Shown here one piece after another: positions 1 through 64,000 of a DNA stretch of 64,000 bases. The DNA comes from Hydrogenophaga borbori (lineage in GTDB: Bacteria; Pseudomonadota; Gammaproteobacteria; Burkholderiales; Burkholderiaceae_C): the NCBI RefSeq assembly GCF_003417535.1, contig NZ_QVLS01000002.1:434001-498000 (forward strand), read 5' to 3'. A program made the translations under genes and the position numbers. The notes under the pieces were generated by a model that saw nothing but the letters and a program-made list of their open reading frames with translations, searched no databases and had not been told where the DNA came from. Positions within the stretch are counted from its first letter, which is position 1; each line of letters opens with the position of its first letter.

Positions 1-27
1 GAGCTGTGCCAGGGATGCAAGCCCTTT

Positions 28-49
28 TTGCTGCATTGCAACAATTTAG
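28..49. promoter_or_regulatory. Possible PhaR-type (PHB regulator) site
   Basis: An inverted repeat TTGC-N6-GCAA at 28-41 runs into GCAACAATTTAG at 38-49. The latter matches 11 of 12 positions of the consensus I recall for Ralstonia PhaR sites. Such sites usually precede phasin or PHB genes. The gene controlled could lie to the left of the window, because the distance to the first gene here (131) is about 80 bases. This is motif resemblance only. Confidence 0.22.
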
Positions 50-130
50 GGGGCGCTTTCTAAACCCGGGGCCCGCGCTGCGGCTTCGCGCCGCGCCCAC
101 AATGCGCCGCCGCCGTTTCGCCCGCGCCCC

Positions 131-1117
131 GTGCACGCCTACTACGCCGACCACTTCGTGCTGCCCCTGCCCAGCGGGCACCGCTTTCCCATGGCCAAGT
201 ACGGCCGTCTGCGCGAACGCCTGGCGCGCGAACTGCCCGAGGTGGATCTGCACGAGGCGCTGCCCGCCAGCGACGGGGAGTTGGCCCTGGTGCACGCGCC
301 GGCCTACATCGCCGCGGTGGCGGACGGCTCCTTGAGCCCTGCGATGCAGCGTGAGATCGGGTTCCCCTGGAGCCCGGCGATGGCCGAGCGCGCGCGCCGT
401 TCGGTGGGCGCGACGCTGCAGGCCGCGCGCCGCGTGATGGGGCAGGGCGGCGGCCTGGCGGCCAATCTGGCGGGCGGCACGCACCACGCCTACGCCGACA
501 AGGGGGGTGGCTTTTGCGTCTTCAACGACTTCGCGGTCGCCGCGCGGCTGATGCAGGCCGAACACGCCCGCCGCCACCGCCAGCCGCTGCGCGTGGCCAT
601 CGTCGACCTTGACGTGCACCAGGGCAATGGCACGGCACGCCTCTTCGCGGCCGACCCCAGCGTGTTCACGCTCTCGCTGCACGGCGCCAAGAATTTTCCC
701 TTCCGCAAGGAGCCGAGTGACCTGGACGTGGAGCTGCCCGACGGCTGCGGCGACGACGACTACCTGCACGCCCTGGACCTGGCGCTCGACGAGCTGGCGC
801 GCCGCTTCGAGCCCGGACTGGTGCTCTACCTGGCGGGCGCCGACCCGCACGAGGGCGATCGCCTGGGACGCCTCAAGCTCAGCTTCGACGGCCTCGAAGC
901 GCGCGACCGCCGCGTGATGGACTGGGCCTGGTCGCGCCGGCTGCCGCTGGTTTTCGCCATGGGCGGCGGCTACGGCCACGACCTGGAGGCCACGGTGCAG
1001 GTGCAGATCAACACCTACCGCACGGCGCTGGCCTTCGAGCGCCGCTGGCTGGCAAGGCCGCCGGCGCTGGCGGCTGGAACCCCCTCCGGTACGCACTGGC
1101 ACAATCCTGCGCCATGA
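131..1117 (+). CDS. Histone deacetylase family hydrolase (acetylpolyamine/acetoin-utilisation type)
   Basis: 328 aa, GTG start, full length for bacterial class II HDAC-like Zn hydrolases. These enzymes remove acetyl groups from lysine, polyamines or other small amides; the substrate cannot be told from sequence. Visible family signatures are GGTHHA at residues 115-120, the zinc-binding DLDVHQGNG at 159-167 (D161 and H163 as ligands), GADPHEGD at 236-243 (third ligand D238) and GGGYGHD near 278-284 carrying the catalytic Tyr. No signal peptide, so cytoplasmic. The stop codon overlaps the next gene's ATG by 4 bases, so translational coupling with the thioesterase is likely. An in-frame start further upstream is not excluded. 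Confidence 0.9.
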   Translation: MHAYYADHFVLPLPSGHRFPMAKYGRLRERLARELPEVDLHEALPASDGELALVHAPAYIAAVADGSLSPAMQREIGFPWSPAMAERARRSVGATLQAARRVMGQGGGLAANLAGGTHHAYADKGGGFCVFNDFAVAARLMQAEHARRHRQPLRVAIVDLDVHQGNGTARLFAADPSVFTLSLHGAKNFPFRKEPSDLDVELPDGCGDDDYLHALDLALDELARRFEPGLVLYLAGADPHEGDRLGRLKLSFDGLEARDRRVMDWAWSRRLPLVFAMGGGYGHDLEATVQVQINTYRTALAFERRWLARPPALAAGTPSGTHWHNPAP

Positions 1118-1557
1118 CCGCACCGGCTTCCCGTCCCCAGGCCCGGCCCCGCAGCGACTTCCGCGTCTTTCGCGCCATCGGCACCCGCTGGGCCGACAAC
1201 GACGTCTACGGCCACGTCAACAATGTCGTCTACTACAGCTGGTTCGACACCGCGGTCAACGCGCACCTGATCGAATCCGGCGCGCTCGACATCCACGCGG
1301 GCGGCGTCATCGGCCTGGTGGTGGAGACGCAGTGCCACTATTTCGAGCCGCTGAGCTTTCCCCAGACCGTGTGGGCCGGCCTGCGCGTGGCGCACCTGGG
1401 CACGTCCAGCGTGCGCTACGAGGTGGGCCTGTTCGCCGACGGCGCGGACCGCACGGCGGCGCACGGCCATTTCGTGCACGTCTACGTGGACCGGACCAGC
1501 CGCCGACCCGTGTCCTTGCCCGACGCCTTGAAGAAGACCCTGGAGACCCTGAGATGA
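1114..1557 (+). CDS. Acyl-CoA thioesterase, 4-hydroxybenzoyl-CoA thioesterase/YbgC hot-dog family
   Basis: 147 aa single hot-dog domain. The signature WADNDVYGHVNNVVYY at residues 27-42 contains the Asp and the GHVNN of 4HBT-type thioesterases, which hydrolyse acyl-CoA to the free acid and CoA. Length and motif placement are normal. It begins inside the end of the HDAC-like gene (4-base ATGA overlap) and its own stop overlaps the start of the nitroreductase in the same way, so the three genes form one translationally coupled unit. The natural acyl-CoA substrate cannot be inferred. Confidence 0.88.
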   Translation: MTAPASRPQARPRSDFRVFRAIGTRWADNDVYGHVNNVVYYSWFDTAVNAHLIESGALDIHAGGVIGLVVETQCHYFEPLSFPQTVWAGLRVAHLGTSSVRYEVGLFADGADRTAAHGHFVHVYVDRTSRRPVSLPDALKKTLETLR

Positions 1558-2273
1558 ACCTCGCCGAGCCCGTCGCGATCGACCCCGCGAGCGTCGACGC
1601 CGCCATCACCAGCCGCATGTCGGTGCGCGCCTTCCTGCCCACGCCGGTGCCGCGCGAGACCATCGAACACATCCTGGACGTGGCCAGCCGCGCCCCGTCG
1701 GGCACCAACACCCAGCCCTGGCGCGTGTACGTGCTGCAGCATGCGGCGCGCGACGAACTCGTGGCCAAGGTCTGCGCCGCCCACGACGCCATCTACGCCA
1801 ACCCCGCGCTGGCCGCCGAGTACCGTGAGGAGTACGACTACTACCCCGAGAAATGGGTCAGCCCCTACATCGACCGCCGGCGCGAGAACGGCTGGGGTCT
1901 GTACGGTCTGCTGGGCATCAACAAGGGCGAGAAGGACAAGATGCATGCGCAGCACCACCGCAACTTCCGCTTCTTCGACGCGCCCGTGGGCCTGATGTTC
2001 ACGCTCGATCGCGTGATGGGCCGCGGCTCGCTGGTGGACTACGGCATGTTCCTGCAGAACATCATGGTGGCCGCGCGCGGCCAGGGCCTGCACACCTGCC
2101 CGCAGGCGGCCTGGAACGGTTTCGCGAAAATCATCCTCCCGCACATCGGCGCCGGCCCCGACGAAATGGTGGTCTGCGGCATGGCGCTGGGCTACGCGAA
2201 CCCCGACGAGCCCGTCAACGGTTTTCACACGCCGCGCGAACCGGTCCGGTCGTTCACCCACTGGTTGGGTTGA
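1554..2273 (+). CDS. Nitroreductase-family FMN oxidoreductase
   Basis: 239 aa. The start is taken at the ATG at 1554 because it overlaps the preceding stop (ATGA) and puts the family N-terminus, with RMSVRAF at residues 21-27, in the right place. RAPSGTNTQPW at 46-56 is the typical FMN-phosphate and dimer-interface motif of NfsB/NfnB-like enzymes, which reduce nitroaromatics, quinones or enones with NAD(P)H. The C-terminal half (YGMFLQNIMVAARGQGL) matches the helix common to this family. Third gene of the coupled unit starting at 131. The physiological electron acceptor is unknown. Confidence 0.88.
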   Translation: MNLAEPVAIDPASVDAAITSRMSVRAFLPTPVPRETIEHILDVASRAPSGTNTQPWRVYVLQHAARDELVAKVCAAHDAIYANPALAAEYREEYDYYPEKWVSPYIDRRRENGWGLYGLLGINKGEKDKMHAQHHRNFRFFDAPVGLMFTLDRVMGRGSLVDYGMFLQNIMVAARGQGLHTCPQAAWNGFAKIILPHIGAGPDEMVVCGMALGYANPDEPVNGFHTPREPVRSFTHWLG

Positions 2274-2320
2274 GGCCACCTGCTCTTTCCGTTTTCCCTT
2301 TTCTTCTTCAGGAGACAGAC

Positions 2321-2668
2321 ATGATCACCACCCCCAGCGGCCTGCAATACGAAGACACCGTGGTCGGGCAGGGCGAGGAAGCCCAGGCAGGCCGACCGGT
2401 GCAGGTGCACTACACAGGCTGGCTGTACGTCAACGGCGCCGCCGGCAGCAAGTTCGATTCGAGCAAGGACCGCGGCCAACCCTTCGAATTCCCGCTGGGC
2501 ATGGGCCACGTCATCCGCGGTTGGGACGAGGGCGTTCAGGGCATGAAGGTCGGTGGCACGCGCCGCCTGGTGATCCCGGCCGAGCTGGGCTACGGCGCGC
2601 GCGGCGCGGGCGGTGTGATCCCGCCCAACGCCACGCTGCTGTTTGAAGTCGACCTGCTGGCCGTCTGA
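2321..2668 (+). CDS. FKBP-type peptidyl-prolyl cis-trans isomerase
   Basis: 115 aa single FKBP domain without signal peptide, so a cytoplasmic foldase that accelerates cis-trans isomerisation of Xaa-Pro bonds. The whole FKBP core is visible: VHYTGWL near residue 27, FDSS, FPLGMGHVIRGWDEGV and the LGYGARG loop. An AGGAG ribosome-binding site lies about 8 bases before the ATG. It sits 47 bases after the nitroreductase and 13 bases before the ion transporter, so it could be part of the same transcript. Confidence 0.93.
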   Translation: MITTPSGLQYEDTVVGQGEEAQAGRPVQVHYTGWLYVNGAAGSKFDSSKDRGQPFEFPLGMGHVIRGWDEGVQGMKVGGTRRLVIPAELGYGARGAGGVIPPNATLLFEVDLLAV

Positions 2669-2681
2669 ACGGGAGCGCGTC

Positions 2682-4094
2682 GTGAGCTCCCTTTCGCTCA
2701 GGGCCCTGGCCCTGTCGTGCCTGTTGTTGCCCGGCCTGGCCGGCGCCGCCGAGCTCGACGGCAGCCAGCTGTCCGCCTGGTGGGGCCTGCCCTTCGCCGG
2801 CGTGCTGCTGTCCATTGCCGTCATGCCGCTGCTGGCGCCCATGTTCTGGCACCACCATTTCGGCAAGGTGTCGGCAGCCTGGGCACTGGTCTTCCTGGTG
2901 CCCTTCGCCCTCACGTTCGGCGCTGGCGCCACGGGCGCCGCGGTGGTGCACGCGGCGCTGGCCGAGTACATCCCCTTCATCATCCTGCTCACGGCGCTGT
3001 TCACCGTGGCCGGCGGGATCTTCGTGCGCGGCAACCTGCACGGCAGCCCGGGGCTGAACACGGGCATTCTGGCCATCGGCGCGGTGCTCGCCAGTTTCAT
3101 GGGTACCACCGGCGCCTCCATGCTGCTGATCCGCCCGCTGATCCGCGCCAACGACAACCGCCGGCACCAGGTGCATGTGGTGGTCTTCTTCATCTTCATC
3201 GTGTCCAACGCCGGTGGTGCCCTCACGCCGCTGGGCGATCCGCCGCTGTTCCTGGGCTTCCTCAAGGGCGTGGGCTTCTTCTGGACGCTCGAGCATCTGT
3301 GGGCCAAGACCGGTTTCATCATCGGCGTGCTGCTGGTGCTGTTCTATCTGATCGACTCGTACTACTACCGCCGCCGCGAGGAGGTCCGCGCGCCCGATCC
3401 CACGCCCGACACGCCGCGCCTGGGCTTCGACGGCGCCATCAATTTCGCGCTGTTGGGCGTGGTGGTGGTGCTGGTGTTGATGAGCGGCCTGTGGAAGTCC
3501 GCTGTGGTGTTCAACGTGGCCGGCACCGAGGTCGGCCTGCCCGGCATCGTGCGCGACGTCGGTCTGATCATCGTTACGCTGGTCTCGCTGCGCATCACGC
3601 CGGAGAGCGCGCATGAGGGCAACCAGTTCAACTGGGCTCCCATGCAGGAAGTGGCCAAGCTGTTCGCGGCGATCTTCCTGACCATCATCCCGGTCATCGC
3701 CATGCTCAAGGCGGGCGTGGACGGACCCTTCGCGGCCGTGATCCGCGCGGTCACGCACGCCGACGGTTCGCCGAACAACGCCATGTACTTCTGGGCCACG
3801 GGCGCGCTGAGCTCCTTCCTGGACAACGCGCCCACCTACCTGGTGTTTTTCAACACGGCTGGTGGCGATCCGCAGGTGCTGATGACCACGCTGGCGCCCA
3901 CGCTGATCGCCATCTCGGCCGGCGCGGTGTTCATGGGCGCCAACACCTACATCGGCAATGCGCCCAACCTCATGGTCAAGGCCATCGCCGAGGACCGTGG
4001 CGTGAAGATGCCCAGCTTCTTCGGCTACATGGCCTGGTCGGTGGTCATTCTGGTGCCGCTGTTCCTGGTCGTCACCTGGATCTGGTTCCTCTGA
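2682..4094 (+). CDS. NhaD/ArsB-type sodium:proton antiporter or anion transporter (ion transporter superfamily)
   Basis: 470 aa from a GTG at 2682, preceded by GGGAG. This start gives a plain cleavable signal sequence (about 22 residues ending LAGAA) before the first transporter helix; upstream in-frame codons would spoil it. About 11-12 hydrophobic segments are visible, with the helical-hairpin motifs typical of the IT superfamily: TPLGDPPLFLGFLKG in the first half and LDNAPTYLVFF plus NAPNLMVKAI in the second. The family includes NhaD sodium/proton antiporters and citrate or arsenite carriers. NhaD-like is favoured but substrate specificity is not proven by sequence. Confidence 0.8.
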   Translation: MSSLSLRALALSCLLLPGLAGAAELDGSQLSAWWGLPFAGVLLSIAVMPLLAPMFWHHHFGKVSAAWALVFLVPFALTFGAGATGAAVVHAALAEYIPFIILLTALFTVAGGIFVRGNLHGSPGLNTGILAIGAVLASFMGTTGASMLLIRPLIRANDNRRHQVHVVVFFIFIVSNAGGALTPLGDPPLFLGFLKGVGFFWTLEHLWAKTGFIIGVLLVLFYLIDSYYYRRREEVRAPDPTPDTPRLGFDGAINFALLGVVVVLVLMSGLWKSAVVFNVAGTEVGLPGIVRDVGLIIVTLVSLRITPESAHEGNQFNWAPMQEVAKLFAAIFLTIIPVIAMLKAGVDGPFAAVIRAVTHADGSPNNAMYFWATGALSSFLDNAPTYLVFFNTAGGDPQVLMTTLAPTLIAISAGAVFMGANTYIGNAPNLMVKAIAEDRGVKMPSFFGYMAWSVVILVPLFLVVTWIWFL

Positions 4095-4138
4095 CCTGCC
4101 CCGTTTCCCGACAACACCACCCCAAGGAGACCCGCCGC

Positions 4139-5137
4139 ATGGCCGCCAAGCCCGCCATCCTCATCAGCCGCAAGATCTTCCCCGAGGTCGTCGAGCACCT
4201 GCGCCAGCACTTCGAGGTCGATCACAACGACGCCGATGGCGTGCTCGCGCCGGCCCAGCTCATCGCGCGCCTGCAGGGCAAGGTGGGCGCCCTGACGACC
4301 GGCAGCGAGCGCATCGACGGCGCCATCGTCCAGGCCGTGCCCTCGCTGCGCATCGTGGCCAACATCGCGGTGGGCTACAACAACTTCGACGTGCCCGCGC
4401 TCAGCGCGGCCGGCGTGCTGGCCACCAACACGCCCGACGTGCTCACCGAAACCACGGCCGACTTCGGCTTCGCGCTGCTCATGGCCACCGCGCGCCGACT
4501 CACCGAGAGCGAGCATTTCCTGCGCGCCGGCCAGTGGAACCGATGGGCGCTCGACATGTTCGCCGGTGCCGAGGTGCATGGCAGTACCCTGGGCATCCTG
4601 GGCATGGGCCGCATCGGCCAGGCCATCGCGCGCCGCGGCGCCCTGGGCTTCGGCATGAAGGTGATTTACCACAACCGCTCGCGCCTGGATCCGTCCACCG
4701 AAGCCGAATGCCAGGCCCGCTACGTGGACAAGGCCACGCTGCTGCGCGAGGCCGACCACCTGATCCTGGTGCTGCCCTACAGCAAGGAAAGCCACCACGC
4801 CATCGGCGCGGCCGAGATCGCTCAGATGAAGCCCAGCGCCACGCTGGTCAACATCGCGCGCGGTGGCATCGTGGACGACGCGGCGCTGGCGAAGGCGCTG
4901 AAGGAGCGGCGCATCGCCGCCGCCGGCCTGGACGTGTTCGAAGGCGAACCCCAGGTGCACCCCGATCTGCTCACCGTGCCCAACGTGGTGCTCACGCCGC
5001 ACATCGCCAGCGCCACCATCCAGACGCGGCGCGCCATGGCCATGCTGGCGGCCGACAACGTGATCGACTACCTCACCACCGGCCAGCCGCGCACGCCGCT
5101 CAACGCCGAGATCATCGGGAAAGGCGCGCGCGCCTGA
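4139..5137 (+). CDS. D-2-hydroxyacid dehydrogenase (glyoxylate/hydroxypyruvate reductase GhrB type)
   Basis: 332 aa, normal length. The family reduces glyoxylate, hydroxypyruvate or 2-ketogluconate with NAD(P)H. The nucleotide-binding motif GMGRIG is at residues 155-160 in LGILGMGRIGQAIARR. The catalytic triad elements are seen as NIARGGIVDD (Arg), GLDVFEGEP (Glu) and TPHIASAT (His). AAGG and GGAGA lie just upstream of the ATG. It ends 2 bases before rmuC, so they are probably cotranscribed although functionally unrelated. The exact substrate is uncertain. Confidence 0.87.
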   Translation: MAAKPAILISRKIFPEVVEHLRQHFEVDHNDADGVLAPAQLIARLQGKVGALTTGSERIDGAIVQAVPSLRIVANIAVGYNNFDVPALSAAGVLATNTPDVLTETTADFGFALLMATARRLTESEHFLRAGQWNRWALDMFAGAEVHGSTLGILGMGRIGQAIARRGALGFGMKVIYHNRSRLDPSTEAECQARYVDKATLLREADHLILVLPYSKESHHAIGAAEIAQMKPSATLVNIARGGIVDDAALAKALKERRIAAAGLDVFEGEPQVHPDLLTVPNVVLTPHIASATIQTRRAMAMLAADNVIDYLTTGQPRTPLNAEIIGKGARA

Positions 5138-5139
5138 CC

Positions 5140-6528
5140 ATGGACACCTGGTTGCTGATCGCGCTGCTGGCGCTGGCCTTCGTGGGCGTGGCGCTGCAGC
5201 TCCTGCTGTGGCGCCGCCGGCCCGAACCTCCCCCGGTGTCGCCGGAGGACATCGCCCACCGCCAGGCGGTGCTGGCGCAGCTCCAACAGATCGCCCAGCG
5301 CGTGGAGCATGTGGAAGGCGAGCTGCGGCGCGAGGTGAGCGACAACGCCCGCAACGCACGACAGGAGCAGCAGGAGAGCCTGAGCCGCTTCCAGGAATCC
5401 ATCACCGCGCAGTCGGCTGAAACCACGCGCACGCAGAACGCGCAGCTCGACGGCTTCGCCCAGCAGCTGGTGCAGCTGCGCGGCGCGCTGGGCGACGCGC
5501 TGACGCGCCAGCTGCAGGACATGAGCGAGGCCAACGCGCGCCGCCTGGCCGAGATCCGCACCACGCTGGACGCTCAGCTCACGCAGCTGCAGCAAGGCAA
5601 CGCCGCGAAGCTCGACGAGATGCGTGCCGTGGTCGACGAGAAGCTGCAGAGCACGCTGCAGGCGCGCCTGGGCGAGAGCTTCAAGCAGGTGGCCGACCGC
5701 CTGGAGCAGGTGCACAAGGGCCTGGGCGAGATGCAGACGCTGGCGCAAGGCGTGGGCGATCTCAAGCACCTGCTCACCAACGTGAAGACGCGTGGCATGT
5801 TTGGTGAGGCCCAGCTGGCGGCGCTGCTGGAGCAGGTGTTCGCGCCCGACCAGTACGCGGCCCAGGTGGTCACGCGCCCCGGCACGCGCAACCCGGTCGA
5901 TTTCGCGGTGCGCCTGCCGGGCCGTGGCGACGACGGCGCGCCCTGCTGGCTGCCGATCGACGCCAAGTTCCCGAACGAAGACTACGAGCGCCTGCTCGAC
6001 GCCCAGCAGCGCGCCGACGGGGACGGCGCCGAGGCCGCGGGCCGTGCACTGGAGCAGCGCATCCGCCTGGAGGCCAAGTCCATGGCGGACAAGTACCTCG
6101 AGCCGCCGCACACCACCGACTTCGCCATCCTGTTCCTGCCCACCGAGGGCCTGTACGCCGAGGTGCTGCGCCGCCCCGGCCTGATGGAGTTGCTGCAGCG
6201 CGAGCACCGCGTCACCCTGGCCGGCCCGACCACGCTGATGGCCATGCTCAACTCGTTGCAGATGGGCTTTCGCACGCTGGCGCTGGAAAAGCGCAGCAGC
6301 GAGGTCTGGCAGGTGCTGGGCGCGGTCAAGACCGAGTTCGGCAAGTTCGGCGACGTGCTGGCGCGCGTGAAGAGCCAGACCCAGACGGTGCTCAACACCC
6401 TGGACCAGGCCGAGGTGCGCAGCCGCGCCATGGGCCGTGCGCTCAAGACCGTGGAAGCGCTGCCGCAGGACCGCAGCAGCGCGCTGCTGCCGCTGGACAG
6501 CGACCCCTCCGACCCCGAGGCCCCTTGA
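5140..6528 (+). CDS. rmuC: DNA recombination protein RmuC
   Basis: 462 aa. Domain order is the usual one: an N-terminal membrane anchor (residues 4-22), a long Gln/Ala/Glu-rich coiled coil (about 40-200), then the RmuC nuclease-like domain with GMFGEAQLAALLEQVF, NPVDFAVRLPG and WLPIDAKFPNEDYERLL. RmuC limits recombination at inverted repeats in E. coli and is now also viewed as a membrane-anchored nuclease. The ATG at 5140 is chosen because it is 2 bases after the preceding stop and starts directly at the membrane segment. Its stop overlaps the TTG start of the following MFS gene. Confidence 0.93.
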   Translation: MDTWLLIALLALAFVGVALQLLLWRRRPEPPPVSPEDIAHRQAVLAQLQQIAQRVEHVEGELRREVSDNARNARQEQQESLSRFQESITAQSAETTRTQNAQLDGFAQQLVQLRGALGDALTRQLQDMSEANARRLAEIRTTLDAQLTQLQQGNAAKLDEMRAVVDEKLQSTLQARLGESFKQVADRLEQVHKGLGEMQTLAQGVGDLKHLLTNVKTRGMFGEAQLAALLEQVFAPDQYAAQVVTRPGTRNPVDFAVRLPGRGDDGAPCWLPIDAKFPNEDYERLLDAQQRADGDGAEAAGRALEQRIRLEAKSMADKYLEPPHTTDFAILFLPTEGLYAEVLRRPGLMELLQREHRVTLAGPTTLMAMLNSLQMGFRTLALEKRSSEVWQVLGAVKTEFGKFGDVLARVKSQTQTVLNTLDQAEVRSRAMGRALKTVEALPQDRSSALLPLDSDPSDPEAP

Positions 6529-7703
6529 ACCCCCGCTTGCGCGTGGATCTCGCGCGGCTGATCGCTTCGCAGATCAGCGTGCACGCCTGCATGACCGGCT
6601 TTCGCATGGCGGCGCCCCTGATGGCGCTGCGCGAAGGCCACAGCGCCTGGTCGGTGGGCGTGCTGCTGGCGCTGTTTGCGCTGGCGCCGGTGTTCCTGGC
6701 GCTGCCGGCCGGCCGCTTCGCCGACCGGCACGGCCTGCAGCGCCCGGTGCGCCTGGCCGTGACCGTGGCCAGCCTGGGCGGGTTGGCGGCCGTGGCCTGG
6801 CCCACGTTCTGGGTGCTGTGCCTGTCGGCCACCACCTGTGGCGCCGCCAGTGGCCTGGCCATGATCGCGCTGCAGCGCCACGTGGGCCGGCTCGCGCACG
6901 ACGCGACCGAGCTGCGCCAGGTGTTCAGCTGGATGGCGGTGGGGCCGTCGATCTCCAACTTCCTGGGACCGGTGCTGGCCGGCTTCGTCATCGACCACGC
7001 GGGGTTCCGCTGGGCCTACCTGGTGCTCGCGCTGCTGCCCTGGCTGGCCTGGTGGTGGGTGCGGCGCACGCAGGAACTGCCGCGCGAGTCCGCGCCCGAA
7101 GGCGCCCGCAAACGTTCGTCCTGGGACCTGCTGCGCCAGCCCGATTTCCGCCGCTTGATGGCCCTGAACTGGATGCTGTCGTCCTGCTGGGACGTGCACA
7201 CCTTCCTGGTGCCCGTGCTGGGCTACGAGCGCGGCCTGAGCGCCACCGCCATCGGCGCCATCCTGGGCGGCTTCGCGCTCGCGGCCACGGCCATCCGCGT
7301 GCTCATGCCCTGGATCGCCGCGCGCCTGCGCGAATCGGCGGTGATCGCCGCGGCCATGTTCGCCACCGCCACGCTGTTCGCCCTCTACCCCTTCGCGCAC
7401 GCGGCCTGGGCCATGGCCACGCTGTCGGTGCTGCTGGGTTTCGCGCTGGGCTCGGTGCAGCCCATGATCATGAGCATGCTGCACCAGATGACCCCGCCGC
7501 ACCGCCACGGCGAGGCCCTGGGCCTGCGCGCCATGGCCATCAACGGATCGAGCGTCGCGATGCCCCTGCTGTTCGGCTCGGCCGGCGCGGCGGTGGGCGT
7601 GGCCTACGTGTTCTGGGCCGTGGGGGGCGTGGTGGGCATGGCCTCGCCCATGGCCTGGCGCTTGCGGCCGGCGGTCGCGCCGCCGGAACGCTCTCGGCCC
7701 TGA
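6525..7703 (+). CDS. MFS transporter (12-helix drug/metabolite exporter type)
   Basis: 392 aa with about 12 transmembrane helices and the motif-A-like loop GRFADRHGLQRPVR after helix 2, typical of DHA1-like exporters. The start is a TTG overlapping the rmuC stop (TTGA), which gives the expected short cytoplasmic N-terminus; the first ATG lies too far inside helix 1. The 3' end overlaps the 3' end of the convergent tetR gene by 100 bases. Substrate unknown; neighbouring efflux genes may be coincidental. Confidence 0.84.
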   Translation: MNPRLRVDLARLIASQISVHACMTGFRMAAPLMALREGHSAWSVGVLLALFALAPVFLALPAGRFADRHGLQRPVRLAVTVASLGGLAAVAWPTFWVLCLSATTCGAASGLAMIALQRHVGRLAHDATELRQVFSWMAVGPSISNFLGPVLAGFVIDHAGFRWAYLVLALLPWLAWWWVRRTQELPRESAPEGARKRSSWDLLRQPDFRRLMALNWMLSSCWDVHTFLVPVLGYERGLSATAIGAILGGFALAATAIRVLMPWIAARLRESAVIAAAMFATATLFALYPFAHAAWAMATLSVLLGFALGSVQPMIMSMLHQMTPPHRHGEALGLRAMAINGSSVAMPLLFGSAGAAVGVAYVFWAVGGVVGMASPMAWRLRPAVAPPERSRP

Positions 7704-8344
7704 GGACCGTCGGCCGCTGGCTCCCGAAAGCCCAGGCCGGTGAGGTAGATGTCCATGGTCTGGCGTCCGCGCGTGACCAGGTCGAAGGCCTTGGGGTCGA
7801 GCAGCCAGTTCTGAATCAGGCCGTCGATCATCACGTGCAGGCCCAGCGCCGCCGCCGACAGGGGAATGGGCAGGCTCAGGCCCTGGCGCTGCGCGGCCAG
7901 CTGCAGGGTATCGCGGGTCACCGCCATGCACTCGTTGCGCACCCGCAGGTGGCGATCGCGCACGGCCTGCATCTCGTCGGTGTATTCCACTTTGTGCGTG
8001 GCCACCTCGAACACGCGCCGCGTGCGCTCGTCGCGTGCCGTCTGGCGCAAGGCGCTGCCCATGGTGTCGCGCAGGGAGCGCAGGGGATCGTCCTCGGCGG
8101 CGGCCGCACGGCCCGCCTCGGCGAGTGAGGTCTCCAGCGGCAGGGTCACGCGCTCCATCATGGCGTTGAACAGGTCGGCCTTGTCCTTGAAGTGGTGGTA
8201 GACCGCGCCGCGCGTGGCGCCCGCGGCGGTGGCGATGTCGTTCAGCGTGGTGCCCGACACGCCCTTGGTCTGGAACAGGCGCTCGGCGGCGTCGAGCAGC
8301 CGGTTGCGCGTTTCCTGTGCTTCGGCTTTGGTGCGGCGGGCCAT
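7604..8344 (-). CDS. TetR/AcrR-family repressor of the adjacent RND efflux operon
   Basis: 246 aa. The N-terminal HTH is clear: TRNRLLDAAERLF, then GTTLNDIATAAGATRGAVYHHFKDKADLF, the canonical TetR DNA-binding segment. The ligand domain ends near GLGFREP. The remaining roughly 35 residues form an unusual Gly/Arg/Thr-rich tail that is simply the antisense of the MFS gene end. It is divergent from the RND operon and an AcrR-like palindrome lies between the two starts (8389-8412), so it very probably represses both itself and the pump and is released by a toxic ligand. Confidence 0.92.
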   Translation of the reverse strand: MARRTKAEAQETRNRLLDAAERLFQTKGVSGTTLNDIATAAGATRGAVYHHFKDKADLFNAMMERVTLPLETSLAEAGRAAAAEDDPLRSLRDTMGSALRQTARDERTRRVFEVATHKVEYTDEMQAVRDRHLRVRNECMAVTRDTLQLAAQRQGLSLPIPLSAAALGLHVMIDGLIQNWLLDPKAFDLVTRGRQTMDIYLTGLGFREPAADGPQGRERSGGATAGRKRQAMGEAMPTTPPTAQNT

Positions 8345-8388
8345 GAATGGACTTTGGTAAAAGAGGGGCTTTGCGGAAAAAAGCCGAA

Positions 8389-8412
8389 TATACATACATT
8401 CACGTATGTATA
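8389..8412. promoter_or_regulatory. AcrR-like operator between tetR and the RND operon
   Basis: Perfect 9-base inverted arms TATACATAC (8389-8397) and GTATGTATA (8404-8412) are separated by ATTCAC. Overall size (24 bases) and sequence closely resemble the E. coli AcrR operator, which is built on TACATACATT and its complement. It lies 44 bases before tetR and 43 bases before the adaptor gene, in the only AT-rich patch of the region, so it probably overlaps both promoters. Confidence 0.82.
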
Positions 8413-8455
8413 CTCGCGCGTTTCCCGAGCCCACCCGCGCGCCGAGGTCTATTCC

Positions 8456-9664
8456 ATGCCCAGTTCCTTCCCGCTGCCGCGCTCCCGCGCGGCCAAAACC
8501 GTTGTTGCCATCGCCCTGGTCACCCTGGTGGCCGCCTGCGGCAAGCAGGGCGCCCCGGCCCAGGCCGGCGGCGGCGCGCCGCCGCCGCCCGAGGTGGGCG
8601 TGATCACCGTGGCCCTGGGCGACGTGGGCCTGGTCAACGAACTCCCGGGTCGCCTGGAGGCTTCGCGCGTGTCCGAGGTGCGGGCGCGCGCCGCCGGGAT
8701 CCTCCAGCAGCGCCTGTTCCGCGAGGGCAGCGAGGTCAAGGCCGGCCAACGCCTGTTCCAGATCGACTCCGCGCCGTACCAAGCCACGCTGCAGAGCGCG
8801 CGCGCCACGCTGGCCCGCGCCGAGGCCAACCTGAGCCAGGCCAAGGCCCTGGCCGACCGCTATGGACCGCTGGTGAAGGAAAACGCCATCAGCCAGCAGG
8901 AATACGCCAACGCCCAGGCCGCGCAGAAGCAGGCCGAGGCCGACGTGGCCGCCGGCCGCGCCGCGGTGCAGACCGCCAGCATCAACCTCGGCTACGCCAA
9001 CGTCACCGCGCCCATCAGCGGGCGCATCGGCCGCGCGCTGGTGACCGAGGGCGCGCTGGTGGGGCAGGGCGAGCCCACGCCGCTGGCCGTGATCCAGCAG
9101 ATCAACCCCATGTACGTGAACTTCACGCAGTCGGCCTCCGAGGTCTACCGCCTGCGGCGCGCCTTGCAGAGCGGATCGCTCAAGGGCGCGGGCGATCAGG
9201 TCGCTCGCGTGAAGATCGTGCTGGAGGACGGCTCGGTCTATGGCCGCGACGGCCGCCTGCTGTTCTCCGATCTCACCGTGGACAGCGCCACCGGCCAGGT
9301 GACGCTGCGCGCCGAGGTGCCCAACCCCGACGGGGTTCTGCTGCCCGGCCTGTACGTGCGCGTGCGCATCGAGCAGGCCACGGCGGGCAATGCGTTGCTG
9401 CTGCCCCAGCAGGCCGTCACGCGCACGGCGCAGGGTGATTCGGTGATGGTGGTCGACGGCGAAGGCAAGGTCGCGCCGCGCAACATCACCGTGCGGGGCC
9501 AGCAAGAGGGCCAGTGGGTCGTGACCGAGGGCCTCAAGTCCGGCGACCAGGTCATGGTCGACGGCTTTCAGAAACTGCATCCGGGCGGCACCGTCAAGCC
9601 CGTGCCCTGGAAGAAGCCGGGTGAGCAGAATCCCAATGGGGCCGCGCCTTCCAAGGCCAGCTGA
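8456..9664 (+). CDS. RND efflux periplasmic adaptor (MexA/AcrA family lipoprotein)
   Basis: 402 aa. An N-terminal signal ends in a lipobox (LVAAC, Cys near residue 25), so it is predicted to be lipid-anchored to the inner membrane. Membrane-fusion features follow in order: a barrel-sandwich half (VRARAAGILQQRLFREGSEVKAGQRLFQID), a Gln/Ala-rich alpha-hairpin, the second lipoyl half (NVTAPISGRIG) and a beta-barrel and membrane-proximal region. It bridges the RND pump and outer-membrane channel. The ATG at 8456 begins the signal peptide exactly. First gene of the operon, 11 bases before the pump gene. Confidence 0.95.
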   Translation: MPSSFPLPRSRAAKTVVAIALVTLVAACGKQGAPAQAGGGAPPPPEVGVITVALGDVGLVNELPGRLEASRVSEVRARAAGILQQRLFREGSEVKAGQRLFQIDSAPYQATLQSARATLARAEANLSQAKALADRYGPLVKENAISQQEYANAQAAQKQAEADVAAGRAAVQTASINLGYANVTAPISGRIGRALVTEGALVGQGEPTPLAVIQQINPMYVNFTQSASEVYRLRRALQSGSLKGAGDQVARVKIVLEDGSVYGRDGRLLFSDLTVDSATGQVTLRAEVPNPDGVLLPGLYVRVRIEQATAGNALLLPQQAVTRTAQGDSVMVVDGEGKVAPRNITVRGQQEGQWVVTEGLKSGDQVMVDGFQKLHPGGTVKPVPWKKPGEQNPNGAAPSKAS

Positions 9665-9675
9665 GGCAAGCACAC

Positions 9676-12600
9676 ATGGCGAAGTTCTTCATCGACCGGC
9701 CCATCTTCGCGTGGGTGATCGCGTTGTTCGTGATCGTGATGGGCGCGGTCTCCATCACGCAGCTCCCCATCGCGCAGTACCCGCCGGTGGCGCCGCCCTC
9801 CATCACGATCAACGCCACCTACCCCGGCGCGTCCGCCAAGACGCTCGAGGATTCGGTGCTGTCCATCATCGAGCAGGAAATGAACGGCTCGCCCGGCCTG
9901 ATCTATATGGAGTCGGTGGCGCAGGCCAACGGCACCGGCTCGATCACGCTGAGCTTCCAGCCCGGCACCAACCCGGCGCTGGCGCAGGTGGACGTGCAAA
10001 ACCGGCTGTCGCGCGCGTCGCCGCGCCTGCCGGCGGCCGTGACGCAGCAGGGGGTGCGCGTGGACCAGGCGCGCAGCAACTTCCTGCTCTTCACCATCCT
10101 CACCAGCGACGACCCCAAATGGGATCCGGTGGCGCTGGGCGACTACGCCGCGCGCAGCGTGCTGCCCGAAATCCAGCGCGTGCCCGGCGTGGGCCAGGCC
10201 CAGCTGTTCGGCACCGAGCGCGCCATGCGTATCTGGATCGACCCGGCCAAGCTGCTCGGCTTCAACCTGAGCGCGGCCGACGTGAACGCGGCCATCCGCG
10301 CGCAGAACGCACAGGTCTCGGCGGGTGAAATCGGCGCGCTGCCCAACGTGGCGGGGCAGGGCATCTCGGCCACCGTGGTGGTCAACGGCCAGCTCGGCAC
10401 GGTCGAGCAATTCGGCAACATCGTGCTGCGCGCCTCCCCCGGCGGTGCCACCGTGCGCCTGAAGGACGTGGCGCGCATCGAACTTGGCGCACAGGCCTAC
10501 GCCACCTCCGCCCGGCTGAACGGCAAGCCCTCCACCGGCATCGGCGTGCAGCTGTCGGCCAGCGGCAATGCGCTGGCCACGGCCGACGCGGTGCGCGCCA
10601 AGCTCACCGAGCTGGAGCGCTTCTTCCCCGAAGGCATGAGCTGGACCATTCCCTACGACAGCTCGCGCTTCGTGAAGATCTCCATCCAGCAGGTGGCGCA
10701 GACGCTGCTGGAGGCGGTGGCGCTGGTGTTCCTGGTGATGTTCCTGTTCCTGCAGAACTTCCGCTACACCATCATCCCGACCATCGTGGTGCCGGTGGCG
10801 CTGTTGGGCACCTTCGCCGTGCTGCTGGCCATGGGCTTCTCGATCAACGTGCTCACCATGTTCGGCATGGTGCTGGTGATCGGCATCGTGGTGGACGACG
10901 CCATCGTGGTGGTGGAAAACGTCGAGCGCATCATGAGCGAGGAAGGCTTGCCACCCTTGCAGGCCACGCGCAAGGCCATGGGTCAGATCTCGGGCGCCAT
11001 CATCGGCGTGACCGTGGTGCTGATCTCGGTGTTCGTGCCGCTGGCCTTCTTCAGCGGTTCGGTGGGCAACATCTACCGCCAGTTCGCGGCGGTGATGGGC
11101 GTGTCCATCGCCTTCTCGGCCTTCATGGCGCTGTCGCTCACGCCCGCGCTGTGCGCCACGCTGCTCAAGCCCGTGCCCAAGGGGCACCACGTCGAGAAGA
11201 AGGGCTTCTTCGGCTGGTTCAACCGCGGCTTCGCGCGCACCACCGGCGGCTACTCGCGCACGGTGAGCGCGCTGCTGCCGCGGGCTGGCCGCATGCTCAT
11301 CGTCTACCTGGCCATCGGCGCGGCGGCGGCCTGGGTGTACGTGAACCTGCCCACCTCCTTCCTGCCCAACGAAGACCAGGGCACCATGCTCGTGAACGTG
11401 CAGCTGCCCCCGGGCGCCACGCAGGAGCGCACCCTGGAGGTGATGGAGCAGGTCGAGGGCTACATGCTCAAGCAGCCCGAGGTGCAGAGCATGGTCAGCG
11501 TGCTGGGCTTCAGCTTCTCGGGGCAGGGCCAGAACGCCGCCTTGGCCTTCATCACGCTCAAGGACTGGGCCGAGCGCCACGCGCCCGGCAGCTCGGCCGA
11601 GGCCGTGGCGGGCCGCGCCTTTGGCGCGCTCATGGGCATCCGCGACGCCTTCATCTACCCGCTGAGCCCGCCGCCGATTCCGGAGCTGGGCGCGTCTTCG
11701 GGCTTCAGCTTCCGCCTGCAGGACCGGGGCGGCCTTGGCCGCGAGGCCTTGACCCAGGCGCGCGGGCAACTGCTGCAGCTGGCCGCGCAAAGCCCGGTGC
11801 TCACCCAGGTCCGTCCCGACGGCCTGGAGGACGCGCCGCAGCTGCAGCTCGACATCGACCGCGACCGCGCGCAGGCGCTGGGCGTGGGCTTCGACGCCAT
11901 CAACGCCGCCATCGGCACCGCGCTGGGCTCCAGCTACGTGAACGACTTCCCGAACAGCGGGCGGCTGCAGCGCGTGGTGGTGCAGGCCGAGGCCGCGGCG
12001 CGCATGCAGCCCGATGACCTGCTGCGGCTGAACGTGGTGAACAACCGCGGCCAGGCCGTGCCGCTGTCGGCCTTCGCGTCCACGAAATGGATCACCGGAC
12101 CCATGCAGACGGTGCGCTACAACGGCTACCCCACCATGCGCATCAGCGGCATGGCGGCGCCGGGCTACAGCACGGGCGCGGCGCTCAACGAGATGGAGCG
12201 CCTGGCCACGCAGCTGCCCCAGGGCATCGGCTACGAATGGACCGGCACCTCGCGCGAGGAGAAGCTCGCCGGCGCGCAGGCCATGGTGCTCTATGGCTTC
12301 GCCATCCTCGCGGTGTTCCTGTGCCTGGCCGCGCTGTACGAAAGCTGGACCATCCCGCTGTCGGTGATCCTGGTGGTGCCGCTGGGGGTGGTCGGGGTGC
12401 TGCTGGCCACGCTCTTGCGCGGCTACCAGAACGACGTGTACTTCCAGGTCGGCCTGATCACCATCATCGGCCTGTCGGCGAAGAACGCCATCCTGATCAT
12501 CGAATTCGCGAAGGACGTGCAGGCCCAGGGCAAGAGCGCCATGGAGGCGGCACTGGCCGCGGCCCGCCTGCGTTTCCGGCCCATCATCATGACCTCGATG

Positions 12601-12834
12601 GCCTTCACGCTGGGTGTGGTGCCGCTGTTCATCGCGTCGGGCGCAGGCTCGGCCAGCCAGCGCGCCATCGGCACCGGCGTGATCGGCGGCATGATCTCCG
12701 GCACCTTGCTGGCCGTGTTCTTCGTGCCGCTGTTCTTCGTGGTGGTGCGCCGCTTCTTCAAGGGCAGCGAGCGCCAACACCAGCGCGACCGCGAGAGCGC
12801 GCGCGCACATGGAGTCGACAACGATGAATCCTGA
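9676..12834 (+). CDS. RND multidrug efflux pump, HAE1 family (AcrB/MexB-like)
   Basis: 1052 aa, standard for HAE1 pumps. It starts MAKFFIDRPIFAWVIALF, the typical first helix. Twelve helices and two large periplasmic loops are apparent. The proton-relay acidic pair is present in GIVVDDAIVVVENVERIM (helix 4) and the relay Lys in SAKNAILIIEFAKD (helix 10). It should expel hydrophobic drugs, detergents or solvents using the proton gradient. Regulated most likely by the divergent TetR protein. The 3' end overlaps the channel gene by 11 bases. Confidence 0.96.
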   Translation: MAKFFIDRPIFAWVIALFVIVMGAVSITQLPIAQYPPVAPPSITINATYPGASAKTLEDSVLSIIEQEMNGSPGLIYMESVAQANGTGSITLSFQPGTNPALAQVDVQNRLSRASPRLPAAVTQQGVRVDQARSNFLLFTILTSDDPKWDPVALGDYAARSVLPEIQRVPGVGQAQLFGTERAMRIWIDPAKLLGFNLSAADVNAAIRAQNAQVSAGEIGALPNVAGQGISATVVVNGQLGTVEQFGNIVLRASPGGATVRLKDVARIELGAQAYATSARLNGKPSTGIGVQLSASGNALATADAVRAKLTELERFFPEGMSWTIPYDSSRFVKISIQQVAQTLLEAVALVFLVMFLFLQNFRYTIIPTIVVPVALLGTFAVLLAMGFSINVLTMFGMVLVIGIVVDDAIVVVENVERIMSEEGLPPLQATRKAMGQISGAIIGVTVVLISVFVPLAFFSGSVGNIYRQFAAVMGVSIAFSAFMALSLTPALCATLLKPVPKGHHVEKKGFFGWFNRGFARTTGGYSRTVSALLPRAGRMLIVYLAIGAAAAWVYVNLPTSFLPNEDQGTMLVNVQLPPGATQERTLEVMEQVEGYMLKQPEVQSMVSVLGFSFSGQGQNAALAFITLKDWAERHAPGSSAEAVAGRAFGALMGIRDAFIYPLSPPPIPELGASSGFSFRLQDRGGLGREALTQARGQLLQLAAQSPVLTQVRPDGLEDAPQLQLDIDRDRAQALGVGFDAINAAIGTALGSSYVNDFPNSGRLQRVVVQAEAAARMQPDDLLRLNVVNNRGQAVPLSAFASTKWITGPMQTVRYNGYPTMRISGMAAPGYSTGAALNEMERLATQLPQGIGYEWTGTSREEKLAGAQAMVLYGFAILAVFLCLAALYESWTIPLSVILVVPLGVVGVLLATLLRGYQNDVYFQVGLITIIGLSAKNAILIIEFAKDVQAQGKSAMEAALAAARLRFRPIIMTSMAFTLGVVPLFIASGAGSASQRAIGTGVIGGMISGTLLAVFFVPLFFVVVRRFFKGSERQHQRDRESARAHGVDNDES

Positions 12835-14206
12835 TTTCACTACCCGCCTTGGCCCGCTGGCGGCGGCGCTGCTGCTGGCCGGCTGCTCGATGATCCCCAC
12901 CTACGAGCGCCCCGCCGCGCCCGTGCCGCAGACCTATCCGCAAGCGGCCGACACCGCGGGCGTGCGCAGCGCGGCGGACACCGCTTGGCGCGACTTCGTG
13001 CAGGACGCGCGCCTGCGCGAGCTCGTGCAGCGCGCGCTCGACAACAACCGCGACCTGCGGGTCGCCACGCTCAACATCGAACGCGTGCGCGCGCAGTACC
13101 AGATCCAGCGCGCCAACCAGTTCCCCACCATCGGCGTGGCCGCCAGCGGCAACCGCCAGCCGAACGGCAGCGGCGGCATCCAGAGCACCTACAGCGTGGG
13201 CCTGGCCCTGAGCACCTGGGAGATCGACTTCTTCGGCCGCCTGGGCGCGCTCAAGGAGGCCGCGCTGGCCGACTACCTGGCCAGCGAACAGGCGCGCAAC
13301 GCCGCGCAGACCAGCCTGGTCTCGGCGGTGATCAGCAGCTGGCTGAGCCTGCAGACCAACGAGGCGCTGCTGGCCATCACGCGCCAGACTCAGGCCACGC
13401 GCGAGGACTCGCTGCGCCTGACCAAGCTGCGCTTCGACAACGGCGCCGCCTCGGCGCTGGACCTGCGCCAGGCCGAGTCGCTCGCGGCCACGGCCCGCGC
13501 GGCGCTGGCGCAGCAGCAGCGGGCGCGTGCGCTCGACGTGAACGCGTTGAACCTGCTGGTGGGCGAGCCGGTGCCGGCCGAGCTGCTGCAAGTGGCCGAG
13601 GGCGACGCCGCCTTGCTGGCGGACGTGCCGGCCGGCCTGCCCTCGGACCTGCTCACGCGGCGCGCGGACATCCGCCAGGCCGAACAGACCCTGATCGCGG
13701 CCAACGCCAACATCGGTGCGGCGCGCGCGGCTTTCTTTCCACGCATCACCTTGACCGCCAGCGCGGGCACGGCGAGCAGCGACCTGTCGGGCCTGTTCAA
13801 GGACGGCAGCTGGGGCTTCACGCTGAACCCGGTGGCGCTGCTGCCGATCTTTGACGCGGGCCGCAACCGCGCGGGCCTGCAATCGGCCGAGGTCTCGCGC
13901 GACATCGCCGTGGCGCAGTACGAAAAAGCGATCCAGACGGCGTTCCGCGAGGTGGCCGACGCGCTGGCCGGGCGCGCGACGCTGGCCGACCAGCTGCAGG
14001 CGCAGCGCGACCAGGTGACGGCGGAGGAGGACCGCTTCCGCCTGGCCGACCTGCGCTACCGCAACGGTGTGGCGAGCTTCCTCGACGTACTGGACGCGCA
14101 GCGCGCGCTGTTCGCGGCGCAGCAGGCCGAGGCGCAGACGCGCCTGGCCCTGCAGCAGAACCGCGTGGCGCTGTACGCGGCGCTGGGCGGGGGCTGGCTG
14201 GAGTGA
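12824..14206 (+). CDS. RND efflux outer-membrane channel lipoprotein (OprM/NodT family)
   Basis: 460 aa. I take the ATG at 12824 because GGAG sits 9 bases before it and it gives a compact lipoprotein signal with lipobox LLAGC; an ATG at 12809 would add five residues. The protein shows the duplicated outer-membrane-factor repeats rich in Ala, Gln and Leu (for example ALDNNRDLRVATLNIERVRA and its later counterpart), expected to trimerise into a TolC-like tunnel. It completes the tripartite pump. The convergent LOG gene ends 17 bases downstream. Confidence 0.94.
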   Translation: MNPDFTTRLGPLAAALLLAGCSMIPTYERPAAPVPQTYPQAADTAGVRSAADTAWRDFVQDARLRELVQRALDNNRDLRVATLNIERVRAQYQIQRANQFPTIGVAASGNRQPNGSGGIQSTYSVGLALSTWEIDFFGRLGALKEAALADYLASEQARNAAQTSLVSAVISSWLSLQTNEALLAITRQTQATREDSLRLTKLRFDNGAASALDLRQAESLAATARAALAQQQRARALDVNALNLLVGEPVPAELLQVAEGDAALLADVPAGLPSDLLTRRADIRQAEQTLIAANANIGAARAAFFPRITLTASAGTASSDLSGLFKDGSWGFTLNPVALLPIFDAGRNRAGLQSAEVSRDIAVAQYEKAIQTAFREVADALAGRATLADQLQAQRDQVTAEEDRFRLADLRYRNGVASFLDVLDAQRALFAAQQAEAQTRLALQQNRVALYAALGGGWLE

Positions 14207-14222
14207 GCCCGGGCCGGTGGGC

Positions 14223-15116
14223 TCAGCCCGCCGGCAACTGGTAGAACTTCACGATCGCCTCCCAGGCCACCTGGGGGTCGTCCACGTACTGGAAGAGCTG
14301 CAGATCTTCGGGCGAGATCGTGCCTTCCTCCACGAGCAGCTCCAGGTCCAGCAGGCGCTTCCAGTAGTCGCTGCCGTACAGCAGGATGGGCACCGGCTTG
14401 GACTTCTTGCACTGCACGAGCGTGATCACCTCGAACAGCTCGTCCAGCGTGCCGAAGCCGCCCGGGAAGGCCAGCAGTGCCTTCGCGCGCATCATGAAGT
14501 GCATCTTGCGCAGCGCGAAGTAGTGGAACTTGAAGCTCAGCCGCGGTGAGATGTAGGGGTTGGCCGACTGCTCGTGCGGCAGCGCGATGTTCAGTCCCAC
14601 GTTGAGCGCGCCCTCGTCGTGCGCGCCCCGGCTGGCCGCTTCCATGATGCCCGGCCCGCCGCCGGTGCAGATGAAGAGCTTCTCGTGCGGCAGGCAGTGC
14701 GCGCTGTACTGGGCCACGATGCGACCGAACTCGCGCGCCCGGTCGTAGTAATGCGCGTTGCGCACCATGGCGCGGGCCTTGGCGATGGCGCGCGGTTCGC
14801 CCGAGGCCTCGGCCGCGCGCAGGCTGGCCTCGGCCTCGCTCTGTTCGCGAAAGCGCGCGCTGCCGAACACCACGATGGTGCTCTCGATGCCCAGCTGTTG
14901 CTGCGCCAGGTCGGGCTTGAGCAACTCCAGCTGCATGCGGATGCCGCGCGTCTCGCGCCGCAGCAGGAACTCGGGGTCGGCGAAAGCCAGGCGGTAGGCG
15001 TCGGCCGCCAGCGGGTTGCCGCTGTCCGAATGGGCCTGCAGTTCGGCCCAGGCGTCGGCCAGGCGGCGTTCGGTGATGTCGTGCGTGGCAGGGGGGGCGG
15101 TGTGGGGGTCGGTCAT
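14223..15116 (-). CDS. LOG-family protein (nucleotide 5'-monophosphate phosphoribohydrolase-like)
   Basis: 297 aa, longer than plant-type LOG proteins and close to the TIGR00730-like larger bacterial group. The LOG signature is intact: GGGPGIMEA near the middle and PGGFGTLDELFE, the phosphoribohydrolase catalytic motif. Members cleave the N-glycosidic bond of cytokinin nucleotides or plain nucleoside monophosphates (compare PpnN). The extra 100 or so N-terminal residues are mostly helical with no recognised motif. The start at 15116 is picked because the upstream in-frame region reads through the neighbouring gene. Tandem with the AEC transporter gene, 16 bases apart. Confidence 0.87.
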   Translation of the reverse strand: MTDPHTAPPATHDITERRLADAWAELQAHSDSGNPLAADAYRLAFADPEFLLRRETRGIRMQLELLKPDLAQQQLGIESTIVVFGSARFREQSEAEASLRAAEASGEPRAIAKARAMVRNAHYYDRAREFGRIVAQYSAHCLPHEKLFICTGGGPGIMEAASRGAHDEGALNVGLNIALPHEQSANPYISPRLSFKFHYFALRKMHFMMRAKALLAFPGGFGTLDELFEVITLVQCKKSKPVPILLYGSDYWKRLLDLELLVEEGTISPEDLQLFQYVDDPQVAWEAIVKFYQLPAG

Positions 15117-15132
15117 GTTCTTCACTCCGGGG

Positions 15133-16011
15133 TCACAGCCCGAGGGCCAGCGCCAGCGGCACGAAGACCACCGCCAGCGCATTGCCCACCATGATGGAGG
15201 CGGCCACTTTCTCGGGCTCCTGATGGTATCGGTCGGCCAGCATGAACTGGATGACGGCGGGCGGCAAGGCGGCGAACAGCAGCAGCTGGCCGCGCGCCGC
15301 GCCCTCCAGGCCCATGGCCCAGGCCAGCGGGATGCCGATGGCCAGGCCGATCAGGGGGCGCGCCAGCGCGCCCAGCAGGCCCAGGGCCAGGCCCTGGCGC
15401 GTCAGGCCGGTCAGCCGCACGCCCAGGGCGAACAGCATCAGGGGCAGCGCGGCGTCGCCCAGCAGCTTCAGGCCCGACAGCAGCACCGGCGGTGGGCGCA
15501 GTTCGGTGAAGGCGCTGAAGAAGCCCAGCATGGTGGCGACCATCAATGGGCTGAGCAGCAGGTCGCGCGTGCGCGCGGCGGCGCTGGTGACGCGCGCGCC
15601 CAGCGAGAAGTGCAGCAGGTTGCTGACCGAGAACAGCGCCACCGCGGCGCCGAAGTTCGCGGGTCCGAAGGCCAGCAGGGCCAGTGGCAGGCCCATGTTG
15701 CCGCAGTTGTTGAACATGACCACCGGCACCAGGGTGCGGGGCTGCGCGCCGAAGGCCTTGGCCAGCGGCCAGGCCAGCAGGCCGCTGCCCAGGATCAGCG
15801 CCGTGCCGCCGATGAGCAGTGGCACGTGCTCGCCGATGGCGAAGTCGCGCGAGGCCAGGGCCGAGTACACCAGCAAGGGCGCCAGCACGTCGAGCGAGAT
15901 GCGGTTGAAGCTGCTGAGGTCCGGCGGGCGGCGGCGCGCGTAGCCATAGCCAATGGCCACGATCAGGAAGACCGGGATGATGATGTCGGCGATGCGGGTG
16001 ATCAGGTCCAT
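15133..16011 (-). CDS. AEC (auxin efflux carrier) family transporter
   Basis: 292 aa. About ten hydrophobic helices are arranged as two five-helix halves, beginning directly with ADIIIPVFLIVAIGYGYA, the usual AEC N-terminus. Bacterial AEC proteins transport malate, malonate or other small organic acids; the substrate is not predictable here. The ATG at 16011 fits the family start; an extension to 16068 would add a non-conserved polar stretch. It precedes the LOG gene on the same strand by 16 bases, so they are probably cotranscribed. Confidence 0.87.
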   Translation of the reverse strand: MDLITRIADIIIPVFLIVAIGYGYARRRPPDLSSFNRISLDVLAPLLVYSALASRDFAIGEHVPLLIGGTALILGSGLLAWPLAKAFGAQPRTLVPVVMFNNCGNMGLPLALLAFGPANFGAAVALFSVSNLLHFSLGARVTSAAARTRDLLLSPLMVATMLGFFSAFTELRPPPVLLSGLKLLGDAALPLMLFALGVRLTGLTRQGLALGLLGALARPLIGLAIGIPLAWAMGLEGAARGQLLLFAALPPAVIQFMLADRYHQEPEKVAASIMVGNALAVVFVPLALALGL

Positions 16012-16081
16012 GGCGCTCGGGCGTGGCGTTCCAAACAGAAGGGCTCCCTGTGGAGCCCTTCGTATCACGCAATGGAAGCGG

Positions 16082-16636
16082 TCAGACGCGCTTGCGGTAT
16101 TCGCCCGTGCGCGTGTCGATCTCGATGCGATCGCCCTGGCTCACGAACAGCGGCACGGGGATCTCGAAGCCGGTGGCGATCTTGGCCGGCTTGAGTACCT
16201 TGCCCGAGGTGTCGCCCTTGACGGCGGGTTCGGTCCAGGTGATCTCGCGCTCCACGCTGGTGGGCAGTTCCACCGAGATGGCCTTGCCTTCGTAGAACAC
16301 CACCTCGACGGCCATGCCGTCTTCCAGGTAGTTGAGGGCGTCGCCCATGTTCTCGGCCTCCACCTCGTACTGGTTGTAGTCGGTGTCCATGAACACGTAC
16401 ATGGGGTCGGCGAAGTAGGAGTAGGTGCACTCCTTGTGGTCCAGGATGATCTGGTCCATCTTGTCGTCGGCCTTGAAGACGACTTCGGTGCCGATGTTGC
16501 CGAGCAGGCCCTTGAGTTTCATGCGCACGGTGGCGGCGCCGCGGCCGCCGCGGGCGTATTCGGTGCGCAGGACGATCATCGGGTCCTTGCCGTGCATGAT
16601 CACGTTGCCGGCGCGGATTTCTTGGGCGATTTTCAT
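16082..16636 (-). CDS. efp: Translation elongation factor P (Arg32 type)
   Basis: 184 aa, exact family length. EF-P binds the ribosome E site and rescues stalls at polyproline. Three domains are visible: the KOW-like N-domain, then two OB folds ending in [11 protein letters not shown]. The loop that reaches the peptidyl-transferase centre reads [16 protein letters not shown], placing Arg at position 32, the residue rhamnosylated in beta- and some gamma-proteobacteria, rather than the Lys34 used by E. coli. The EarP gene needed for this modification lies immediately upstream on the same strand (105 bases). Confidence 0.98.
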
Positions 16637-16741
16637 GAGGGAGTTCCGTTGAAGGGATCGCCCGGCGGTTCGGGCGAGGGGCCGGCATCGGCGGTGGATG
16701 GACCGGGCCCGGGTTGCGGGTTTGTCGCGAAACCCACTATT

Positions 16742-17779
16742 TTACCGTTTTCGCCCCACCGCCTCGGCCAACTGAGTGGCGAGGTCGGGCTGGGCGAGCA
16801 GGCGCTGGCGCGCGGCCTGCACCACCTCGCGCCAACCGTCTACCTCGGCCCAGCCGGGCCAGGCCGCTTCGGCGGGCGCGCCCGGCAGGCCGTTCCAGTG
16901 GTGGTGGAAGGCGCGCAGGCTGGCCGGCGCGTCCAGCCAGTCCAGGAAGGCCTGCAGCTTGGCGTGGTGCGCGCCGTCGTGCTGCGGGTAGATCTGCCAG
17001 ACGAAGGGTTGGCCGGCCCAGAGCGCGCGCACCAGGGAGTCCTCGCCGCGCACGAGGTTGAGGTCGGCGCTCCAGAGCAACTCGTCGAAGCCACGCTGGC
17101 TCAGCCAGGGCAGGGCATGGCGCGTGGCGCCCGGCGCCAGCGGCAGGTCCATCGCGGCGGCGGCGGCGCGGCCCCGCGTGACCAGCCAGTGCGCCTCGGC
17201 CTGCGCCATCATGGCCGGCAGGCTCGGCGGTTCGTAGCAAAAGAGCGCGATGCGCCGACCCTGGGCGGGCAGGCCCTGCGCCGTGAGCCAGGCCCCGCGG
17301 TCGAATGCCGCCTGGCGGCTGGCCAGGTCGTCTTCGCGCAGCAGCCCGCCGGTGCGCGCCGTGAAGCCGGGGTAGAAGAAGCGCTTGGTGAGGCCCCGGC
17401 CCGGGCCGCTCATCACGGGGGAGGGCAGGCCGTGGCAGCGCTCGACCCAGGCCTCGGCGCTCAGGTACTCCAGGTTGATCCAGACCGGCTCGCCGGTGCG
17501 CGCGGCGACGAAGGACTCGGGCAGCTCGCAGCCGAAGGCCTCGATCCAGACCTCGCCGGGCACCAGGCCCTGCGCGTCGAAGGGCTCGCGCCAGGGACGC
17601 ACGCTCACGCCGGACGCGCCCTCGGGCGCCATCCAGGCCAGCGGCGCGGGGTCGTCGATCCACAGCCGCACGGCCTGGCCGCGCGCGCCCAGCTGCGCGG
17701 CCAGGCGCCAGCAGACGCCGGCGTCGCCGTGGTTGTCGATCACGCGGCAGAAGATGTCCCAGGTGCGCGGGGTGCTCAT
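16742..17779 (-). CDS. earP: EF-P arginine rhamnosyltransferase EarP
   Basis: 345 aa (former DUF2331). It transfers rhamnose from dTDP-beta-L-rhamnose to EF-P Arg32 by inversion, a GT-B fold enzyme. The N-terminal motif CRVIDNHGDAGVCWRLA carries D15 and D19, spaced like the catalytic Asp13/Asp17 pair known in Pseudomonas EarP. The C-terminal nucleotide-sugar site shows LNLVRGEDSLVRALWAGQPFVWQIYPQ. I start at the ATG at 17779; an ATG four codons earlier (17791) is equally open. Upstream of efp on the same strand, matching the conserved earP-efp arrangement. Confidence 0.95.
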   Translation of the reverse strand: MSTPRTWDIFCRVIDNHGDAGVCWRLAAQLGARGQAVRLWIDDPAPLAWMAPEGASGVSVRPWREPFDAQGLVPGEVWIEAFGCELPESFVAARTGEPVWINLEYLSAEAWVERCHGLPSPVMSGPGRGLTKRFFYPGFTARTGGLLREDDLASRQAAFDRGAWLTAQGLPAQGRRIALFCYEPPSLPAMMAQAEAHWLVTRGRAAAAAMDLPLAPGATRHALPWLSQRGFDELLWSADLNLVRGEDSLVRALWAGQPFVWQIYPQHDGAHHAKLQAFLDWLDAPASLRAFHHHWNGLPGAPAEAAWPGWAEVDGWREVVQAARQRLLAQPDLATQLAEAVGRKR

Positions 17780-17860
17780 GCGGGCGATCATGCCCGCATC
17801 CGACGCGGGGCCGGCCGGCCCTGGAAAACTGATTTCCGCGCGCCGGGTTGTCGCGGGGGG

Positions 17861-17876
17861 GTGTGCGTGGACACAC
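17861..17876. promoter_or_regulatory. Inverted repeat upstream of the amidohydrolase operon
   Basis: GTGTG (17861-17865) and CACAC (17872-17876) flank CGTGGA. This small dyad sits between earP and the amidohydrolase set, about 40 bases before a strong ribosome-binding site at 17901. It could be a repressor operator for the catabolic genes, but short GC-rich dyads are common in this genome. Confidence 0.25.
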
Positions 17877-17914
17877 TCGCCGCCCTGAACCGCCGATAAA
17901 GAGGAGACACGCAC

Positions 17915-17992
17915 GTGAGCCAAGCAGCCGAGTGGACGGAAGCGGGCATGGCGCCGCCGAACGCGGGCGCGATCGGCGGCCCGCGGGGCTGA
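17915..17992 (+). CDS. Small open reading frame, 25 aa, leader of the amidohydrolase operon
   Basis: A GTG-started reading frame of 25 codons, beginning MSQAAEWTEAG and ending in GGPRG. It is preceded by the best ribosome-binding site of the area, GAGGAG at 17901-17906, spaced 8 bases from the GTG. It ends 7 bases before the amidohydrolase ATG, which itself has no good ribosome-binding site. It may be a translated leader that delivers ribosomes to the amidohydrolase, or a decayed fragment of a longer gene. Nothing in the peptide is recognisable. Confidence 0.4.
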   Translation: MSQAAEWTEAGMAPPNAGAIGGPRG

Positions 17993-17999
17993 GCCGGAC

Positions 18000-19364
18000 A
18001 TGGCGCAGCGCACCCTCATCCGCGGCGCGTCCATCGTCACCATGGACGCGCAGGGCGACCTGCCCGCCGGCGATCTGCTGGTGGTGGACGACACCATCGA
18101 GGCCATCGCGCCGCGGCTGTCGGTGGACGGCGCGCGGGTGGTCGACGCCACCGGCTGCATCCTGGTGCCGGGCTTCGTCAACGCGCACATGCACACCTGG
18201 CAGACCGCGCTGCGCGGCGTCGCCGCCAACTGGACGCTGCTGCAGTACTTCAGGCACATGCACGCCGGCCTGGCCACGGTGTTCGGTCCCGAGGACCTGC
18301 GCATCGCCACGCTGGCGGGGGCGCTCAACCAGCTCAACTGCGGCACCACCACGTTGGTGGACTGGTGCCACAACAACCCCACGCCGGCGCACAGCGACGC
18401 GGCCGTCGACGCGTTGCTGGCCTCGGGCATTCGCGCGGCCTTCTTCCATGGCACGCCCAAGCCCGACCCCCAGCCGGGCCAGGTGCCGTTCTGGGAGGTG
18501 CCCCACCCGCGCGCCGAGGTCGAGCGCCTGCTCAAGGCCCACCAGGGCCGGCCGCTGCTCAGCGTGCACGCCGCCGTGCTGGGCCCGCACTACAGCACGC
18601 TGGAGGTGGCGGTGCACGACTTCCGCATGGCCCGCGACCTCGGCCTCATCGCCTCGCTTCACCAGGGCGGCGGTGCGCCGCGCACGCCCGAGGGTTGGGC
18701 GCACCTGGAAGCGCTGGGCTTGCTGGGCGAGCAGATCAACATCGTGCACGGCCACGCGCTGAGCGACGAGCAGCTCAAGCGCTTCTGTGGCCTGGGCATG
18801 AGCTTTTCGGCCGCGGCCGAGAACGAGATGACCCAGGGCCACGGCCACCCGCTCACGGGCCGGCTGCGCGCGCTGGGCCACGCGCCCTCGTTGGGCGTGG
18901 ACCTGGAAAGCGTGCTGGGCGGCGACATGATCGGCCAGGCGCGCATCGCGCTGGGCATGCAGCGCAGCCTGGACAACGAGGCCCACCGCGCCGCTCACGG
19001 CGGCATCCCGGACACCACCAGCATCACCACGCGAGAGGCGCTGGCCTGGATCACGGTCGAGGGCGCGCGCATGCTGCGCCAGCTGCACCGCATCGGCACC
19101 CTGGCCCCGGGCAAGCAGGCCGACCTGGTGCTGATCCGCGCGGACGGCTTGAACATGCAGCCCGTGCACGACCCGGTGAGCGCGGTGGTGTTCCAGGCCA
19201 CGCTGGCCAACATCGATTCGGTCATGGTCGCGGGGCAATGGCGCAAGCGCGCCGGCCAGCTCGTCGGCGTGGACCTGCCCCCCCTGCTCGCTGCGCTGCG
19301 CGCGTCGGGCGAGAAGATCATCCGCGCCATGGGCATGGGCGCATCGAATGGAGTTTTTGCATGA
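18000..19364 (+). CDS. Amidohydrolase-superfamily deaminase/chlorohydrolase-like protein (AtzA/cytosine-deaminase group)
   Basis: 454 aa. Subtype-III amidohydrolase with one metal site. The ligand motif is NAHMHTW near residue 62, the third His is in SLHQGGG, the fourth in NIVHGHAL, and the Asp in SLGVDLESVLGGD. It ends with the usual small beta-sandwich (GTLAPGKQADLVLI). Relatives deaminate purines or pyrimidines or dechlorinate triazines; the actual substrate is open. The following dehydrogenase starts within its stop (ATGA overlap), indicating coupled expression. Together with the maleylacetate reductase this suggests breakdown of a ring compound. Confidence 0.85.
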   Translation: MAQRTLIRGASIVTMDAQGDLPAGDLLVVDDTIEAIAPRLSVDGARVVDATGCILVPGFVNAHMHTWQTALRGVAANWTLLQYFRHMHAGLATVFGPEDLRIATLAGALNQLNCGTTTLVDWCHNNPTPAHSDAAVDALLASGIRAAFFHGTPKPDPQPGQVPFWEVPHPRAEVERLLKAHQGRPLLSVHAAVLGPHYSTLEVAVHDFRMARDLGLIASLHQGGGAPRTPEGWAHLEALGLLGEQINIVHGHALSDEQLKRFCGLGMSFSAAAENEMTQGHGHPLTGRLRALGHAPSLGVDLESVLGGDMIGQARIALGMQRSLDNEAHRAAHGGIPDTTSITTREALAWITVEGARMLRQLHRIGTLAPGKQADLVLIRADGLNMQPVHDPVSAVVFQATLANIDSVMVAGQWRKRAGQLVGVDLPPLLAALRASGEKIIRAMGMGASNGVFA

Positions 19365-20221
19365 AGGTTCACTTCATTGGCGTCGGCAAGATGGGCTTGC
19401 CCATGGCGCGCCACCTGCTCGCCGCCGGCCACGGTGTCACGGTGGAGGACCCGGCGTCGGACCGACTGGCGCTGGCGCGCGAGGCCGGCCTGGCGGTCGC
19501 CGATGGCCTGGCCCAGGCCGAGCTCATCGTTTCGTCGTTGCCGCACGACGGGGCGCTGCTCGCCGTGGGCGAGCGCGTGGCCGCGCACGCGTCGAAAGGC
19601 GCGGCCTGGGTGGACACCAGCACGGTGTCGCCCGAGGCCTCGGCCCGCGCGGCCGAGGCCTGCGCGCGCGCCGGGGTGCAGGTGCTGCGTTGCACCGTCT
19701 CGGGCAACAACCACATGGCCGAGGCCGCGCAGCTCACGGTGATGGCGTCGGGCCCGAAGGCGCTGCATGAGCGCCTGCTGCCCCTGCTGAGCCGCTGGGG
19801 GCCGACGCAGTTCTGGCTTGGCGAGGCCGAACAGGCGCGCCTGATGAAGCTGGTGGTGAACCTCATGATCGCGCAGACCAGCGCCATGCTGGCCGAGGCG
19901 CTGAGCCTGGGGCAGAAGGGCGGCCTGGCCTGGCAGGACATGTGGCGGGTCATCGGCGCCAGCGCCGTCGCCTCGCCCATCGTGAAGGCCAAGGGCGTGC
20001 AGCTGAGCCAGCGCGACTACACACCCACTTTCACCGTGGGACAGATGAACAAGGACATCGACCTCATCCTGGGCGAGGGCGCCCGCCTGCGGGTGCCCTT
20101 GACGCAGACGGCGGCCACGCGCCAGCTCATGTCGGCCGCGCAGGCCCAGGGCGACGAAGCCTTGGACTATGCGGCCATCATCCGCGTGGCGCAGCGGGCC
20201 GCCGGCCTGGACACCGATTGA
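19361..20221 (+). CDS. NAD(P)-dependent beta-hydroxyacid dehydrogenase (3-hydroxyisobutyrate dehydrogenase family)
   Basis: 286 aa. Rossmann motif GVGKMGLPMARHLLAAGH begins at residue 7. The family segment normally DGPVSGG is seen as RCTVSGNNHMAEAAQLTVMASG, with an unusual NN replacing the Gly-rich part. The catalytic Lys helix is present (LMKLVVNLMIAQTSAML). These enzymes oxidise 3-hydroxyisobutyrate, tartronate semialdehyde or similar beta-hydroxyacids. Its start overlaps the amidohydrolase stop and maleylacetate reductase follows 23 bases later. The altered active-site loop means the substrate is probably not hydroxyisobutyrate. Confidence 0.84.
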   Translation: MKVHFIGVGKMGLPMARHLLAAGHGVTVEDPASDRLALAREAGLAVADGLAQAELIVSSLPHDGALLAVGERVAAHASKGAAWVDTSTVSPEASARAAEACARAGVQVLRCTVSGNNHMAEAAQLTVMASGPKALHERLLPLLSRWGPTQFWLGEAEQARLMKLVVNLMIAQTSAMLAEALSLGQKGGLAWQDMWRVIGASAVASPIVKAKGVQLSQRDYTPTFTVGQMNKDIDLILGEGARLRVPLTQTAATRQLMSAAQAQGDEALDYAAIIRVAQRAAGLDTD

Positions 20222-20244
20222 CGCGACAGACAGAAAGGCAGCGC

Positions 20245-21309
20245 ATGCGATCGTTCGTTTATCAAGGCTTGCCCAGCCGCGTGGTGTTTGGCGCGGGTGC
20301 GCTGGCCCAGCTGCCGCAGGCCATCGAGGCCATGGGCGCGCGGCGCGCGCTGGTGCTGTGCACGCCGGAGCAGCGCGCCAGCGCCGAGCGCGTGGCGCAG
20401 TTGCTGGGCGACAGGGCCGCCGGCATCTTCGACCGCGCGGTGATGCATGTGCCGATCGAGACCGCGCGCGAGGCGCGCGAGGTGGCGCAGCGGCTCGGCG
20501 CGGACTGTGCCGTGGCCATCGGCGGTGGTTCCACCACCGGCCTGGGCAAGGCCATCGCGCTCGACTCGGGCCTGCCCATCCTGGCCATTCCCACCACCTA
20601 CGCGGGCTCGGAGATGACGCCGATCTACGGCATCACCGAGGCCGGCCTGAAGAAGACCGGCAAGGACCTGAAGGTGCTGCCGCGCAGCGTGATCTACGAC
20701 CCCGAGCTCACGCTGACGCTGCCCGTGGGCCTGAGCGTGACCAGCGGCCTCAACGCCATCGCGCACGCGGCCGAGGGGCTGTACTCGGCGGAGGGCAATC
20801 CGGTGATCGACCTGATGGCGGAGGAGGGGATCGCCGCCATCGGTCGCGCGCTGCCGCGCATCCGCGCGAGCGCCGGCGACGTGGAGGCGCGCGGCGACGC
20901 GCTGTACGGCGCCTGGCTGTGCGGCATCGTGCTGGGCTCGGTGGGCATGGCGCTGCACCACAAGCTGTGCCACACCCTCGGCGGCAGCTTCAACCTGCCG
21001 CACGCCGAGACGCACACCGTGGTGCTACCGCACGCGCTGGCCTACAACGCGGCCGCGGCGCCGCAGGCCATGCGGCGCATCGCGCGGGCCCTGGGGCGCG
21101 ACGACGGGCAGGCCGCGCGGGCGGTGTTCGACCTGGCGAAGGACAACGGCGCGCCGGTGGCGCTGCGCGACCTCGGCATGAAGGCCGAGGACCTGGACCG
21201 CGCGGGCGAGATCGCCTTGCAGAACCAGTACCCGAACCCGCGCCCCCTGGAGGGGCGGGCCATCCGAGCGCTCTTGCAGGCGGCCTGGGAGGGCGCGCCG
21301 CCGGCCTGA
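20245..21309 (+). CDS. Maleylacetate reductase (iron-alcohol-dehydrogenase family)
   Basis: 354 aa, the typical length. Maleylacetate reductase converts maleylacetate to 3-oxoadipate with NAD(P)H, the step after ring cleavage of hydroxyquinol or chlorocatechol. Family marks are the dinucleotide-binding GGGSTTGLGKA, PTTYAGSEMTPIYGIT and HHKLCHTLGGSFNLPHAETH, whose His residues line the metal site. It lies at the end of a three-gene plus-strand set. No hydroxyquinol dioxygenase is encoded nearby, so the pathway is incomplete in this window. GGCAG upstream is a modest ribosome-binding site. Confidence 0.88.
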   Translation: MRSFVYQGLPSRVVFGAGALAQLPQAIEAMGARRALVLCTPEQRASAERVAQLLGDRAAGIFDRAVMHVPIETAREAREVAQRLGADCAVAIGGGSTTGLGKAIALDSGLPILAIPTTYAGSEMTPIYGITEAGLKKTGKDLKVLPRSVIYDPELTLTLPVGLSVTSGLNAIAHAAEGLYSAEGNPVIDLMAEEGIAAIGRALPRIRASAGDVEARGDALYGAWLCGIVLGSVGMALHHKLCHTLGGSFNLPHAETHTVVLPHALAYNAAAAPQAMRRIARALGRDDGQAARAVFDLAKDNGAPVALRDLGMKAEDLDRAGEIALQNQYPNPRPLEGRAIRALLQAAWEGAPPA

Positions 21310-21317
21310 ATGGCCGG

Positions 21318-21335
21318 GGCCGCCCCCGTGCGGCC
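21318..21335. terminator. Short hairpin at a convergent gene junction
   Basis: GGCCGC (21318-21323) and GCGGCC (21330-21335) enclose CCCCGT in the 27-base gap between the maleylacetate reductase gene and the convergent CBS/DUF21 gene. There is no T-run, so if it terminates transcription it does so weakly or with help from Rho. Confidence 0.3.
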
Positions 21336-21336
21336 G

Positions 21337-22659
21337 TCAGCTGTCCGAGCGCTCGCCCTCGGGCGCGGGCGGATCGATGGGCAGCTGGGTGGCCAGCACC
21401 TTGTCGATGGTTCGCCCGTCCATGTCCACGATCTCCAGGCGCCAGCCTTCCCAGGTGGCGCAGTCGCCGACGCGCGGCAGGCGGCCCGTCAGCAGCATCA
21501 GCATGCCGCTGAGGGTGTGGTAGCGGCCGCGCTCTTCGTCGGGCACGCTGAGCAGCCCCAGCCGGTCTTTCAGCTCGGGCACGGGGATGTGGCCGTCGAG
21601 CAGCCAGGAGCCGTCCTCGCGCTGCATGGCCCAGGCGGTTTCCGGGTCGCGCGGTTGGAACTCGCCCGTGATCGCTTCGATGAGGTCCTGCAGCGTGACG
21701 ATGCCCTGCAGCTCGCCGTACTCGTCGATCACGAAGGCCATCTGCACGTCGGAGAGGCGGAAGTTGTCCAGCAGCTCCATGCCCGTGATGGTCTCGGGCA
21801 CGTACAGGGGCGTTTGCAGCGGCTGCTCGGCCAGTTCGCGCGCCGTGCCGCGGATGGCCTGCGCCAGCCATTGGCGCGCGTTGAGCACGCCCTGCAGCTG
21901 GCCCAGGTTGCCCTTGACCACCGGAAAGCGCGAATGGTTGCTGCTTTCCACGCGCGCCATGTTGACCTCGAAGGGCTCCTCCAGGTCGAGCACCACCACA
22001 TCGCTGCGCGGCACCATCAGCGAGCCGATCTGGCGATCGTCGAGCCGGAACACGTTGCGCACCATGGCGTGCTCGTGCGATTCGATCACGCCCGCGCTGG
22101 TGCCCTCGGCCAGCATGGCGTGGATTTCCTCCTCGGTGACGGCGTTGGCGTTGCCTTCTTTGACGCCCAGCAGGCGCAGCAGCGCGCGCGTGGACACCGA
22201 CAGCAGGATCACGAACGGCTTGGTGGCCTTGGACAGCCAGTCGATGGGCCGCGCCACCAGACGCGCCAGCGATTCGGGGTAGGTCTGACCCAAGCGCTTG
22301 GGCACCAGCTCGCCCACCACGATGGAGAAGTAGGTGATGACCACCACCACCAGCGCGGTGGCTCCGAACTGGCTGGCCTGTTCGGGCGCGCCCAGGCTTT
22401 GCAGCCAGATGGCCAGCGGCCCGGCCAGGGCGGCCTCGCCGACGATGCCGTTGAGCACGCCGATGGAGGTGATGCCGATCTGGATGGTGGAGAGGAAGCG
22501 GTTCGGGTCTTCCCCGAGCTTGACGGCCGCGGCGGCCGCGCCGTCGCCTTCGTCGATGAGTTTCTGCAGTCGCGCCTTGCGCGCGGTGACGAGCGCCAGC
22601 TCCGACATGGCGAAGACGCCGTTGAGGAGGATGAGCGCGATCAGTAAGGCAATTTCCAT
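21337..22659 (-). CDS. CNNM/CorC-type membrane protein with DUF21, CBS pair and transporter-associated domain
   Basis: 440 aa. Order: a DUF21 (CNNM) four-helix transmembrane domain from residue 1 to about 190, a CBS pair (about 205-335, with MVPRSDVVVLD and VIDEYGELQGIVTLQDLIEAI) and a C-terminal CorC_HlyC domain. These proteins are annotated as hemolysins but are now linked to magnesium and other divalent-cation export and to cation homeostasis. Length and architecture are complete. Haemolytic activity should not be assumed. Confidence 0.9.
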   Translation of the reverse strand: MEIALLIALILLNGVFAMSELALVTARKARLQKLIDEGDGAAAAAVKLGEDPNRFLSTIQIGITSIGVLNGIVGEAALAGPLAIWLQSLGAPEQASQFGATALVVVVITYFSIVVGELVPKRLGQTYPESLARLVARPIDWLSKATKPFVILLSVSTRALLRLLGVKEGNANAVTEEEIHAMLAEGTSAGVIESHEHAMVRNVFRLDDRQIGSLMVPRSDVVVLDLEEPFEVNMARVESSNHSRFPVVKGNLGQLQGVLNARQWLAQAIRGTARELAEQPLQTPLYVPETITGMELLDNFRLSDVQMAFVIDEYGELQGIVTLQDLIEAITGEFQPRDPETAWAMQREDGSWLLDGHIPVPELKDRLGLLSVPDEERGRYHTLSGMLMLLTGRLPRVGDCATWEGWRLEIVDMDGRTIDKVLATQLPIDPPAPEGERSDS

Positions 22660-22747
22660 GGGGGTGTGTCAAGCAAGTGCCGGGCCGTCCGCGGTGGCGC
22701 GCGGGTGGCGCCACGTCGGGGCGGACGGAGCAGGAAAGGGGCGTGGC

Positions 22748-23077
22748 TCAGGCGCGCCGGGGCGGGCGGAACGGTCCGTCCAGCAGGGGCGCCGGCGGCG
22801 GACCCAGGTCGGCCGGCGCCTGGGCCGGGGTCATCACGTGGGACAGCGGTGGCGCGGCGCGCCGCTGCAGCGTGTCGGGCAGGTCGGGGAGCTCGTCGCC
22901 CAGCGCGTGTTCCAGGTCGGCCAGGCCTTTCTGGCTTTTGGCGAGCGGGTGGTTCGCGTTGGCGTCGATCAGCGCGTCGGCCGCGCGCGGCACGTCGACG
23001 ATGTGGTCGGGGATGCCGAAGCCCACCACCCCGAGCAGGAAATGGCAGGCGAACAGCGCAATGAGCCAGCGGCGCAT
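22748..23077 (-). CDS. Small predicted exported or membrane-anchored protein of unknown function
   Basis: 109 aa. Residues 3-20 form a hydrophobic signal or anchor (WLIALFACHFLLGVVGFG). The rest is polar and Pro/Ala-rich and ends in a basic PPRR tail. Coding potential is supported by the signal-like N-terminus and by its position in line with genes on the same strand (50 bases after the antiporter, 88 before the DUF21 gene). I recognise no domain. Confidence 0.62.
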   Translation of the reverse strand: MRRWLIALFACHFLLGVVGFGIPDHIVDVPRAADALIDANANHPLAKSQKGLADLEHALGDELPDLPDTLQRRAAPPLSHVMTPAQAPADLGPPPAPLLDGPFRPPRRA

Positions 23078-23126
23078 AAGAGCGGCGATTTTACGAAACC
23101 GTCCCGCGGGACCTTGGCAGGCCCCG

Positions 23127-24830
23127 TCAATGCGCCTTTTCCAGCGGCGGTGGCGCCAGCACGTGGCGCGCCATGGCGTGCGCCAGTTCGGCCTCGCCCA
23201 GGAACACCGTGCCCACGCCCGCGGCCTTCATGCGCTCGGCCTCGTCCTCGTTGTGCGAGCGCACCACGATCTGTATCTCGGGGTTGAGCGTGCGCGCGGT
23301 CTCGATCATCTGGTGCAGCGACAGCGTGTCCTGGGTGGCGATGACCAGCATGCGGGCCTGCGCAATGTGGGCCTGGATCAGCACCTCGGGATCGCCCGCG
23401 TTGCCCACCACGGCGGCCATCCCCTTGGCGCGCAGGGCTTCCACCCGCTCGCGGTTCTGGTCGGCCACCACGAAGGGCTGCCCCGCCGCCTTGAGCGCCT
23501 GCGCGATGCGCCGGCCCACGCGGCCGTAGCCCACCAGCACCACCTGGCGCGACAGGTACTTGGCCTCGGTGCTGCGCGGCAGCTCGGCCAGCGGGTCGTC
23601 GCGCGCCTCCAGGCGGCGGACCAGCAAGGAGTGCTCGCGCAGCAGCTGGCGCAGCGGCTCGATGGCCTTGAACAGCAGGGGGTTGAGGGCGATGGAGATC
23701 AACGCGCCTGCCAGCACCAGGCTGTGGCCCTCGTCGGGCATGAGCCCCAGCTGGGCGCCCAGTCCCACCAGGATGAAGGAGAACTCGCCGATCTGCGCCA
23801 GGCTGGCCGAGATGGTGAGCGCGGTGTGCAGCGGGTAGCGCATCAGCAGCACCAGGGCCACCGCCGCCAGCGACTTGCCCACCACGATGATGGCCACCAC
23901 GCCGAGCACGTGGACCGGCTCCTCGATCAGCACGTAGGGATCGAACAGCATGCCCACCGAAACGAAGAACAGCACCGCGAAGGCGTCGCGCAGCGGCAGC
24001 GATTCTTCGGCTGCGCGGTGGCTGAACTCGGATTCGCGCAGCACCATGCCGGCGAAGAAGGCGCCCAGAGCGAAGGACACGCCGAACAGCTCGGCCGAGG
24101 CGAAGGCGATGCCCAGGGCCGCGGCCACCACGCACAGCGTGAACAGCTCGCGCGAGCCGGTGCGCGTGACCTGCCACAGCAGCCAGGGGAAGAGCTTGCG
24201 CCCCACCAGCAGCATGAGGGCGACGAAGCCGCCCACGCGCAGCAGCGTCAAGCCCAGGGCGGTGCCCACGGACTCGGCGCCGCTGCTGTCGGGCGGGTGG
24301 CCGCCCAGGAAGCCGGCCAGCGGCGGCAGCAGCACCAGCACGAGAACCATGGCCAGGTCTTCCACCACCAGCCAGCCGACCGCGATGCGTCCCGTGATGG
24401 AGCCCAGGATGCCCAGGCTTTCCAGCGCGCGCAGCAGCACCACCGTGCTGGCCACCGACAGCGAGATGCCCAGCACCAGCGCGGGGCCGATGGCCCAGCC
24501 CCACCAGCTCGCCATGGCCATGCCCATCAGCGTGGCCACCACCATCTGCACCACGGCACCGGGCAGGGCGATCTTGCGCACCGAGAGCAGGTCGTCGAGC
24601 GAGAAGTGCAGGCCCACGCCGAACATCAGCAGCATCACGCCGATCTCGGCGAGTTGCGAGGCGATCTCGGTGTCGGCCACGAAACCGGGTGTGTAGGGGC
24701 CGATGATCACGCCCGCCAGCAGGTAGCCCACCAGGGCCGGCAGCTTCACGCGCGCACAGATGAACCCCAGGATCAGCGCCAGCCCGAGTCCGGCGGCGAT
24801 CGTGTTGATCAACGTGAGGTTGGTGTGCAT
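23127..24830 (-). CDS. CPA2-family potassium/proton antiporter with RCK domain (KefB/YbaL-like)
   Basis: 567 aa. The N-terminal half has about 12-13 helices of the cation:proton antiporter-2 fold with LVGYLLAGVIIGPYTPGF. The C-terminal half holds a TrkA-N/RCK nucleotide-binding domain opening with LVGYGRVGRRIAQAL. This matches glutathione- or nucleotide-gated potassium efflux systems; the YbaL type fits best because no KefF/KefG ancillary gene is adjacent. It should act in the inner membrane in potassium and pH homeostasis. Confidence 0.9.
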   Translation of the reverse strand: MHTNLTLINTIAAGLGLALILGFICARVKLPALVGYLLAGVIIGPYTPGFVADTEIASQLAEIGVMLLMFGVGLHFSLDDLLSVRKIALPGAVVQMVVATLMGMAMASWWGWAIGPALVLGISLSVASTVVLLRALESLGILGSITGRIAVGWLVVEDLAMVLVLVLLPPLAGFLGGHPPDSSGAESVGTALGLTLLRVGGFVALMLLVGRKLFPWLLWQVTRTGSRELFTLCVVAAALGIAFASAELFGVSFALGAFFAGMVLRESEFSHRAAEESLPLRDAFAVLFFVSVGMLFDPYVLIEEPVHVLGVVAIIVVGKSLAAVALVLLMRYPLHTALTISASLAQIGEFSFILVGLGAQLGLMPDEGHSLVLAGALISIALNPLLFKAIEPLRQLLREHSLLVRRLEARDDPLAELPRSTEAKYLSRQVVLVGYGRVGRRIAQALKAAGQPFVVADQNRERVEALRAKGMAAVVGNAGDPEVLIQAHIAQARMLVIATQDTLSLHQMIETARTLNPEIQIVVRSHNEDEAERMKAAGVGTVFLGEAELAHAMARHVLAPPPLEKAH

Positions 24831-24915
24831 GCGGCGGCTGGGGCGGTGGGTGGCGCGGGGACAGAGGCACCCGAGTGTCGCGCAATTTCGCGCCTGGCCC
24901 GGGCGCTGGCATTTC

Positions 24916-25833
24916 TCATTGGGCGAGCGACTGGCCGTGAGCCTTCACGATCTCCAGGAAGCGCCGCAACCGCGCGGTCTGGAAGCGCGCCGGCGGGTAC
25001 ACGAGCTGCACCGGCAGTGGCTCGGCGCGCCAGTCGGGCACCAGATGCACCAGCCGACCCTCGCGCAGGTCCTCCGCCACCAGCCAGGCCGACACCACGG
25101 CCACGCCCAGTCCGGCCAGCACCGCGCTGCGCAGCGCATACAGGCTGTCGGTGCGCAGGCGAGGGCGGATGTCGAAGCGCAGCGCGGCGCCACCGCCCAC
25201 GGGGTTGAGCACCACGCGGTCGCGGTAGTAGGTCTGCAGCGCCAGCCAGGGCAGTTCGCGCAGTTGCTCGGGCGCGCGCGGCGCCTTGTGCAGGTCCAGC
25301 AGCGCGGGCGCGCCGATCACGATGCGCGGCAGCTCGAACAGCGGCACGGCCACCAGGTTGGGGTCGCGCACCTTGCCGACCTGGATCGCGCAGTCGATGC
25401 CCTCGGCGACGAAATCGGCCTCGCGGTCGGCGAGCAGCCACTCCACGCGCACCTCGGGGTGGGCGCGCAGGTACTGCGCCAGCGGGGCCACCAGTTGCTC
25501 CTGCCCCAGCGCATGCGGCACCAGCACCTTCAGGGTGCCACTGGCCGAGCGCCGCGAGCCGCGCAGCTCCTCCTGCATGGCGTCCCATTCGTCGATCAGC
25601 GAGCGCGCCATGGCCAGGCAGCGCTCGCCGTCGGGCGTGAGCGTGGCCGCATGGGTGGAGCGGCGCAGCAGGCGCACGCCGAAGTGGCGCTCCAGCGCCT
25701 GCAGGCGGCGGCTCACGGTGGGCTGCGTGGTGTCCAGGCGCTGGGCCGCCGCCGAGAGGCTGCCGCTCTCCACGATGCGCACGAAGGTCTGCAGCAGTTC
25801 GATGCGGTCGAGGGCGAGAGGGGCTTCTTTCAT
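24916..25833 (-). CDS. LysR-type transcriptional regulator
   Basis: 305 aa. The winged HTH occupies residues 9-67, with FVRIVESGSLSAAAQRLDTTQPTVSRRLQALE. The effector domain of two Rossmann-like lobes follows. It belongs to the CrgA/DsdC-like group that often controls a divergent exporter. It is divergent from the MFS gene at 25931, and a T-N11-A box with a perfect short dyad lies 12 bases before its own start, consistent with autoregulation and control of the transporter. Confidence 0.93.
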   Translation of the reverse strand: MKEAPLALDRIELLQTFVRIVESGSLSAAAQRLDTTQPTVSRRLQALERHFGVRLLRRSTHAATLTPDGERCLAMARSLIDEWDAMQEELRGSRRSASGTLKVLVPHALGQEQLVAPLAQYLRAHPEVRVEWLLADREADFVAEGIDCAIQVGKVRDPNLVAVPLFELPRIVIGAPALLDLHKAPRAPEQLRELPWLALQTYYRDRVVLNPVGGGAALRFDIRPRLRTDSLYALRSAVLAGLGVAVVSAWLVAEDLREGRLVHLVPDWRAEPLPVQLVYPPARFQTARLRRFLEIVKAHGQSLAQ

Positions 25834-25845
25834 GCGTTGAGCGTA

Positions 25846-25858
25846 TGAAGTTAGTTCA
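25846..25858. promoter_or_regulatory. LysR-type T-N11-A box
   Basis: TGAAGTTAGTTCA at 25846-25858 has 4-base inverted arms (TGAA/TTCA) and fits the T-N11-A core of LysR-regulator sites. It lies in the 97-base divergent region between the LysR gene and the MFS gene, close to the regulator start, a usual place for the autoregulatory recognition site. Confidence 0.5.
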
Positions 25859-25930
25859 CGGGACAGTCTATCCCGGGCGCTGATATAAGGGAAAAATCCG
25901 CGCTATTCCGTTTTTTGCTCAGGAGTTCTC

Positions 25931-27112
25931 GTGTCTTCCATTCATATGACGCATGACCAGAAGGAGGGCCGTGCCGCGCCCGCCGGCCTGCCCGCGCTGC
26001 TCGCGGCTGGCGCCGGCTTCAGCGTCGCCTCGATCTACTACAGCCAGCCCATGCTGCCCGAGCTGGCGCGAGGCCTGCAGGCCGGCGAGGGCGCCATCGG
26101 GGCAGTGCCCATGCTCACGCAGCTCGGCTACGCCGCCGGCATCCTGCTGCTGGCGCCGCTGGGCGACCGCTACGACCGCCGCCGCGTGATGCTGGTGAAG
26201 GCGGGTCTGCTCGCGCTGGCACTGCTGGCCAGCGCATTCGCGCCGGGTGTCGCCGTGTTGCTGGCTGCGAGCCTGTTCGTGGGCGTCACCGCTTCGCTCG
26301 CGCAGGACTTCGTGCCCGCGGCCGTCTCGATCGCGCCAGAACACAGCCGCGGCCGGGCCGTGGGTGCGGTGATGACGGGGCTGCTGTCGCGCGTGGTCAG
26401 TGGCCTGGTCACGCAGGCGCTGGGTTGGCGCGCGATGTTCGGCCTGGCCGCCGCGAGCGTGGTGCTGCTGGCGCTGGTGGTGTTCTGGCGTGTTCCCGCT
26501 TTCCCCCCGGCCACGCGGCTGGGCTATGGCGAGCTGTTGGCCTCCCTCGCCAGCCTGTGGCGCCGGCACCCGCCGCTGCGCCGCGCCGCGTGGGCGCAGG
26601 CCTTGCTGGGCGTGGGCTTCAGCGCCTTCTGGTCCACGCTGGCCGTGATGCTGCACGCACGATTCGGCCTGGGCAGCGGCGCGGCGGGGGCCTTCGGGCT
26701 CGCCGGCGCGGCGGGGGCGCTGGCCGCGCCGCTCGCCGGCCGCCTGGCCGATCGGCACGGCCCGCGCCGCGTGGCCTTGTTGGGCGCCGGCGTGGCGGCG
26801 CTGGCCTACGCGCTGATGCTGGGCATGGAGGTGCTGCCGGCGCCGGCACAGTTGCTGCTGCTGGTGCTCGGCGCCATCGGCCTCGACTTCGGCTTCCAGG
26901 CCGCGCTCATCGCGCACCAGAGCACGGTCTACGGCCTGGACGCGGCCGCGCGCAGCCGGCTCAACGCCATGCTCATCACGGCCATGTTCGTGGGCATGGC
27001 CAGCGGCTCGGTGGTGGGGGCACTGGCGTTCGCGCATGGCGGCTGGCCGGCCGTCGCCGCCATCGGCGTGGCGAGCGCGGCCCTGGCCCTGCTGTGGCGC
27101 TGGCGGGCATAG
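25931..27112 (+). CDS. MFS transporter, YnfM/arabinose-efflux-like
   Basis: 393 aa with about 12 helices. It starts at a GTG placed 5 bases after AGGAG (25921-25925). The N-terminal segment SVASIYYSQPMLPELARGL and the loop PLGDRYDRRRVML after helix 2 are typical of the YnfM-type subfamily of exporters. Controlled most probably by the divergent LysR protein. Cargo unknown. It ends 91 bases before the polyphosphate kinase gene, which has its own promoter elements. Confidence 0.88.
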   Translation: MSSIHMTHDQKEGRAAPAGLPALLAAGAGFSVASIYYSQPMLPELARGLQAGEGAIGAVPMLTQLGYAAGILLLAPLGDRYDRRRVMLVKAGLLALALLASAFAPGVAVLLAASLFVGVTASLAQDFVPAAVSIAPEHSRGRAVGAVMTGLLSRVVSGLVTQALGWRAMFGLAAASVVLLALVVFWRVPAFPPATRLGYGELLASLASLWRRHPPLRRAAWAQALLGVGFSAFWSTLAVMLHARFGLGSGAAGAFGLAGAAGALAAPLAGRLADRHGPRRVALLGAGVAALAYALMLGMEVLPAPAQLLLLVLGAIGLDFGFQAALIAHQSTVYGLDAAARSRLNAMLITAMFVGMASGSVVGALAFAHGGWPAVAAIGVASAALALLWRWRA

Positions 27113-27140
27113 CGCAGCCCGGTGCACGGGCTTCGTGTGA

Positions 27141-27158
27141 CTGTCATGTGAATGTCAC
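27141..27158 (+). promoter_or_regulatory. Pho box (PhoB site) upstream of ppk2
   Basis: CTGTCAT (27141-27147), a 4-base spacer GTGA, then ATGTCAC (27152-27158). The first repeat is an exact match to the 7-base PhoB half-site and the second differs at two positions; the 11-base phasing is right. An AT-rich CAATAC (27168-27173) 9 bases downstream can serve as -10. This predicts induction of ppk2 on phosphate limitation. Confidence 0.75.
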
Positions 27159-27203
27159 GCATCGAGGCAATACTGGGTGGTTCAGTAGGGAAAGGACCGC
27201 CCC

Positions 27204-28115
27204 ATGCTTCTGAACGGCAACGACGACCTGATGCGCCGCCTGAGTGACGACCTCATGGATGGCTACGACGAAGAACTCGAGATGGAGATCGAGGACCGCG
27301 GCCTGGACGACGGCGCGGACCCGCAGGCCGCCGCTCAGCGCAAGGAGGCGCGCCGGGTCTACTTTCGCGAGCTGTTCCGCCTGCAGGCGGAGCTGGTGAA
27401 GCTGCAGGACTGGGTGGTGAGCACCGGCCACAAGCTGGTGGTGGTGTTCGAGGGCCGCGACGCGGCCGGCAAGGGCGGGGTGATCAAGCGCATCACGCAG
27501 CGCCTGAACCCGCGCGTGTGCCGCGTGGTGGCGCTGCCGGCCCCCAACGACCGCGAGCGCACGCAGTGGTACTTCCAGCGCTACGTGACGCACCTGCCTG
27601 CGGGCGGCGAGATCGTTCTGTTCGATCGCAGCTGGTACAACCGCGCGGGCGTCGAACGCGTCATGGGTTTCTGTGACGACGAGCAGCTGGAGTCGTTCTT
27701 CCGCACCGTGCCCGAGTTCGAGAAGATGCTGGTGCATTCGGGCATCCAGCTGGTGAAGTACTGGTTCTCCATCTCCGACGAGGAGCAGGAGGCGCGCTTC
27801 CTCGGCCGCATCCACGACCCGCTCAAGCAGTGGAAGCTCAGCCCCATGGACCTGGAGAGCCGCCGCCGCTGGGAGCTCTACACCAAGGCCAAGGAAGAGA
27901 TGCTGGCGCGCACGAACATCCCCGAATCGCCATGGTGGGTGGTGCCGGCCGACGACAAGAAAACGGCTCGGCTGAACTGCATCCACCACCTGCTCTCGCT
28001 GATCCCATACCACGAGGTCGAGCGCCCCGGCATCACGCTGCCCGAGCGCATTCGCCACGAGGGCTATCGCCGCCACCAGGTGCCGGGTGAAATCTACGTG
28101 CCGCAGATCTACTGA
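27204..28115 (+). CDS. ppk2: Polyphosphate kinase 2 (PPK2 family)
   Basis: 303 aa, single PPK2 domain, soluble. PPK2 enzymes move phosphate between polyphosphate and nucleoside di- or triphosphates. The Walker A-like loop GRDAAGKGG is at residues 84-92, and the Walker B and lid region is DRSWYNRAGVERVMGF followed by KYWFSISDEEQEARF. The long N-terminal acidic extension (residues 14-40) resembles class I PPK2, which favours phosphorylating nucleoside diphosphates. A Pho box precedes it and a strong terminator follows, so it is a single-gene unit of the phosphate regulon. Confidence 0.93.
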   Translation: MLLNGNDDLMRRLSDDLMDGYDEELEMEIEDRGLDDGADPQAAAQRKEARRVYFRELFRLQAELVKLQDWVVSTGHKLVVVFEGRDAAGKGGVIKRITQRLNPRVCRVVALPAPNDRERTQWYFQRYVTHLPAGGEIVLFDRSWYNRAGVERVMGFCDDEQLESFFRTVPEFEKMLVHSGIQLVKYWFSISDEEQEARFLGRIHDPLKQWKLSPMDLESRRRWELYTKAKEEMLARTNIPESPWWVVPADDKKTARLNCIHHLLSLIPYHEVERPGITLPERIRHEGYRRHQVPGEIYVPQIY

Positions 28116-28143
28116 TTCCGCCCCGCCGCCAGGGCAAAAAAGG

Positions 28144-28173
28144 AAAAACGCCAGGCCGAAGCCTGGCGTTTTT
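28144..28173. terminator. Bidirectional intrinsic terminator
   Basis: A 13-base perfect stem (28144-28156 with 28161-28173) capped by CGAA, with A-tracts on the left and T-tracts on the right. It can therefore end transcription from ppk2 on the plus strand and from the TonB receptor gene on the minus strand. Confidence 0.92.
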
Positions 28174-28193
28174 CTTGGGTTCTGCGGGGCCGT

Positions 28194-30374
28194 TCAGAAC
28201 TTGTAGTTGGCGGTGAACGTCGCCGAGCGGGGCGCGCCCAGGGCCAGTCGGCCGCCGCCGTTGTTCAAGGTCATCAGGTACTCCTCGTCGAACAGGTTGT
28301 AGATGTTCAGTTGCAGGCTGAGCTTGGGGTTCACCTGGTACTTGGCCATGGCGTCGGCCACCCAGTAGGAGGGCACGTTGGGCATGTTGCCCTGGGCGCC
28401 GCTGGTGTTGACGAAGCGCTTGGCCTCCGACACGTAGCGCGCGCCCAGGCCCATCGTCAGCTTGTCCCACTGGTACGAGGTCCACAGCGTGGCGCTGAGG
28501 TCCGGCGACCAGCGCACGCGGTCGGTGCCCACGCCGGAGGCGTTGCGCACGTCGATCTGCTTGGTGCTGGTCTTGGCCAGGCCGGCGGTGATCTGCCAGA
28601 AGGGGGTGATCTGGCCCGTGGCCGACAGCTCGATGCCCTGTACCTGGGTCTTGCCTTCCTGCACGGTGGCCAAGGTGACCTGGTCGACCGTGGTCTGGTT
28701 GTCGTTGACCGTGCGGAAGACCGCGGCCGCGACGTTGAGGCGCTTATTGAGCAGGTCCCACTTGGTGCCCAGCTCGACCGTGTTGGTCTTCTGCGGGTCG
28801 AACGCGGGGTTGTTGATGCTGGTGGCGCTGGTGCTCAACTGCGTAAAGGCGCCGGGCGGGGTGGCCGAGGTCGCATAGGACGCGTAGACGCTGCCGTTCT
28901 CCGCCGGCTTGTAGACGCCGCCGACGCTCCAGCTCACCAGGCTGCGCGAGTCCTCGAGCGGGGTGGCCCCGACGGCGGCGCTCGAGCTCAGCTTGTAGAC
29001 GTCCACGCGCGCGCCGCCGTTGATGGACCAGCGCTCGTTGATGTTGGCGTTGTCGAAGGCGTAGACGCTGATGGTGTTGGTGGTGGTGCCCGACTCGTCG
29101 CCCGTGCGCGGGCCGAAGTTGACCATGGCCCGGTACGGGTCCGGGTTGTACAGATTGGCTGGCGAGGTACCCGTCGCGGTTCCATGGCTGAAGTTCGTCT
29201 GCTTCTCGTGCAGCAACTCCACGCCGGCGGCCAGCGAGTGCCGCATGCCACCCGCGTCGAACTCGGTGTTCAGGCTGGTCTGGTTGGCCAGGATGCTGTT
29301 TTCCTGATCGACGCGCTGGCGCGAGAGGTTCACGGTCCAGGTCGAGAGCGGTCCGCCCGTGTTGCCGATGCCCGCGCCGCCGGTGTTCATGCCGGTGAGC
29401 GTGCGGTCCATGTGCGTCTTGCCGTAGCGCGTGACGTTGCGGATCGTCGTGGCCTCGCCGAGGTCGTGCTCGACCTTCACGGTGAACATGTCGGCGTCGA
29501 CCTTCTCTCGGTCGTTCACGCTGCCGTAGAAGTTCTCTCGGCGCACCTTGGGGCCGATGACGGAGGTGTAGCCCTCATAGCCGATGGCGGGAATGCCGCC
29601 GTCGGGCACGTTGTCCTGGCGCAGGTGCTGGCTGAACAGGTGTACGCGGGTGGGCGTGCCCAGGCCGGCCACATACGACAGGCCCACGCCGTAGCCCTTG
29701 TTCTCCACGAAGTCGCGGCCGTCGACGCCGCTGTCCTGCACCATCGCGTTGAGGCGCAGGGCCGAGGTCTCGCTGAGCTGGCGGTTCAGGTCGACCGTGG
29801 CGCGGCGGCGGTCGCCCGTGCCCACGGTGCCGGAAACGCTGCTCTCATCGCCCAGGTGCGCCTGCTTGGAAATCAGGTTGATGAAGCCGGCGCTCGCGCC
29901 GCGGCCGGTCTCGGCGCCGGCGGCGCCCTTCACGACCTCGACCTGCTCGAGGTTGAAGGTGTCGCGCGTGACCGCGCCCAGGTCGCGGATGCCGTCGACG
30001 AAGGTGGATTGCTGCAGCGAGAAGCCGCGCAGTTGAAAGGTGTCGCCGGCCGAGGTGTTGCCGTTCTCGCCCATCTGCATGGTGATGCCGGGGGTGTTTC
30101 GCAGGGCTTCCATCAAGGTGACGGCGCCTTGCTCCTCGATCACTTCCTTCTTGATGATCTGCACCGTCTTGGGCGTGTCGAGCAGGGGGGCGGTGAACTT
30201 GTCGTTGGCCGACTTCTCGGCCTTGTACGGCACCTCGGGCGCTTCTTTCACCGTGACGGTCGGCAGGGTGGTGGCGGGCGCGGTTTGCGCCATGCCCGCG
30301 GCGGGCAGGGCGGCGGCCAGCAGGGCCAGGAGTTGGGTGGATGGGCGGGCGGTGCGGCGGCGGTAGCGAGCCAT
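28194..30374 (-). CDS. TonB-dependent siderophore receptor
   Basis: 726 aa. A signal peptide (about 29 residues, ending AGMAQ) is followed by a TonB-box region (TVTVKEAP), a plug domain (LDTPKTVQIIKKEVIEEQG, LRGFSLQQSTFVDGIRDL, VEVVKGAAGAETGRG) and a 22-strand barrel ending in Phe (TANYKF), as needed for outer-membrane assembly. There is no N-terminal signalling (STN) domain, so it does not itself signal to a sigma factor. Closest in style to catecholate/hydroxamate receptors such as Fiu or FhuE; the ligand is unknown. A Fur box lies 121 bases upstream. Confidence 0.94.
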   Translation of the reverse strand: MARYRRRTARPSTQLLALLAAALPAAGMAQTAPATTLPTVTVKEAPEVPYKAEKSANDKFTAPLLDTPKTVQIIKKEVIEEQGAVTLMEALRNTPGITMQMGENGNTSAGDTFQLRGFSLQQSTFVDGIRDLGAVTRDTFNLEQVEVVKGAAGAETGRGASAGFINLISKQAHLGDESSVSGTVGTGDRRRATVDLNRQLSETSALRLNAMVQDSGVDGRDFVENKGYGVGLSYVAGLGTPTRVHLFSQHLRQDNVPDGGIPAIGYEGYTSVIGPKVRRENFYGSVNDREKVDADMFTVKVEHDLGEATTIRNVTRYGKTHMDRTLTGMNTGGAGIGNTGGPLSTWTVNLSRQRVDQENSILANQTSLNTEFDAGGMRHSLAAGVELLHEKQTNFSHGTATGTSPANLYNPDPYRAMVNFGPRTGDESGTTTNTISVYAFDNANINERWSINGGARVDVYKLSSSAAVGATPLEDSRSLVSWSVGGVYKPAENGSVYASYATSATPPGAFTQLSTSATSINNPAFDPQKTNTVELGTKWDLLNKRLNVAAAVFRTVNDNQTTVDQVTLATVQEGKTQVQGIELSATGQITPFWQITAGLAKTSTKQIDVRNASGVGTDRVRWSPDLSATLWTSYQWDKLTMGLGARYVSEAKRFVNTSGAQGNMPNVPSYWVADAMAKYQVNPKLSLQLNIYNLFDEEYLMTLNNGGGRLALGAPRSATFTANYKF

Positions 30375-30494
30375 GGGCGGTCCTTGAGGCTGTTGTGGTG
30401 AGTCGGCTGGCTGGCTTCCTCGTCACGGCGCTCAGGTGCCGGGGCACGGATGGGGGAGGCGCTGGGTCGGTGGCTGGCTGTCGCCTATTATTGC

Positions 30495-30515
30495 TAATGA
30501 AAACGGTTCTCATTA
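30495..30515 (-). promoter_or_regulatory. Fur box of the TonB receptor gene
   Basis: Inverted arms TAATGA (30495-30500) and TCATTA (30510-30515) flank an AAACGGTTC centre. The 21-base site resembles Fur boxes, with the AATGA/TCATT halves typical of beta-proteobacterial iron genes. It lies upstream of the receptor, predicting repression when iron is plentiful. Confidence 0.75.
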
Positions 30516-30666
30516 ACAATTCGTGCAGAATTTCTTCACACGGTGTTGTGTGGGTGCATCAGCGGGTGATGGGCGCGCGGTTTGCCCCGAGAACAACCGG
30601 CCGCCGGCATGTGCCCAGCACAAAATTCCCTATGAGTCGGATAAATACTATTAATCCGAACAATTC

Positions 30667-30681
30667 ATAGTCATCGACTAT
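30667..30681 (+). promoter_or_regulatory. OxyR-type motif upstream of ahpC
   Basis: ATAG-N7-CTAT at 30667-30681 (spacer TCATCGA) exactly matches the OxyR core element. Full OxyR operators have two such elements 7 bases apart; here the other CTAT (30648-30651) is 15 bases away, so only one element is canonical. TATGAT overlapping its right half may be the ahpC -10. Confidence 0.55.
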
Positions 30682-30760
30682 GATTGCCCCTGTCGCGCTG
30701 AACAGCGTTCGGCGCCGCCTCCGTTATCCCCTTTTCCTTCAACCGCAACCAGGAGTTCCC

Positions 30761-31324
30761 ATGTCCCTGATCAACACCACCGTTCAACCCTTCTCCACCA
30801 CGGCCTTCCACAACGGCAAGTTCGTGCCCGTGAGCGACGCAAGCCTGCGTGGCGAGTGGTCGGTGCTGGTGTTCATGCCGGCGGCCTTCACCTTCAACTG
30901 CCCGACCGAGGTGGAAGACGCGGCCGACAACTACGCCGAGTTCCAGAAGCTGGGCGCCGAGGTCTACATCGTCACCACCGACACCCATTTCTCGCACAAG
31001 GTGTGGCACGAGACCTCGCCCGCCGTGGGCAAGGCCAAGTTCCCCCTGGTGGGCGACCCCACGCACCAGCTGACCAACGCCTTCGGCGTGCACATCCCCG
31101 AAGAAGGCCTGGCGCTGCGCGGCACCTTCATCATCAACCCCGAGGGCGTGATCAAGACCGCTGAGATCCACGACAACGCCATCGCCCGCGACATGAAGGA
31201 AACCCTGCGCAAGCTCAAGGCCGCCCAGTTCGTGGCCAAGAACCCGGGCCAGGTGTGCCCCGCCAAATGGAACGACGGCGCCAAGACCCTGACGCCCTCG
31301 CTGGACCTCGTCGGCAAGATCTGA
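30761..31324 (+). CDS. ahpC: Alkyl hydroperoxide reductase subunit C (2-Cys peroxiredoxin)
   Basis: 187 aa, identical in length to enterobacterial AhpC. The peroxidatic Cys47 lies in FTFNCPTE and the resolving Cys in GQVCPAKW near residue 166. It reduces hydrogen peroxide, organic peroxides and peroxynitrite and is recycled by AhpF, encoded next. AGGAG is 6 bases before the ATG. It is in the E. coli-type class (GGLG-like and C-terminal helices intact), so a decamer sensitive to overoxidation is expected. Regulation probably by OxyR. Confidence 0.97.
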   Translation: MSLINTTVQPFSTTAFHNGKFVPVSDASLRGEWSVLVFMPAAFTFNCPTEVEDAADNYAEFQKLGAEVYIVTTDTHFSHKVWHETSPAVGKAKFPLVGDPTHQLTNAFGVHIPEEGLALRGTFIINPEGVIKTAEIHDNAIARDMKETLRKLKAAQFVAKNPGQVCPAKWNDGAKTLTPSLDLVGKI

Positions 31325-31340
31325 TCGCCGCGATCCGCTG

Positions 31341-31359
31341 AAAACCCGTTGAGGGTTTT
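31341..31359 (+). terminator. Hairpin after ahpC (possible attenuator)
   Basis: AAAACCC (31341-31347) and GGGTTTT (31353-31359) surround a GTTGA loop 17 bases after the ahpC stop. The stem ends in four Ts, so it may act as a leaky terminator that lowers ahpF transcription relative to ahpC. Confidence 0.5.
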
Positions 31360-31364
31360 GCGTT

Positions 31365-31393
31365 GAACCTTGGGCGCCAGGCGCCCAGGGTTC
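31365..31393 (+). other. Strong hairpin in the ahpC-ahpF spacer
   Basis: Arms 31365-31378 and 31380-31393 pair over 14 bases with one G-U mismatch (core TTGGGCGCC/GGCGCCCAG). There is no T-run after it. It probably shields the ahpC 3' end from exonucleases, keeping ahpC mRNA in excess of ahpF. Confidence 0.5.
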
Positions 31394-31425
31394 CTCGCAA
31401 AACGCTGAATCGAAAGGAGTCCCCC

Positions 31426-33006
31426 ATGCTCGACGACACCCTCAAGGCCCAGTTGCAGGCCTACCTGGGCAAGCTGCAGCGGCCCATCCGCCTCATCGCC
31501 TCGCTCGACGGTTCCGCCGCGTCGCAGGAGCTGCGCGAATTGCTGCAGACCATCGCCGGCCTGTCGGACCAGGTGAGCTACGACGACAGCGGCACGGACG
31601 CGCGCAAGCCCTCGTTCGTGATCGCCCGCGAAGGCGAGACCACGGGCGTGCGCTTCGCCGCCATTCCCCTGGGCCACGAGTTCACCTCGCTGGTGCTGGC
31701 TCTGCTGTGGACCGGCGGGCACCCGCCCAAGGCCGAGCAGGAAACGCTGGACGCCATCGCCACGCTGCAGGGCGACCTGCGCTTCGAGGTCTACATGAGC
31801 CTGAGCTGCCACAACTGCCCGGACGTGGTGCAGGCGCTGTCGCTGATGGCCATCCGCAACCCGGCGGTGCAGGTCACGGTGATCGATGGCGGCCTGTTCC
31901 AGGCCGAGGTGGAGCAGCGCCAGGTGATGGCGGTGCCCATGGTCTTCCTCAATGGCGAGGAGTTCGGCGGTGGCCGCATGTCGCTGGAGGAGATCGTCGC
32001 CAAGCTCGACGTGAACGCCGACGCCCGCGAGGCGGCCAAGCTGGACGCCAAGGACCCGTTCGACGTGCTGATCGTCGGTGGCGGCCCCGCCGGCGCCGCG
32101 GCGGCCGTGTACGCGGCGCGCAAGGGCATCCGCGTGGGCGTGGCGGCCGAGCGCTTCGGCGGCCAGGTGAACGACACGCTGGCGATCGAGAACTACATCA
32201 GCGTGCTGGAAACCGACGGTCCGAAGTTCGCCGCCGCGCTGGAGGCCCAGGTGCGCCACTACGGCGTGGACATCATGAACCTGCAGCGCGCCGAGAAGCT
32301 GGTGCCCGCCAGTGAGCCGGGCGGTCCCGTGCAGGTGGTCATGGCCAATGGCGCCACCCTGAAAGCGCGCAGCGTGATCCTGTCGACCGGCGCGCGCTGG
32401 CGCAACGTGAACGTGCCTGGCGAGGCCGAGTACCGCAACAAGGGCGTGGCCTACTGCCCGCACTGCGACGGCCCCCTGTTCAAGGGCAAGCGCGTGGCGG
32501 TGATCGGCGGTGGCAACTCGGGCGTGGAGGCCGCGATCGACCTGGCCGGCATCGTCGAGCACGTGACGCTGATCGAGTTCGCCGACGCGCTCAAGGCCGA
32601 CGCGGTGCTGGTCACCAAGCTCAAGAGCCTGCCCAACGTGGCGATCCACACCAACGCGCAGACCACCGAGATCACCGGCGCCAACGGCACGGTGAACGGC
32701 CTGAGCTACAAGGATCGCGCCAGCGGCGAGCAGCACCACGTCGAACTGGAAGGCGTGTTCGTCCAGATCGGCCTGGTGCCCAACACCGAATGGCTCAAGG
32801 GCACGGTGGAGCTCAGCCGCTTTGGCGAGATCGTGATCGACGCCAAGGGCCACACCAACGTGGACGGCGTGTTCGCGGCCGGCGACTGCACCACGGTGCC
32901 GTACAAGCAAATCGTGATCGCCGCCGGCGCAGGATCGACCGCCGCCCTGAGCGCCTTCGACTACCTGATCCGTCAGCCGCTGGTCGAAGCGGCCACCACC
33001 GCCTGA
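31426..33006 (+). CDS. ahpF: Alkyl hydroperoxide reductase subunit F (flavin disulfide reductase)
   Basis: 526 aa. The N-terminal tandem thioredoxin-like domain has the redox pair SCHNCPDV. It is followed by an FAD-binding fold ([18 protein letters not shown]), the NADH-binding fold ([17 protein letters not shown]) and the second redox centre CPHCDG. It passes NADH electrons through FAD and two disulfides to AhpC. The ATG at 31426 is preceded by AAAGGAG and gives the canonical N-terminus [10 protein letters not shown]; an upstream in-frame start inside the hairpin region is rejected. Confidence 0.97.
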
Positions 33007-33055
33007 GGTCGCCCCCCCGGGGAAGCGCGGAACCGGTTTGGCCGGGCCGCCGCTG

Positions 33056-33088
33056 CCGCCGCTCGAGGGGGCGCGCGCAGCGCGGCGG
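33056..33088. terminator. GC-rich hairpin at the ahpF/ppsR convergent junction
   Basis: CCGCCGC (33056-33062) pairs with GCGGCGG (33082-33088). The whole 98-base junction is GC-only low-complexity sequence with the look of a dispersed intergenic element. No T-run, so terminator function is uncertain. Confidence 0.35.
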
Positions 33089-33104
33089 GGCGCGGCGGGG
33101 CGGG

Positions 33105-33926
33105 TCAATATTCCAGGCGTTCGGGCCGCACCTCCTGCAGGATGGTGGTCGCAATCTCCTCGATCGACTTGGTGGTGGTGGAGAGCCAGCGGATGCCCTC
33201 GCGGCGCATCATGGCCTCCGCCTCGGCCACCTCCATACGGCAGTTCTCCAGGTCGGCGTAGCGCGAGTTGGGGCGGCGCTCGTTTCGGATCTCGCTCAGG
33301 CGATCCGGCGCGATGGTCAGGCCGAACAGCTTCTTGCGGTGCGTCGCCAGGGCGGGTGGCAGCTTGCGGCGCTCGAAGTCCTCGGGAATCAGCGGGTAAT
33401 TGGAGGCCTTCAGGCCGTACTGCATGGCCAGGTACAGCGAGGTCGGCGTCTTGCCGCTGCGGCTCACGCCGACCAGGATCACGTCGGCGCTTTCCAGGTC
33501 CTTGTCGCTCTGGCCGTCGTCGTGCGCCAGCGAGTAGTTGATGGCCTCGATGCGGTCGTGGTAGGCCTTGCTCTTGGACGCGTCGGAGAAACGCCCCACG
33601 CGGTGGTTGCTCTTGATTCCCAGCTCTTCCTCCAGCGGCTGCACGAAGGTGCCGAACATGTCGAGCAGCATGCCGCGGCAGTGGTGCTGGAAGACGTCGA
33701 GCACCTCGGCATTGACGACGGTGGTGAACACCAGCGGGCGGCGGCCCTCCACCTCGGCGGTGTGGTTGATCTGGCGCGCCGCCTGGTGGGCTTTGTCCAC
33801 GCTGTCCAGGAAGGGCAGGCGCACGCGGCGCACCGTGGCCTCGAACTGGGCGAGGATGGCGTTGCCGAAGGTTTCGGCGGTGATGCCGGTGCCGTCGGAG
33901 ACGAAAAAGACCGTTCGGTGGGACAT
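33105..33926 (-). CDS. ppsR: PEP synthase regulatory protein (bifunctional kinase/pyrophosphorylase)
   Basis: 273 aa DUF299 protein. It inactivates PEP synthase by ADP-dependent threonine phosphorylation and reactivates it by phosphate-dependent pyrophosphorolysis. The P-loop [15 protein letters not shown] is near residue 152 and the N-terminus [16 protein letters not shown] is the family signature. The ATG at 33926 is chosen as it gives the family start [12 protein letters not shown]. It is divergent from ppsA, its target, 163 bases away. Confidence 0.95.
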
Positions 33927-34089
33927 GGGAGGGGCGTCCTTACAATCCGCTGCTGTTGCGTGGCGGGCCATTATCCGGGCCCGTGGCGCTTCCCCGATTT
34001 CCGCCTTGCCCGGTGGCCGACCCACAACACAACCACAGGTCACACGCTGGTGCATGGAACCCCGGTTTTTCAACCTTAGGAGTTTTTCC

Positions 34090-36495
<2,406 letters not shown>

Positions 36496-36558
36496 GCGCG
36501 CGCGGCAGCCCGCGCAAACACCTAGGCGGGGGCGCGCGCGCAATGCGATGATCCCGCG

Positions 36559-36843
36559 ATGCCCCCCGCGCCCGCCACGAACCCGCGCCACGACCGCCGC
36601 GCACTGGCCTTGAAGGCCGTGTTGCTGGCGGTGCTGGTGCTGGTGTCCTTCGGTACGTGCTTCTTCGCCCGAGAGCTCAGCTTCTCCGTGATGGGCTGGC
36701 CCCTGCATTTCTGGATCGCCTCCCAAGGCGCGGTGCTGGTGTTCATCGCCATCCTGGCGGTCTACACCTGGGCCATGAACCGCCTGGAGGCGCGCGACGG
36801 CGAGGGCGGCGGGGACGGGCCGGACGGGGACGGCGGTGGCTGA
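36559..36843 (+). CDS. DUF4212 small subunit of a sodium/solute symporter (copy 1)
   Basis: 94 aa with two hydrophobic helices (about residues 17-38 and 48-70) separated by FARELSFSVMGWPLHFWIASQG, the DUF4212 signature. The C-terminus is a Gly/Asp-rich tail. These proteins are always encoded just before a VC_2705-type symporter and are presumed accessory subunits. Its stop overlaps the GTG of the large subunit by 8 bases. A paralogue with the same arrangement is at 42006. Confidence 0.85.
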   Translation: MPPAPATNPRHDRRALALKAVLLAVLVLVSFGTCFFARELSFSVMGWPLHFWIASQGAVLVFIAILAVYTWAMNRLEARDGEGGGDGPDGDGGG

Positions 36844-38899
36844 GGGCCCCGTGTACGCCGCCTACCAGCGCCGCCTGCACCGCATCCTGGCGCTCTATGT
36901 GCTGGCGCTGATCGCTTTCCTGCTGCTGATGGCCTGGGCCGAGCAGAGCGGCCTGTCGCGCCGCTGGCTGGGGCCGATCATGTTGTTCGCCACCGTGATG
37001 ATGTACGGCGGCATCGGCGTCTATGGCCGCACCGCCGACCCCGAGGAGTACTACGTGGCGGGCCGGCGCATTCCGCCGGTCTACAACGGCATGGCTGCGG
37101 CCGCCGACTGGATGAGCGCGGCGTCCTTCATCAGCCTGGCCGGCGGTCTTTACCTGCAGGGCTTCGGCGGCACCGACGTGCATGCGGGGGGACTGGCTTT
37201 CGTGCTGGGCTGGACCGGCGGCTTCTGCCTCGTGGGCCTGCTGATTGCGCCGCACCTGCGTCAGCTCAACCTCTACACGGTGCCCGAGTACTTCATGCAC
37301 CGCTTTGGCGGCCGGTGGCCGCGCCGTCTGGCGGCGTTCTCGGCGATCTTGTGTTCCTTCACCTACGTGGTGGCGCAGATCTATGGCATCGGTCTGGTGG
37401 CTTCGCGCCTGACCGGGGTGCATTTCGAGATCGGCATCATGCTGGGCCTGGGCGGGGTGGTGCTGTGTTCCTTCCTGGGCGGCATGCGGGCCATCACCTG
37501 GACCCAGGTCGCGCAGTACGTGATTCTGCTGCTGGCCTTCCTGGTCCCTGTGTCCTGGCTGGCCTACCAGCAGTTGGGCAACCCCCTGGCGCCGCTGGCC
37601 TACGGCAAGCAGCTCGAGAAGATTGCCGCGCTCGAGAAGAAGCTGCAGGCCTCGCCGCAGGAGCAGGAGGTGCAGGCCGAGTTCCAGGCGCGCGCCCGCC
37701 AGTACCAGCGCTGGCTCCAGGACGTGGAGGGCTCGCTGCGGGAGCAGCGCACCCTGGCCCAGGAGCGCGTGCGCGAGCTGGTGGCCCAGAACGCCCCCGT
37801 CGAGCGCGTCGTGGCCGCGCGTCGGGCGCTGTCGGCCTTGCCCAGGGACTCGGCCGAGGCGCGCGAGCAGTGGGCGCGCGCCATGAAGGACAGCCAGGAC
37901 CGTTCCCGTGTCCTGGGCGGGCTGCCGCCGCACACGCAGGCCTATGTCGGCGATCCGAACGGCAGCGAGGCTGAGCGTCAGGCCTTTCAGTCGTCCCGCG
38001 CGAACTTCCTGGCGCTCATGTTCTGCCTCATGGTGGGCACCGCCGGGCTGCCCCATCTGCTGACGCGCTACTACACCACGCCGTCCGTGGCCACCGCGCG
38101 GGCCTCCGTGGCCTGGTCGCTGTTCTTTATTGCGCTGCTGTACCTGAGTGCGCCCGCGCTGGCGACACTGGTGAAGTACGAGCTGATGCAGAACGTCGTG
38201 GGCAGCCACTTCAACGCGCTGCCGTCGTGGATCGCGCAATGGTCCCACTACGACGATTCGCTGCTCTCGGTGCGCGACATCAATGGCGATGGCATCCTGC
38301 AGTTCGGCGAGATCCGGCTGGGGGCCGACCTGATCATGCTCGCCACGCCCGAACTGGGCGGCATGCCCTACGTGGTGTCCGGCCTGGTGGCCGCGGGTGG
38401 TCTGGCCGCCGCGCTGTCCACGGCCGATGGCCTGTTGCTGACCATCAGCAACTCGCTGGTGCGCGACACCTACTTGCAGGAGTTCGGGCGCCATGTGGCC
38501 CCCGAGCAGCGCGTGATCCTCTCCAAGTTCGCGCTGTTGAGTGTGGCCACGGTCGCGGCCTTCGTGGCATCGCTCAGGCCGGCGGAGATCCTGCCGCTGG
38601 TGGCCTCATCGTTCTCGCTGGCGGCCTCAGCCCTGGTGCCGGCCATGGTCATGGGCATCTTCTGGTCGCGCACCACGGGCGCGGCGGCGGTGGCCGGCAT
38701 GCTCGCGGGCCTGAGCGTGACGGTGGGCTACATGGTGCTCAACGCCCCGGCGGTGCGGGCCGTGCTGCGGTTGCCGGCCGGCCAGTCGCTCTGGTTCGAC
38801 ATCCAGCCGGTGTCCGCGGCGGTGTTCGGCGTGCCGCTGGGTTTTGCGGTCATCCTTGTCCTGAGTGTGCTGACGCGCCGCCGCGTGGCGGGGGCGTAG
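36836..38899 (+). CDS. Sodium:solute symporter, VC_2705/ActP-like (copy 1), with coiled-coil and EF-hand inserts
   Basis: 687 aa SSSF transporter in the inner membrane, probably for short-chain carboxylates. Core helices include EEYYVAGRRIPPVYNGMA and AAADWMSAASFISLAGG, the sodium site and substrate region. Between helices, residues about 250-385 are a Glu/Arg/Gln-rich coiled coil, and residues 481-492 read DINGDGILQFGE, a perfect EF-hand loop. Both inserts are also in the paralogue at 42270. The GTG start overlaps the DUF4212 gene. Unlike its neighbour there is no strong ribosome-binding site, so translation is likely coupled. Confidence 0.87.
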   Translation: MAEGPVYAAYQRRLHRILALYVLALIAFLLLMAWAEQSGLSRRWLGPIMLFATVMMYGGIGVYGRTADPEEYYVAGRRIPPVYNGMAAAADWMSAASFISLAGGLYLQGFGGTDVHAGGLAFVLGWTGGFCLVGLLIAPHLRQLNLYTVPEYFMHRFGGRWPRRLAAFSAILCSFTYVVAQIYGIGLVASRLTGVHFEIGIMLGLGGVVLCSFLGGMRAITWTQVAQYVILLLAFLVPVSWLAYQQLGNPLAPLAYGKQLEKIAALEKKLQASPQEQEVQAEFQARARQYQRWLQDVEGSLREQRTLAQERVRELVAQNAPVERVVAARRALSALPRDSAEAREQWARAMKDSQDRSRVLGGLPPHTQAYVGDPNGSEAERQAFQSSRANFLALMFCLMVGTAGLPHLLTRYYTTPSVATARASVAWSLFFIALLYLSAPALATLVKYELMQNVVGSHFNALPSWIAQWSHYDDSLLSVRDINGDGILQFGEIRLGADLIMLATPELGGMPYVVSGLVAAGGLAAALSTADGLLLTISNSLVRDTYLQEFGRHVAPEQRVILSKFALLSVATVAAFVASLRPAEILPLVASSFSLAASALVPAMVMGIFWSRTTGAAAVAGMLAGLSVTVGYMVLNAPAVRAVLRLPAGQSLWFDIQPVSAAVFGVPLGFAVILVLSVLTRRRVAGA

Positions 38900-38943
38900 T
38901 CGCGTCGGCCTCGGGCCGGTCGCGCACCGGCATCGGTGCCGCT

Positions 38944-38992
38944 TTAAGTTCTTCTTCAGCCTCGGGTCAGTTTGAAGTCAGTTCCGGGTCAG
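38944..38992 (+). promoter_or_regulatory. Tandem 11-base-phased direct repeats (OmpR/PmrA-type operator)
   Basis: Five half-sites occur at exact 11-base steps: TTAAG (38944), TTCAG (38955), GTCAG (38966), GTCAG (38977) and GTCAG (38988). The first pair, with its preceding base, fits the PmrA/QseB-type pattern of TTAAG repeats with a 5-base spacer. The array ends about 78 bases before the MHS transporter start; TACAAA at 39014-39019 could be the -10. This points to a response regulator of the OmpR/PhoB family activating the transporter. Confidence 0.65.
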
Positions 38993-39070
38993 GGGCTGGT
39001 AAGCGCGCGTCTCTACAAATCGGCTCCGGAAGCCATCGGGCCTTCCAGCCCATTGAATGAGGAGACGCAT

Positions 39071-40807
<1,737 letters not shown>

Positions 40808-40838
40808 ATTCGGCGTCACCGGACCGTCCCGGTCAGGC

Positions 40839-40863
40839 AAAGGGCTCTTCGGAGCCCTTTCTT
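40839..40863 (+). terminator. Intrinsic terminator after the MHS transporter gene
   Basis: AAAGGGCTC (40839-40847) and GAGCCCTTT (40852-40860) form a 9-base perfect stem closed by the stable TTCG tetraloop, followed by a short T-containing tail (CTTG). Confidence 0.88.
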
Positions 40864-40918
40864 GTGTCTGCGATCTAGGGATAACCCTCACAGGGATCAC
40901 CCGCTGTGGGGCGCCTGG

Positions 40919-40945
40919 CGTGAGGAATCGTAAGTAAACCGTAAG
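40919..40945 (+). promoter_or_regulatory. Phased direct repeats upstream of the YggT-size/TPR gene pair
   Basis: CGTAAG at 40929 and again at 40940 (11 bases apart), with a related CGTGAG at 40919. A further inverted copy, CTTACG, is at 40981-40986 just before the gene. The 11-base step suggests a tandemly binding response regulator, as at 38944 but with a different half-site. Confidence 0.4.
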
Positions 40946-40987
40946 GGGCAGCGAAAGAATGGCGGCAACCCCAGGTGTCACTTACGC

Positions 40988-41287
40988 ATGTTGCTTTTCC
41001 TGTCCATTGCCAAGCTGATCTGCGAGATCGCGCTCATGTCGCTGTTCGGCCAGTGGGTGTTGGGCCTGCTGGCGGGCGCCAAGCGCGACACCAACTTTTT
41101 CTATCAGCTGCTGGCGCAGATCGGCCGCCCCTTCGTGGTGATGGCGCGCTTCATCACGCCGCGCAGCATCGTGCTGGACCGCCATGTGCCGCTGGTGGCT
41201 TTCCTGGTGCTGGCCTTCGCCTGGATCGTGGTGACGGCGCTGCGCATCCAGCATTGCCTGCGCATCGGTGTGGAGCTGTGCAAATGA
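40988..41287 (+). CDS. Small membrane protein of unknown function (YggT-sized)
   Basis: 99 aa with two clear hydrophobic helices (about residues 1-27 and 68-86) and a basic middle part (GAKRDTNFFYQLLAQIGRP, ITPRSIVLDRHVP) that may lie in the cytoplasm. The arrangement of a helix, an FYQLLAQIGRP-type amphipathic stretch and a second helix recalls one half of YggT proteins, but I cannot assign it. Its stop overlaps the TPR gene start (ATGA), so the pair is expressed together. Confidence 0.72.
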   Translation: MLLFLSIAKLICEIALMSLFGQWVLGLLAGAKRDTNFFYQLLAQIGRPFVVMARFITPRSIVLDRHVPLVAFLVLAFAWIVVTALRIQHCLRIGVELCK

Positions 41288-41859
41288 ACGCCTCGATGCA
41301 ACTGCGCTTCCTGCGCTGGCAGATCAAGCTGTTGCTGGCCCTCGGCCGGCGTGCGGCGGCGCTCGAGCGTGTGGAGCGCATGCTGGCCATCGATCCCGAC
41401 GAGGCCTACGCCTGGGCGACGCTCGCCCATCTTCGGGCGGAGCAGGGCGACAAGGCCGGCGCGGTGGCGGCGCTCGAGCGCGTGGTCGCCGTGCGGCCGC
41501 AGCAGGCGGCGGGCTGGTTCAACCTGGGTTTCCTGCGCGAGGAACTGGGTCTGCTGGAAGACGCCGAGGCGGCGTTTCGCCAGGCCATCGCCCTTGAAGA
41601 AAAAATGGACCGGGCCTGGTACGGCCTGGCCCTGTGCCTGATCCGCCAGCGGCGCTTCGACGACGCCGTGGTCGCGCTCAAGCGCAACACCCAACTGCAG
41701 CCCATGAGTCCGTACGGCTGGTATCAGCTCGCGCGGGTTCATGTCGATCGGCAAGAGCCCGAAGAGGCGGCGAAGATCATTCGCCACCTCAAACGGTTCG
41801 AGCCCAAGGTGGCCGCCCAGCTGGAGCGCGAGACAGGGCTGGTTCAAGAACCGACCTGA
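41284..41859 (+). CDS. Tetratricopeptide-repeat protein
   Basis: 191 aa, predicted soluble. At least four TPR units are visible, for example AYAWATLAHLRAEQGDKAGAV, GWFNLGFLREELGLLEDAEAA, AWYGLALCLIRQRRFDDAVVA and GYQLARVHVDRQEPEEAAKII-like segments ending at an RHLKRFEPK tail. TPRs mediate protein contacts; given the 4-base overlap with the preceding small membrane protein, a partnership with that protein is the simplest guess. Function unknown. Confidence 0.85.
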   Translation: MNASMQLRFLRWQIKLLLALGRRAAALERVERMLAIDPDEAYAWATLAHLRAEQGDKAGAVAALERVVAVRPQQAAGWFNLGFLREELGLLEDAEAAFRQAIALEEKMDRAWYGLALCLIRQRRFDDAVVALKRNTQLQPMSPYGWYQLARVHVDRQEPEEAAKIIRHLKRFEPKVAAQLERETGLVQEPT

Positions 41860-41891
41860 GGCGCGCTGCCGCCGAGCGGCCGCAAAAAAGG

Positions 41892-41914
41892 GGCACCGCC
41901 CGCAAGGCGGTGCC
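41892..41914 (-). terminator. Inverted repeat with terminator polarity toward the minus strand
   Basis: GGCACCGCC (41892-41900) and GGCGGTGCC (41906-41914) form a 9-base perfect stem with loop CGCAA. The A-tract lies on the left (41884-41889), so the U-run would be on a minus-strand transcript. On the plus strand it lacks a T-run and may only protect the TPR mRNA end. Confidence 0.45.
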
Positions 41915-41963
41915 GACAACATGGACTTGGCGTGCAGGTCACCCATGAGGAGACGGGTGGTGT

Positions 41964-41980
41964 CCGTGACGTGCCCGTGA
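41964..41980 (+). promoter_or_regulatory. 11-base-phased CCGTGA repeat before symporter cassette 2
   Basis: CCGTGA occurs at 41964-41969 and 41975-41980, exactly 11 bases apart, 26 bases before the DUF4212 start. Its position so close to the gene suggests either an operator in the leader or chance; it is listed because the same phasing recurs at 38944 and 40929. Confidence 0.3.
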
Positions 41981-42005
41981 GGGTTTGTTGATGGAGGTCG
42001 ATGCA

Positions 42006-42266
42006 ATGCAATTGACAGAGAAGCACCGCCAGTACTGGCGGAAGAACCTCAACATCACGGCCATATTGCTTGCAATCTGGTTCGTCGTGACGTTCGTGGT
42101 GGGCTACTTCGCCCGGGATCTGCACTTCAACTTCTTCGGTTGGCCGTTCAGCTTCTGGGTGGGGGCGCAGGGGGCGCTGGTGGTCTATGTGGCCATCATT
42201 GCCTACTACGCCTGGTACATGAACAAGCTCGACATCGAACACGGTGTCGACGAGGCCGAGGAGTAA
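42006..42266 (+). CDS. DUF4212 small subunit of a sodium/solute symporter (copy 2)
   Basis: 86 aa from the ATG at 42006, preceded by GGAGG with 8-base spacing; earlier in-frame starts (41985, 41991) have no such site. Two helices (about 20-40 and 50-70) flank FARDLHFNFFGWPFSFWVGAQG, the DUF4212 signature, with the same spacing as the copy at 36559. It ends with an acidic tail and is followed 3 bases later by its large subunit. Confidence 0.88.
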   Translation: MQLTEKHRQYWRKNLNITAILLAIWFVVTFVVGYFARDLHFNFFGWPFSFWVGAQGALVVYVAIIAYYAWYMNKLDIEHGVDEAEE

Positions 42267-42269
42267 ACC

Positions 42270-44384
42270 ATGGCAGGCATGTTTGAAACAGGCGGCGCCG
42301 CTGGCGCCGGCTCCAACGCTGCGTTCAAGCAGCAGCTCAACAAGGTCTACAAGTGGTACACGGGGGGCTTCTTTGTCTTCGTGATTGCACTGGCCATCTT
42401 CGAGCAGCTCGGGCTGTCGCGCGAGTGGATTGGGTTCATCTTCCTGATCGCGACGATCGCGCTCTACGCCGGCATCGGCATCATGAGCCGCACCACCGAC
42501 GCGGCCGAGTACTACGTGGCCGGACGCCGCGTGCCGGCCGTGTACAACGGCATGGCCACCGGCGCGGACTGGATGTCGGCCGCGTCCTTCATCGGCATGG
42601 CGGGCACGCTCTACCTCACGGGCTATGGGGGCCTGGCCTTCATCATGGGCTGGACCGGTGGCTACTGCCTGGTGGCGCTGTTCCTGGCGCCCTACCTGCG
42701 CAAGTTCGGCCAGTTCACCATTCCCGACTTCCTGGGTGAGCGCTACGGCGGCAACCTGCCGCGTTTCCTGGGCATCCTCGCGGCCATCCTCTGTTCCTTC
42801 ACCTACGTGGTGGCGCAGATCTACGGCGTGGGCATCATCACGGCGCGCCTGACCGGCGTGGCCTTCGAACTCGGGATCTTCCTGGGCCTCGGCGGCATCC
42901 TGGTGTGCTCGTTCCTGGGGGGCATGCGCGCGGTGACCTGGACGCAAGTCGCCCAGTACATCATCCTGATCATTGCCTACATGATCCCGGTGGTCTGGCT
43001 GTCGGTGAAGCAGACCAACGTGCCCGTGCCGCAGCTCATCTACGGGCAGCAACTGGTCAAGGTGACCGAAGCCGAGACGCGGCTGATCAACGATCCCAAG
43101 GAGATCGAGGTCCGCAACGTGTTCAAGCAGCGCTCGGACGCCCTGGCCGAGAAGCTGAAGGACCCGGTCGCCGCGCTGGCCGCCGACAAGGCCGCTGCCG
43201 ACAAGAAGCTGGCCGACCTGCGCGCCGCCAATGCGCCCAGCGCCGAGATCGCGGTGGCCGAGAAGGCCGTCGCGGATCTGCCGAAGGACGAGGCCGCCGC
43301 CAAGGCTGCCTGGACGCGCGCCAAAGCCGCCGCGGACGCGAAGACCAAGCCGCTCAACGGCATGCCGCGCCACGCCGCGCAGTACGCGGGCGACCCGAAC
43401 GGCGACGCGGCCGCGAAGAAGACCTTCGACGAATCGCGGCGCAACTTCCTCGCGCTGATCTTCTGCCTGATGGTGGGCACCGCCGCGCTGCCGCACATCC
43501 TGATGCGCTACTACACGGTACCCAGCGTGAAGGAGGCGCGGGCCTCGGTCACGTGGTCGCTGTTCTTCATCTTCCTGCTGTACTTCACCGCGCCTGCCCT
43601 GGCCGTGCTGGTCAAGTTCGAGGTGTTCAACGTCCTGGTGGGCACACCGTTCAACAACCTGCCGGAGTGGATAGCGGCATGGAACCGCGTCGACCCGACC
43701 CTGCTGTCGGTGACCGACGTGAACAAGGACGGCATCCTGCAGCTCAACGAGATGAGCATCGGTGGCGACATCATCGTGCTGGCAACCCCCGCCATCGGCG
43801 GCCTGCCGTACGTGATCTCGGGCCTGGTGGCGGCCGGCGGCCTGGCCGCGGCGCTGTCCACGGCCGACGGCCTGCTGCTGACGATCGCCAACGCGCTGTC
43901 GCACGACCTGTACTACAAGATGATCGACCCCAACGCCTCGACGGCCCGCCGCGTCACGATCTCCAAGACGCTGCTGCTGGTCGTGGCCCTGGCCGCCGCC
44001 TATGTGGCATCCCAGAAGCCGGCCGACATCCTGTTCCTGGTCTCCGCGGCGTTCTCGTTCGCTGCCTCGGCGTTCTTCCCGGCGCTGGTGCTCGGCATCT
44101 TCTGGAAGCGCGCCACCGGCATCGCCGCTTCGCTGGGCATGATCGCGGGCCTGGGTATCACCTTCTACTACATGGCCACCACGCAGCCTTGGCTGCGTGG
44201 CATCTTCGGCGTCACCTCGCCGATCGAGCTGTGGTGGGGCATCCAGCCGATCTCGGCCGGCGTGTTCGGCGTGCCGCTGGGCATGGCGGTGATCGTCCTG
44301 GTCAGCCTGGTGACCCCGGCACCGAACAAGAAGATCCAGGAGCTGGTGGAGCATGTGCGCTACCCCAACCTGAAGGCCGCCTGA
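42270..44384 (+). CDS. Sodium:solute symporter, VC_2705/ActP-like (copy 2), with coiled-coil and EF-hand inserts
   Basis: 704 aa, clear paralogue of the protein at 36836. Shared core: EYYVAGRRVPAVYNGMATG, DWMSAASFIGMAG, LVAAGGLAAALSTADGLLLT. The insert (about 250-390) is here Ala/Lys/Asp-rich and coiled-coil-like. Residues 483-494 read DVNKDGILQLNE, again a perfect EF-hand loop. It probably carries acetate or another short carboxylate with sodium. With the DUF4212 gene it forms a two-gene unit ended by the terminator at 44432. Confidence 0.9.
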   Translation: MAGMFETGGAAGAGSNAAFKQQLNKVYKWYTGGFFVFVIALAIFEQLGLSREWIGFIFLIATIALYAGIGIMSRTTDAAEYYVAGRRVPAVYNGMATGADWMSAASFIGMAGTLYLTGYGGLAFIMGWTGGYCLVALFLAPYLRKFGQFTIPDFLGERYGGNLPRFLGILAAILCSFTYVVAQIYGVGIITARLTGVAFELGIFLGLGGILVCSFLGGMRAVTWTQVAQYIILIIAYMIPVVWLSVKQTNVPVPQLIYGQQLVKVTEAETRLINDPKEIEVRNVFKQRSDALAEKLKDPVAALAADKAAADKKLADLRAANAPSAEIAVAEKAVADLPKDEAAAKAAWTRAKAAADAKTKPLNGMPRHAAQYAGDPNGDAAAKKTFDESRRNFLALIFCLMVGTAALPHILMRYYTVPSVKEARASVTWSLFFIFLLYFTAPALAVLVKFEVFNVLVGTPFNNLPEWIAAWNRVDPTLLSVTDVNKDGILQLNEMSIGGDIIVLATPAIGGLPYVISGLVAAGGLAAALSTADGLLLTIANALSHDLYYKMIDPNASTARRVTISKTLLLVVALAAAYVASQKPADILFLVSAAFSFAASAFFPALVLGIFWKRATGIAASLGMIAGLGITFYYMATTQPWLRGIFGVTSPIELWWGIQPISAGVFGVPLGMAVIVLVSLVTPAPNKKIQELVEHVRYPNLKAA

Positions 44385-44431
44385 ACGGCGCCCGATAGGC
44401 CCTCGCCCGCCGCGCCGGCGGGCGATTCCAG

Positions 44432-44463
44432 GCCCGGACCACCGGCAGGTGGCCCGGGCTTTT
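44432..44463 (+). terminator. Intrinsic terminator after symporter cassette 2
   Basis: Arms 44432-44443 and 44448-44459 pair over 12 bases with one mismatch around a GGCA loop, followed by TTTT. It separates the symporter unit from the ribosomal-protein operon. Confidence 0.82.
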
Positions 44464-44471
44464 CACTTTTG

Positions 44472-44477
44472 TATAAT
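44472..44477 (+). promoter_or_regulatory. -10 element of the rpsF operon promoter
   Basis: A perfect TATAAT at 44472-44477 lies just after the upstream terminator. No good -35 hexamer is present at the standard distance. Transcription would start near 44484, leaving a leader of about 95 bases before rpsF. Confidence 0.7.
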
Positions 44478-44579
44478 CGCGGGCTTGCCTTGCTGCACCC
44501 CTGCTGACGCCTGGGGGCGGCTGTCAAACTCCCAGGCCAGGGTTTTCCGATCGGCCGGGGGCATCCACAAGGAGAGTCC

Positions 44580-44951
44580 ATGCGTCACTATGAGATCGTC
44601 TTGCTGATCCATCCGGATCAGAGCGAACAGGTTCCGGCCATGCTGGAGCGCTACAAGGGCATGATCACCGCCGGTGGCGGCAAGATCCACCGCGTTGAAG
44701 ACTGGGGCCGCCGCCAGCTGGCCTACCAGATCAACAAGCTGTCCAAGGCCCACTACCTCTGCGTCAACATCGAGGCCGACCAGGCCGTGATGAACGAGCT
44801 GGAGCACGCCTTCCGCTTCAACGATGCGGTGCTGCGCCACCTGAGCGTGCAGCGCAAGAAGGCCGACACCGGCCCGTCGTCCATGATGAAGACGGTCGAG
44901 CGCGAAGAGGCCCGCAAGGCCCAGCAGCAATCGCAGGAGCAATCCGCCTGA
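44580..44951 (+). CDS. rpsF: 30S ribosomal protein S6
   Basis: 123 aa. S6 binds the central domain of 16S rRNA as a heterodimer with S18, encoded two genes later. The start [20 protein letters not shown] and the [20 protein letters not shown] stretch are the standard S6 pattern; the tail is rich in Gln and Glu. A GGAGAG site precedes the ATG. First gene of the rpsF-priB-rpsR-rplI operon. Confidence 0.98.
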
Positions 44952-44981
44952 CGCCCCTGGCGTGAGGTTCGCGGGAATCGG

Positions 44982-45269
44982 GTGAACCGTCTCCAGTTGC
45001 AGGCCGCGGTGGTGCAGGTGCAGAACCTGCGTTACACACCGGCAGGCATCCCGGTGCTCAATCTCGTGCTCGAACACGAGTCACAGCAGACCGAACTGGA
45101 CACACCCCGCACCGTCGCCCTCCAGATCCGTGCCGTGGCCTTCGGGGCCCTGGCCGAGACCCTGCAGAAGCAGGCGCTCAACGAACTGGCGGACTTCGAC
45201 GGGTTCCTCGCGAATGCGCGCAACGGCAAAGGCGTGGTCTTCCACATCCAGGCATTCAGCAAGACATAG
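44982..45269 (+). CDS. priB: Primosomal replication protein N (PriB)
   Basis: 95 aa, GTG start. Single OB-fold protein that binds single-stranded DNA and helps PriA reload DnaB at stalled forks. The OB strands are recognisable (LQAAVVQVQNLRYTPAGIPV at the start, GKGVVFHIQAF at the end), and the position between rpsF and rpsR is diagnostic for beta- and gamma-proteobacteria. DnaB itself follows downstream at 46191. Confidence 0.95.
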   Translation: MNRLQLQAAVVQVQNLRYTPAGIPVLNLVLEHESQQTELDTPRTVALQIRAVAFGALAETLQKQALNELADFDGFLANARNGKGVVFHIQAFSKT

Positions 45270-45281
45270 GAGAGGCCCATC

Positions 45282-45563
45282 ATGGCTGCACCCAAGCGTT
45301 TCAACAAAGACAAGCGCCCCAAGCGCAACACCCAGTCGCTGCTCTTCAAGCGCAAGCGCTTCTGCCGCTTCACCGTCGCCAAGGTCGAAGAGGTGGATTA
45401 CAAGGACATCGACGTCCTTCGCGATTTCATCTCTGAAAACGGCAAGATCATCCCGGCGCGCCTGACCGGCACCCGCGCGATCTACCAGCGCCAGGTCACC
45501 ACCGCCATCAAGCGCGCGCGCTTCCTGGCCATGCTGCCCTACAGCGATCAGCACCGCGTCTGA
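45282..45563 (+). CDS. rpsR: 30S ribosomal protein S18
   Basis: 93 aa, basic. It pairs with S6 on the 30S platform. The family core is visible: [37 protein letters not shown] split over the middle, then [27 protein letters not shown] site precedes the ATG. Third gene of the operon. The Cys-containing zinc-binding start of some S18 proteins is not present. Confidence 0.98.
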
Positions 45564-45577
45564 TTGAGGAGCCCGAC

Positions 45578-46033
45578 ATGCAAGTGATTCTTCTCGAAAA
45601 AGTCCACAACCTCGGCGCCCTCGGCGATGTCGTCAAGGTCAAGGACGGCTACGCCCGCAACTTCCTGATCCCGACCGGCCAGGCCCGCCGCGCCACCAAG
45701 GACGCCCTGGCGGCCTTCGAGGCCCGCCGCGCCGAACTGGAGAAGGCCGCCGCCGCCAAGCTGGCCGCCGCCCAGGCCGTGGGTGAGAAGCTGGCCGCCA
45801 CCACCCTCAAGCTCACGCAGAAGGCTGGCGTGGATGGCCGTCTGTTCGGCTCCGTCACCAACCACGACGTGGCCGACGAGCTGCACAAGCAAGGCTTCAA
45901 GGACGTGGTCAAGTCGCAGGTGCGCATGCCCAATGGCCCGCTCAAGGCCGTGGGCGACTACACCGTGCAGATCAACCTGCACACCGACGTCACGGTCGAC
46001 GTGGCCGTCTCGGTGCTGGGCGAAACCGCCTGA
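45578..46033 (+). CDS. rplI: 50S ribosomal protein L9
   Basis: 151 aa. The N-terminal domain that binds 23S rRNA ([19 protein letters not shown], then [12 protein letters not shown]) joins through a long Ala/Glu-rich helix to the C-terminal domain that helps maintain reading frame. Normal length. It ends the operon; a strong hairpin terminator follows 25 bases later. Confidence 0.98.
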
Positions 46034-46058
46034 TCGCCCGCGGGCTCCGGTCCGCCAG

Positions 46059-46094
46059 AAAGCCGCTGTCTTCGGGCAGCGGCTTTTTCTTTTC
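46059..46094 (+). terminator. Intrinsic terminator of the rpsF operon
   Basis: AAAGCCGCTG (46059-46068) pairs with CAGCGGCTTT (46077-46086). Two inner pairs extend the stem to a TTCG loop. A T-rich tail (46084-46094) follows. Confidence 0.93.
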
Positions 46095-46190
46095 ACCGGG
46101 GATGCACCGCATTCCCACCGGTTCTCCACAGGGTTGTCCCCTGACGAGGGCTACCCGGGGGCGTACCATGCCCCTTTGCCCTGACGCCGC

Positions 46191-47612
46191 ATGTCCACCG
46201 CCTTCTCCAGCCCATTTCCTGACCTTGGCAGCGGCCTCGACGAGACCGGTGACCGCCAGGTCGCGCAGCTCCGCGTTCCGCCGCACTCCATCGAAGCCGA
46301 GTCCAGCGTGCTCGGCGGCCTGTTGCTGGACAACGGGGCTTGGGACCGCGTGGCGGACCTGCTCAACGACTCCGACTTCTACCGCTACGAGCACCGCCTG
46401 ACGTACTCGGCCATAGCTGCGCTGGTGAACGCCTCCAAGCCGGCCGACGTGGTGACCGTGTTCGAGCACCTGCAGAATTTGGGCAAGGCCGACGAGGCGG
46501 GCGGGTTGGCCTACCTCAACTCGCTCGCGCAGTACGTGCCCAGCGCGGCCAACATCCGCCGCTACGCCGAGATCGTGCGCGAGCGCGCCGTGCTGCGAAA
46601 GCTCGTGGCCGCCAGCGACGAAATCGCCACCTCCGCCTTCAACCCGCAGGGCAAGCCGGTCGCCAAGATCCTCGACGAGGCCGAGCAGAAGATCTTCAAG
46701 ATCGGCGAAGAAGGCTCGCGCATGAAGGAGGGCTTCCAGTCGATGGACCGGCTGGTGGTCGACCTGCTCGATCGTGTGCAGGAGATGGCCGACAACCCGC
46801 AGGACGTGACCGGCGTGCCCACCGGCTTCATCGATCTCGACCGCATGACCGCGGGCCTGCAGGGGGGCGATCTGATCGTGCTGGCGGCGCGTCCGTCGAT
46901 GGGCAAGACCGCCTTCGCCATCAACATCGCCGAGCATGTGGCGCTGAACGAAGGCCTGCCCGTCGCCGTGTTCTCCATGGAAATGGGCGCGGCCCAGCTC
47001 GCGGTGCGTATCGTGGGCTCCATCGGACGCATCAACCAGGGCCACCTGCGCACCGGCAAGCTGACCGACGACGAATGGCCGCGCCTGACCGAGGCCATCG
47101 AGAAGCTGCGCAATGTCTCGCTGCACATCGACGAGACGCCCGGCCTCACGCCCAGCGAGCTGCGCGCCAACGCACGTCGCCTGGCGCGCACCTGCGGCAA
47201 GCTCGGTCTGATCGTGGTGGACTACCTGCAGCTCATGAGCGGCTCCAGCAGCGATGGCGGCGACAACCGGGCCACCGAGCTCGGCGAGATCTCGCGTGGC
47301 CTGAAGATGCTGGCCAAGGAGCTGCAATGCCCGGTGATCGCGCTGTCCCAGCTCAACCGTTCGGTCGAACAGCGCACCGACAAGCGCCCGATGATGAGCG
47401 ACCTGCGCGAATCGGGCGCCATCGAGCAGGACGCGGACATCATCATGTTCATCTACCGCGACGAGTACTACACCAAGGACGCCTGCAAAGAGCCGGGCGT
47501 TGCGGAGATCATCATCGGCAAGCAGCGAAACGGCCCCACGGGAACGGTCAAGCTGGCCTTCTTGAATATGTTGACCCGTTTCGAATCGCTCGTGGGCGGC
47601 GGCGACTACTGA
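46191..47612 (+). CDS. dnaB: Replicative DNA helicase
   Basis: 473 aa hexameric 5'-3' helicase of the replisome. The N-terminal primase-binding collar begins around residue 25 (VPPHSIEAESSVLGGLLLDN). The RecA-like motor has Walker A ARPSMGKT near residue 236, Walker B LIVVDYLQLM and the arginine-finger region QRTDKRPMMSDLRESGAIEQDAD split over motif H4. No intein. It has its own gap from rplI with a terminator between, so a separate promoter is expected; none is obvious in the GC-rich spacer. Confidence 0.97.
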   Translation: MSTAFSSPFPDLGSGLDETGDRQVAQLRVPPHSIEAESSVLGGLLLDNGAWDRVADLLNDSDFYRYEHRLTYSAIAALVNASKPADVVTVFEHLQNLGKADEAGGLAYLNSLAQYVPSAANIRRYAEIVRERAVLRKLVAASDEIATSAFNPQGKPVAKILDEAEQKIFKIGEEGSRMKEGFQSMDRLVVDLLDRVQEMADNPQDVTGVPTGFIDLDRMTAGLQGGDLIVLAARPSMGKTAFAINIAEHVALNEGLPVAVFSMEMGAAQLAVRIVGSIGRINQGHLRTGKLTDDEWPRLTEAIEKLRNVSLHIDETPGLTPSELRANARRLARTCGKLGLIVVDYLQLMSGSSSDGGDNRATELGEISRGLKMLAKELQCPVIALSQLNRSVEQRTDKRPMMSDLRESGAIEQDADIIMFIYRDEYYTKDACKEPGVAEIIIGKQRNGPTGTVKLAFLNMLTRFESLVGGGDY

Positions 47613-47634
47613 CCCCTTCGCGCCGGGAAAGCGC

Positions 47635-47656
47635 GGGCGTTCCCACCCCAACGCCC
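47635..47656 (+). terminator. Weak hairpin after dnaB
   Basis: GGGCGTT (47635-47641) and AACGCCC (47650-47656) enclose an 8-base C-rich loop 22 bases after the dnaB stop. The downstream sequence has only scattered Ts, so efficiency would be low. Confidence 0.35.
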
Positions 47657-47751
47657 TGAGTTCTCACCATCTGCTGTTCTCTAAGGTCCGACCACACCAG
47701 TACCGGTAGGGGGACGCACATAGTTCGCGCCTCTTGATGCAGGGAGGACGC

Positions 47752-48729
47752 ATGATCAGCCAGTCGCCACCATGGGATGTGCCGGCCGTGGTGCCACCAA
47801 GCCCCGCCAATCGGCGGGGCCACCCAGGCCCTGAGGGCGTGACGATCGGATCGCTGGCCCTGCCGGCCCAGGACACCACCATCCTGCGGGCGCTGGTGCG
47901 CTGGCTGGACGGGGCGCTCGGGATGGGGCTTCGGTACAGCGAGGACGTCGCCGGTTGCCATGTGGTCTTTGCCTCGCCGGCGGCACTGAGCACCTGCCCG
48001 GGCCGCACCACCGTCGTGGTCACCGACGCCGCCACCGTGCCGTTCGGGTGGGGTGGCCCGATCACCGTCAGTTCTCCCTTGCGCATGAGCGGCGTCATCA
48101 CGGCCTTGCAACAGGCCATGCCCCGGCGGCGGTCTTCGAACCCCCTGCATCGCCAGCGGTGGTTGTCCTTTCTGTTCGAGCGGCTGCGGGCGGCGCTTCG
48201 GACCTGTGGCCACAGCGTATTGCCGATCGGCGGAGGGCAGTTGCTCCGCCTCGATGCGGTGTCGCAGTCCATGCAGGCCAGCGTTCCGGTTGAGCAACTG
48301 CTTTCGCACGCCCATGACCTGGGTGCGCTGCGCCCGTGCACGGCGGCCGACGAAGACGTGCTGCAAGGCGCCGAGACGCATTCGCTGAGCGCGTTCCTGT
48401 GGCGCCTGAGCGCGACCATGGTGGAGGCGCGCGCCCCCCATCCGCCTTTGCGCGGTGCCTGGCGCCTGCGGCGCTGGCCTCAGGCCATGGGGCTCATGGC
48501 GCCGGGCCATCCGCACCTGGCGGCCTTGCTGTGGCGCCGGCCATACACCGCCCTGGAATTGGCCGAGCGTGCGGGTCTGCCGCTGCCGGTGGTGCGCGCC
48601 TTTGTGCTCACGGGGGACGCGTTGGGCCTTGGCCAACTGGAAGAGACCACCCGTCCCCTGGGGGCGGTCCGCGACGCCACGGTGTCGGCGCGGTTCAAGC
48701 CCTTGCGCGAGAAGTGGCGCTTGTGGTGA
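47752..48729 (+). CDS. Uncharacterised protein: possible receiver-like N-domain plus C-terminal winged helix
   Basis: 325 aa, not assigned to a named family. The ATG at 47752 follows GGGAGG by 4 bases. Residues about 45-125 alternate predicted strands and helices (CHVVFASPAAL, RTTVVVTDAATVPFGWGG, SSPLRMSGVITALQQAM), an arrangement like a response-regulator receiver, but without the phosphoacceptor pattern. The middle is Arg-rich. The C-terminal RRPYTALELAERAGLPLPVV with following helix looks like a winged-helix effector similar to that of DUF742 proteins. Its stop overlaps the GTG of the degenerate GTPase gene, so the two are coupled. Confidence 0.7.
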   Translation: MISQSPPWDVPAVVPPSPANRRGHPGPEGVTIGSLALPAQDTTILRALVRWLDGALGMGLRYSEDVAGCHVVFASPAALSTCPGRTTVVVTDAATVPFGWGGPITVSSPLRMSGVITALQQAMPRRRSSNPLHRQRWLSFLFERLRAALRTCGHSVLPIGGGQLLRLDAVSQSMQASVPVEQLLSHAHDLGALRPCTAADEDVLQGAETHSLSAFLWRLSATMVEARAPHPPLRGAWRLRRWPQAMGLMAPGHPHLAALLWRRPYTALELAERAGLPLPVVRAFVLTGDALGLGQLEETTRPLGAVRDATVSARFKPLREKWRLW

Positions 48730-49184
48730 CCCCCGCCACGACACCTGCCGAATTCAAGGTTGTCATCACCGGGCCCAGGGGTGCTGGCAAGGCCACCGCC
48801 AGCCGATCCATGGGTGAGGGCATCGCCGTGCCCATGAGCCTCGACGGAAGTGGTGGAGCACTGAATGGCAAGCCCCCCGCCGCCGCTGGCGCGTGGGGCC
48901 TGATCGTGCTGGCCGACAACAGCCAAACCGACCCCATTGCCCAGGTGGAGCGGCACCTGCGAGTGCTGGCCGGGCCCATCGGGCCCCTGCCGACGGTGGT
49001 GGGCGTGGGGCGGCTGGAGACGCATCCCTCGCCCGGCGTCGAGGCCTACTGCGCCGGCCTGGAGGCGGCGGGCTGGCGCGTGCCGGTCATCGACGTGGAC
49101 GTGCGCCGTGAGGCCGATGTCCGGCTGTTGCTCTCCGTTCTGGTGGGCCTGGCCGAGGCCGACGGCGGCGCGCCACCCGAATGA
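48726..49184 (+). CDS. Degenerate small GTPase-like protein (COG2229/MglA-like), likely nucleotide-binding defective
   Basis: 152 aa, GTG start overlapping the previous stop by 4 bases. Core strands match the SRPRB/MglA-like 'ATP/GTP-binding protein' group: FKVVITGPRGAGKA at residues 10-23, WGLIVLADNSQTDPIAQVERH, then VVGVGRLETHPSPGVEAY and VPVIDVDVRREADVRLLL. The P-loop lacks the usual Ser/Thr after GK (Ala23 instead). Only about 25 residues separate it from the strand that should follow switch II, so the switch I region and the DxxG (G3) motif appear deleted. A pseudoGTPase working with the upstream protein is the best reading. Confidence 0.72.
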   Translation: MTPATTPAEFKVVITGPRGAGKATASRSMGEGIAVPMSLDGSGGALNGKPPAAAGAWGLIVLADNSQTDPIAQVERHLRVLAGPIGPLPTVVGVGRLETHPSPGVEAYCAGLEAAGWRVPVIDVDVRREADVRLLLSVLVGLAEADGGAPPE

Positions 49185-49193
49185 AGGCGGGCC

Positions 49194-50933
49194 TTAGAGC
49201 ACCTCGGAGGCGAAGTCGGCGAGCCTTGAGCGTTCGCCACGCGCCAGCGTGATGTGCCCGCCGTGCGGCCAGCCCTTGAAGCGGTCCACCGCGTAGGTCA
49301 GGCCCGAGGAGCCTTCGGTGAGGTAGGGCGTGTCGATCTGCGCCAGATTGCCCATGCAGATCATCTTGGTGCCTGGGCCCGCGCGTGTGATCAGCGTCTT
49401 CATCTGCTTGGGCGTCAGGTTCTGCGCCTCATCGATGATCACGTACTTGTTCATGAAGGTCCGGCCGCGCATGAAATTCATGCTTTTGACCTTGATGCGG
49501 CTGCGGATGAGTTCATTGGTGGCTGCGCGGCCCCATTCGCCCGCATTGCCGCCGTCGCCCTTGGCCAGGAACTCCAGGTTGTCGTCCAGCGCGCCCATCC
49601 AGGGGCCCATCTTTTCTTCCTCGGTACCGGGCAGGAATCCGATGTCTTCGCCCACGCTGACGGTGGCCCGGGTCATGATGATCTCGGTGTAGCGCCGGTC
49701 GTCCAGCACCTGCGTGAGGCCGGAGGCCAGCGCCATCAGCGTCTTGCCCGTGCCGGCGGTGCCGGCGAGCGTCACAAAGTCGATCTCGGGGTCCATCAAC
49801 AGGTTGAGCGCGAAGTTCTGCTCGCGGTTGCGGCTGGTCACGCCCCAGACGGCGTTCTTGAGGTGGGTGTAGTCCTTGAGCGTCTTGAGCACCGCGGTCT
49901 TGTCGCGGATCTCGGTCACGCGCGCATACAGCGAGGGCTCGCCCGGCGCTTCGAAGTAGACGAACTGGTTGATGTGGAACTGGCCCACCGCCGGGCCGCT
50001 CACGCGGTAGAAGGTGTGGCTGCCGCTCTGCCAGCTTTCGATGGTCTTGCTCTGGCGCGTCCAGAAGTCCTGCGGAAGGGCCAGCGAGCCCGGGTACAGC
50101 AGCTCGCCGTCGTCCAGGGTCTTGTCGTTCTCGTAGTCCTCCGCGGCCAGACCCAGTGCGCGCGCCTTCACGCGCATGTTGATGTCCTTGGACACCAGGA
50201 TCACTTCACGATCGGCGTGGCGCTGGCGCAGCGCAGCCACCACGCCGAGGATCTGGTTGTCGGCCTTGCCCTGGGGCAGAGACGGGGGCAACTCGCTCAG
50301 CAGCGGCTCGGTCTGGAAGAACAGCAGGCCGCGCGCGGATTGGTGGCCGGTGGCGGAGAGCTTCAGGCCCTTGGTCATGTCTCCACCGGCCTGGGCCGCC
50401 AGGGCATCGAGCGTGCGACTGGTCTGGCGGCCGTTGCGGGCGACCTCGGTCATGCCCTTTTTGTGGCCGTCCAGCTCTTCCAGCACGATCATCGGCAGGT
50501 AGATGTCGTGTTCCTCGAAGCGGAAGAGGCTCATCGGATCGTGCAGCAGCACGTTCGTGTCGAGCACGAAGAGGCGGGCGGGGCCGCCGCTGGCCAGCTT
50601 GCCGCCAGCGCGGCGCCGCGGGGCGGCCACGGGCGAGGAGGGCGCGAGGCTGGTGGAGGCGGGCGCGGCCGGCTCGGGGCGCTCGGTGCGGTCCTTGAGT
50701 TCCAGGGCGGGGGGGGGTGCGCGGCGGGCCTTGGCGGCCGGCGCGGGGCGCGCTTTTCGCGGGGCGGGTGCGTCGACCGGCTCGGGCGCCGCCAGCGTGT
50801 CGTCGTCCGGGAGGATGTTCAGGCCGCCGGCGCGCTCGTCGTAATCTTCGAGGTTGGCGTTGGAGGCCTTGAGGGTGTAGGCGTCGGGGGCGAGGAGGGC
50901 GGCGCGTTTGGAGGGGGCGGGGGGCAGGGGCAT
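49194..50933 (-). CDS. PhoH-family ATPase with N-terminal PIN domain
   Basis: 579 aa. A Pro/Ala-rich disordered start (about residues 40-110) is followed by a PIN RNase domain (LFVLDTNVLLHDPMSLFRFE at about 122, later VILVSKDINMRVKARALG) and a C-terminal PhoH ATPase with GTAGTGKTLMALA, VIIDEAQNLTPKQMKTLITR and MGNLAQID. PIN-PhoH (PhoH2-type) proteins couple RNA unwinding to cleavage. It is convergent with the pseudoGTPase gene, only 9 bases apart. The N-terminal tail is longer than usual. Confidence 0.93.
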   Translation of the reverse strand: MPLPPAPSKRAALLAPDAYTLKASNANLEDYDERAGGLNILPDDDTLAAPEPVDAPAPRKARPAPAAKARRAPPPALELKDRTERPEPAAPASTSLAPSSPVAAPRRRAGGKLASGGPARLFVLDTNVLLHDPMSLFRFEEHDIYLPMIVLEELDGHKKGMTEVARNGRQTSRTLDALAAQAGGDMTKGLKLSATGHQSARGLLFFQTEPLLSELPPSLPQGKADNQILGVVAALRQRHADREVILVSKDINMRVKARALGLAAEDYENDKTLDDGELLYPGSLALPQDFWTRQSKTIESWQSGSHTFYRVSGPAVGQFHINQFVYFEAPGEPSLYARVTEIRDKTAVLKTLKDYTHLKNAVWGVTSRNREQNFALNLLMDPEIDFVTLAGTAGTGKTLMALASGLTQVLDDRRYTEIIMTRATVSVGEDIGFLPGTEEEKMGPWMGALDDNLEFLAKGDGGNAGEWGRAATNELIRSRIKVKSMNFMRGRTFMNKYVIIDEAQNLTPKQMKTLITRAGPGTKMICMGNLAQIDTPYLTEGSSGLTYAVDRFKGWPHGGHITLARGERSRLADFASEVL

Positions 50934-50961
50934 GTGGGCTTGGCGTTCAGCGCGCGGGCTC

Positions 50962-50999
50962 GAAAAAACAAAAAGCCGCCGGGAAAACCGGGCGGCTTT
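50962..50999 (-). terminator. Intrinsic terminator of the peroxiredoxin gene
   Basis: AAAGCCGCC (50972-50980) pairs with GGCGGCTTT (50991-50999), with further GG/CC pairing inside. On the minus strand the stem is followed by T-tracts (complement of 50962-50971), so it stops transcription from the gene at 51143-51619. Confidence 0.85.
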
Positions 51000-51142
51000 G
51001 CGTGCGTCGGAGGGGGCGGAAACAGCGGTGGACAGGGAAGATGCCCGAAGACATGCGAATCACTATACACCTTCCGCATGTCACCGAAAGCGCGGTGACG
51101 CGGTCGGGCAGCGGGGTGTCGCTGCGCCGCACCACCGGGCGT

Positions 51143-51619
51143 TCAGGCGGCCTTCTTGAGTGCCTTGACGGCCTTGAGCACTTCCTCGACGTGGCCGGGA
51201 ACCTTCAGGCCGCGCCACTCTTGGCGCAGCACGCCGTCGGGCCCGATCAGGAAGGTGCTGCGCTCGATGCCCTTGACCTTCTTGCCGTACATGATCTTGT
51301 TCTTGACCACGCCGAACATGTGGCACATCTTTTCCTCGGTGTCGGCGATGAGCTCGAAGGGCAGCTCCAGCTTGGCCTTGAAGTCGTCGTGCGATTTCAT
51401 GTTGTCGCGCGAGACGCCGAACACCTGGGCGCCGGCCTTGACGAAATCCTTGTACTTGTCGCGAAACTGCATGGCCTCGGTGGTGCAGCCAGGCGTATTG
51501 TCCTTGGGGTAGAAATACAGCACGAGCGTCTGACCGAGGTGGCTCTGGTGGCTGACCTTGACGCCGCCGGTGGCCAGGGATTCGAACTCGGGGATGGGTT
51601 TGTTGACAACGACGGCCAT
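51143..51619 (-). CDS. bcp: Thioredoxin-dependent peroxiredoxin (Bcp/PrxQ family), missing Cys50
   Basis: 158 aa. It reduces peroxides in the cytoplasm. The peroxidatic Cys45 is in TPGCTTEAMQFRD. The position of the usual resolving Cys50 is Met, and a further Cys99 sits in EEKMCHMFG. So it is either a 1-Cys type enzyme or uses Cys99 as resolving residue. The ATG at 51619 gives the family start MAVVVNKPIPEFE. Followed by a strong terminator. Confidence 0.93.
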   Translation of the reverse strand: MAVVVNKPIPEFESLATGGVKVSHQSHLGQTLVLYFYPKDNTPGCTTEAMQFRDKYKDFVKAGAQVFGVSRDNMKSHDDFKAKLELPFELIADTEEKMCHMFGVVKNKIMYGKKVKGIERSTFLIGPDGVLRQEWRGLKVPGHVEEVLKAVKALKKAA

Positions 51620-51748
51620 GCTGTGGAGACCCCTGACGTAAGTGGATGGTGTTGCGTTGGCTGCCCGAGTGGCCGGACCGACGCTGCGCATGCATACGGA
51701 AGGTCTGACCGGGCAACAACCCAGTATTTTACCTCTTTGAGGGCCCGA

Positions 51749-52150
51749 TTACCCGGATACGGGCTGGGATCCACCTTCTTGTAGGAGGGCCGCCGCGACG
51801 CGGCGCCCTTCGCCGGCCAGGATGTTGTAGGTCCGGCAGGCGGCCGCGGTGTCCATGGTTTCCACGCCAATGCCGCGTTCCAGCAGGGCGCGCAGCAGCC
51901 GGGGTGCCACGAAGCGCAGCCGCGCGCCGCTGCCGAAGACCACCAATTCCGGCGTCACGCCGGCCGGGTCCAGCAGTTCCTCGAAGTGCCCGGGGCCCAG
52001 GTCCTCGAAACGCTCGCAGTTCCAGGGGCGCAGTTGCCCACCGGCCGTGAGCACCACACTGGCCGTGTGGCGCTCACCGTTGATCGCGATCCAGCCCTCG
52101 CCGAGGGCGGTAATGGCGAGCTGGTGGGGCGTGTCGGCGTGCAGTTTCAT
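51749..52150 (-). CDS. Mth938-like (DUF498) domain protein
   Basis: 133 aa single Mth938 domain, related to mitochondrial NDUFAF3 and the archaeal Mth938 fold. The conserved core ELVVFGSGARLRFVAPRLLRALLERGIGVETMDTAAACRTYNILAGEGRRVAAALL is represented here by VVFGSGARLRF, GIGVETMDT and TYNILAGEGRRVAAAL. Biochemical role unproven in bacteria. Divergent from alaA and upstream of the peroxiredoxin gene on the same strand (129 bases). Confidence 0.85.
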   Translation of the reverse strand: MKLHADTPHQLAITALGEGWIAINGERHTASVVLTAGGQLRPWNCERFEDLGPGHFEELLDPAGVTPELVVFGSGARLRFVAPRLLRALLERGIGVETMDTAAACRTYNILAGEGRRVAAALLQEGGSQPVSG

Positions 52151-52266
52151 GGGGCGTTCGCGCCCTGGGCGGGCTGGAGAACTGTGGTCAAATCGCAAGT
52201 TTGCTCGTGACCGGCGCGGCACCCATCTTAGCCTTACCGCGCCAGGCTTCCGCCCTCGGAGGGACT

Positions 52267-53493
52267 TTGAAGACCATCCAGAAATCCGCCAAGCTCGCCA
52301 ACGTCTGCTACGACATCCGCGGTCCCATCATGGACGCGGCGCGGCAGATGGAGGAAGAGGGCCACAAGATCATCAAGCTCAACATCGGCAATCTGGCGGT
52401 GTTCGGTTTCGATGCGCCCGAGGAGATCCAGCAGGACATGATCCGGAACCTGCCGAATTCGGCGGGTTACTCCGACAGCAAGGGCATCTTCGCGGCGCGC
52501 AAGGCGGTGATGCACGAGACCCAGCTGCAAGGCATCCAGGGTGTCACGCTGGAGGACATCTACCTCGGCAACGGCGCCAGCGAGCTGATCGTGATGGCGA
52601 CCAACGCATTGCTCGACGACGGCGACGAGCTGCTGCTGCCGGCCCCCGACTACCCCCTGTGGACGGCGGCGGCCAGTCTCTCGGGCGGCACGCCCGTGCA
52701 CTACATGTGCGACGAGTCCAAGGGCTGGATGCCCGACATCGAGGACATCCGCCGCAAGATCACGCCGGCCACCAAGGGCATCGTGGTCATCAACCCGAAC
52801 AACCCCACGGGCGCGCTGTACCCCAAGGAGCTGCTGCAGCAGATCGTGGGCCTGGCGCGCCAGCACGGCCTGGTGATCTTCGCCGACGAGGTCTACGACA
52901 AGGTGCTGTACGACGACGTCAAGCACGTGCCGATCGGCAGCCTGTCGAACGACGTGCTCACGCTCACCTTCAACTCGCTGTCCAAGAGCTACCGCTCCTG
53001 CGGCTACCGCGCGGGCTGGCTGGTGGTGTCGGGCGACAAGAAGCCCGCCAAGGACTACATCGAGGGCCTGAACATGCTCTCGAACATGCGCTTGTGTGCC
53101 AACGTGCCGGGCCAGTGGGCGATCCAGACCGCCCTGGGCGGCTACCAGAGCATCAACGACCTGGTTCAGGAGGGCGGGCGCCTGCGCCGCCAGCGCGACC
53201 TGGCCTACGAACTCATCACGGCGATCCCGGGGGTGAGCTGCGTCAAGCCGCAGGCGGCGCTCTACATGTTTCCGAAGCTCGATCCGGCGATGTACCCCGT
53301 GCAGGACGACCAGCAGCTGTTCCTGGAACTGCTGCAGGAAACGCGCGTGATGCTGGTGCAGGGATCGGGTTTCAACTACCCCGACAACCAGCACTTCCGC
53401 ATCGTCTTCCTGCCGCACGAGGACGACCTGCGCGAGGCCATCGGCCGCGTCGCGCGCTTCCTCGAACACTGGCGAAAACGCCACGGCAACTGA
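52267..53493 (+). CDS. alaA: Glutamate-pyruvate aminotransferase AlaA-type
   Basis: 408 aa PLP fold-type I transaminase; makes alanine from pyruvate and glutamate. The TTG at 52267, just after GGAGGG (52258-52263), gives LKTIQKSAKLANVCYDIRGP, aligning with the start of E. coli AlaA; an ATG further upstream is absent. The PLP Lys is K240 in SLSKSYRSCGYRAGW, and VINPNNPTGALY is the cofactor loop. Homology to AlaA is strong through the whole length. It precedes hom by 22 bases, forming an amino-acid cluster. Confidence 0.92.
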   Translation: MKTIQKSAKLANVCYDIRGPIMDAARQMEEEGHKIIKLNIGNLAVFGFDAPEEIQQDMIRNLPNSAGYSDSKGIFAARKAVMHETQLQGIQGVTLEDIYLGNGASELIVMATNALLDDGDELLLPAPDYPLWTAAASLSGGTPVHYMCDESKGWMPDIEDIRRKITPATKGIVVINPNNPTGALYPKELLQQIVGLARQHGLVIFADEVYDKVLYDDVKHVPIGSLSNDVLTLTFNSLSKSYRSCGYRAGWLVVSGDKKPAKDYIEGLNMLSNMRLCANVPGQWAIQTALGGYQSINDLVQEGGRLRRQRDLAYELITAIPGVSCVKPQAALYMFPKLDPAMYPVQDDQQLFLELLQETRVMLVQGSGFNYPDNQHFRIVFLPHEDDLREAIGRVARFLEHWRKRHGN

Positions 53494-53515
53494 GTTTTTC
53501 CTTTCCGATCGACCG

Positions 53516-54838
53516 ATGAAACCGATTCAAGTGGGCCTGCTGGGCATTGGCACCGTGGGCAGCGGCACCTTCAACGTGCTGCAACGCAACCAGGAAGAGA
53601 TCCGCCGCCGCGCCGGCCGCGGCATCCAGATCACCATGGTGGCCGACCTCGACGTGGCGCGTGCCAGGGCCGTGGTGGGCGAGGGCGTCACCGTCGTGGG
53701 CGACGCGCGCGAGGTGATCGCCAATCCCGACATCGACATCGTGATCGAGCTCATCGGCGGCTATGGCATCGCCAAGGCCCTGGTGATGGAGGCCATCTCG
53801 GCGGGCAAGCACGTGGTCACGGCCAACAAGGCCCTGCTCGCGGTGCACGGCACCGAGATCTTCGCGGCGGCCTCGGCGCGCGGCGTGATCGTGGCCTTCG
53901 AGGCCGCCGTGGCCGGTGGCATCCCGATCATCAAGGCGCTGCGCGAGGGCCTCTCGGCCAACCACATCGAGTGGATCGCCGGCATCATCAACGGCACCAC
54001 CAACTTCATCCTCTCGGAGATGCGCGACAAGGGGCTCGACTTCGAGGTCGTGCTCAAGGAGGCGCAGCGCCTGGGCTATGCCGAAGCCGACCCGACCTTC
54101 GACATCGAGGGCGTGGACGCGGCGCACAAGGCGACCATCATGAGCGCCATCGCTTTCGGCATCCCGGTGCAGTTTCACAAGGCCTACGTCGAGGGCATCA
54201 CCCGGCTGTCGGCCACCGACATCCGCTACGCCGAGCAGCTGGGCTACCGCATCAAGCTGCTGGGCATCACCAAGCGCGCGCCGCGCGGCATCGAGCTGCG
54301 TGTGCACCCCAGCCTGGTGCCGGCCAAGCGCCTGCTGGCCAACGTCGAGGGGGCGATGAACGCGGTGGTGGTGCACGGCGACGCCGTGGGCACCACGCTG
54401 TACTACGGCAAGGGCGCGGGCAGCGAGCCCACGGCCAGCGCCGTGATCGCCGACCTGGTGGACGTGACGCGCCTGCACACGGCCGACCCGCACCACCGCG
54501 TGCCGCACCTGGCCTTCCAGCCCGACGCCCTGAGCGACCTGCCGGTGCTGCCCATGAGCGAGGTGGTCACCAGCTACTACCTGCGCCTGCGCGTGGCCGA
54601 CGAGGCCGGCGTGCTCGCCAAGGTCACGGGCGTGCTCGCGCTCAACGGCATCAGCATCGACGCCGTGCTGCAGCGCGAGGCCGACGAGGTGGGCGGCGAG
54701 GGCGCCACCAGCACCGACCTCATCATCCTCACGCACGACACGCGCGAAGGCACCATGGACAAGGTGCTGGCCGAGCTGCAGGCCCTGCCCACGGTGCTTT
54801 CGCCCATCGTGCGCATCCGCAAGGAAGAGCTCCGCTGA
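53516..54838 (+). CDS. hom: Homoserine dehydrogenase
   Basis: 440 aa monofunctional form (no aspartokinase domain). It reduces aspartate semialdehyde to homoserine in threonine and methionine synthesis. The Rossmann start is VGLLGIGTVGSGTFNVL; the catalytic domain contains AGIINGTTNFILSEM and AEADPTFDIEGVDAAHKATI split over the substrate site. A C-terminal ACT domain (about residue 350 onward) should give threonine feedback control. The stop codon shares one base with the thrC start. Confidence 0.97.
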   Translation: MKPIQVGLLGIGTVGSGTFNVLQRNQEEIRRRAGRGIQITMVADLDVARARAVVGEGVTVVGDAREVIANPDIDIVIELIGGYGIAKALVMEAISAGKHVVTANKALLAVHGTEIFAAASARGVIVAFEAAVAGGIPIIKALREGLSANHIEWIAGIINGTTNFILSEMRDKGLDFEVVLKEAQRLGYAEADPTFDIEGVDAAHKATIMSAIAFGIPVQFHKAYVEGITRLSATDIRYAEQLGYRIKLLGITKRAPRGIELRVHPSLVPAKRLLANVEGAMNAVVVHGDAVGTTLYYGKGAGSEPTASAVIADLVDVTRLHTADPHHRVPHLAFQPDALSDLPVLPMSEVVTSYYLRLRVADEAGVLAKVTGVLALNGISIDAVLQREADEVGGEGATSTDLIILTHDTREGTMDKVLAELQALPTVLSPIVRIRKEELR

Positions 54839-56280
54839 TGCGTTACCTGTCCACGCGCGGCCACGCCGAACGCAAGCGCTTCTGCGAGATCCTGCTGGAA
54901 GGCCTGGCACCCGACGGTGGCCTGTACCTGCCCGAGCGCTACCCGCAGGTGGACGCCGCCGCGCTGCAGCGCCTGCGCGCGGTCTTCAACGAAGGCAAGC
55001 CTGGCGGCTACGCGGCGCTGGCCTTCGAGATCCTGTCGCTCTACATCGACGACATCCCCGCGGCCGACCTGCGCGCCCTCTGCGAGCGCACCTATACGGA
55101 GGCGGTGTTCGGCAACCCGGCCATCGTGCCGCTCAAGCAGCTCGGGGACGGTTTCTACCTCGAGGCCCTGTCCAACGGCCCCACGCTGGCCTTCAAGGAC
55201 ATGGCCATGCAACTGCTGGGGCAGCTGTTCGAGTACGAGCTGGGCCGCCGCGGCGAGTCGCTCAACATCCTGGGCGCCACCAGCGGCGACACCGGCAGCG
55301 CGGCCGAGCACGCCATGAAGGGCAAGCGCGGCGTGCGCGTCTTCATGCTCAGCCCGCACGGCCGCATGAGCCCCTTCCAGCAGGCGCAGATGTTCAGCCT
55401 GACGGACCCGAACATCCACAACATCGCCATCGAGGGCGTGTTCGACGACTGCCAGGACATCGTCAAGGCCGTCAGCAACGACCTCGACTTCAAGCGCCGC
55501 CACAAGATCGGCACGGTCAACTCCATCAACTGGGCGCGGCTGCTGGCCCAGGTGGTCTATTACTTCGCCGGCTACTTCCAGGCCACGGGGCACAACGGCG
55601 AGCGCGTGAGCTTCACCGTGCCCAGCGGCAACTTCGGCAACGTCTGCGCGGGTCACGTGGCGCGGCAGATGGGCCTGCCGATCCACCGGCTGGTGGTGGC
55701 CACGAATGAGAACGACGTGCTCGACGAGTTCTTCCGCACCGGCGTCTACCGCGTGCGCGGCAGCGCCGACACGCACGAGACCTCCAGCCCCTCGATGGAC
55801 ATTTCCAAGGCGAGCAACTTCGAGCGCTTCGTCTTCGACCTCGTGGGCCGCGACCCGGCGCGCTGCAAGGCGCTGTTCGCCGACGCGCTGTCGAGCGAAG
55901 GCCGCTTCGACCTGAGCGGCGATGCCGTTTTCGCCGACGCCGCCGCGCACTACGGCTTCCTAAGCGGGCGCAGCACCCACGCCGACCGCCTGGCCACCAT
56001 CCGCGAGGTCGACCGACGCCATGCCGTGGTGATCGACACCCACACCGCCGATGGCGTCAAGGTGGCGCGCGAGCACCTCGAGCCGGGCGTGCCCATGGTG
56101 GTGCTGGAAACCGCCCTGCCGATCAAGTTCGCCGAGACCATCGTGGAGGCCCTGGGCCACGAGCCCGAGCGCCCGGCCGCCTACGTGGGCATCGAGTCGC
56201 TGCCCAAGCGCGTGACCGTGATGCCGGCCGACGTCGACCGGGTCAAGGCCTACATCGCCCAGCGCACCGCGGCCGCATGA
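54838..56280 (+). CDS. thrC: Threonine synthase
   Basis: 480 aa, the longer class typical of proteobacteria and yeast. It turns O-phosphohomoserine into threonine. The PLP Lys is K120 in LSNGPTLAFKDMAMQ; the phosphate-binding GATSGDTGSAAEHAMKG and VPSGNFGNVCAGH follow. The start ATG overlaps the hom stop by one base, so both are made from one transcript in a fixed ratio. Confidence 0.97.
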   Translation: MRYLSTRGHAERKRFCEILLEGLAPDGGLYLPERYPQVDAAALQRLRAVFNEGKPGGYAALAFEILSLYIDDIPAADLRALCERTYTEAVFGNPAIVPLKQLGDGFYLEALSNGPTLAFKDMAMQLLGQLFEYELGRRGESLNILGATSGDTGSAAEHAMKGKRGVRVFMLSPHGRMSPFQQAQMFSLTDPNIHNIAIEGVFDDCQDIVKAVSNDLDFKRRHKIGTVNSINWARLLAQVVYYFAGYFQATGHNGERVSFTVPSGNFGNVCAGHVARQMGLPIHRLVVATNENDVLDEFFRTGVYRVRGSADTHETSSPSMDISKASNFERFVFDLVGRDPARCKALFADALSSEGRFDLSGDAVFADAAAHYGFLSGRSTHADRLATIREVDRRHAVVIDTHTADGVKVAREHLEPGVPMVVLETALPIKFAETIVEALGHEPERPAAYVGIESLPKRVTVMPADVDRVKAYIAQRTAAA

Positions 56281-56341
56281 GCGTCGCCGGGCCGTTCCCC
56301 AGGCGATCAGCCCCGCCAGGCGCGGCGCGGAGGGTGCTCCG

Positions 56342-56875
56342 GTGAACGTCGTCGGCTTCGCGGGATTCTCGGGTTCGGGCAAGACCACGCTGGTCGAACA
56401 GCTCATTCCCGCCCTGCGCCTGCGCGGCCACCGCGTCTCGGTCATCAAGCACGCGCACCACAGCTTCGACATCGACCACCCCGGCAAGGACACCTGGCGC
56501 CACCGCGAGGCCGGCGCCGTGGAGATCGTGGCCGCGTCGCCCCGGCGGGTGGTCTTCATGCGCGAGCTGGAGACCGAGGCCACGCACGACGTGCACGCGC
56601 TCATCGCACGGCTCAGCGCCGAGGTGGACTGGGTGCTGGTCGAGGGTTTCAAGGGCAGCAGCCTGCCCAAGATCGAGGTCTGGCGCCAGGCCAGTGGCCA
56701 GCCCGTGATCTACCCGGCGCAGCCCCGGGTCCTGGCCGTGGCCACCGACAGCCCGGCGGCCCTGCCCGAGCCGCCCGCACGCCCGGTGCTGGATTTGAAC
56801 GCGCCCGATGACGTGGCCGCGTGGCTGGTCGACAATGCCAGCCGGTTCCACTACAGACCCCCCGACGCCCCATGA
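56342..56875 (+). CDS. mobB: Molybdopterin-guanine dinucleotide biosynthesis adaptor MobB
   Basis: 177 aa, GTG start 8 bases after GGAGGG. GTP-binding P-loop protein that assists MobA in adding GMP to molybdopterin. Walker A GFSGSGKT is at residues 8-15; KHAHHSFDIDHPGKDTWRHR and VLVEGFKGSSLPKIEVWR are the family motifs. Its stop overlaps the moeA start (ATGA). No mobA is encoded beside it. Confidence 0.94.
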   Translation: MNVVGFAGFSGSGKTTLVEQLIPALRLRGHRVSVIKHAHHSFDIDHPGKDTWRHREAGAVEIVAASPRRVVFMRELETEATHDVHALIARLSAEVDWVLVEGFKGSSLPKIEVWRQASGQPVIYPAQPRVLAVATDSPAALPEPPARPVLDLNAPDDVAAWLVDNASRFHYRPPDAP

Positions 56876-58155
56876 ACGCTCCGGCCCGCGCGCCCCTGAT
56901 GGCCCTGGACGACGCCCTGGCCGCTTTGCTCGGCCGCGTCATGCCCCTTGCCGACACCGACACGGTGCCCACCATCGACGCCGTGGGCCGCGTGCTGGCG
57001 CAGGACCTGGTGAGCGCCCTGCAGGTGCCGCCGCAGGACAACTCCTCCATGGACGGCTACGCCGTGCGCTGCGCCGACGTGACCGACAAAGGCGTGGTGC
57101 TGCCCATCAGCCAGCGCATCCCGGCCGGTCACTCGGGCGGGCCGCTGCAGCCCAGCACCTGCGCGCGCATCTTCACCGGCGCGCCCATGCCCGAAGGCGC
57201 CGACGCGGTGGTCATGCAGGAAGACACGCGCGAGGTCGGCGGCGACCTGCACGCGGTGCACATCGACACCATTCCCGAACCTGGCCAGTGGGTGCGCCGC
57301 TCGGGCGAGGACGTGACGCGCGGCGCCACCGTGCTGACGCGCGGCCAGCGCCTGGACGAGGGCGCCCTGGGCCTGGCGGCCAGCCTGGGCCTGCCCCATC
57401 TGCGGGTGGTGCGCCGCCCGCGCGTGGCCCTGTTCTCCACCGGCGACGAGCTCGTGATGCCCGGCGAGGTGCCGCCCGAGGCCATGAAGCCCGGCGCCAT
57501 CTACAACTCCAACCGCTTTTTCCTGCGCGCGCTGCTGCAGCGCTTCGGCTGCGAGGTGAGCGACCTCGGCATCGTGCCGGACCAGCGCGAGTCCACGCTG
57601 GCCGCGCTCAAGACGGCGGCCGACCACCATGACCTGATCCTCACCAGCGGCGGCGTGTCGGTGGGCGAGGAAGACCACATCAAACCCTCGGTGCAGCAGT
57701 TGGGCGGGCTCGATCTCTGGCAGATCGCCATGAAGCCCGGCAAGCCCTTCGCCTATGGCCATGTGCGGCGCGACGCGGGCGCGGGGCAGGGCGTGGGCAG
57801 CCATTGCCACTTCATCGGCCTGCCGGGCAACCCGGTGTCCAGCTACATCACCTTCCTGCTGCTCGTGCGTCCCTTCCTGCTGCAGCTGCAGGGCGTTGCC
57901 GATCCCCACGCCCTGCGCCTGCCCGCGGCACTGCCGCTGCGCGCCGACTTCAGCCTGCCGCGCGCCGACAGGCGCCGCGAATTCCTGCGCGCGCGCCGCA
58001 ACGCCAGCGGCGGCGTCGAGCTGTTCCCGAACCAGAGTTCGGGCGTGCTCACCTCCGTGGTCTGGGCCGACGGCCTGGTCGACAACCCCTCGGGCACCAC
58101 CATCGCGCCGGGCGACACCGTGCGCTTCATCGCCCTGTCGGACCTGCTCGCATGA
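56872..58155 (+). CDS. moeA: Molybdopterin molybdotransferase MoeA
   Basis: 427 aa, four-domain enzyme inserting molybdate into adenylated molybdopterin. Seen are DNSSMDGYAV near residue 59, the MoCF domain with FSTGDELVMPGE and LTSGGVSVGEEDHIK, LPGNPVSSYITF, and the C-terminal beta-barrel. The ATG at 56872 overlaps the mobB stop. It is followed with ATGA overlap by moaD, so mobB-moeA-moaD-moaE is one transcript. Confidence 0.96.
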   Translation: MNAPARAPLMALDDALAALLGRVMPLADTDTVPTIDAVGRVLAQDLVSALQVPPQDNSSMDGYAVRCADVTDKGVVLPISQRIPAGHSGGPLQPSTCARIFTGAPMPEGADAVVMQEDTREVGGDLHAVHIDTIPEPGQWVRRSGEDVTRGATVLTRGQRLDEGALGLAASLGLPHLRVVRRPRVALFSTGDELVMPGEVPPEAMKPGAIYNSNRFFLRALLQRFGCEVSDLGIVPDQRESTLAALKTAADHHDLILTSGGVSVGEEDHIKPSVQQLGGLDLWQIAMKPGKPFAYGHVRRDAGAGQGVGSHCHFIGLPGNPVSSYITFLLLVRPFLLQLQGVADPHALRLPAALPLRADFSLPRADRRREFLRARRNASGGVELFPNQSSGVLTSVVWADGLVDNPSGTTIAPGDTVRFIALSDLLA

Positions 58156-58406
58156 ACACCATCCAGTTGCGCTACTTCGCCTCCATCCGCGAGGCCATCG
58201 GCACCGGCGCCGAGCGCCTGAGCACGGCCGCGCCCACGCTGGCGGCGCTGCGCGACGAACTCATCGCGCGCGGCGGCGCGCATGCGCAGGCGCTGGCGCG
58301 CGGCAAGGCCGTTCGCGTCTCGCTGAACCAGGCCATGGCCGACGAAAGCGCCGCGCTTGCCGACGGTGCGGAGGTGGCCTTCTTCCCGCCGGTGACCGGC
58401 GGTTGA
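58152..58406 (+). CDS. moaD: Molybdopterin synthase small (sulfur-carrier) subunit
   Basis: 84 aa ubiquitin-like protein ending in PPVTGG, the Gly-Gly tail that is adenylated and thiocarboxylated to give sulfur to the pterin. The start RYFASIREAIG and the DGAEVAFFPPV region are typical. It overlaps moeA by 4 bases and precedes moaE by 2. Confidence 0.95.
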   Translation: MNTIQLRYFASIREAIGTGAERLSTAAPTLAALRDELIARGGAHAQALARGKAVRVSLNQAMADESAALADGAEVAFFPPVTGG

Positions 58407-58408
58407 AC

Positions 58409-58882
58409 ATGGTCGCGCGCGTTTCCATCCAGACCGCCGACTTCGACCTCAGCACCGAGGTCGCGCTGCTGCGCCTGCAGGACAAGGGCGTGGGTGCGGT
58501 CTGCAGTTTCATCGGCACCGTGCGCGACCGCAACGACGGCCTCGCCGTCAGCGCGATGGAGCTGGAGCATTACCCCGGCATGACCGAAAAGGCCATCGAG
58601 TCCATGATCGACGAGGCCTTCCGGCGCTTCGACATCCTCGGTGCGCGGGTCATCCACCGCGTGGGGCCGCTGCAGCCACTGGACCAGATCGTGCTCGTGG
58701 TGGTCAGCGCCGCCCACCGGGGCCAGAGCTTCCAGGCCTGTGAGTTCCTGATGGACTACCTCAAGACCCAGGCGCCGTTCTGGAAGAAGGAGCAAACGCC
58801 CGAGGGCGCGCGCTGGGTCGACGCGCGCGTGAGTGACGACGCCGCGCTGGCCCGCTGGGGCCTGCCCGCGAGCAACGCCTGA
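58409..58882 (+). CDS. moaE: Molybdopterin synthase catalytic subunit
   Basis: 157 aa. With MoaD it converts cyclic pyranopterin monophosphate to molybdopterin. The active-site motifs are GAVCSFIGTVRDRNDG, ALELEHYPGMTE-like MELEHYPGMTEKAIE, IHRVGPLQP, AHRGQSFQACEFLMDYLKT and the catalytic FWKKEQ. Last gene of the cofactor cluster. Confidence 0.96.
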   Translation: MVARVSIQTADFDLSTEVALLRLQDKGVGAVCSFIGTVRDRNDGLAVSAMELEHYPGMTEKAIESMIDEAFRRFDILGARVIHRVGPLQPLDQIVLVVVSAAHRGQSFQACEFLMDYLKTQAPFWKKEQTPEGARWVDARVSDDAALARWGLPASNA

Positions 58883-58893
58883 GGACCGAGGGC

Positions 58894-59646
58894 ATGGACA
58901 GCCGCACCGTCGAGGCGATCGAACGCAACACGGTGCAGGCCGTGGCGCCCGAGCAGCTCGACGATGGCCTGCCGGGCTGGCTGCTGCCCATGGACCGGGG
59001 CACCGTGGGACGCGCGCAGTGCGCCGTTCCGCTGTCGCACGCGGCCCCCGATCCCGCCCTCATCGACGCCATCGCGGAGCGCTACGGCGCGCGCGGCTTC
59101 CCCGTGGCCTGGCGCCTGCCCGAACGGCCCGACTGGGCGGCCTTCACCCAGGCCCTGGGCGAACGCGGCTTCCGGCGGGCCCAGCCCACGCAGACCCACA
59201 TCGCCGAAACGGCCGAGCTGCTGCGCCGCCTGCCCGACCCGCCGCACGGCGTCGAGCTGCGCCTGGCCGATGCCCCGGACGCCGCCTGGCTCGCCATGTT
59301 CCTCGGCGAGGGCCTCGACCCGGTGGATGGCGCGAGCCGCTCGCGCGCGCTCTCGCGCGCCCAGGGCACGCGCTTCGCCAGCCTGAGCGAGGTGGGGCAG
59401 ACCCTGGCCTGCGGCGCCGCCAGCGTCGGCCACGGCTGGCTGGGCGTGCATGGCATGCGCACGGCCGCCCGCCAGCGCGGGCGAGGGCTGGCGGGCATGG
59501 TGCTGCGCGCCATGGCCGGCGAGGCGCTGCGCCGCGGCATTCCTCGCGTATTCCTGCAGGTGGACGCGGGCAACGCACCGGCGCTGGCGCTGTACCAGCG
59601 CGCGGGCTTCCAGCTGGCCTGGCCCTACGCCTACTGGCGCCGCTGA
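58894..59646 (+). CDS. GNAT-family N-acetyltransferase
   Basis: 250 aa. The C-terminal GNAT fold shows the acetyl-CoA loop RQRGRGLAGMVLRAMAGEA and the final VDAGNAPALALYQRAGFQLAW. The N-terminal 120 residues form a second, divergent GNAT-like half, as in two-domain relatives. The acceptor (peptide, antibiotic or small amine) cannot be told. It sits 11 bases after moaE and may be cotranscribed with the cofactor genes. Confidence 0.82.
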   Translation: MDSRTVEAIERNTVQAVAPEQLDDGLPGWLLPMDRGTVGRAQCAVPLSHAAPDPALIDAIAERYGARGFPVAWRLPERPDWAAFTQALGERGFRRAQPTQTHIAETAELLRRLPDPPHGVELRLADAPDAAWLAMFLGEGLDPVDGASRSRALSRAQGTRFASLSEVGQTLACGAASVGHGWLGVHGMRTAARQRGRGLAGMVLRAMAGEALRRGIPRVFLQVDAGNAPALALYQRAGFQLAWPYAYWRR

Positions 59647-59706
59647 GGCAGGCCAGGCCGGCTTGACCTGGATCAAGCGCGGGCGTTGGCAGGCAGGCCG
59701 GGCCGG

Positions 59707-59734
59707 CTTGAAAATGGCTCCATTGCCGCCATGT
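59707..59734 (+). promoter_or_regulatory. RpoH (sigma-32)-type heat-shock promoter of clpB
   Basis: A perfect -35 CTTGAAA (59707-59713), a 13-base spacer and CGCCATGT (59727-59734), seven of eight matches to the sigma-32 -10 consensus CCCCATNT. It is 35 bases before the clpB ATG, so the mRNA leader is short. Heat induction of clpB is expected. Confidence 0.8.
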
Positions 59735-59768
59735 GCCTGGCAATCCACATTTTCGGAGCGCCCCTCCC

Positions 59769-62375
<2,607 letters not shown>

Positions 62376-62376
62376 T

Positions 62377-62400
62377 CGGCCGCCGCGCGTGGCGCGGCCG
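62377..62400. terminator. Hairpin at the clpB end
   Basis: CGGCCGC (62377-62383) pairs with GCGGCCG (62394-62400) around a GC-rich loop just after the clpB stop. It lacks a T-run and lies between two convergent genes, so it may protect or weakly terminate both transcripts. Confidence 0.35.
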
Positions 62401-62404
62401 GCCC

Positions 62405-62644
62405 TCAGGCCGCCTCGTCGTCCACGTCGGCCAGTACCGGCGTCTGGTTGTCCAGCAGATAGCCCTGCGCGGCCAGGCGGCGGGCCAGTTCGTGCACGTC
62501 CTCGTCCAGCAGGCGCGAGAGTTCGCGCAGGCTGCGCCGGCCGTTGGCCATCAGCAGCAGGGTGTGCGCCCGGCGGTCCAGCCCGTCGGGGCGGGCCAGC
62601 GCCTCCCAGGCGCGGGGCGTCTTCGTGTAGAGGTGGCCTTCCAT
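62405..62644 (-). CDS. Small helical protein of unknown function
   Basis: 79 aa, cytoplasmic. The run TLLLMANGRRSLRELSRLLDEDVHELARRLAAQGYLLDN reads like a small winged-helix (helix-helix-wing) unit, similar to the DNA-binding part of response-regulator or PqqD-like proteins. It starts with an ATG at 62644, divergent from the DUF1631 gene. Coding bias and the neat fold support it. No partner is evident. Confidence 0.65.
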   Translation of the reverse strand: MEGHLYTKTPRAWEALARPDGLDRRAHTLLLMANGRRSLRELSRLLDEDVHELARRLAAQGYLLDNQTPVLADVDDEAA

Positions 62645-62837
62645 GTCCCTGAAGCGTGCATCGGCGGCGTGACTTCACCGTGAAACCGCGCCCGATGCCC
62701 GGGCATACAAGTTCCGGGCCAGCCGCGGGCGCGCGCCTGCGGGGCCGTCCGGCAGCCCCGGGCGACCGATTGGAGCCCCAGGGGCTACCCCTGTCCGGAA
62801 ATCGGCCGATCACCACTTCGTTCACACCTCGGGCGGC

Positions 62838-62865
62838 TATAACCGTGACCTGCATCACGTGATGC
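62838..62865 (+). promoter_or_regulatory. Promoter element and CRP/FNR-like palindrome before the DUF1631 gene
   Basis: TATAAC at 62838-62843 can be a -10. Directly after it lies CGTGA-N6-TCACG (62844-62859), a CRP/FNR-family style dyad, and overlapping this the 14-base perfect palindrome GCATCACGTGATGC (62852-62865). A site placed at the start point would usually repress. A further near-palindrome, TCACCTGGTGA, follows at 62871-62881. Confidence 0.5.
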
Positions 62866-62909
62866 TTTCATCACCTGGTGACCGCCGCTCCCCTGGCCCC
62901 TTTGCCGAC

Positions 62910-64000
62910 ATGACCGTTCCTTCTCCCTTGCTGGAGCAGTGCTTCGAGGAAGCCGTCCGCCACGCCGCGCCCATGCTGGGGCGCTGCATCGACGTGGGCG
63001 TGTCCTCCCTGCAGGCCGAGGAAAAGGACCTGCGCGAGGTGGCCGCGCGCGACCGCGCGGCGCGGTCCTGGTTCGCGCTGCTCAAGCACCGCAATGGCTG
63101 GGGCCCCAATTTCGCGCAGCGCCTGAAGGCGGCTTTTCACACCGGGTACAACGAAGGCAATACCTCCAGCCTGGCCTTGCTGTCCAACACCGAGCTGCTG
63201 GCGCTGGTGGACGACAACGCGGTGGCCGAATCGATCGAGTCCGCCAAGCTGCTGCAGAACCTGCTGCCCGAGGTGGAGCAGGCCCTGGCCGTGCTCGACG
63301 CGCGCATGAGCTCGCTCATCGGCCTGGACACCGTGCACGCCGAGAAAAACCCGCTGCGCCCCTCGGTCTACGTGCGGGTGCTGCGCGAGATGCTGACCGC
63401 CAGCGAAAGCGACGCCGAGGTGCGCACGCTCTGGATGCGTCACCTGGCCCCGGTGCTGGGCCGCGAACTGCGCGGCCTGTACGAAAACCTGGCGCTGATG
63501 CTGCAGCGCGCGAACGTGCAGGAGGCCAGCTACCGCGTTCGGCTGGTGGCCGATCCGCAGGCGACGCGGCCCGCACAGCCCAAGCGCGACCTGCTCGATT
63601 TCGGCTTCACCCCCAGCGGCGTGGCCACCGAGGCCGCGCCGGCCCGGCCCGAGCCGGTCCATCCCTTCATGCCGGCCATGGGCGACCTGGCCCGCGCCCA
63701 CCCCACGCTCGACCACGACGTGATGCAGCAGTTCCTGCAGCAGGGCGGCGAAGAGTATGCGCAGGCGCTGAACGAGCAGTATTTCCGCCAGCTCGACCGC
63801 GAAATGGCCGCGATGCAGGCCGAGGCCGCGCTGCCCGTGCTCGACGACGCGGTGCTCGAAGAGGAGCGCACGCGCTTTCGCGACCTGCCCGTGGTGGACC
63901 GCCCGGCGCGCGGCGTCAGCATCGGCTCCCAGCTCAAGGCCGAGGCCTGGGGCGATTTCGCCAGCGCGGTTGCGCGCACGCGCGCGCTGCTCGACCTCAA
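62910..64000 (+). CDS. DUF1631 family protein (5' part, runs off the window)
   Basis: At least 363 codons, open to the end of the window with no stop. DUF1631 proteins are about 700-800 aa, so roughly half is here. Cytoplasmic, helical, no catalytic motif known. Visible pieces typical of the family include QCFEEAVRHAAPMLGRCIDVG near the start and NRLLPEV/LQNLLPEVEQALAVLD in the middle, followed by a less conserved linker around LLDFGFTPSG. The ATG at 62910 is preceded by CCCC-rich sequence and the palindromic promoter region. Function unknown. Confidence 0.82.
   Translation, partial: MTVPSPLLEQCFEEAVRHAAPMLGRCIDVGVSSLQAEEKDLREVAARDRAARSWFALLKHRNGWGPNFAQRLKAAFHTGYNEGNTSSLALLSNTELLALVDDNAVAESIESAKLLQNLLPEVEQALAVLDARMSSLIGLDTVHAEKNPLRPSVYVRVLREMLTASESDAEVRTLWMRHLAPVLGRELRGLYENLALMLQRANVQEASYRVRLVADPQATRPAQPKRDLLDFGFTPSGVATEAAPARPEPVHPFMPAMGDLARAHPTLDHDVMQQFLQQGGEEYAQALNEQYFRQLDREMAAMQAEAALPVLDDAVLEEERTRFRDLPVVDRPARGVSIGSQLKAEAWGDFASAVARTRALLDL

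Follow-up and report, generated by a model that had tools for sequence, protein, structure and literature searches.

PhoB-type activators bind an operator just upstream of the -10 element that stands in place of the -35, an arrangement known as the class II layout. The PhoB half-site is (T)GTCAT, repeated at an 11-base step (the relevant passage of PMC4513871); a PhoB arginine contacts guanine, according to a section of PMC3973317 that also gives the half-sites of PmrA as CTTAAG and XTTAAT; and PmrA makes its base contacts through T187, N188, V192, H195, N196 and R210 (a section of PMC4660055). Two further systems act on carboxylate genes: P. aeruginosa TctD controls opdH-tctCBA (in the part of PMC4513871 dealing with it), and CrbR, of the CrbS/CrbR (MxtR/ErdR) system, controls acs and actP in gammaproteobacteria, being a LuxR-type regulator whose ACTU site is an imperfect inverted repeat (in the corresponding part of PMC5715377).

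The array of half-sites considered here lies in a stretch of 64,000 nucleotides of Hydrogenophaga borbori DNA, which we call the window. It resembles the pho box in being a direct repeat with an 11-base step and a GTCA core, but its half-sites end in G where those of the pho box end in T, and its targets are carboxylate genes. With the PmrA box it shares the half-site spacing (six bases plus five), and the TTAAG of that box resembles the first word of the array, whereas the GTMAG words are unlike either PmrA half-site. The kind of target, acs and actP, recalls the CrbS/CrbR acetate regulon, from which the array is set apart by the site description. The candidate regulator, encoded outside the window, finds its best NCBIfam match in TctD (NF012023), its kinase carries a 2CSK_N domain and tctBA is among the neighbours of the array; against this likeness, the score of 234.8 bits is below the curated cut-off of 337 bits and the array stands mostly at other transporters and acetate genes. 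The comparison with TctD was made on family score, kinase domain and targets. Taken together, the array and a -10-like hexamer behind it are probably an OmpR/PhoB-type class II activator promoter of an MHS transporter gene in a carboxylate regulon, with the candidate just mentioned as the likeliest regulator. The features concerned are as follows.

36559-38899, + strand: DUF4212 gene and sodium/solute symporter gene, upstream of the array and without an array of their own
38928-38941, + strand: terminator-like hairpin following the upstream symporter gene (1 found, against 0.2 expected from shuffling)
38944-38948, + strand: half-site 1, TTAAG; weak, within the tail of the terminator-like hairpin, without counterpart in the closest ortholog
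38955-38959, + strand: half-site 2, TTCAG; without counterpart in the closest ortholog
38966-38970, + strand: half-site 3, GTCAG; conserved core
38977-38981, + strand: half-site 4, GTCAG; conserved core
38988-38992, + strand: half-site 5, GTCAG; conserved core
38999-39003, + strand: half-site 6, GTAAG; conserved core, not in the preliminary description
39014-39019, + strand: predicted -10, TACAAA, 15 bases past the start of half-site 6
39071-40807, + strand: MHS-type MFS transporter gene, the presumed target; GTG start; best match TIGR00883, below cut-off

The array is placed between the stop of the symporter gene (38899) and the start of the MHS gene (39071); an ATG at 39069 runs straight into a stop codon, and the GTG at 39071 was taken as the start. 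Two paralogous DUF4212-symporter gene pairs (36559-38899 and 41985-44384), neither with an array, flank the MHS gene, and DUF4212-like genes with an array occur elsewhere (G229, G306, G303). The preliminary description had listed five words, beginning at 38944, 38955, 38966, 38977 and 38988, all of which are present in the 11-base phase it gave them, but the list was incomplete, having overlooked the in-phase GTAAG at 38999-39003. The total is six half-sites at an exact 11-base step, of which the right-hand four (38966-39003) form the conserved core. The pattern KTMAG-N6-KTMAG-N6-KTMAG matches the window four times, with overlaps, where 100 shuffles give an expectation of 0.01, and these four matches are the only ones in the whole 4.58 Mb genome, where the reversed pattern has 0. 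The longest half-site chain in the window is six at period 11, and no other period between 6 and 21 gives more than two; shuffling the 171-base intergenic region 20,000 times with dinucleotides preserved gave period-11 chains of two at most (112 shuffles). Strict GTCAG-N6-GTCAG pairs number seven in the genome, two of them within the array, against three in the reversed control; among the other five, only the tctBA one (L054) fronts a carboxylate gene, the rest lying in or near unrelated genes (by eye).

It is scarcely credible that the array is a functionless product of chance or of a decayed tandem repeat, or that its first word is nothing but the T-rich tail of the terminator of the upstream gene. 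Some GTCAG triples elsewhere are indeed perfect microsatellites (L082, L090, L093), and a terminator-like hairpin does precede the array, but the words are constant while the spacers vary. These six-base spacers (TTCTTC, CCTCGG, TTTGAA, TTCCGG, GGGCTG) are all unlike each other, so the array is not a minisatellite. The shuffle and period controls oppose chance as well, as do, for the core, the fixed position relative to gene and -10 and the conservation tests described below.

A -10 register is found across the relatives. In 51 of the 57 arrays that precede orthologous MHS genes in the family, the A and the T that typify a -10 stand at +16 and +20, counted from where the last half-site starts, placing an A....T hexamer exactly at +15; other offsets from 5 to 31 give 0-8. 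Four of the six exceptions have a broken chain, and five retain A....T at +15 of a later, sometimes degenerate, word (both by eye); the sixth is the window, whose TACAAA has A at position 2 as in relatives and A, not T, at position 6. A scan of 38880-39080 found no consensus -35/-10 promoter of the ordinary sigma-70 type. The locus has the marks of an OmpR/PhoB-type operator, namely direct half-sites at steps of about 11 bases and a fixed place before a -10 without a -35, the slot in the window itself being imperfect. No known RNA element was found at E <= 0.1 within 38600-39300.

Lack of the array in front of orthologous transporters had been set beforehand as the observation that would count against it; the array proved to be conserved in same-genus and betaproteobacterial loci. 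An MHS-type match was present in 22 of 60 same-genus genomes (own included), and 17 upstream regions, again including our own, were compared. The 92%-identical ortholog (L005 of G022) is preceded by GTCAG, GTCAG, GTCAG and GTAAG, which are the right-hand four sites of the window. Eight loci (L006-L012, L026) carry a single GTCAG-N6-GTCAG pair, which lies 99-118 bases ahead of the codon that aligns with residue 19, and seven (L013-L018, L027) have no gene-strand pair. At L013 an array on the opposite strand precedes a DUF485-ActP pair, and similar words occur in that same opposite orientation at L015 and L027 (by eye).

Among 80 named MHS loci, the gene strand has 52 KTMAG pairs with a spacing of 11, every other spacing between 5 and 21 giving 0-7; further peaks occur at 22 (21 pairs), 32 (16) and 43 (12). 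On the opposite strand, the upstream regions have six pairs with a spacing of 11. A gene-strand chain is present at 32 of the 80 loci, 31 of them betaproteobacterial and one (L160) titled only Proteobacteria, the class being assigned by record title and in part by genus. None of the 36 alphaproteobacterial loci has a gene-strand chain, and no repeat precedes MHS at 11 of the 43 betaproteobacterial loci and at one unassigned locus. The 1.434 Mb of MHS loci contain 10 chains of at least three half-sites at period 11, nine of them directly upstream of MHS, compared with 0-1 at other periods and 0 for the reversed motif. Chains of at least two number 58 at period 11 versus 4-38 at other periods from 6 to 21, an excess that is smaller outside promoters. 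The one triple chain away from MHS, TTAAG-N6-GTAAG-N6-GTAAG on the minus strand of L144 (16770-16796), lies before an ABC-transporter-like gene (by eye).

The left pair of half-sites is missing from the promoter of the closest ortholog (L005 of G022), and its first word, TTAAG, sits in the T-rich tail of the terminator-like hairpin. The pair had been described as PmrA/QseB-like; of its words only the first (within TTTAAG) is close to the PmrA box, and neither matches CTTAAG or XTTAAT. The left pair is the weakest part of the array; it may still be real, since in G022 the DUF485-ActP genes are preceded by six sites in the same arrangement, the first two with T-type words and the other four with G-type ones.

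Genes preceded by the array point to a putative carboxylate regulon. A first scan covered 150 family genomes and was then extended to 399; there, 89 genomes account for 110 matches to GTCAG-N6-KTCAG-N6-GTMAG, and the reversed control gives 21. Each listed match was inspected, and merging of overlapping ones leaves 97 arrays. These precede orthologous MHS genes in 57 cases, DUF485 genes in four and DUF4212 genes in three (calls that rest on 31-37% identity and are hence less sure), with 33 arrays preceding none of these. Family matches identify seven of the 33 as fronting malic enzyme (3), acetyl-CoA synthetase (2) and TctB (2). Of the 26 left, one is an MHS-type array truncated at a contig end (L217, with the sequence of L260), and the others are microsatellites, intragenic or in front of unrelated genes (by eye). 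In H. borbori itself, GTCAG-N6-GTAAG stands before acs and is followed by CACAGT at +15; the GTCAG pair before tctB has no -10 hexamer at +15. No full ActP was found in this genome, the only matches being the two DUF4212-linked symporters of the window.

This set of genes bears on whether the array might be a true pho box through which PhoB activates the transporter under phosphate limitation. We consider this very unlikely. The PhoB half-site is near GTCAG and equal to the array in its step, and a PhoB-like protein is present in H. borbori (L039, named by eye); but all GTCAG words in the window end in G rather than in the T of (T)GTCAT, the arrays front acid transporters, acs and maeB rather than phosphate genes, and the linked regulators, described next, are TctD/PmrA-like.

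As had been stated in the preliminary description, the window contains no histidine kinase or response-regulator gene: none of the 16 OmpR-type DNA-binding and 57 kinase-domain matches of the genome falls within it, and the receiver-domain profile has no match there. The candidate TctD/PmrA-like response regulator (L044, hereafter the C2 regulator) is encoded outside the window on contig C2, at C2:200569-201234, and has the OmpR/PhoB response-regulator architecture, with a PF00072 receiver and a PF00486 Trans_reg_C domain, both over cut-off; the gene behind it encodes the kinase with the 2CSK_N domain. An OmpR-type profile run on 95 loci (the 80 named ones and 15 genus neighbourhoods) matches at seven, strongly and together with a receiver domain at L144 and L159, the others being L104, L167, L173, L161 and L174. 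In L144 (Pigmentiphaga) regulator, kinase, array and MHS follow consecutively, and in L159 (Limnobacter) regulator and kinase lie at most 4 kb from MHS. With the C2 regulator these two regulators share 71-73% identity, and with no other H. borbori regulator more than 47%; their kinases are 50-52% identical to the kinase encoded behind the C2 regulator. Only these 2 of the 95 loci with flanks have a C2-type regulator near MHS.

Homologs of the C2 regulator at E <= 1e-70 give 60 matches in 54 of 120 genomes of the order, and the upstream 350 bases were compared for 50 of the 60. GTMAG-N6-GTMAG occurs upstream of the regulator at 20 of these 50 loci, always on the opposite strand and never on that of the regulator; opposite-strand pairs at spacings of 5, 14 and 25 number 1, 1 and 2, against the 20 at spacing 11. 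The genes faced by these pairs include DUF485-ActP (L308, L312, L313, L318) and DUF4212-SSS (L310). Because 20 of 50 homolog loci carry the pair, and 20 of 20 pairs have A....T at +15, the C2 regulator family is associated with a GTMAG repeat of 11-base step whose -10 spacing is that of the window array. The order-wide scan for triple arrays matched in 9 of 120 genomes versus 9 control matches, several of them microsatellites by eye; since this is not above control, no claim of co-occurrence with the regulator is drawn from it. Homologs of other families (L283, L288 and similar) face outer-membrane efflux or D-Ala-D-Ala carboxypeptidase genes over the same GTMAG pair (one of each checked), as if the operator type had been kept and the targets changed; at some loci the gene faced is unclear.

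The assignment to the C2 regulator itself must be tempered by its own clade (93/97 support), in which a pair beside the regulator is present at only 2 of the 18 loci compared (L271, L276); the link therefore rests on homology together with L144, L159 and L276, the last a member of the C2 clade in which ActP precedes the regulator, both being encoded on one strand. No GTMAG pair lies upstream of the H. borbori C2 regulator gene, a point in favour of an operator of the same kind serving some other OmpR-family regulator, for instance L051, a QseB/PmrA-like paralog, or a regulator without a genomic link. That the genome encodes 16 OmpR-type DNA-binding proteins, L051 among those with Arg at the key helix position, lends this some weight; still, we think it unlikely, given the closeness of the L144 and L159 regulators to the C2 regulator over all others in H. 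borbori, and since the regulators next to GTMAG pairs came out of a search for C2 homologs.

The recognition residues are consistent with the motif. The closest solved relatives of the C2 regulator are PmrA/BasR (4s04, 8jo2), and at the six PmrA contact positions, numbered by alignment, it has T, N, V, H, R and R, keeping five of six. The difference is at position 196, Asn in PmrA and Arg here; the guanine-contacting Arg of PhoB (part of PMC3973317) aligns to this same position, a likeness to PhoB. As far as sequence can tell, Arg at 196 fits the G of GTMAG where PmrA sites carry T. It is present in all 50 C2-regulator homologs compared (five by eye), and also in L051 and L039 of H. borbori, so the key residue does not single out one protein.

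We also encountered a symporter-type sensor kinase (G021, L071 2292-5347), with GTAAG-N6-GTCAG upstream; next come a receiver-only regulator and then a PAS/exonuclease-like protein, and ppsA- and MHS-like genes are near. It was rejected as a general partner of the array, the adjoining regulator being receiver-only (by eye) and H. borbori having only kinase-domain-level matches to the kinase. The same two observations count against a reading in which the repeat serves a DNA-binding protein of some other class, such as a LuxR-type regulator like CrbR. CrbR is attractive here for its control of acs and actP in gammaproteobacteria, but its site is an imperfect inverted repeat (both in part of PMC5715377) and the window array a direct one, and we judge such a regulator highly improbable.

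The preliminary description had read the array as a site for tandem binding by an OmpR/PhoB-class regulator, which was right in kind, supported by conservation, the fixed -10 distance and the linkage to a TctD/PmrA-like regulator. On the preferred reading of a class II activator promoter, phosphorylated regulator dimers would align in head-to-tail orientation along half-sites spaced by one helical turn, and the last half-sites would replace the -35 and recruit sigma-70 RNA polymerase to the hexamer at 39014-39019. The likeliest regulator would be the C2 one, acting with the sensor kinase encoded behind it, and its H. borbori regulon would comprise MHS, acs and perhaps tctBA, to which relatives would add DUF485-ActP, DUF4212-SSS and maeB. 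We infer binding, activation and phosphorylation, as well as the signal (acetate or related acids), from this arrangement.

The kind of operator is familiar; the motif, the regulon and the regulator assignment did not turn up in the literature searched, which was mostly open-access. The evidence is evenly balanced on a broader proposal, by which Burkholderiales would have a dedicated, unnamed two-component acetate/carboxylate regulon (MHS, ActP and DUF4212 symporters, acs, maeB, tctBA), governed by a TctD/PmrA-like regulator in which an Asn-to-Arg change of the recognition helix turned a PmrA-like TTAAG half-site into GTMAG, and filling the role that CrbS/R has in gammaproteobacteria. For a large group of bacteria from soil and water, the locus offers an operator, a regulon and a regulator of carbon-acid uptake that can be tested directly; it is also a clean case of how one recognition-helix residue may shift half-site choice in the PmrA/PhoB fold.

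Two smaller features were seen in relatives. In L276, GTAAG-N6-GTAAG with TATTCT at +15 reads outward from the regulator gene, into the 3' end of actP, and no clear gene was found there; this promoter-like repeat perhaps gives rise to an antisense transcript. A GGGTT box lies 17 bases before the first GTCAG, off the 11-base phase, in 48 of 56 family MHS arrays (e.g. L242, L213; the 57th was left out because of a contig end) and is absent from the window array; a second factor may bind there. TAGGG...CCCTA inverted repeats, related to GGGTT, occur upstream of MHS in L011-L015 (by eye).
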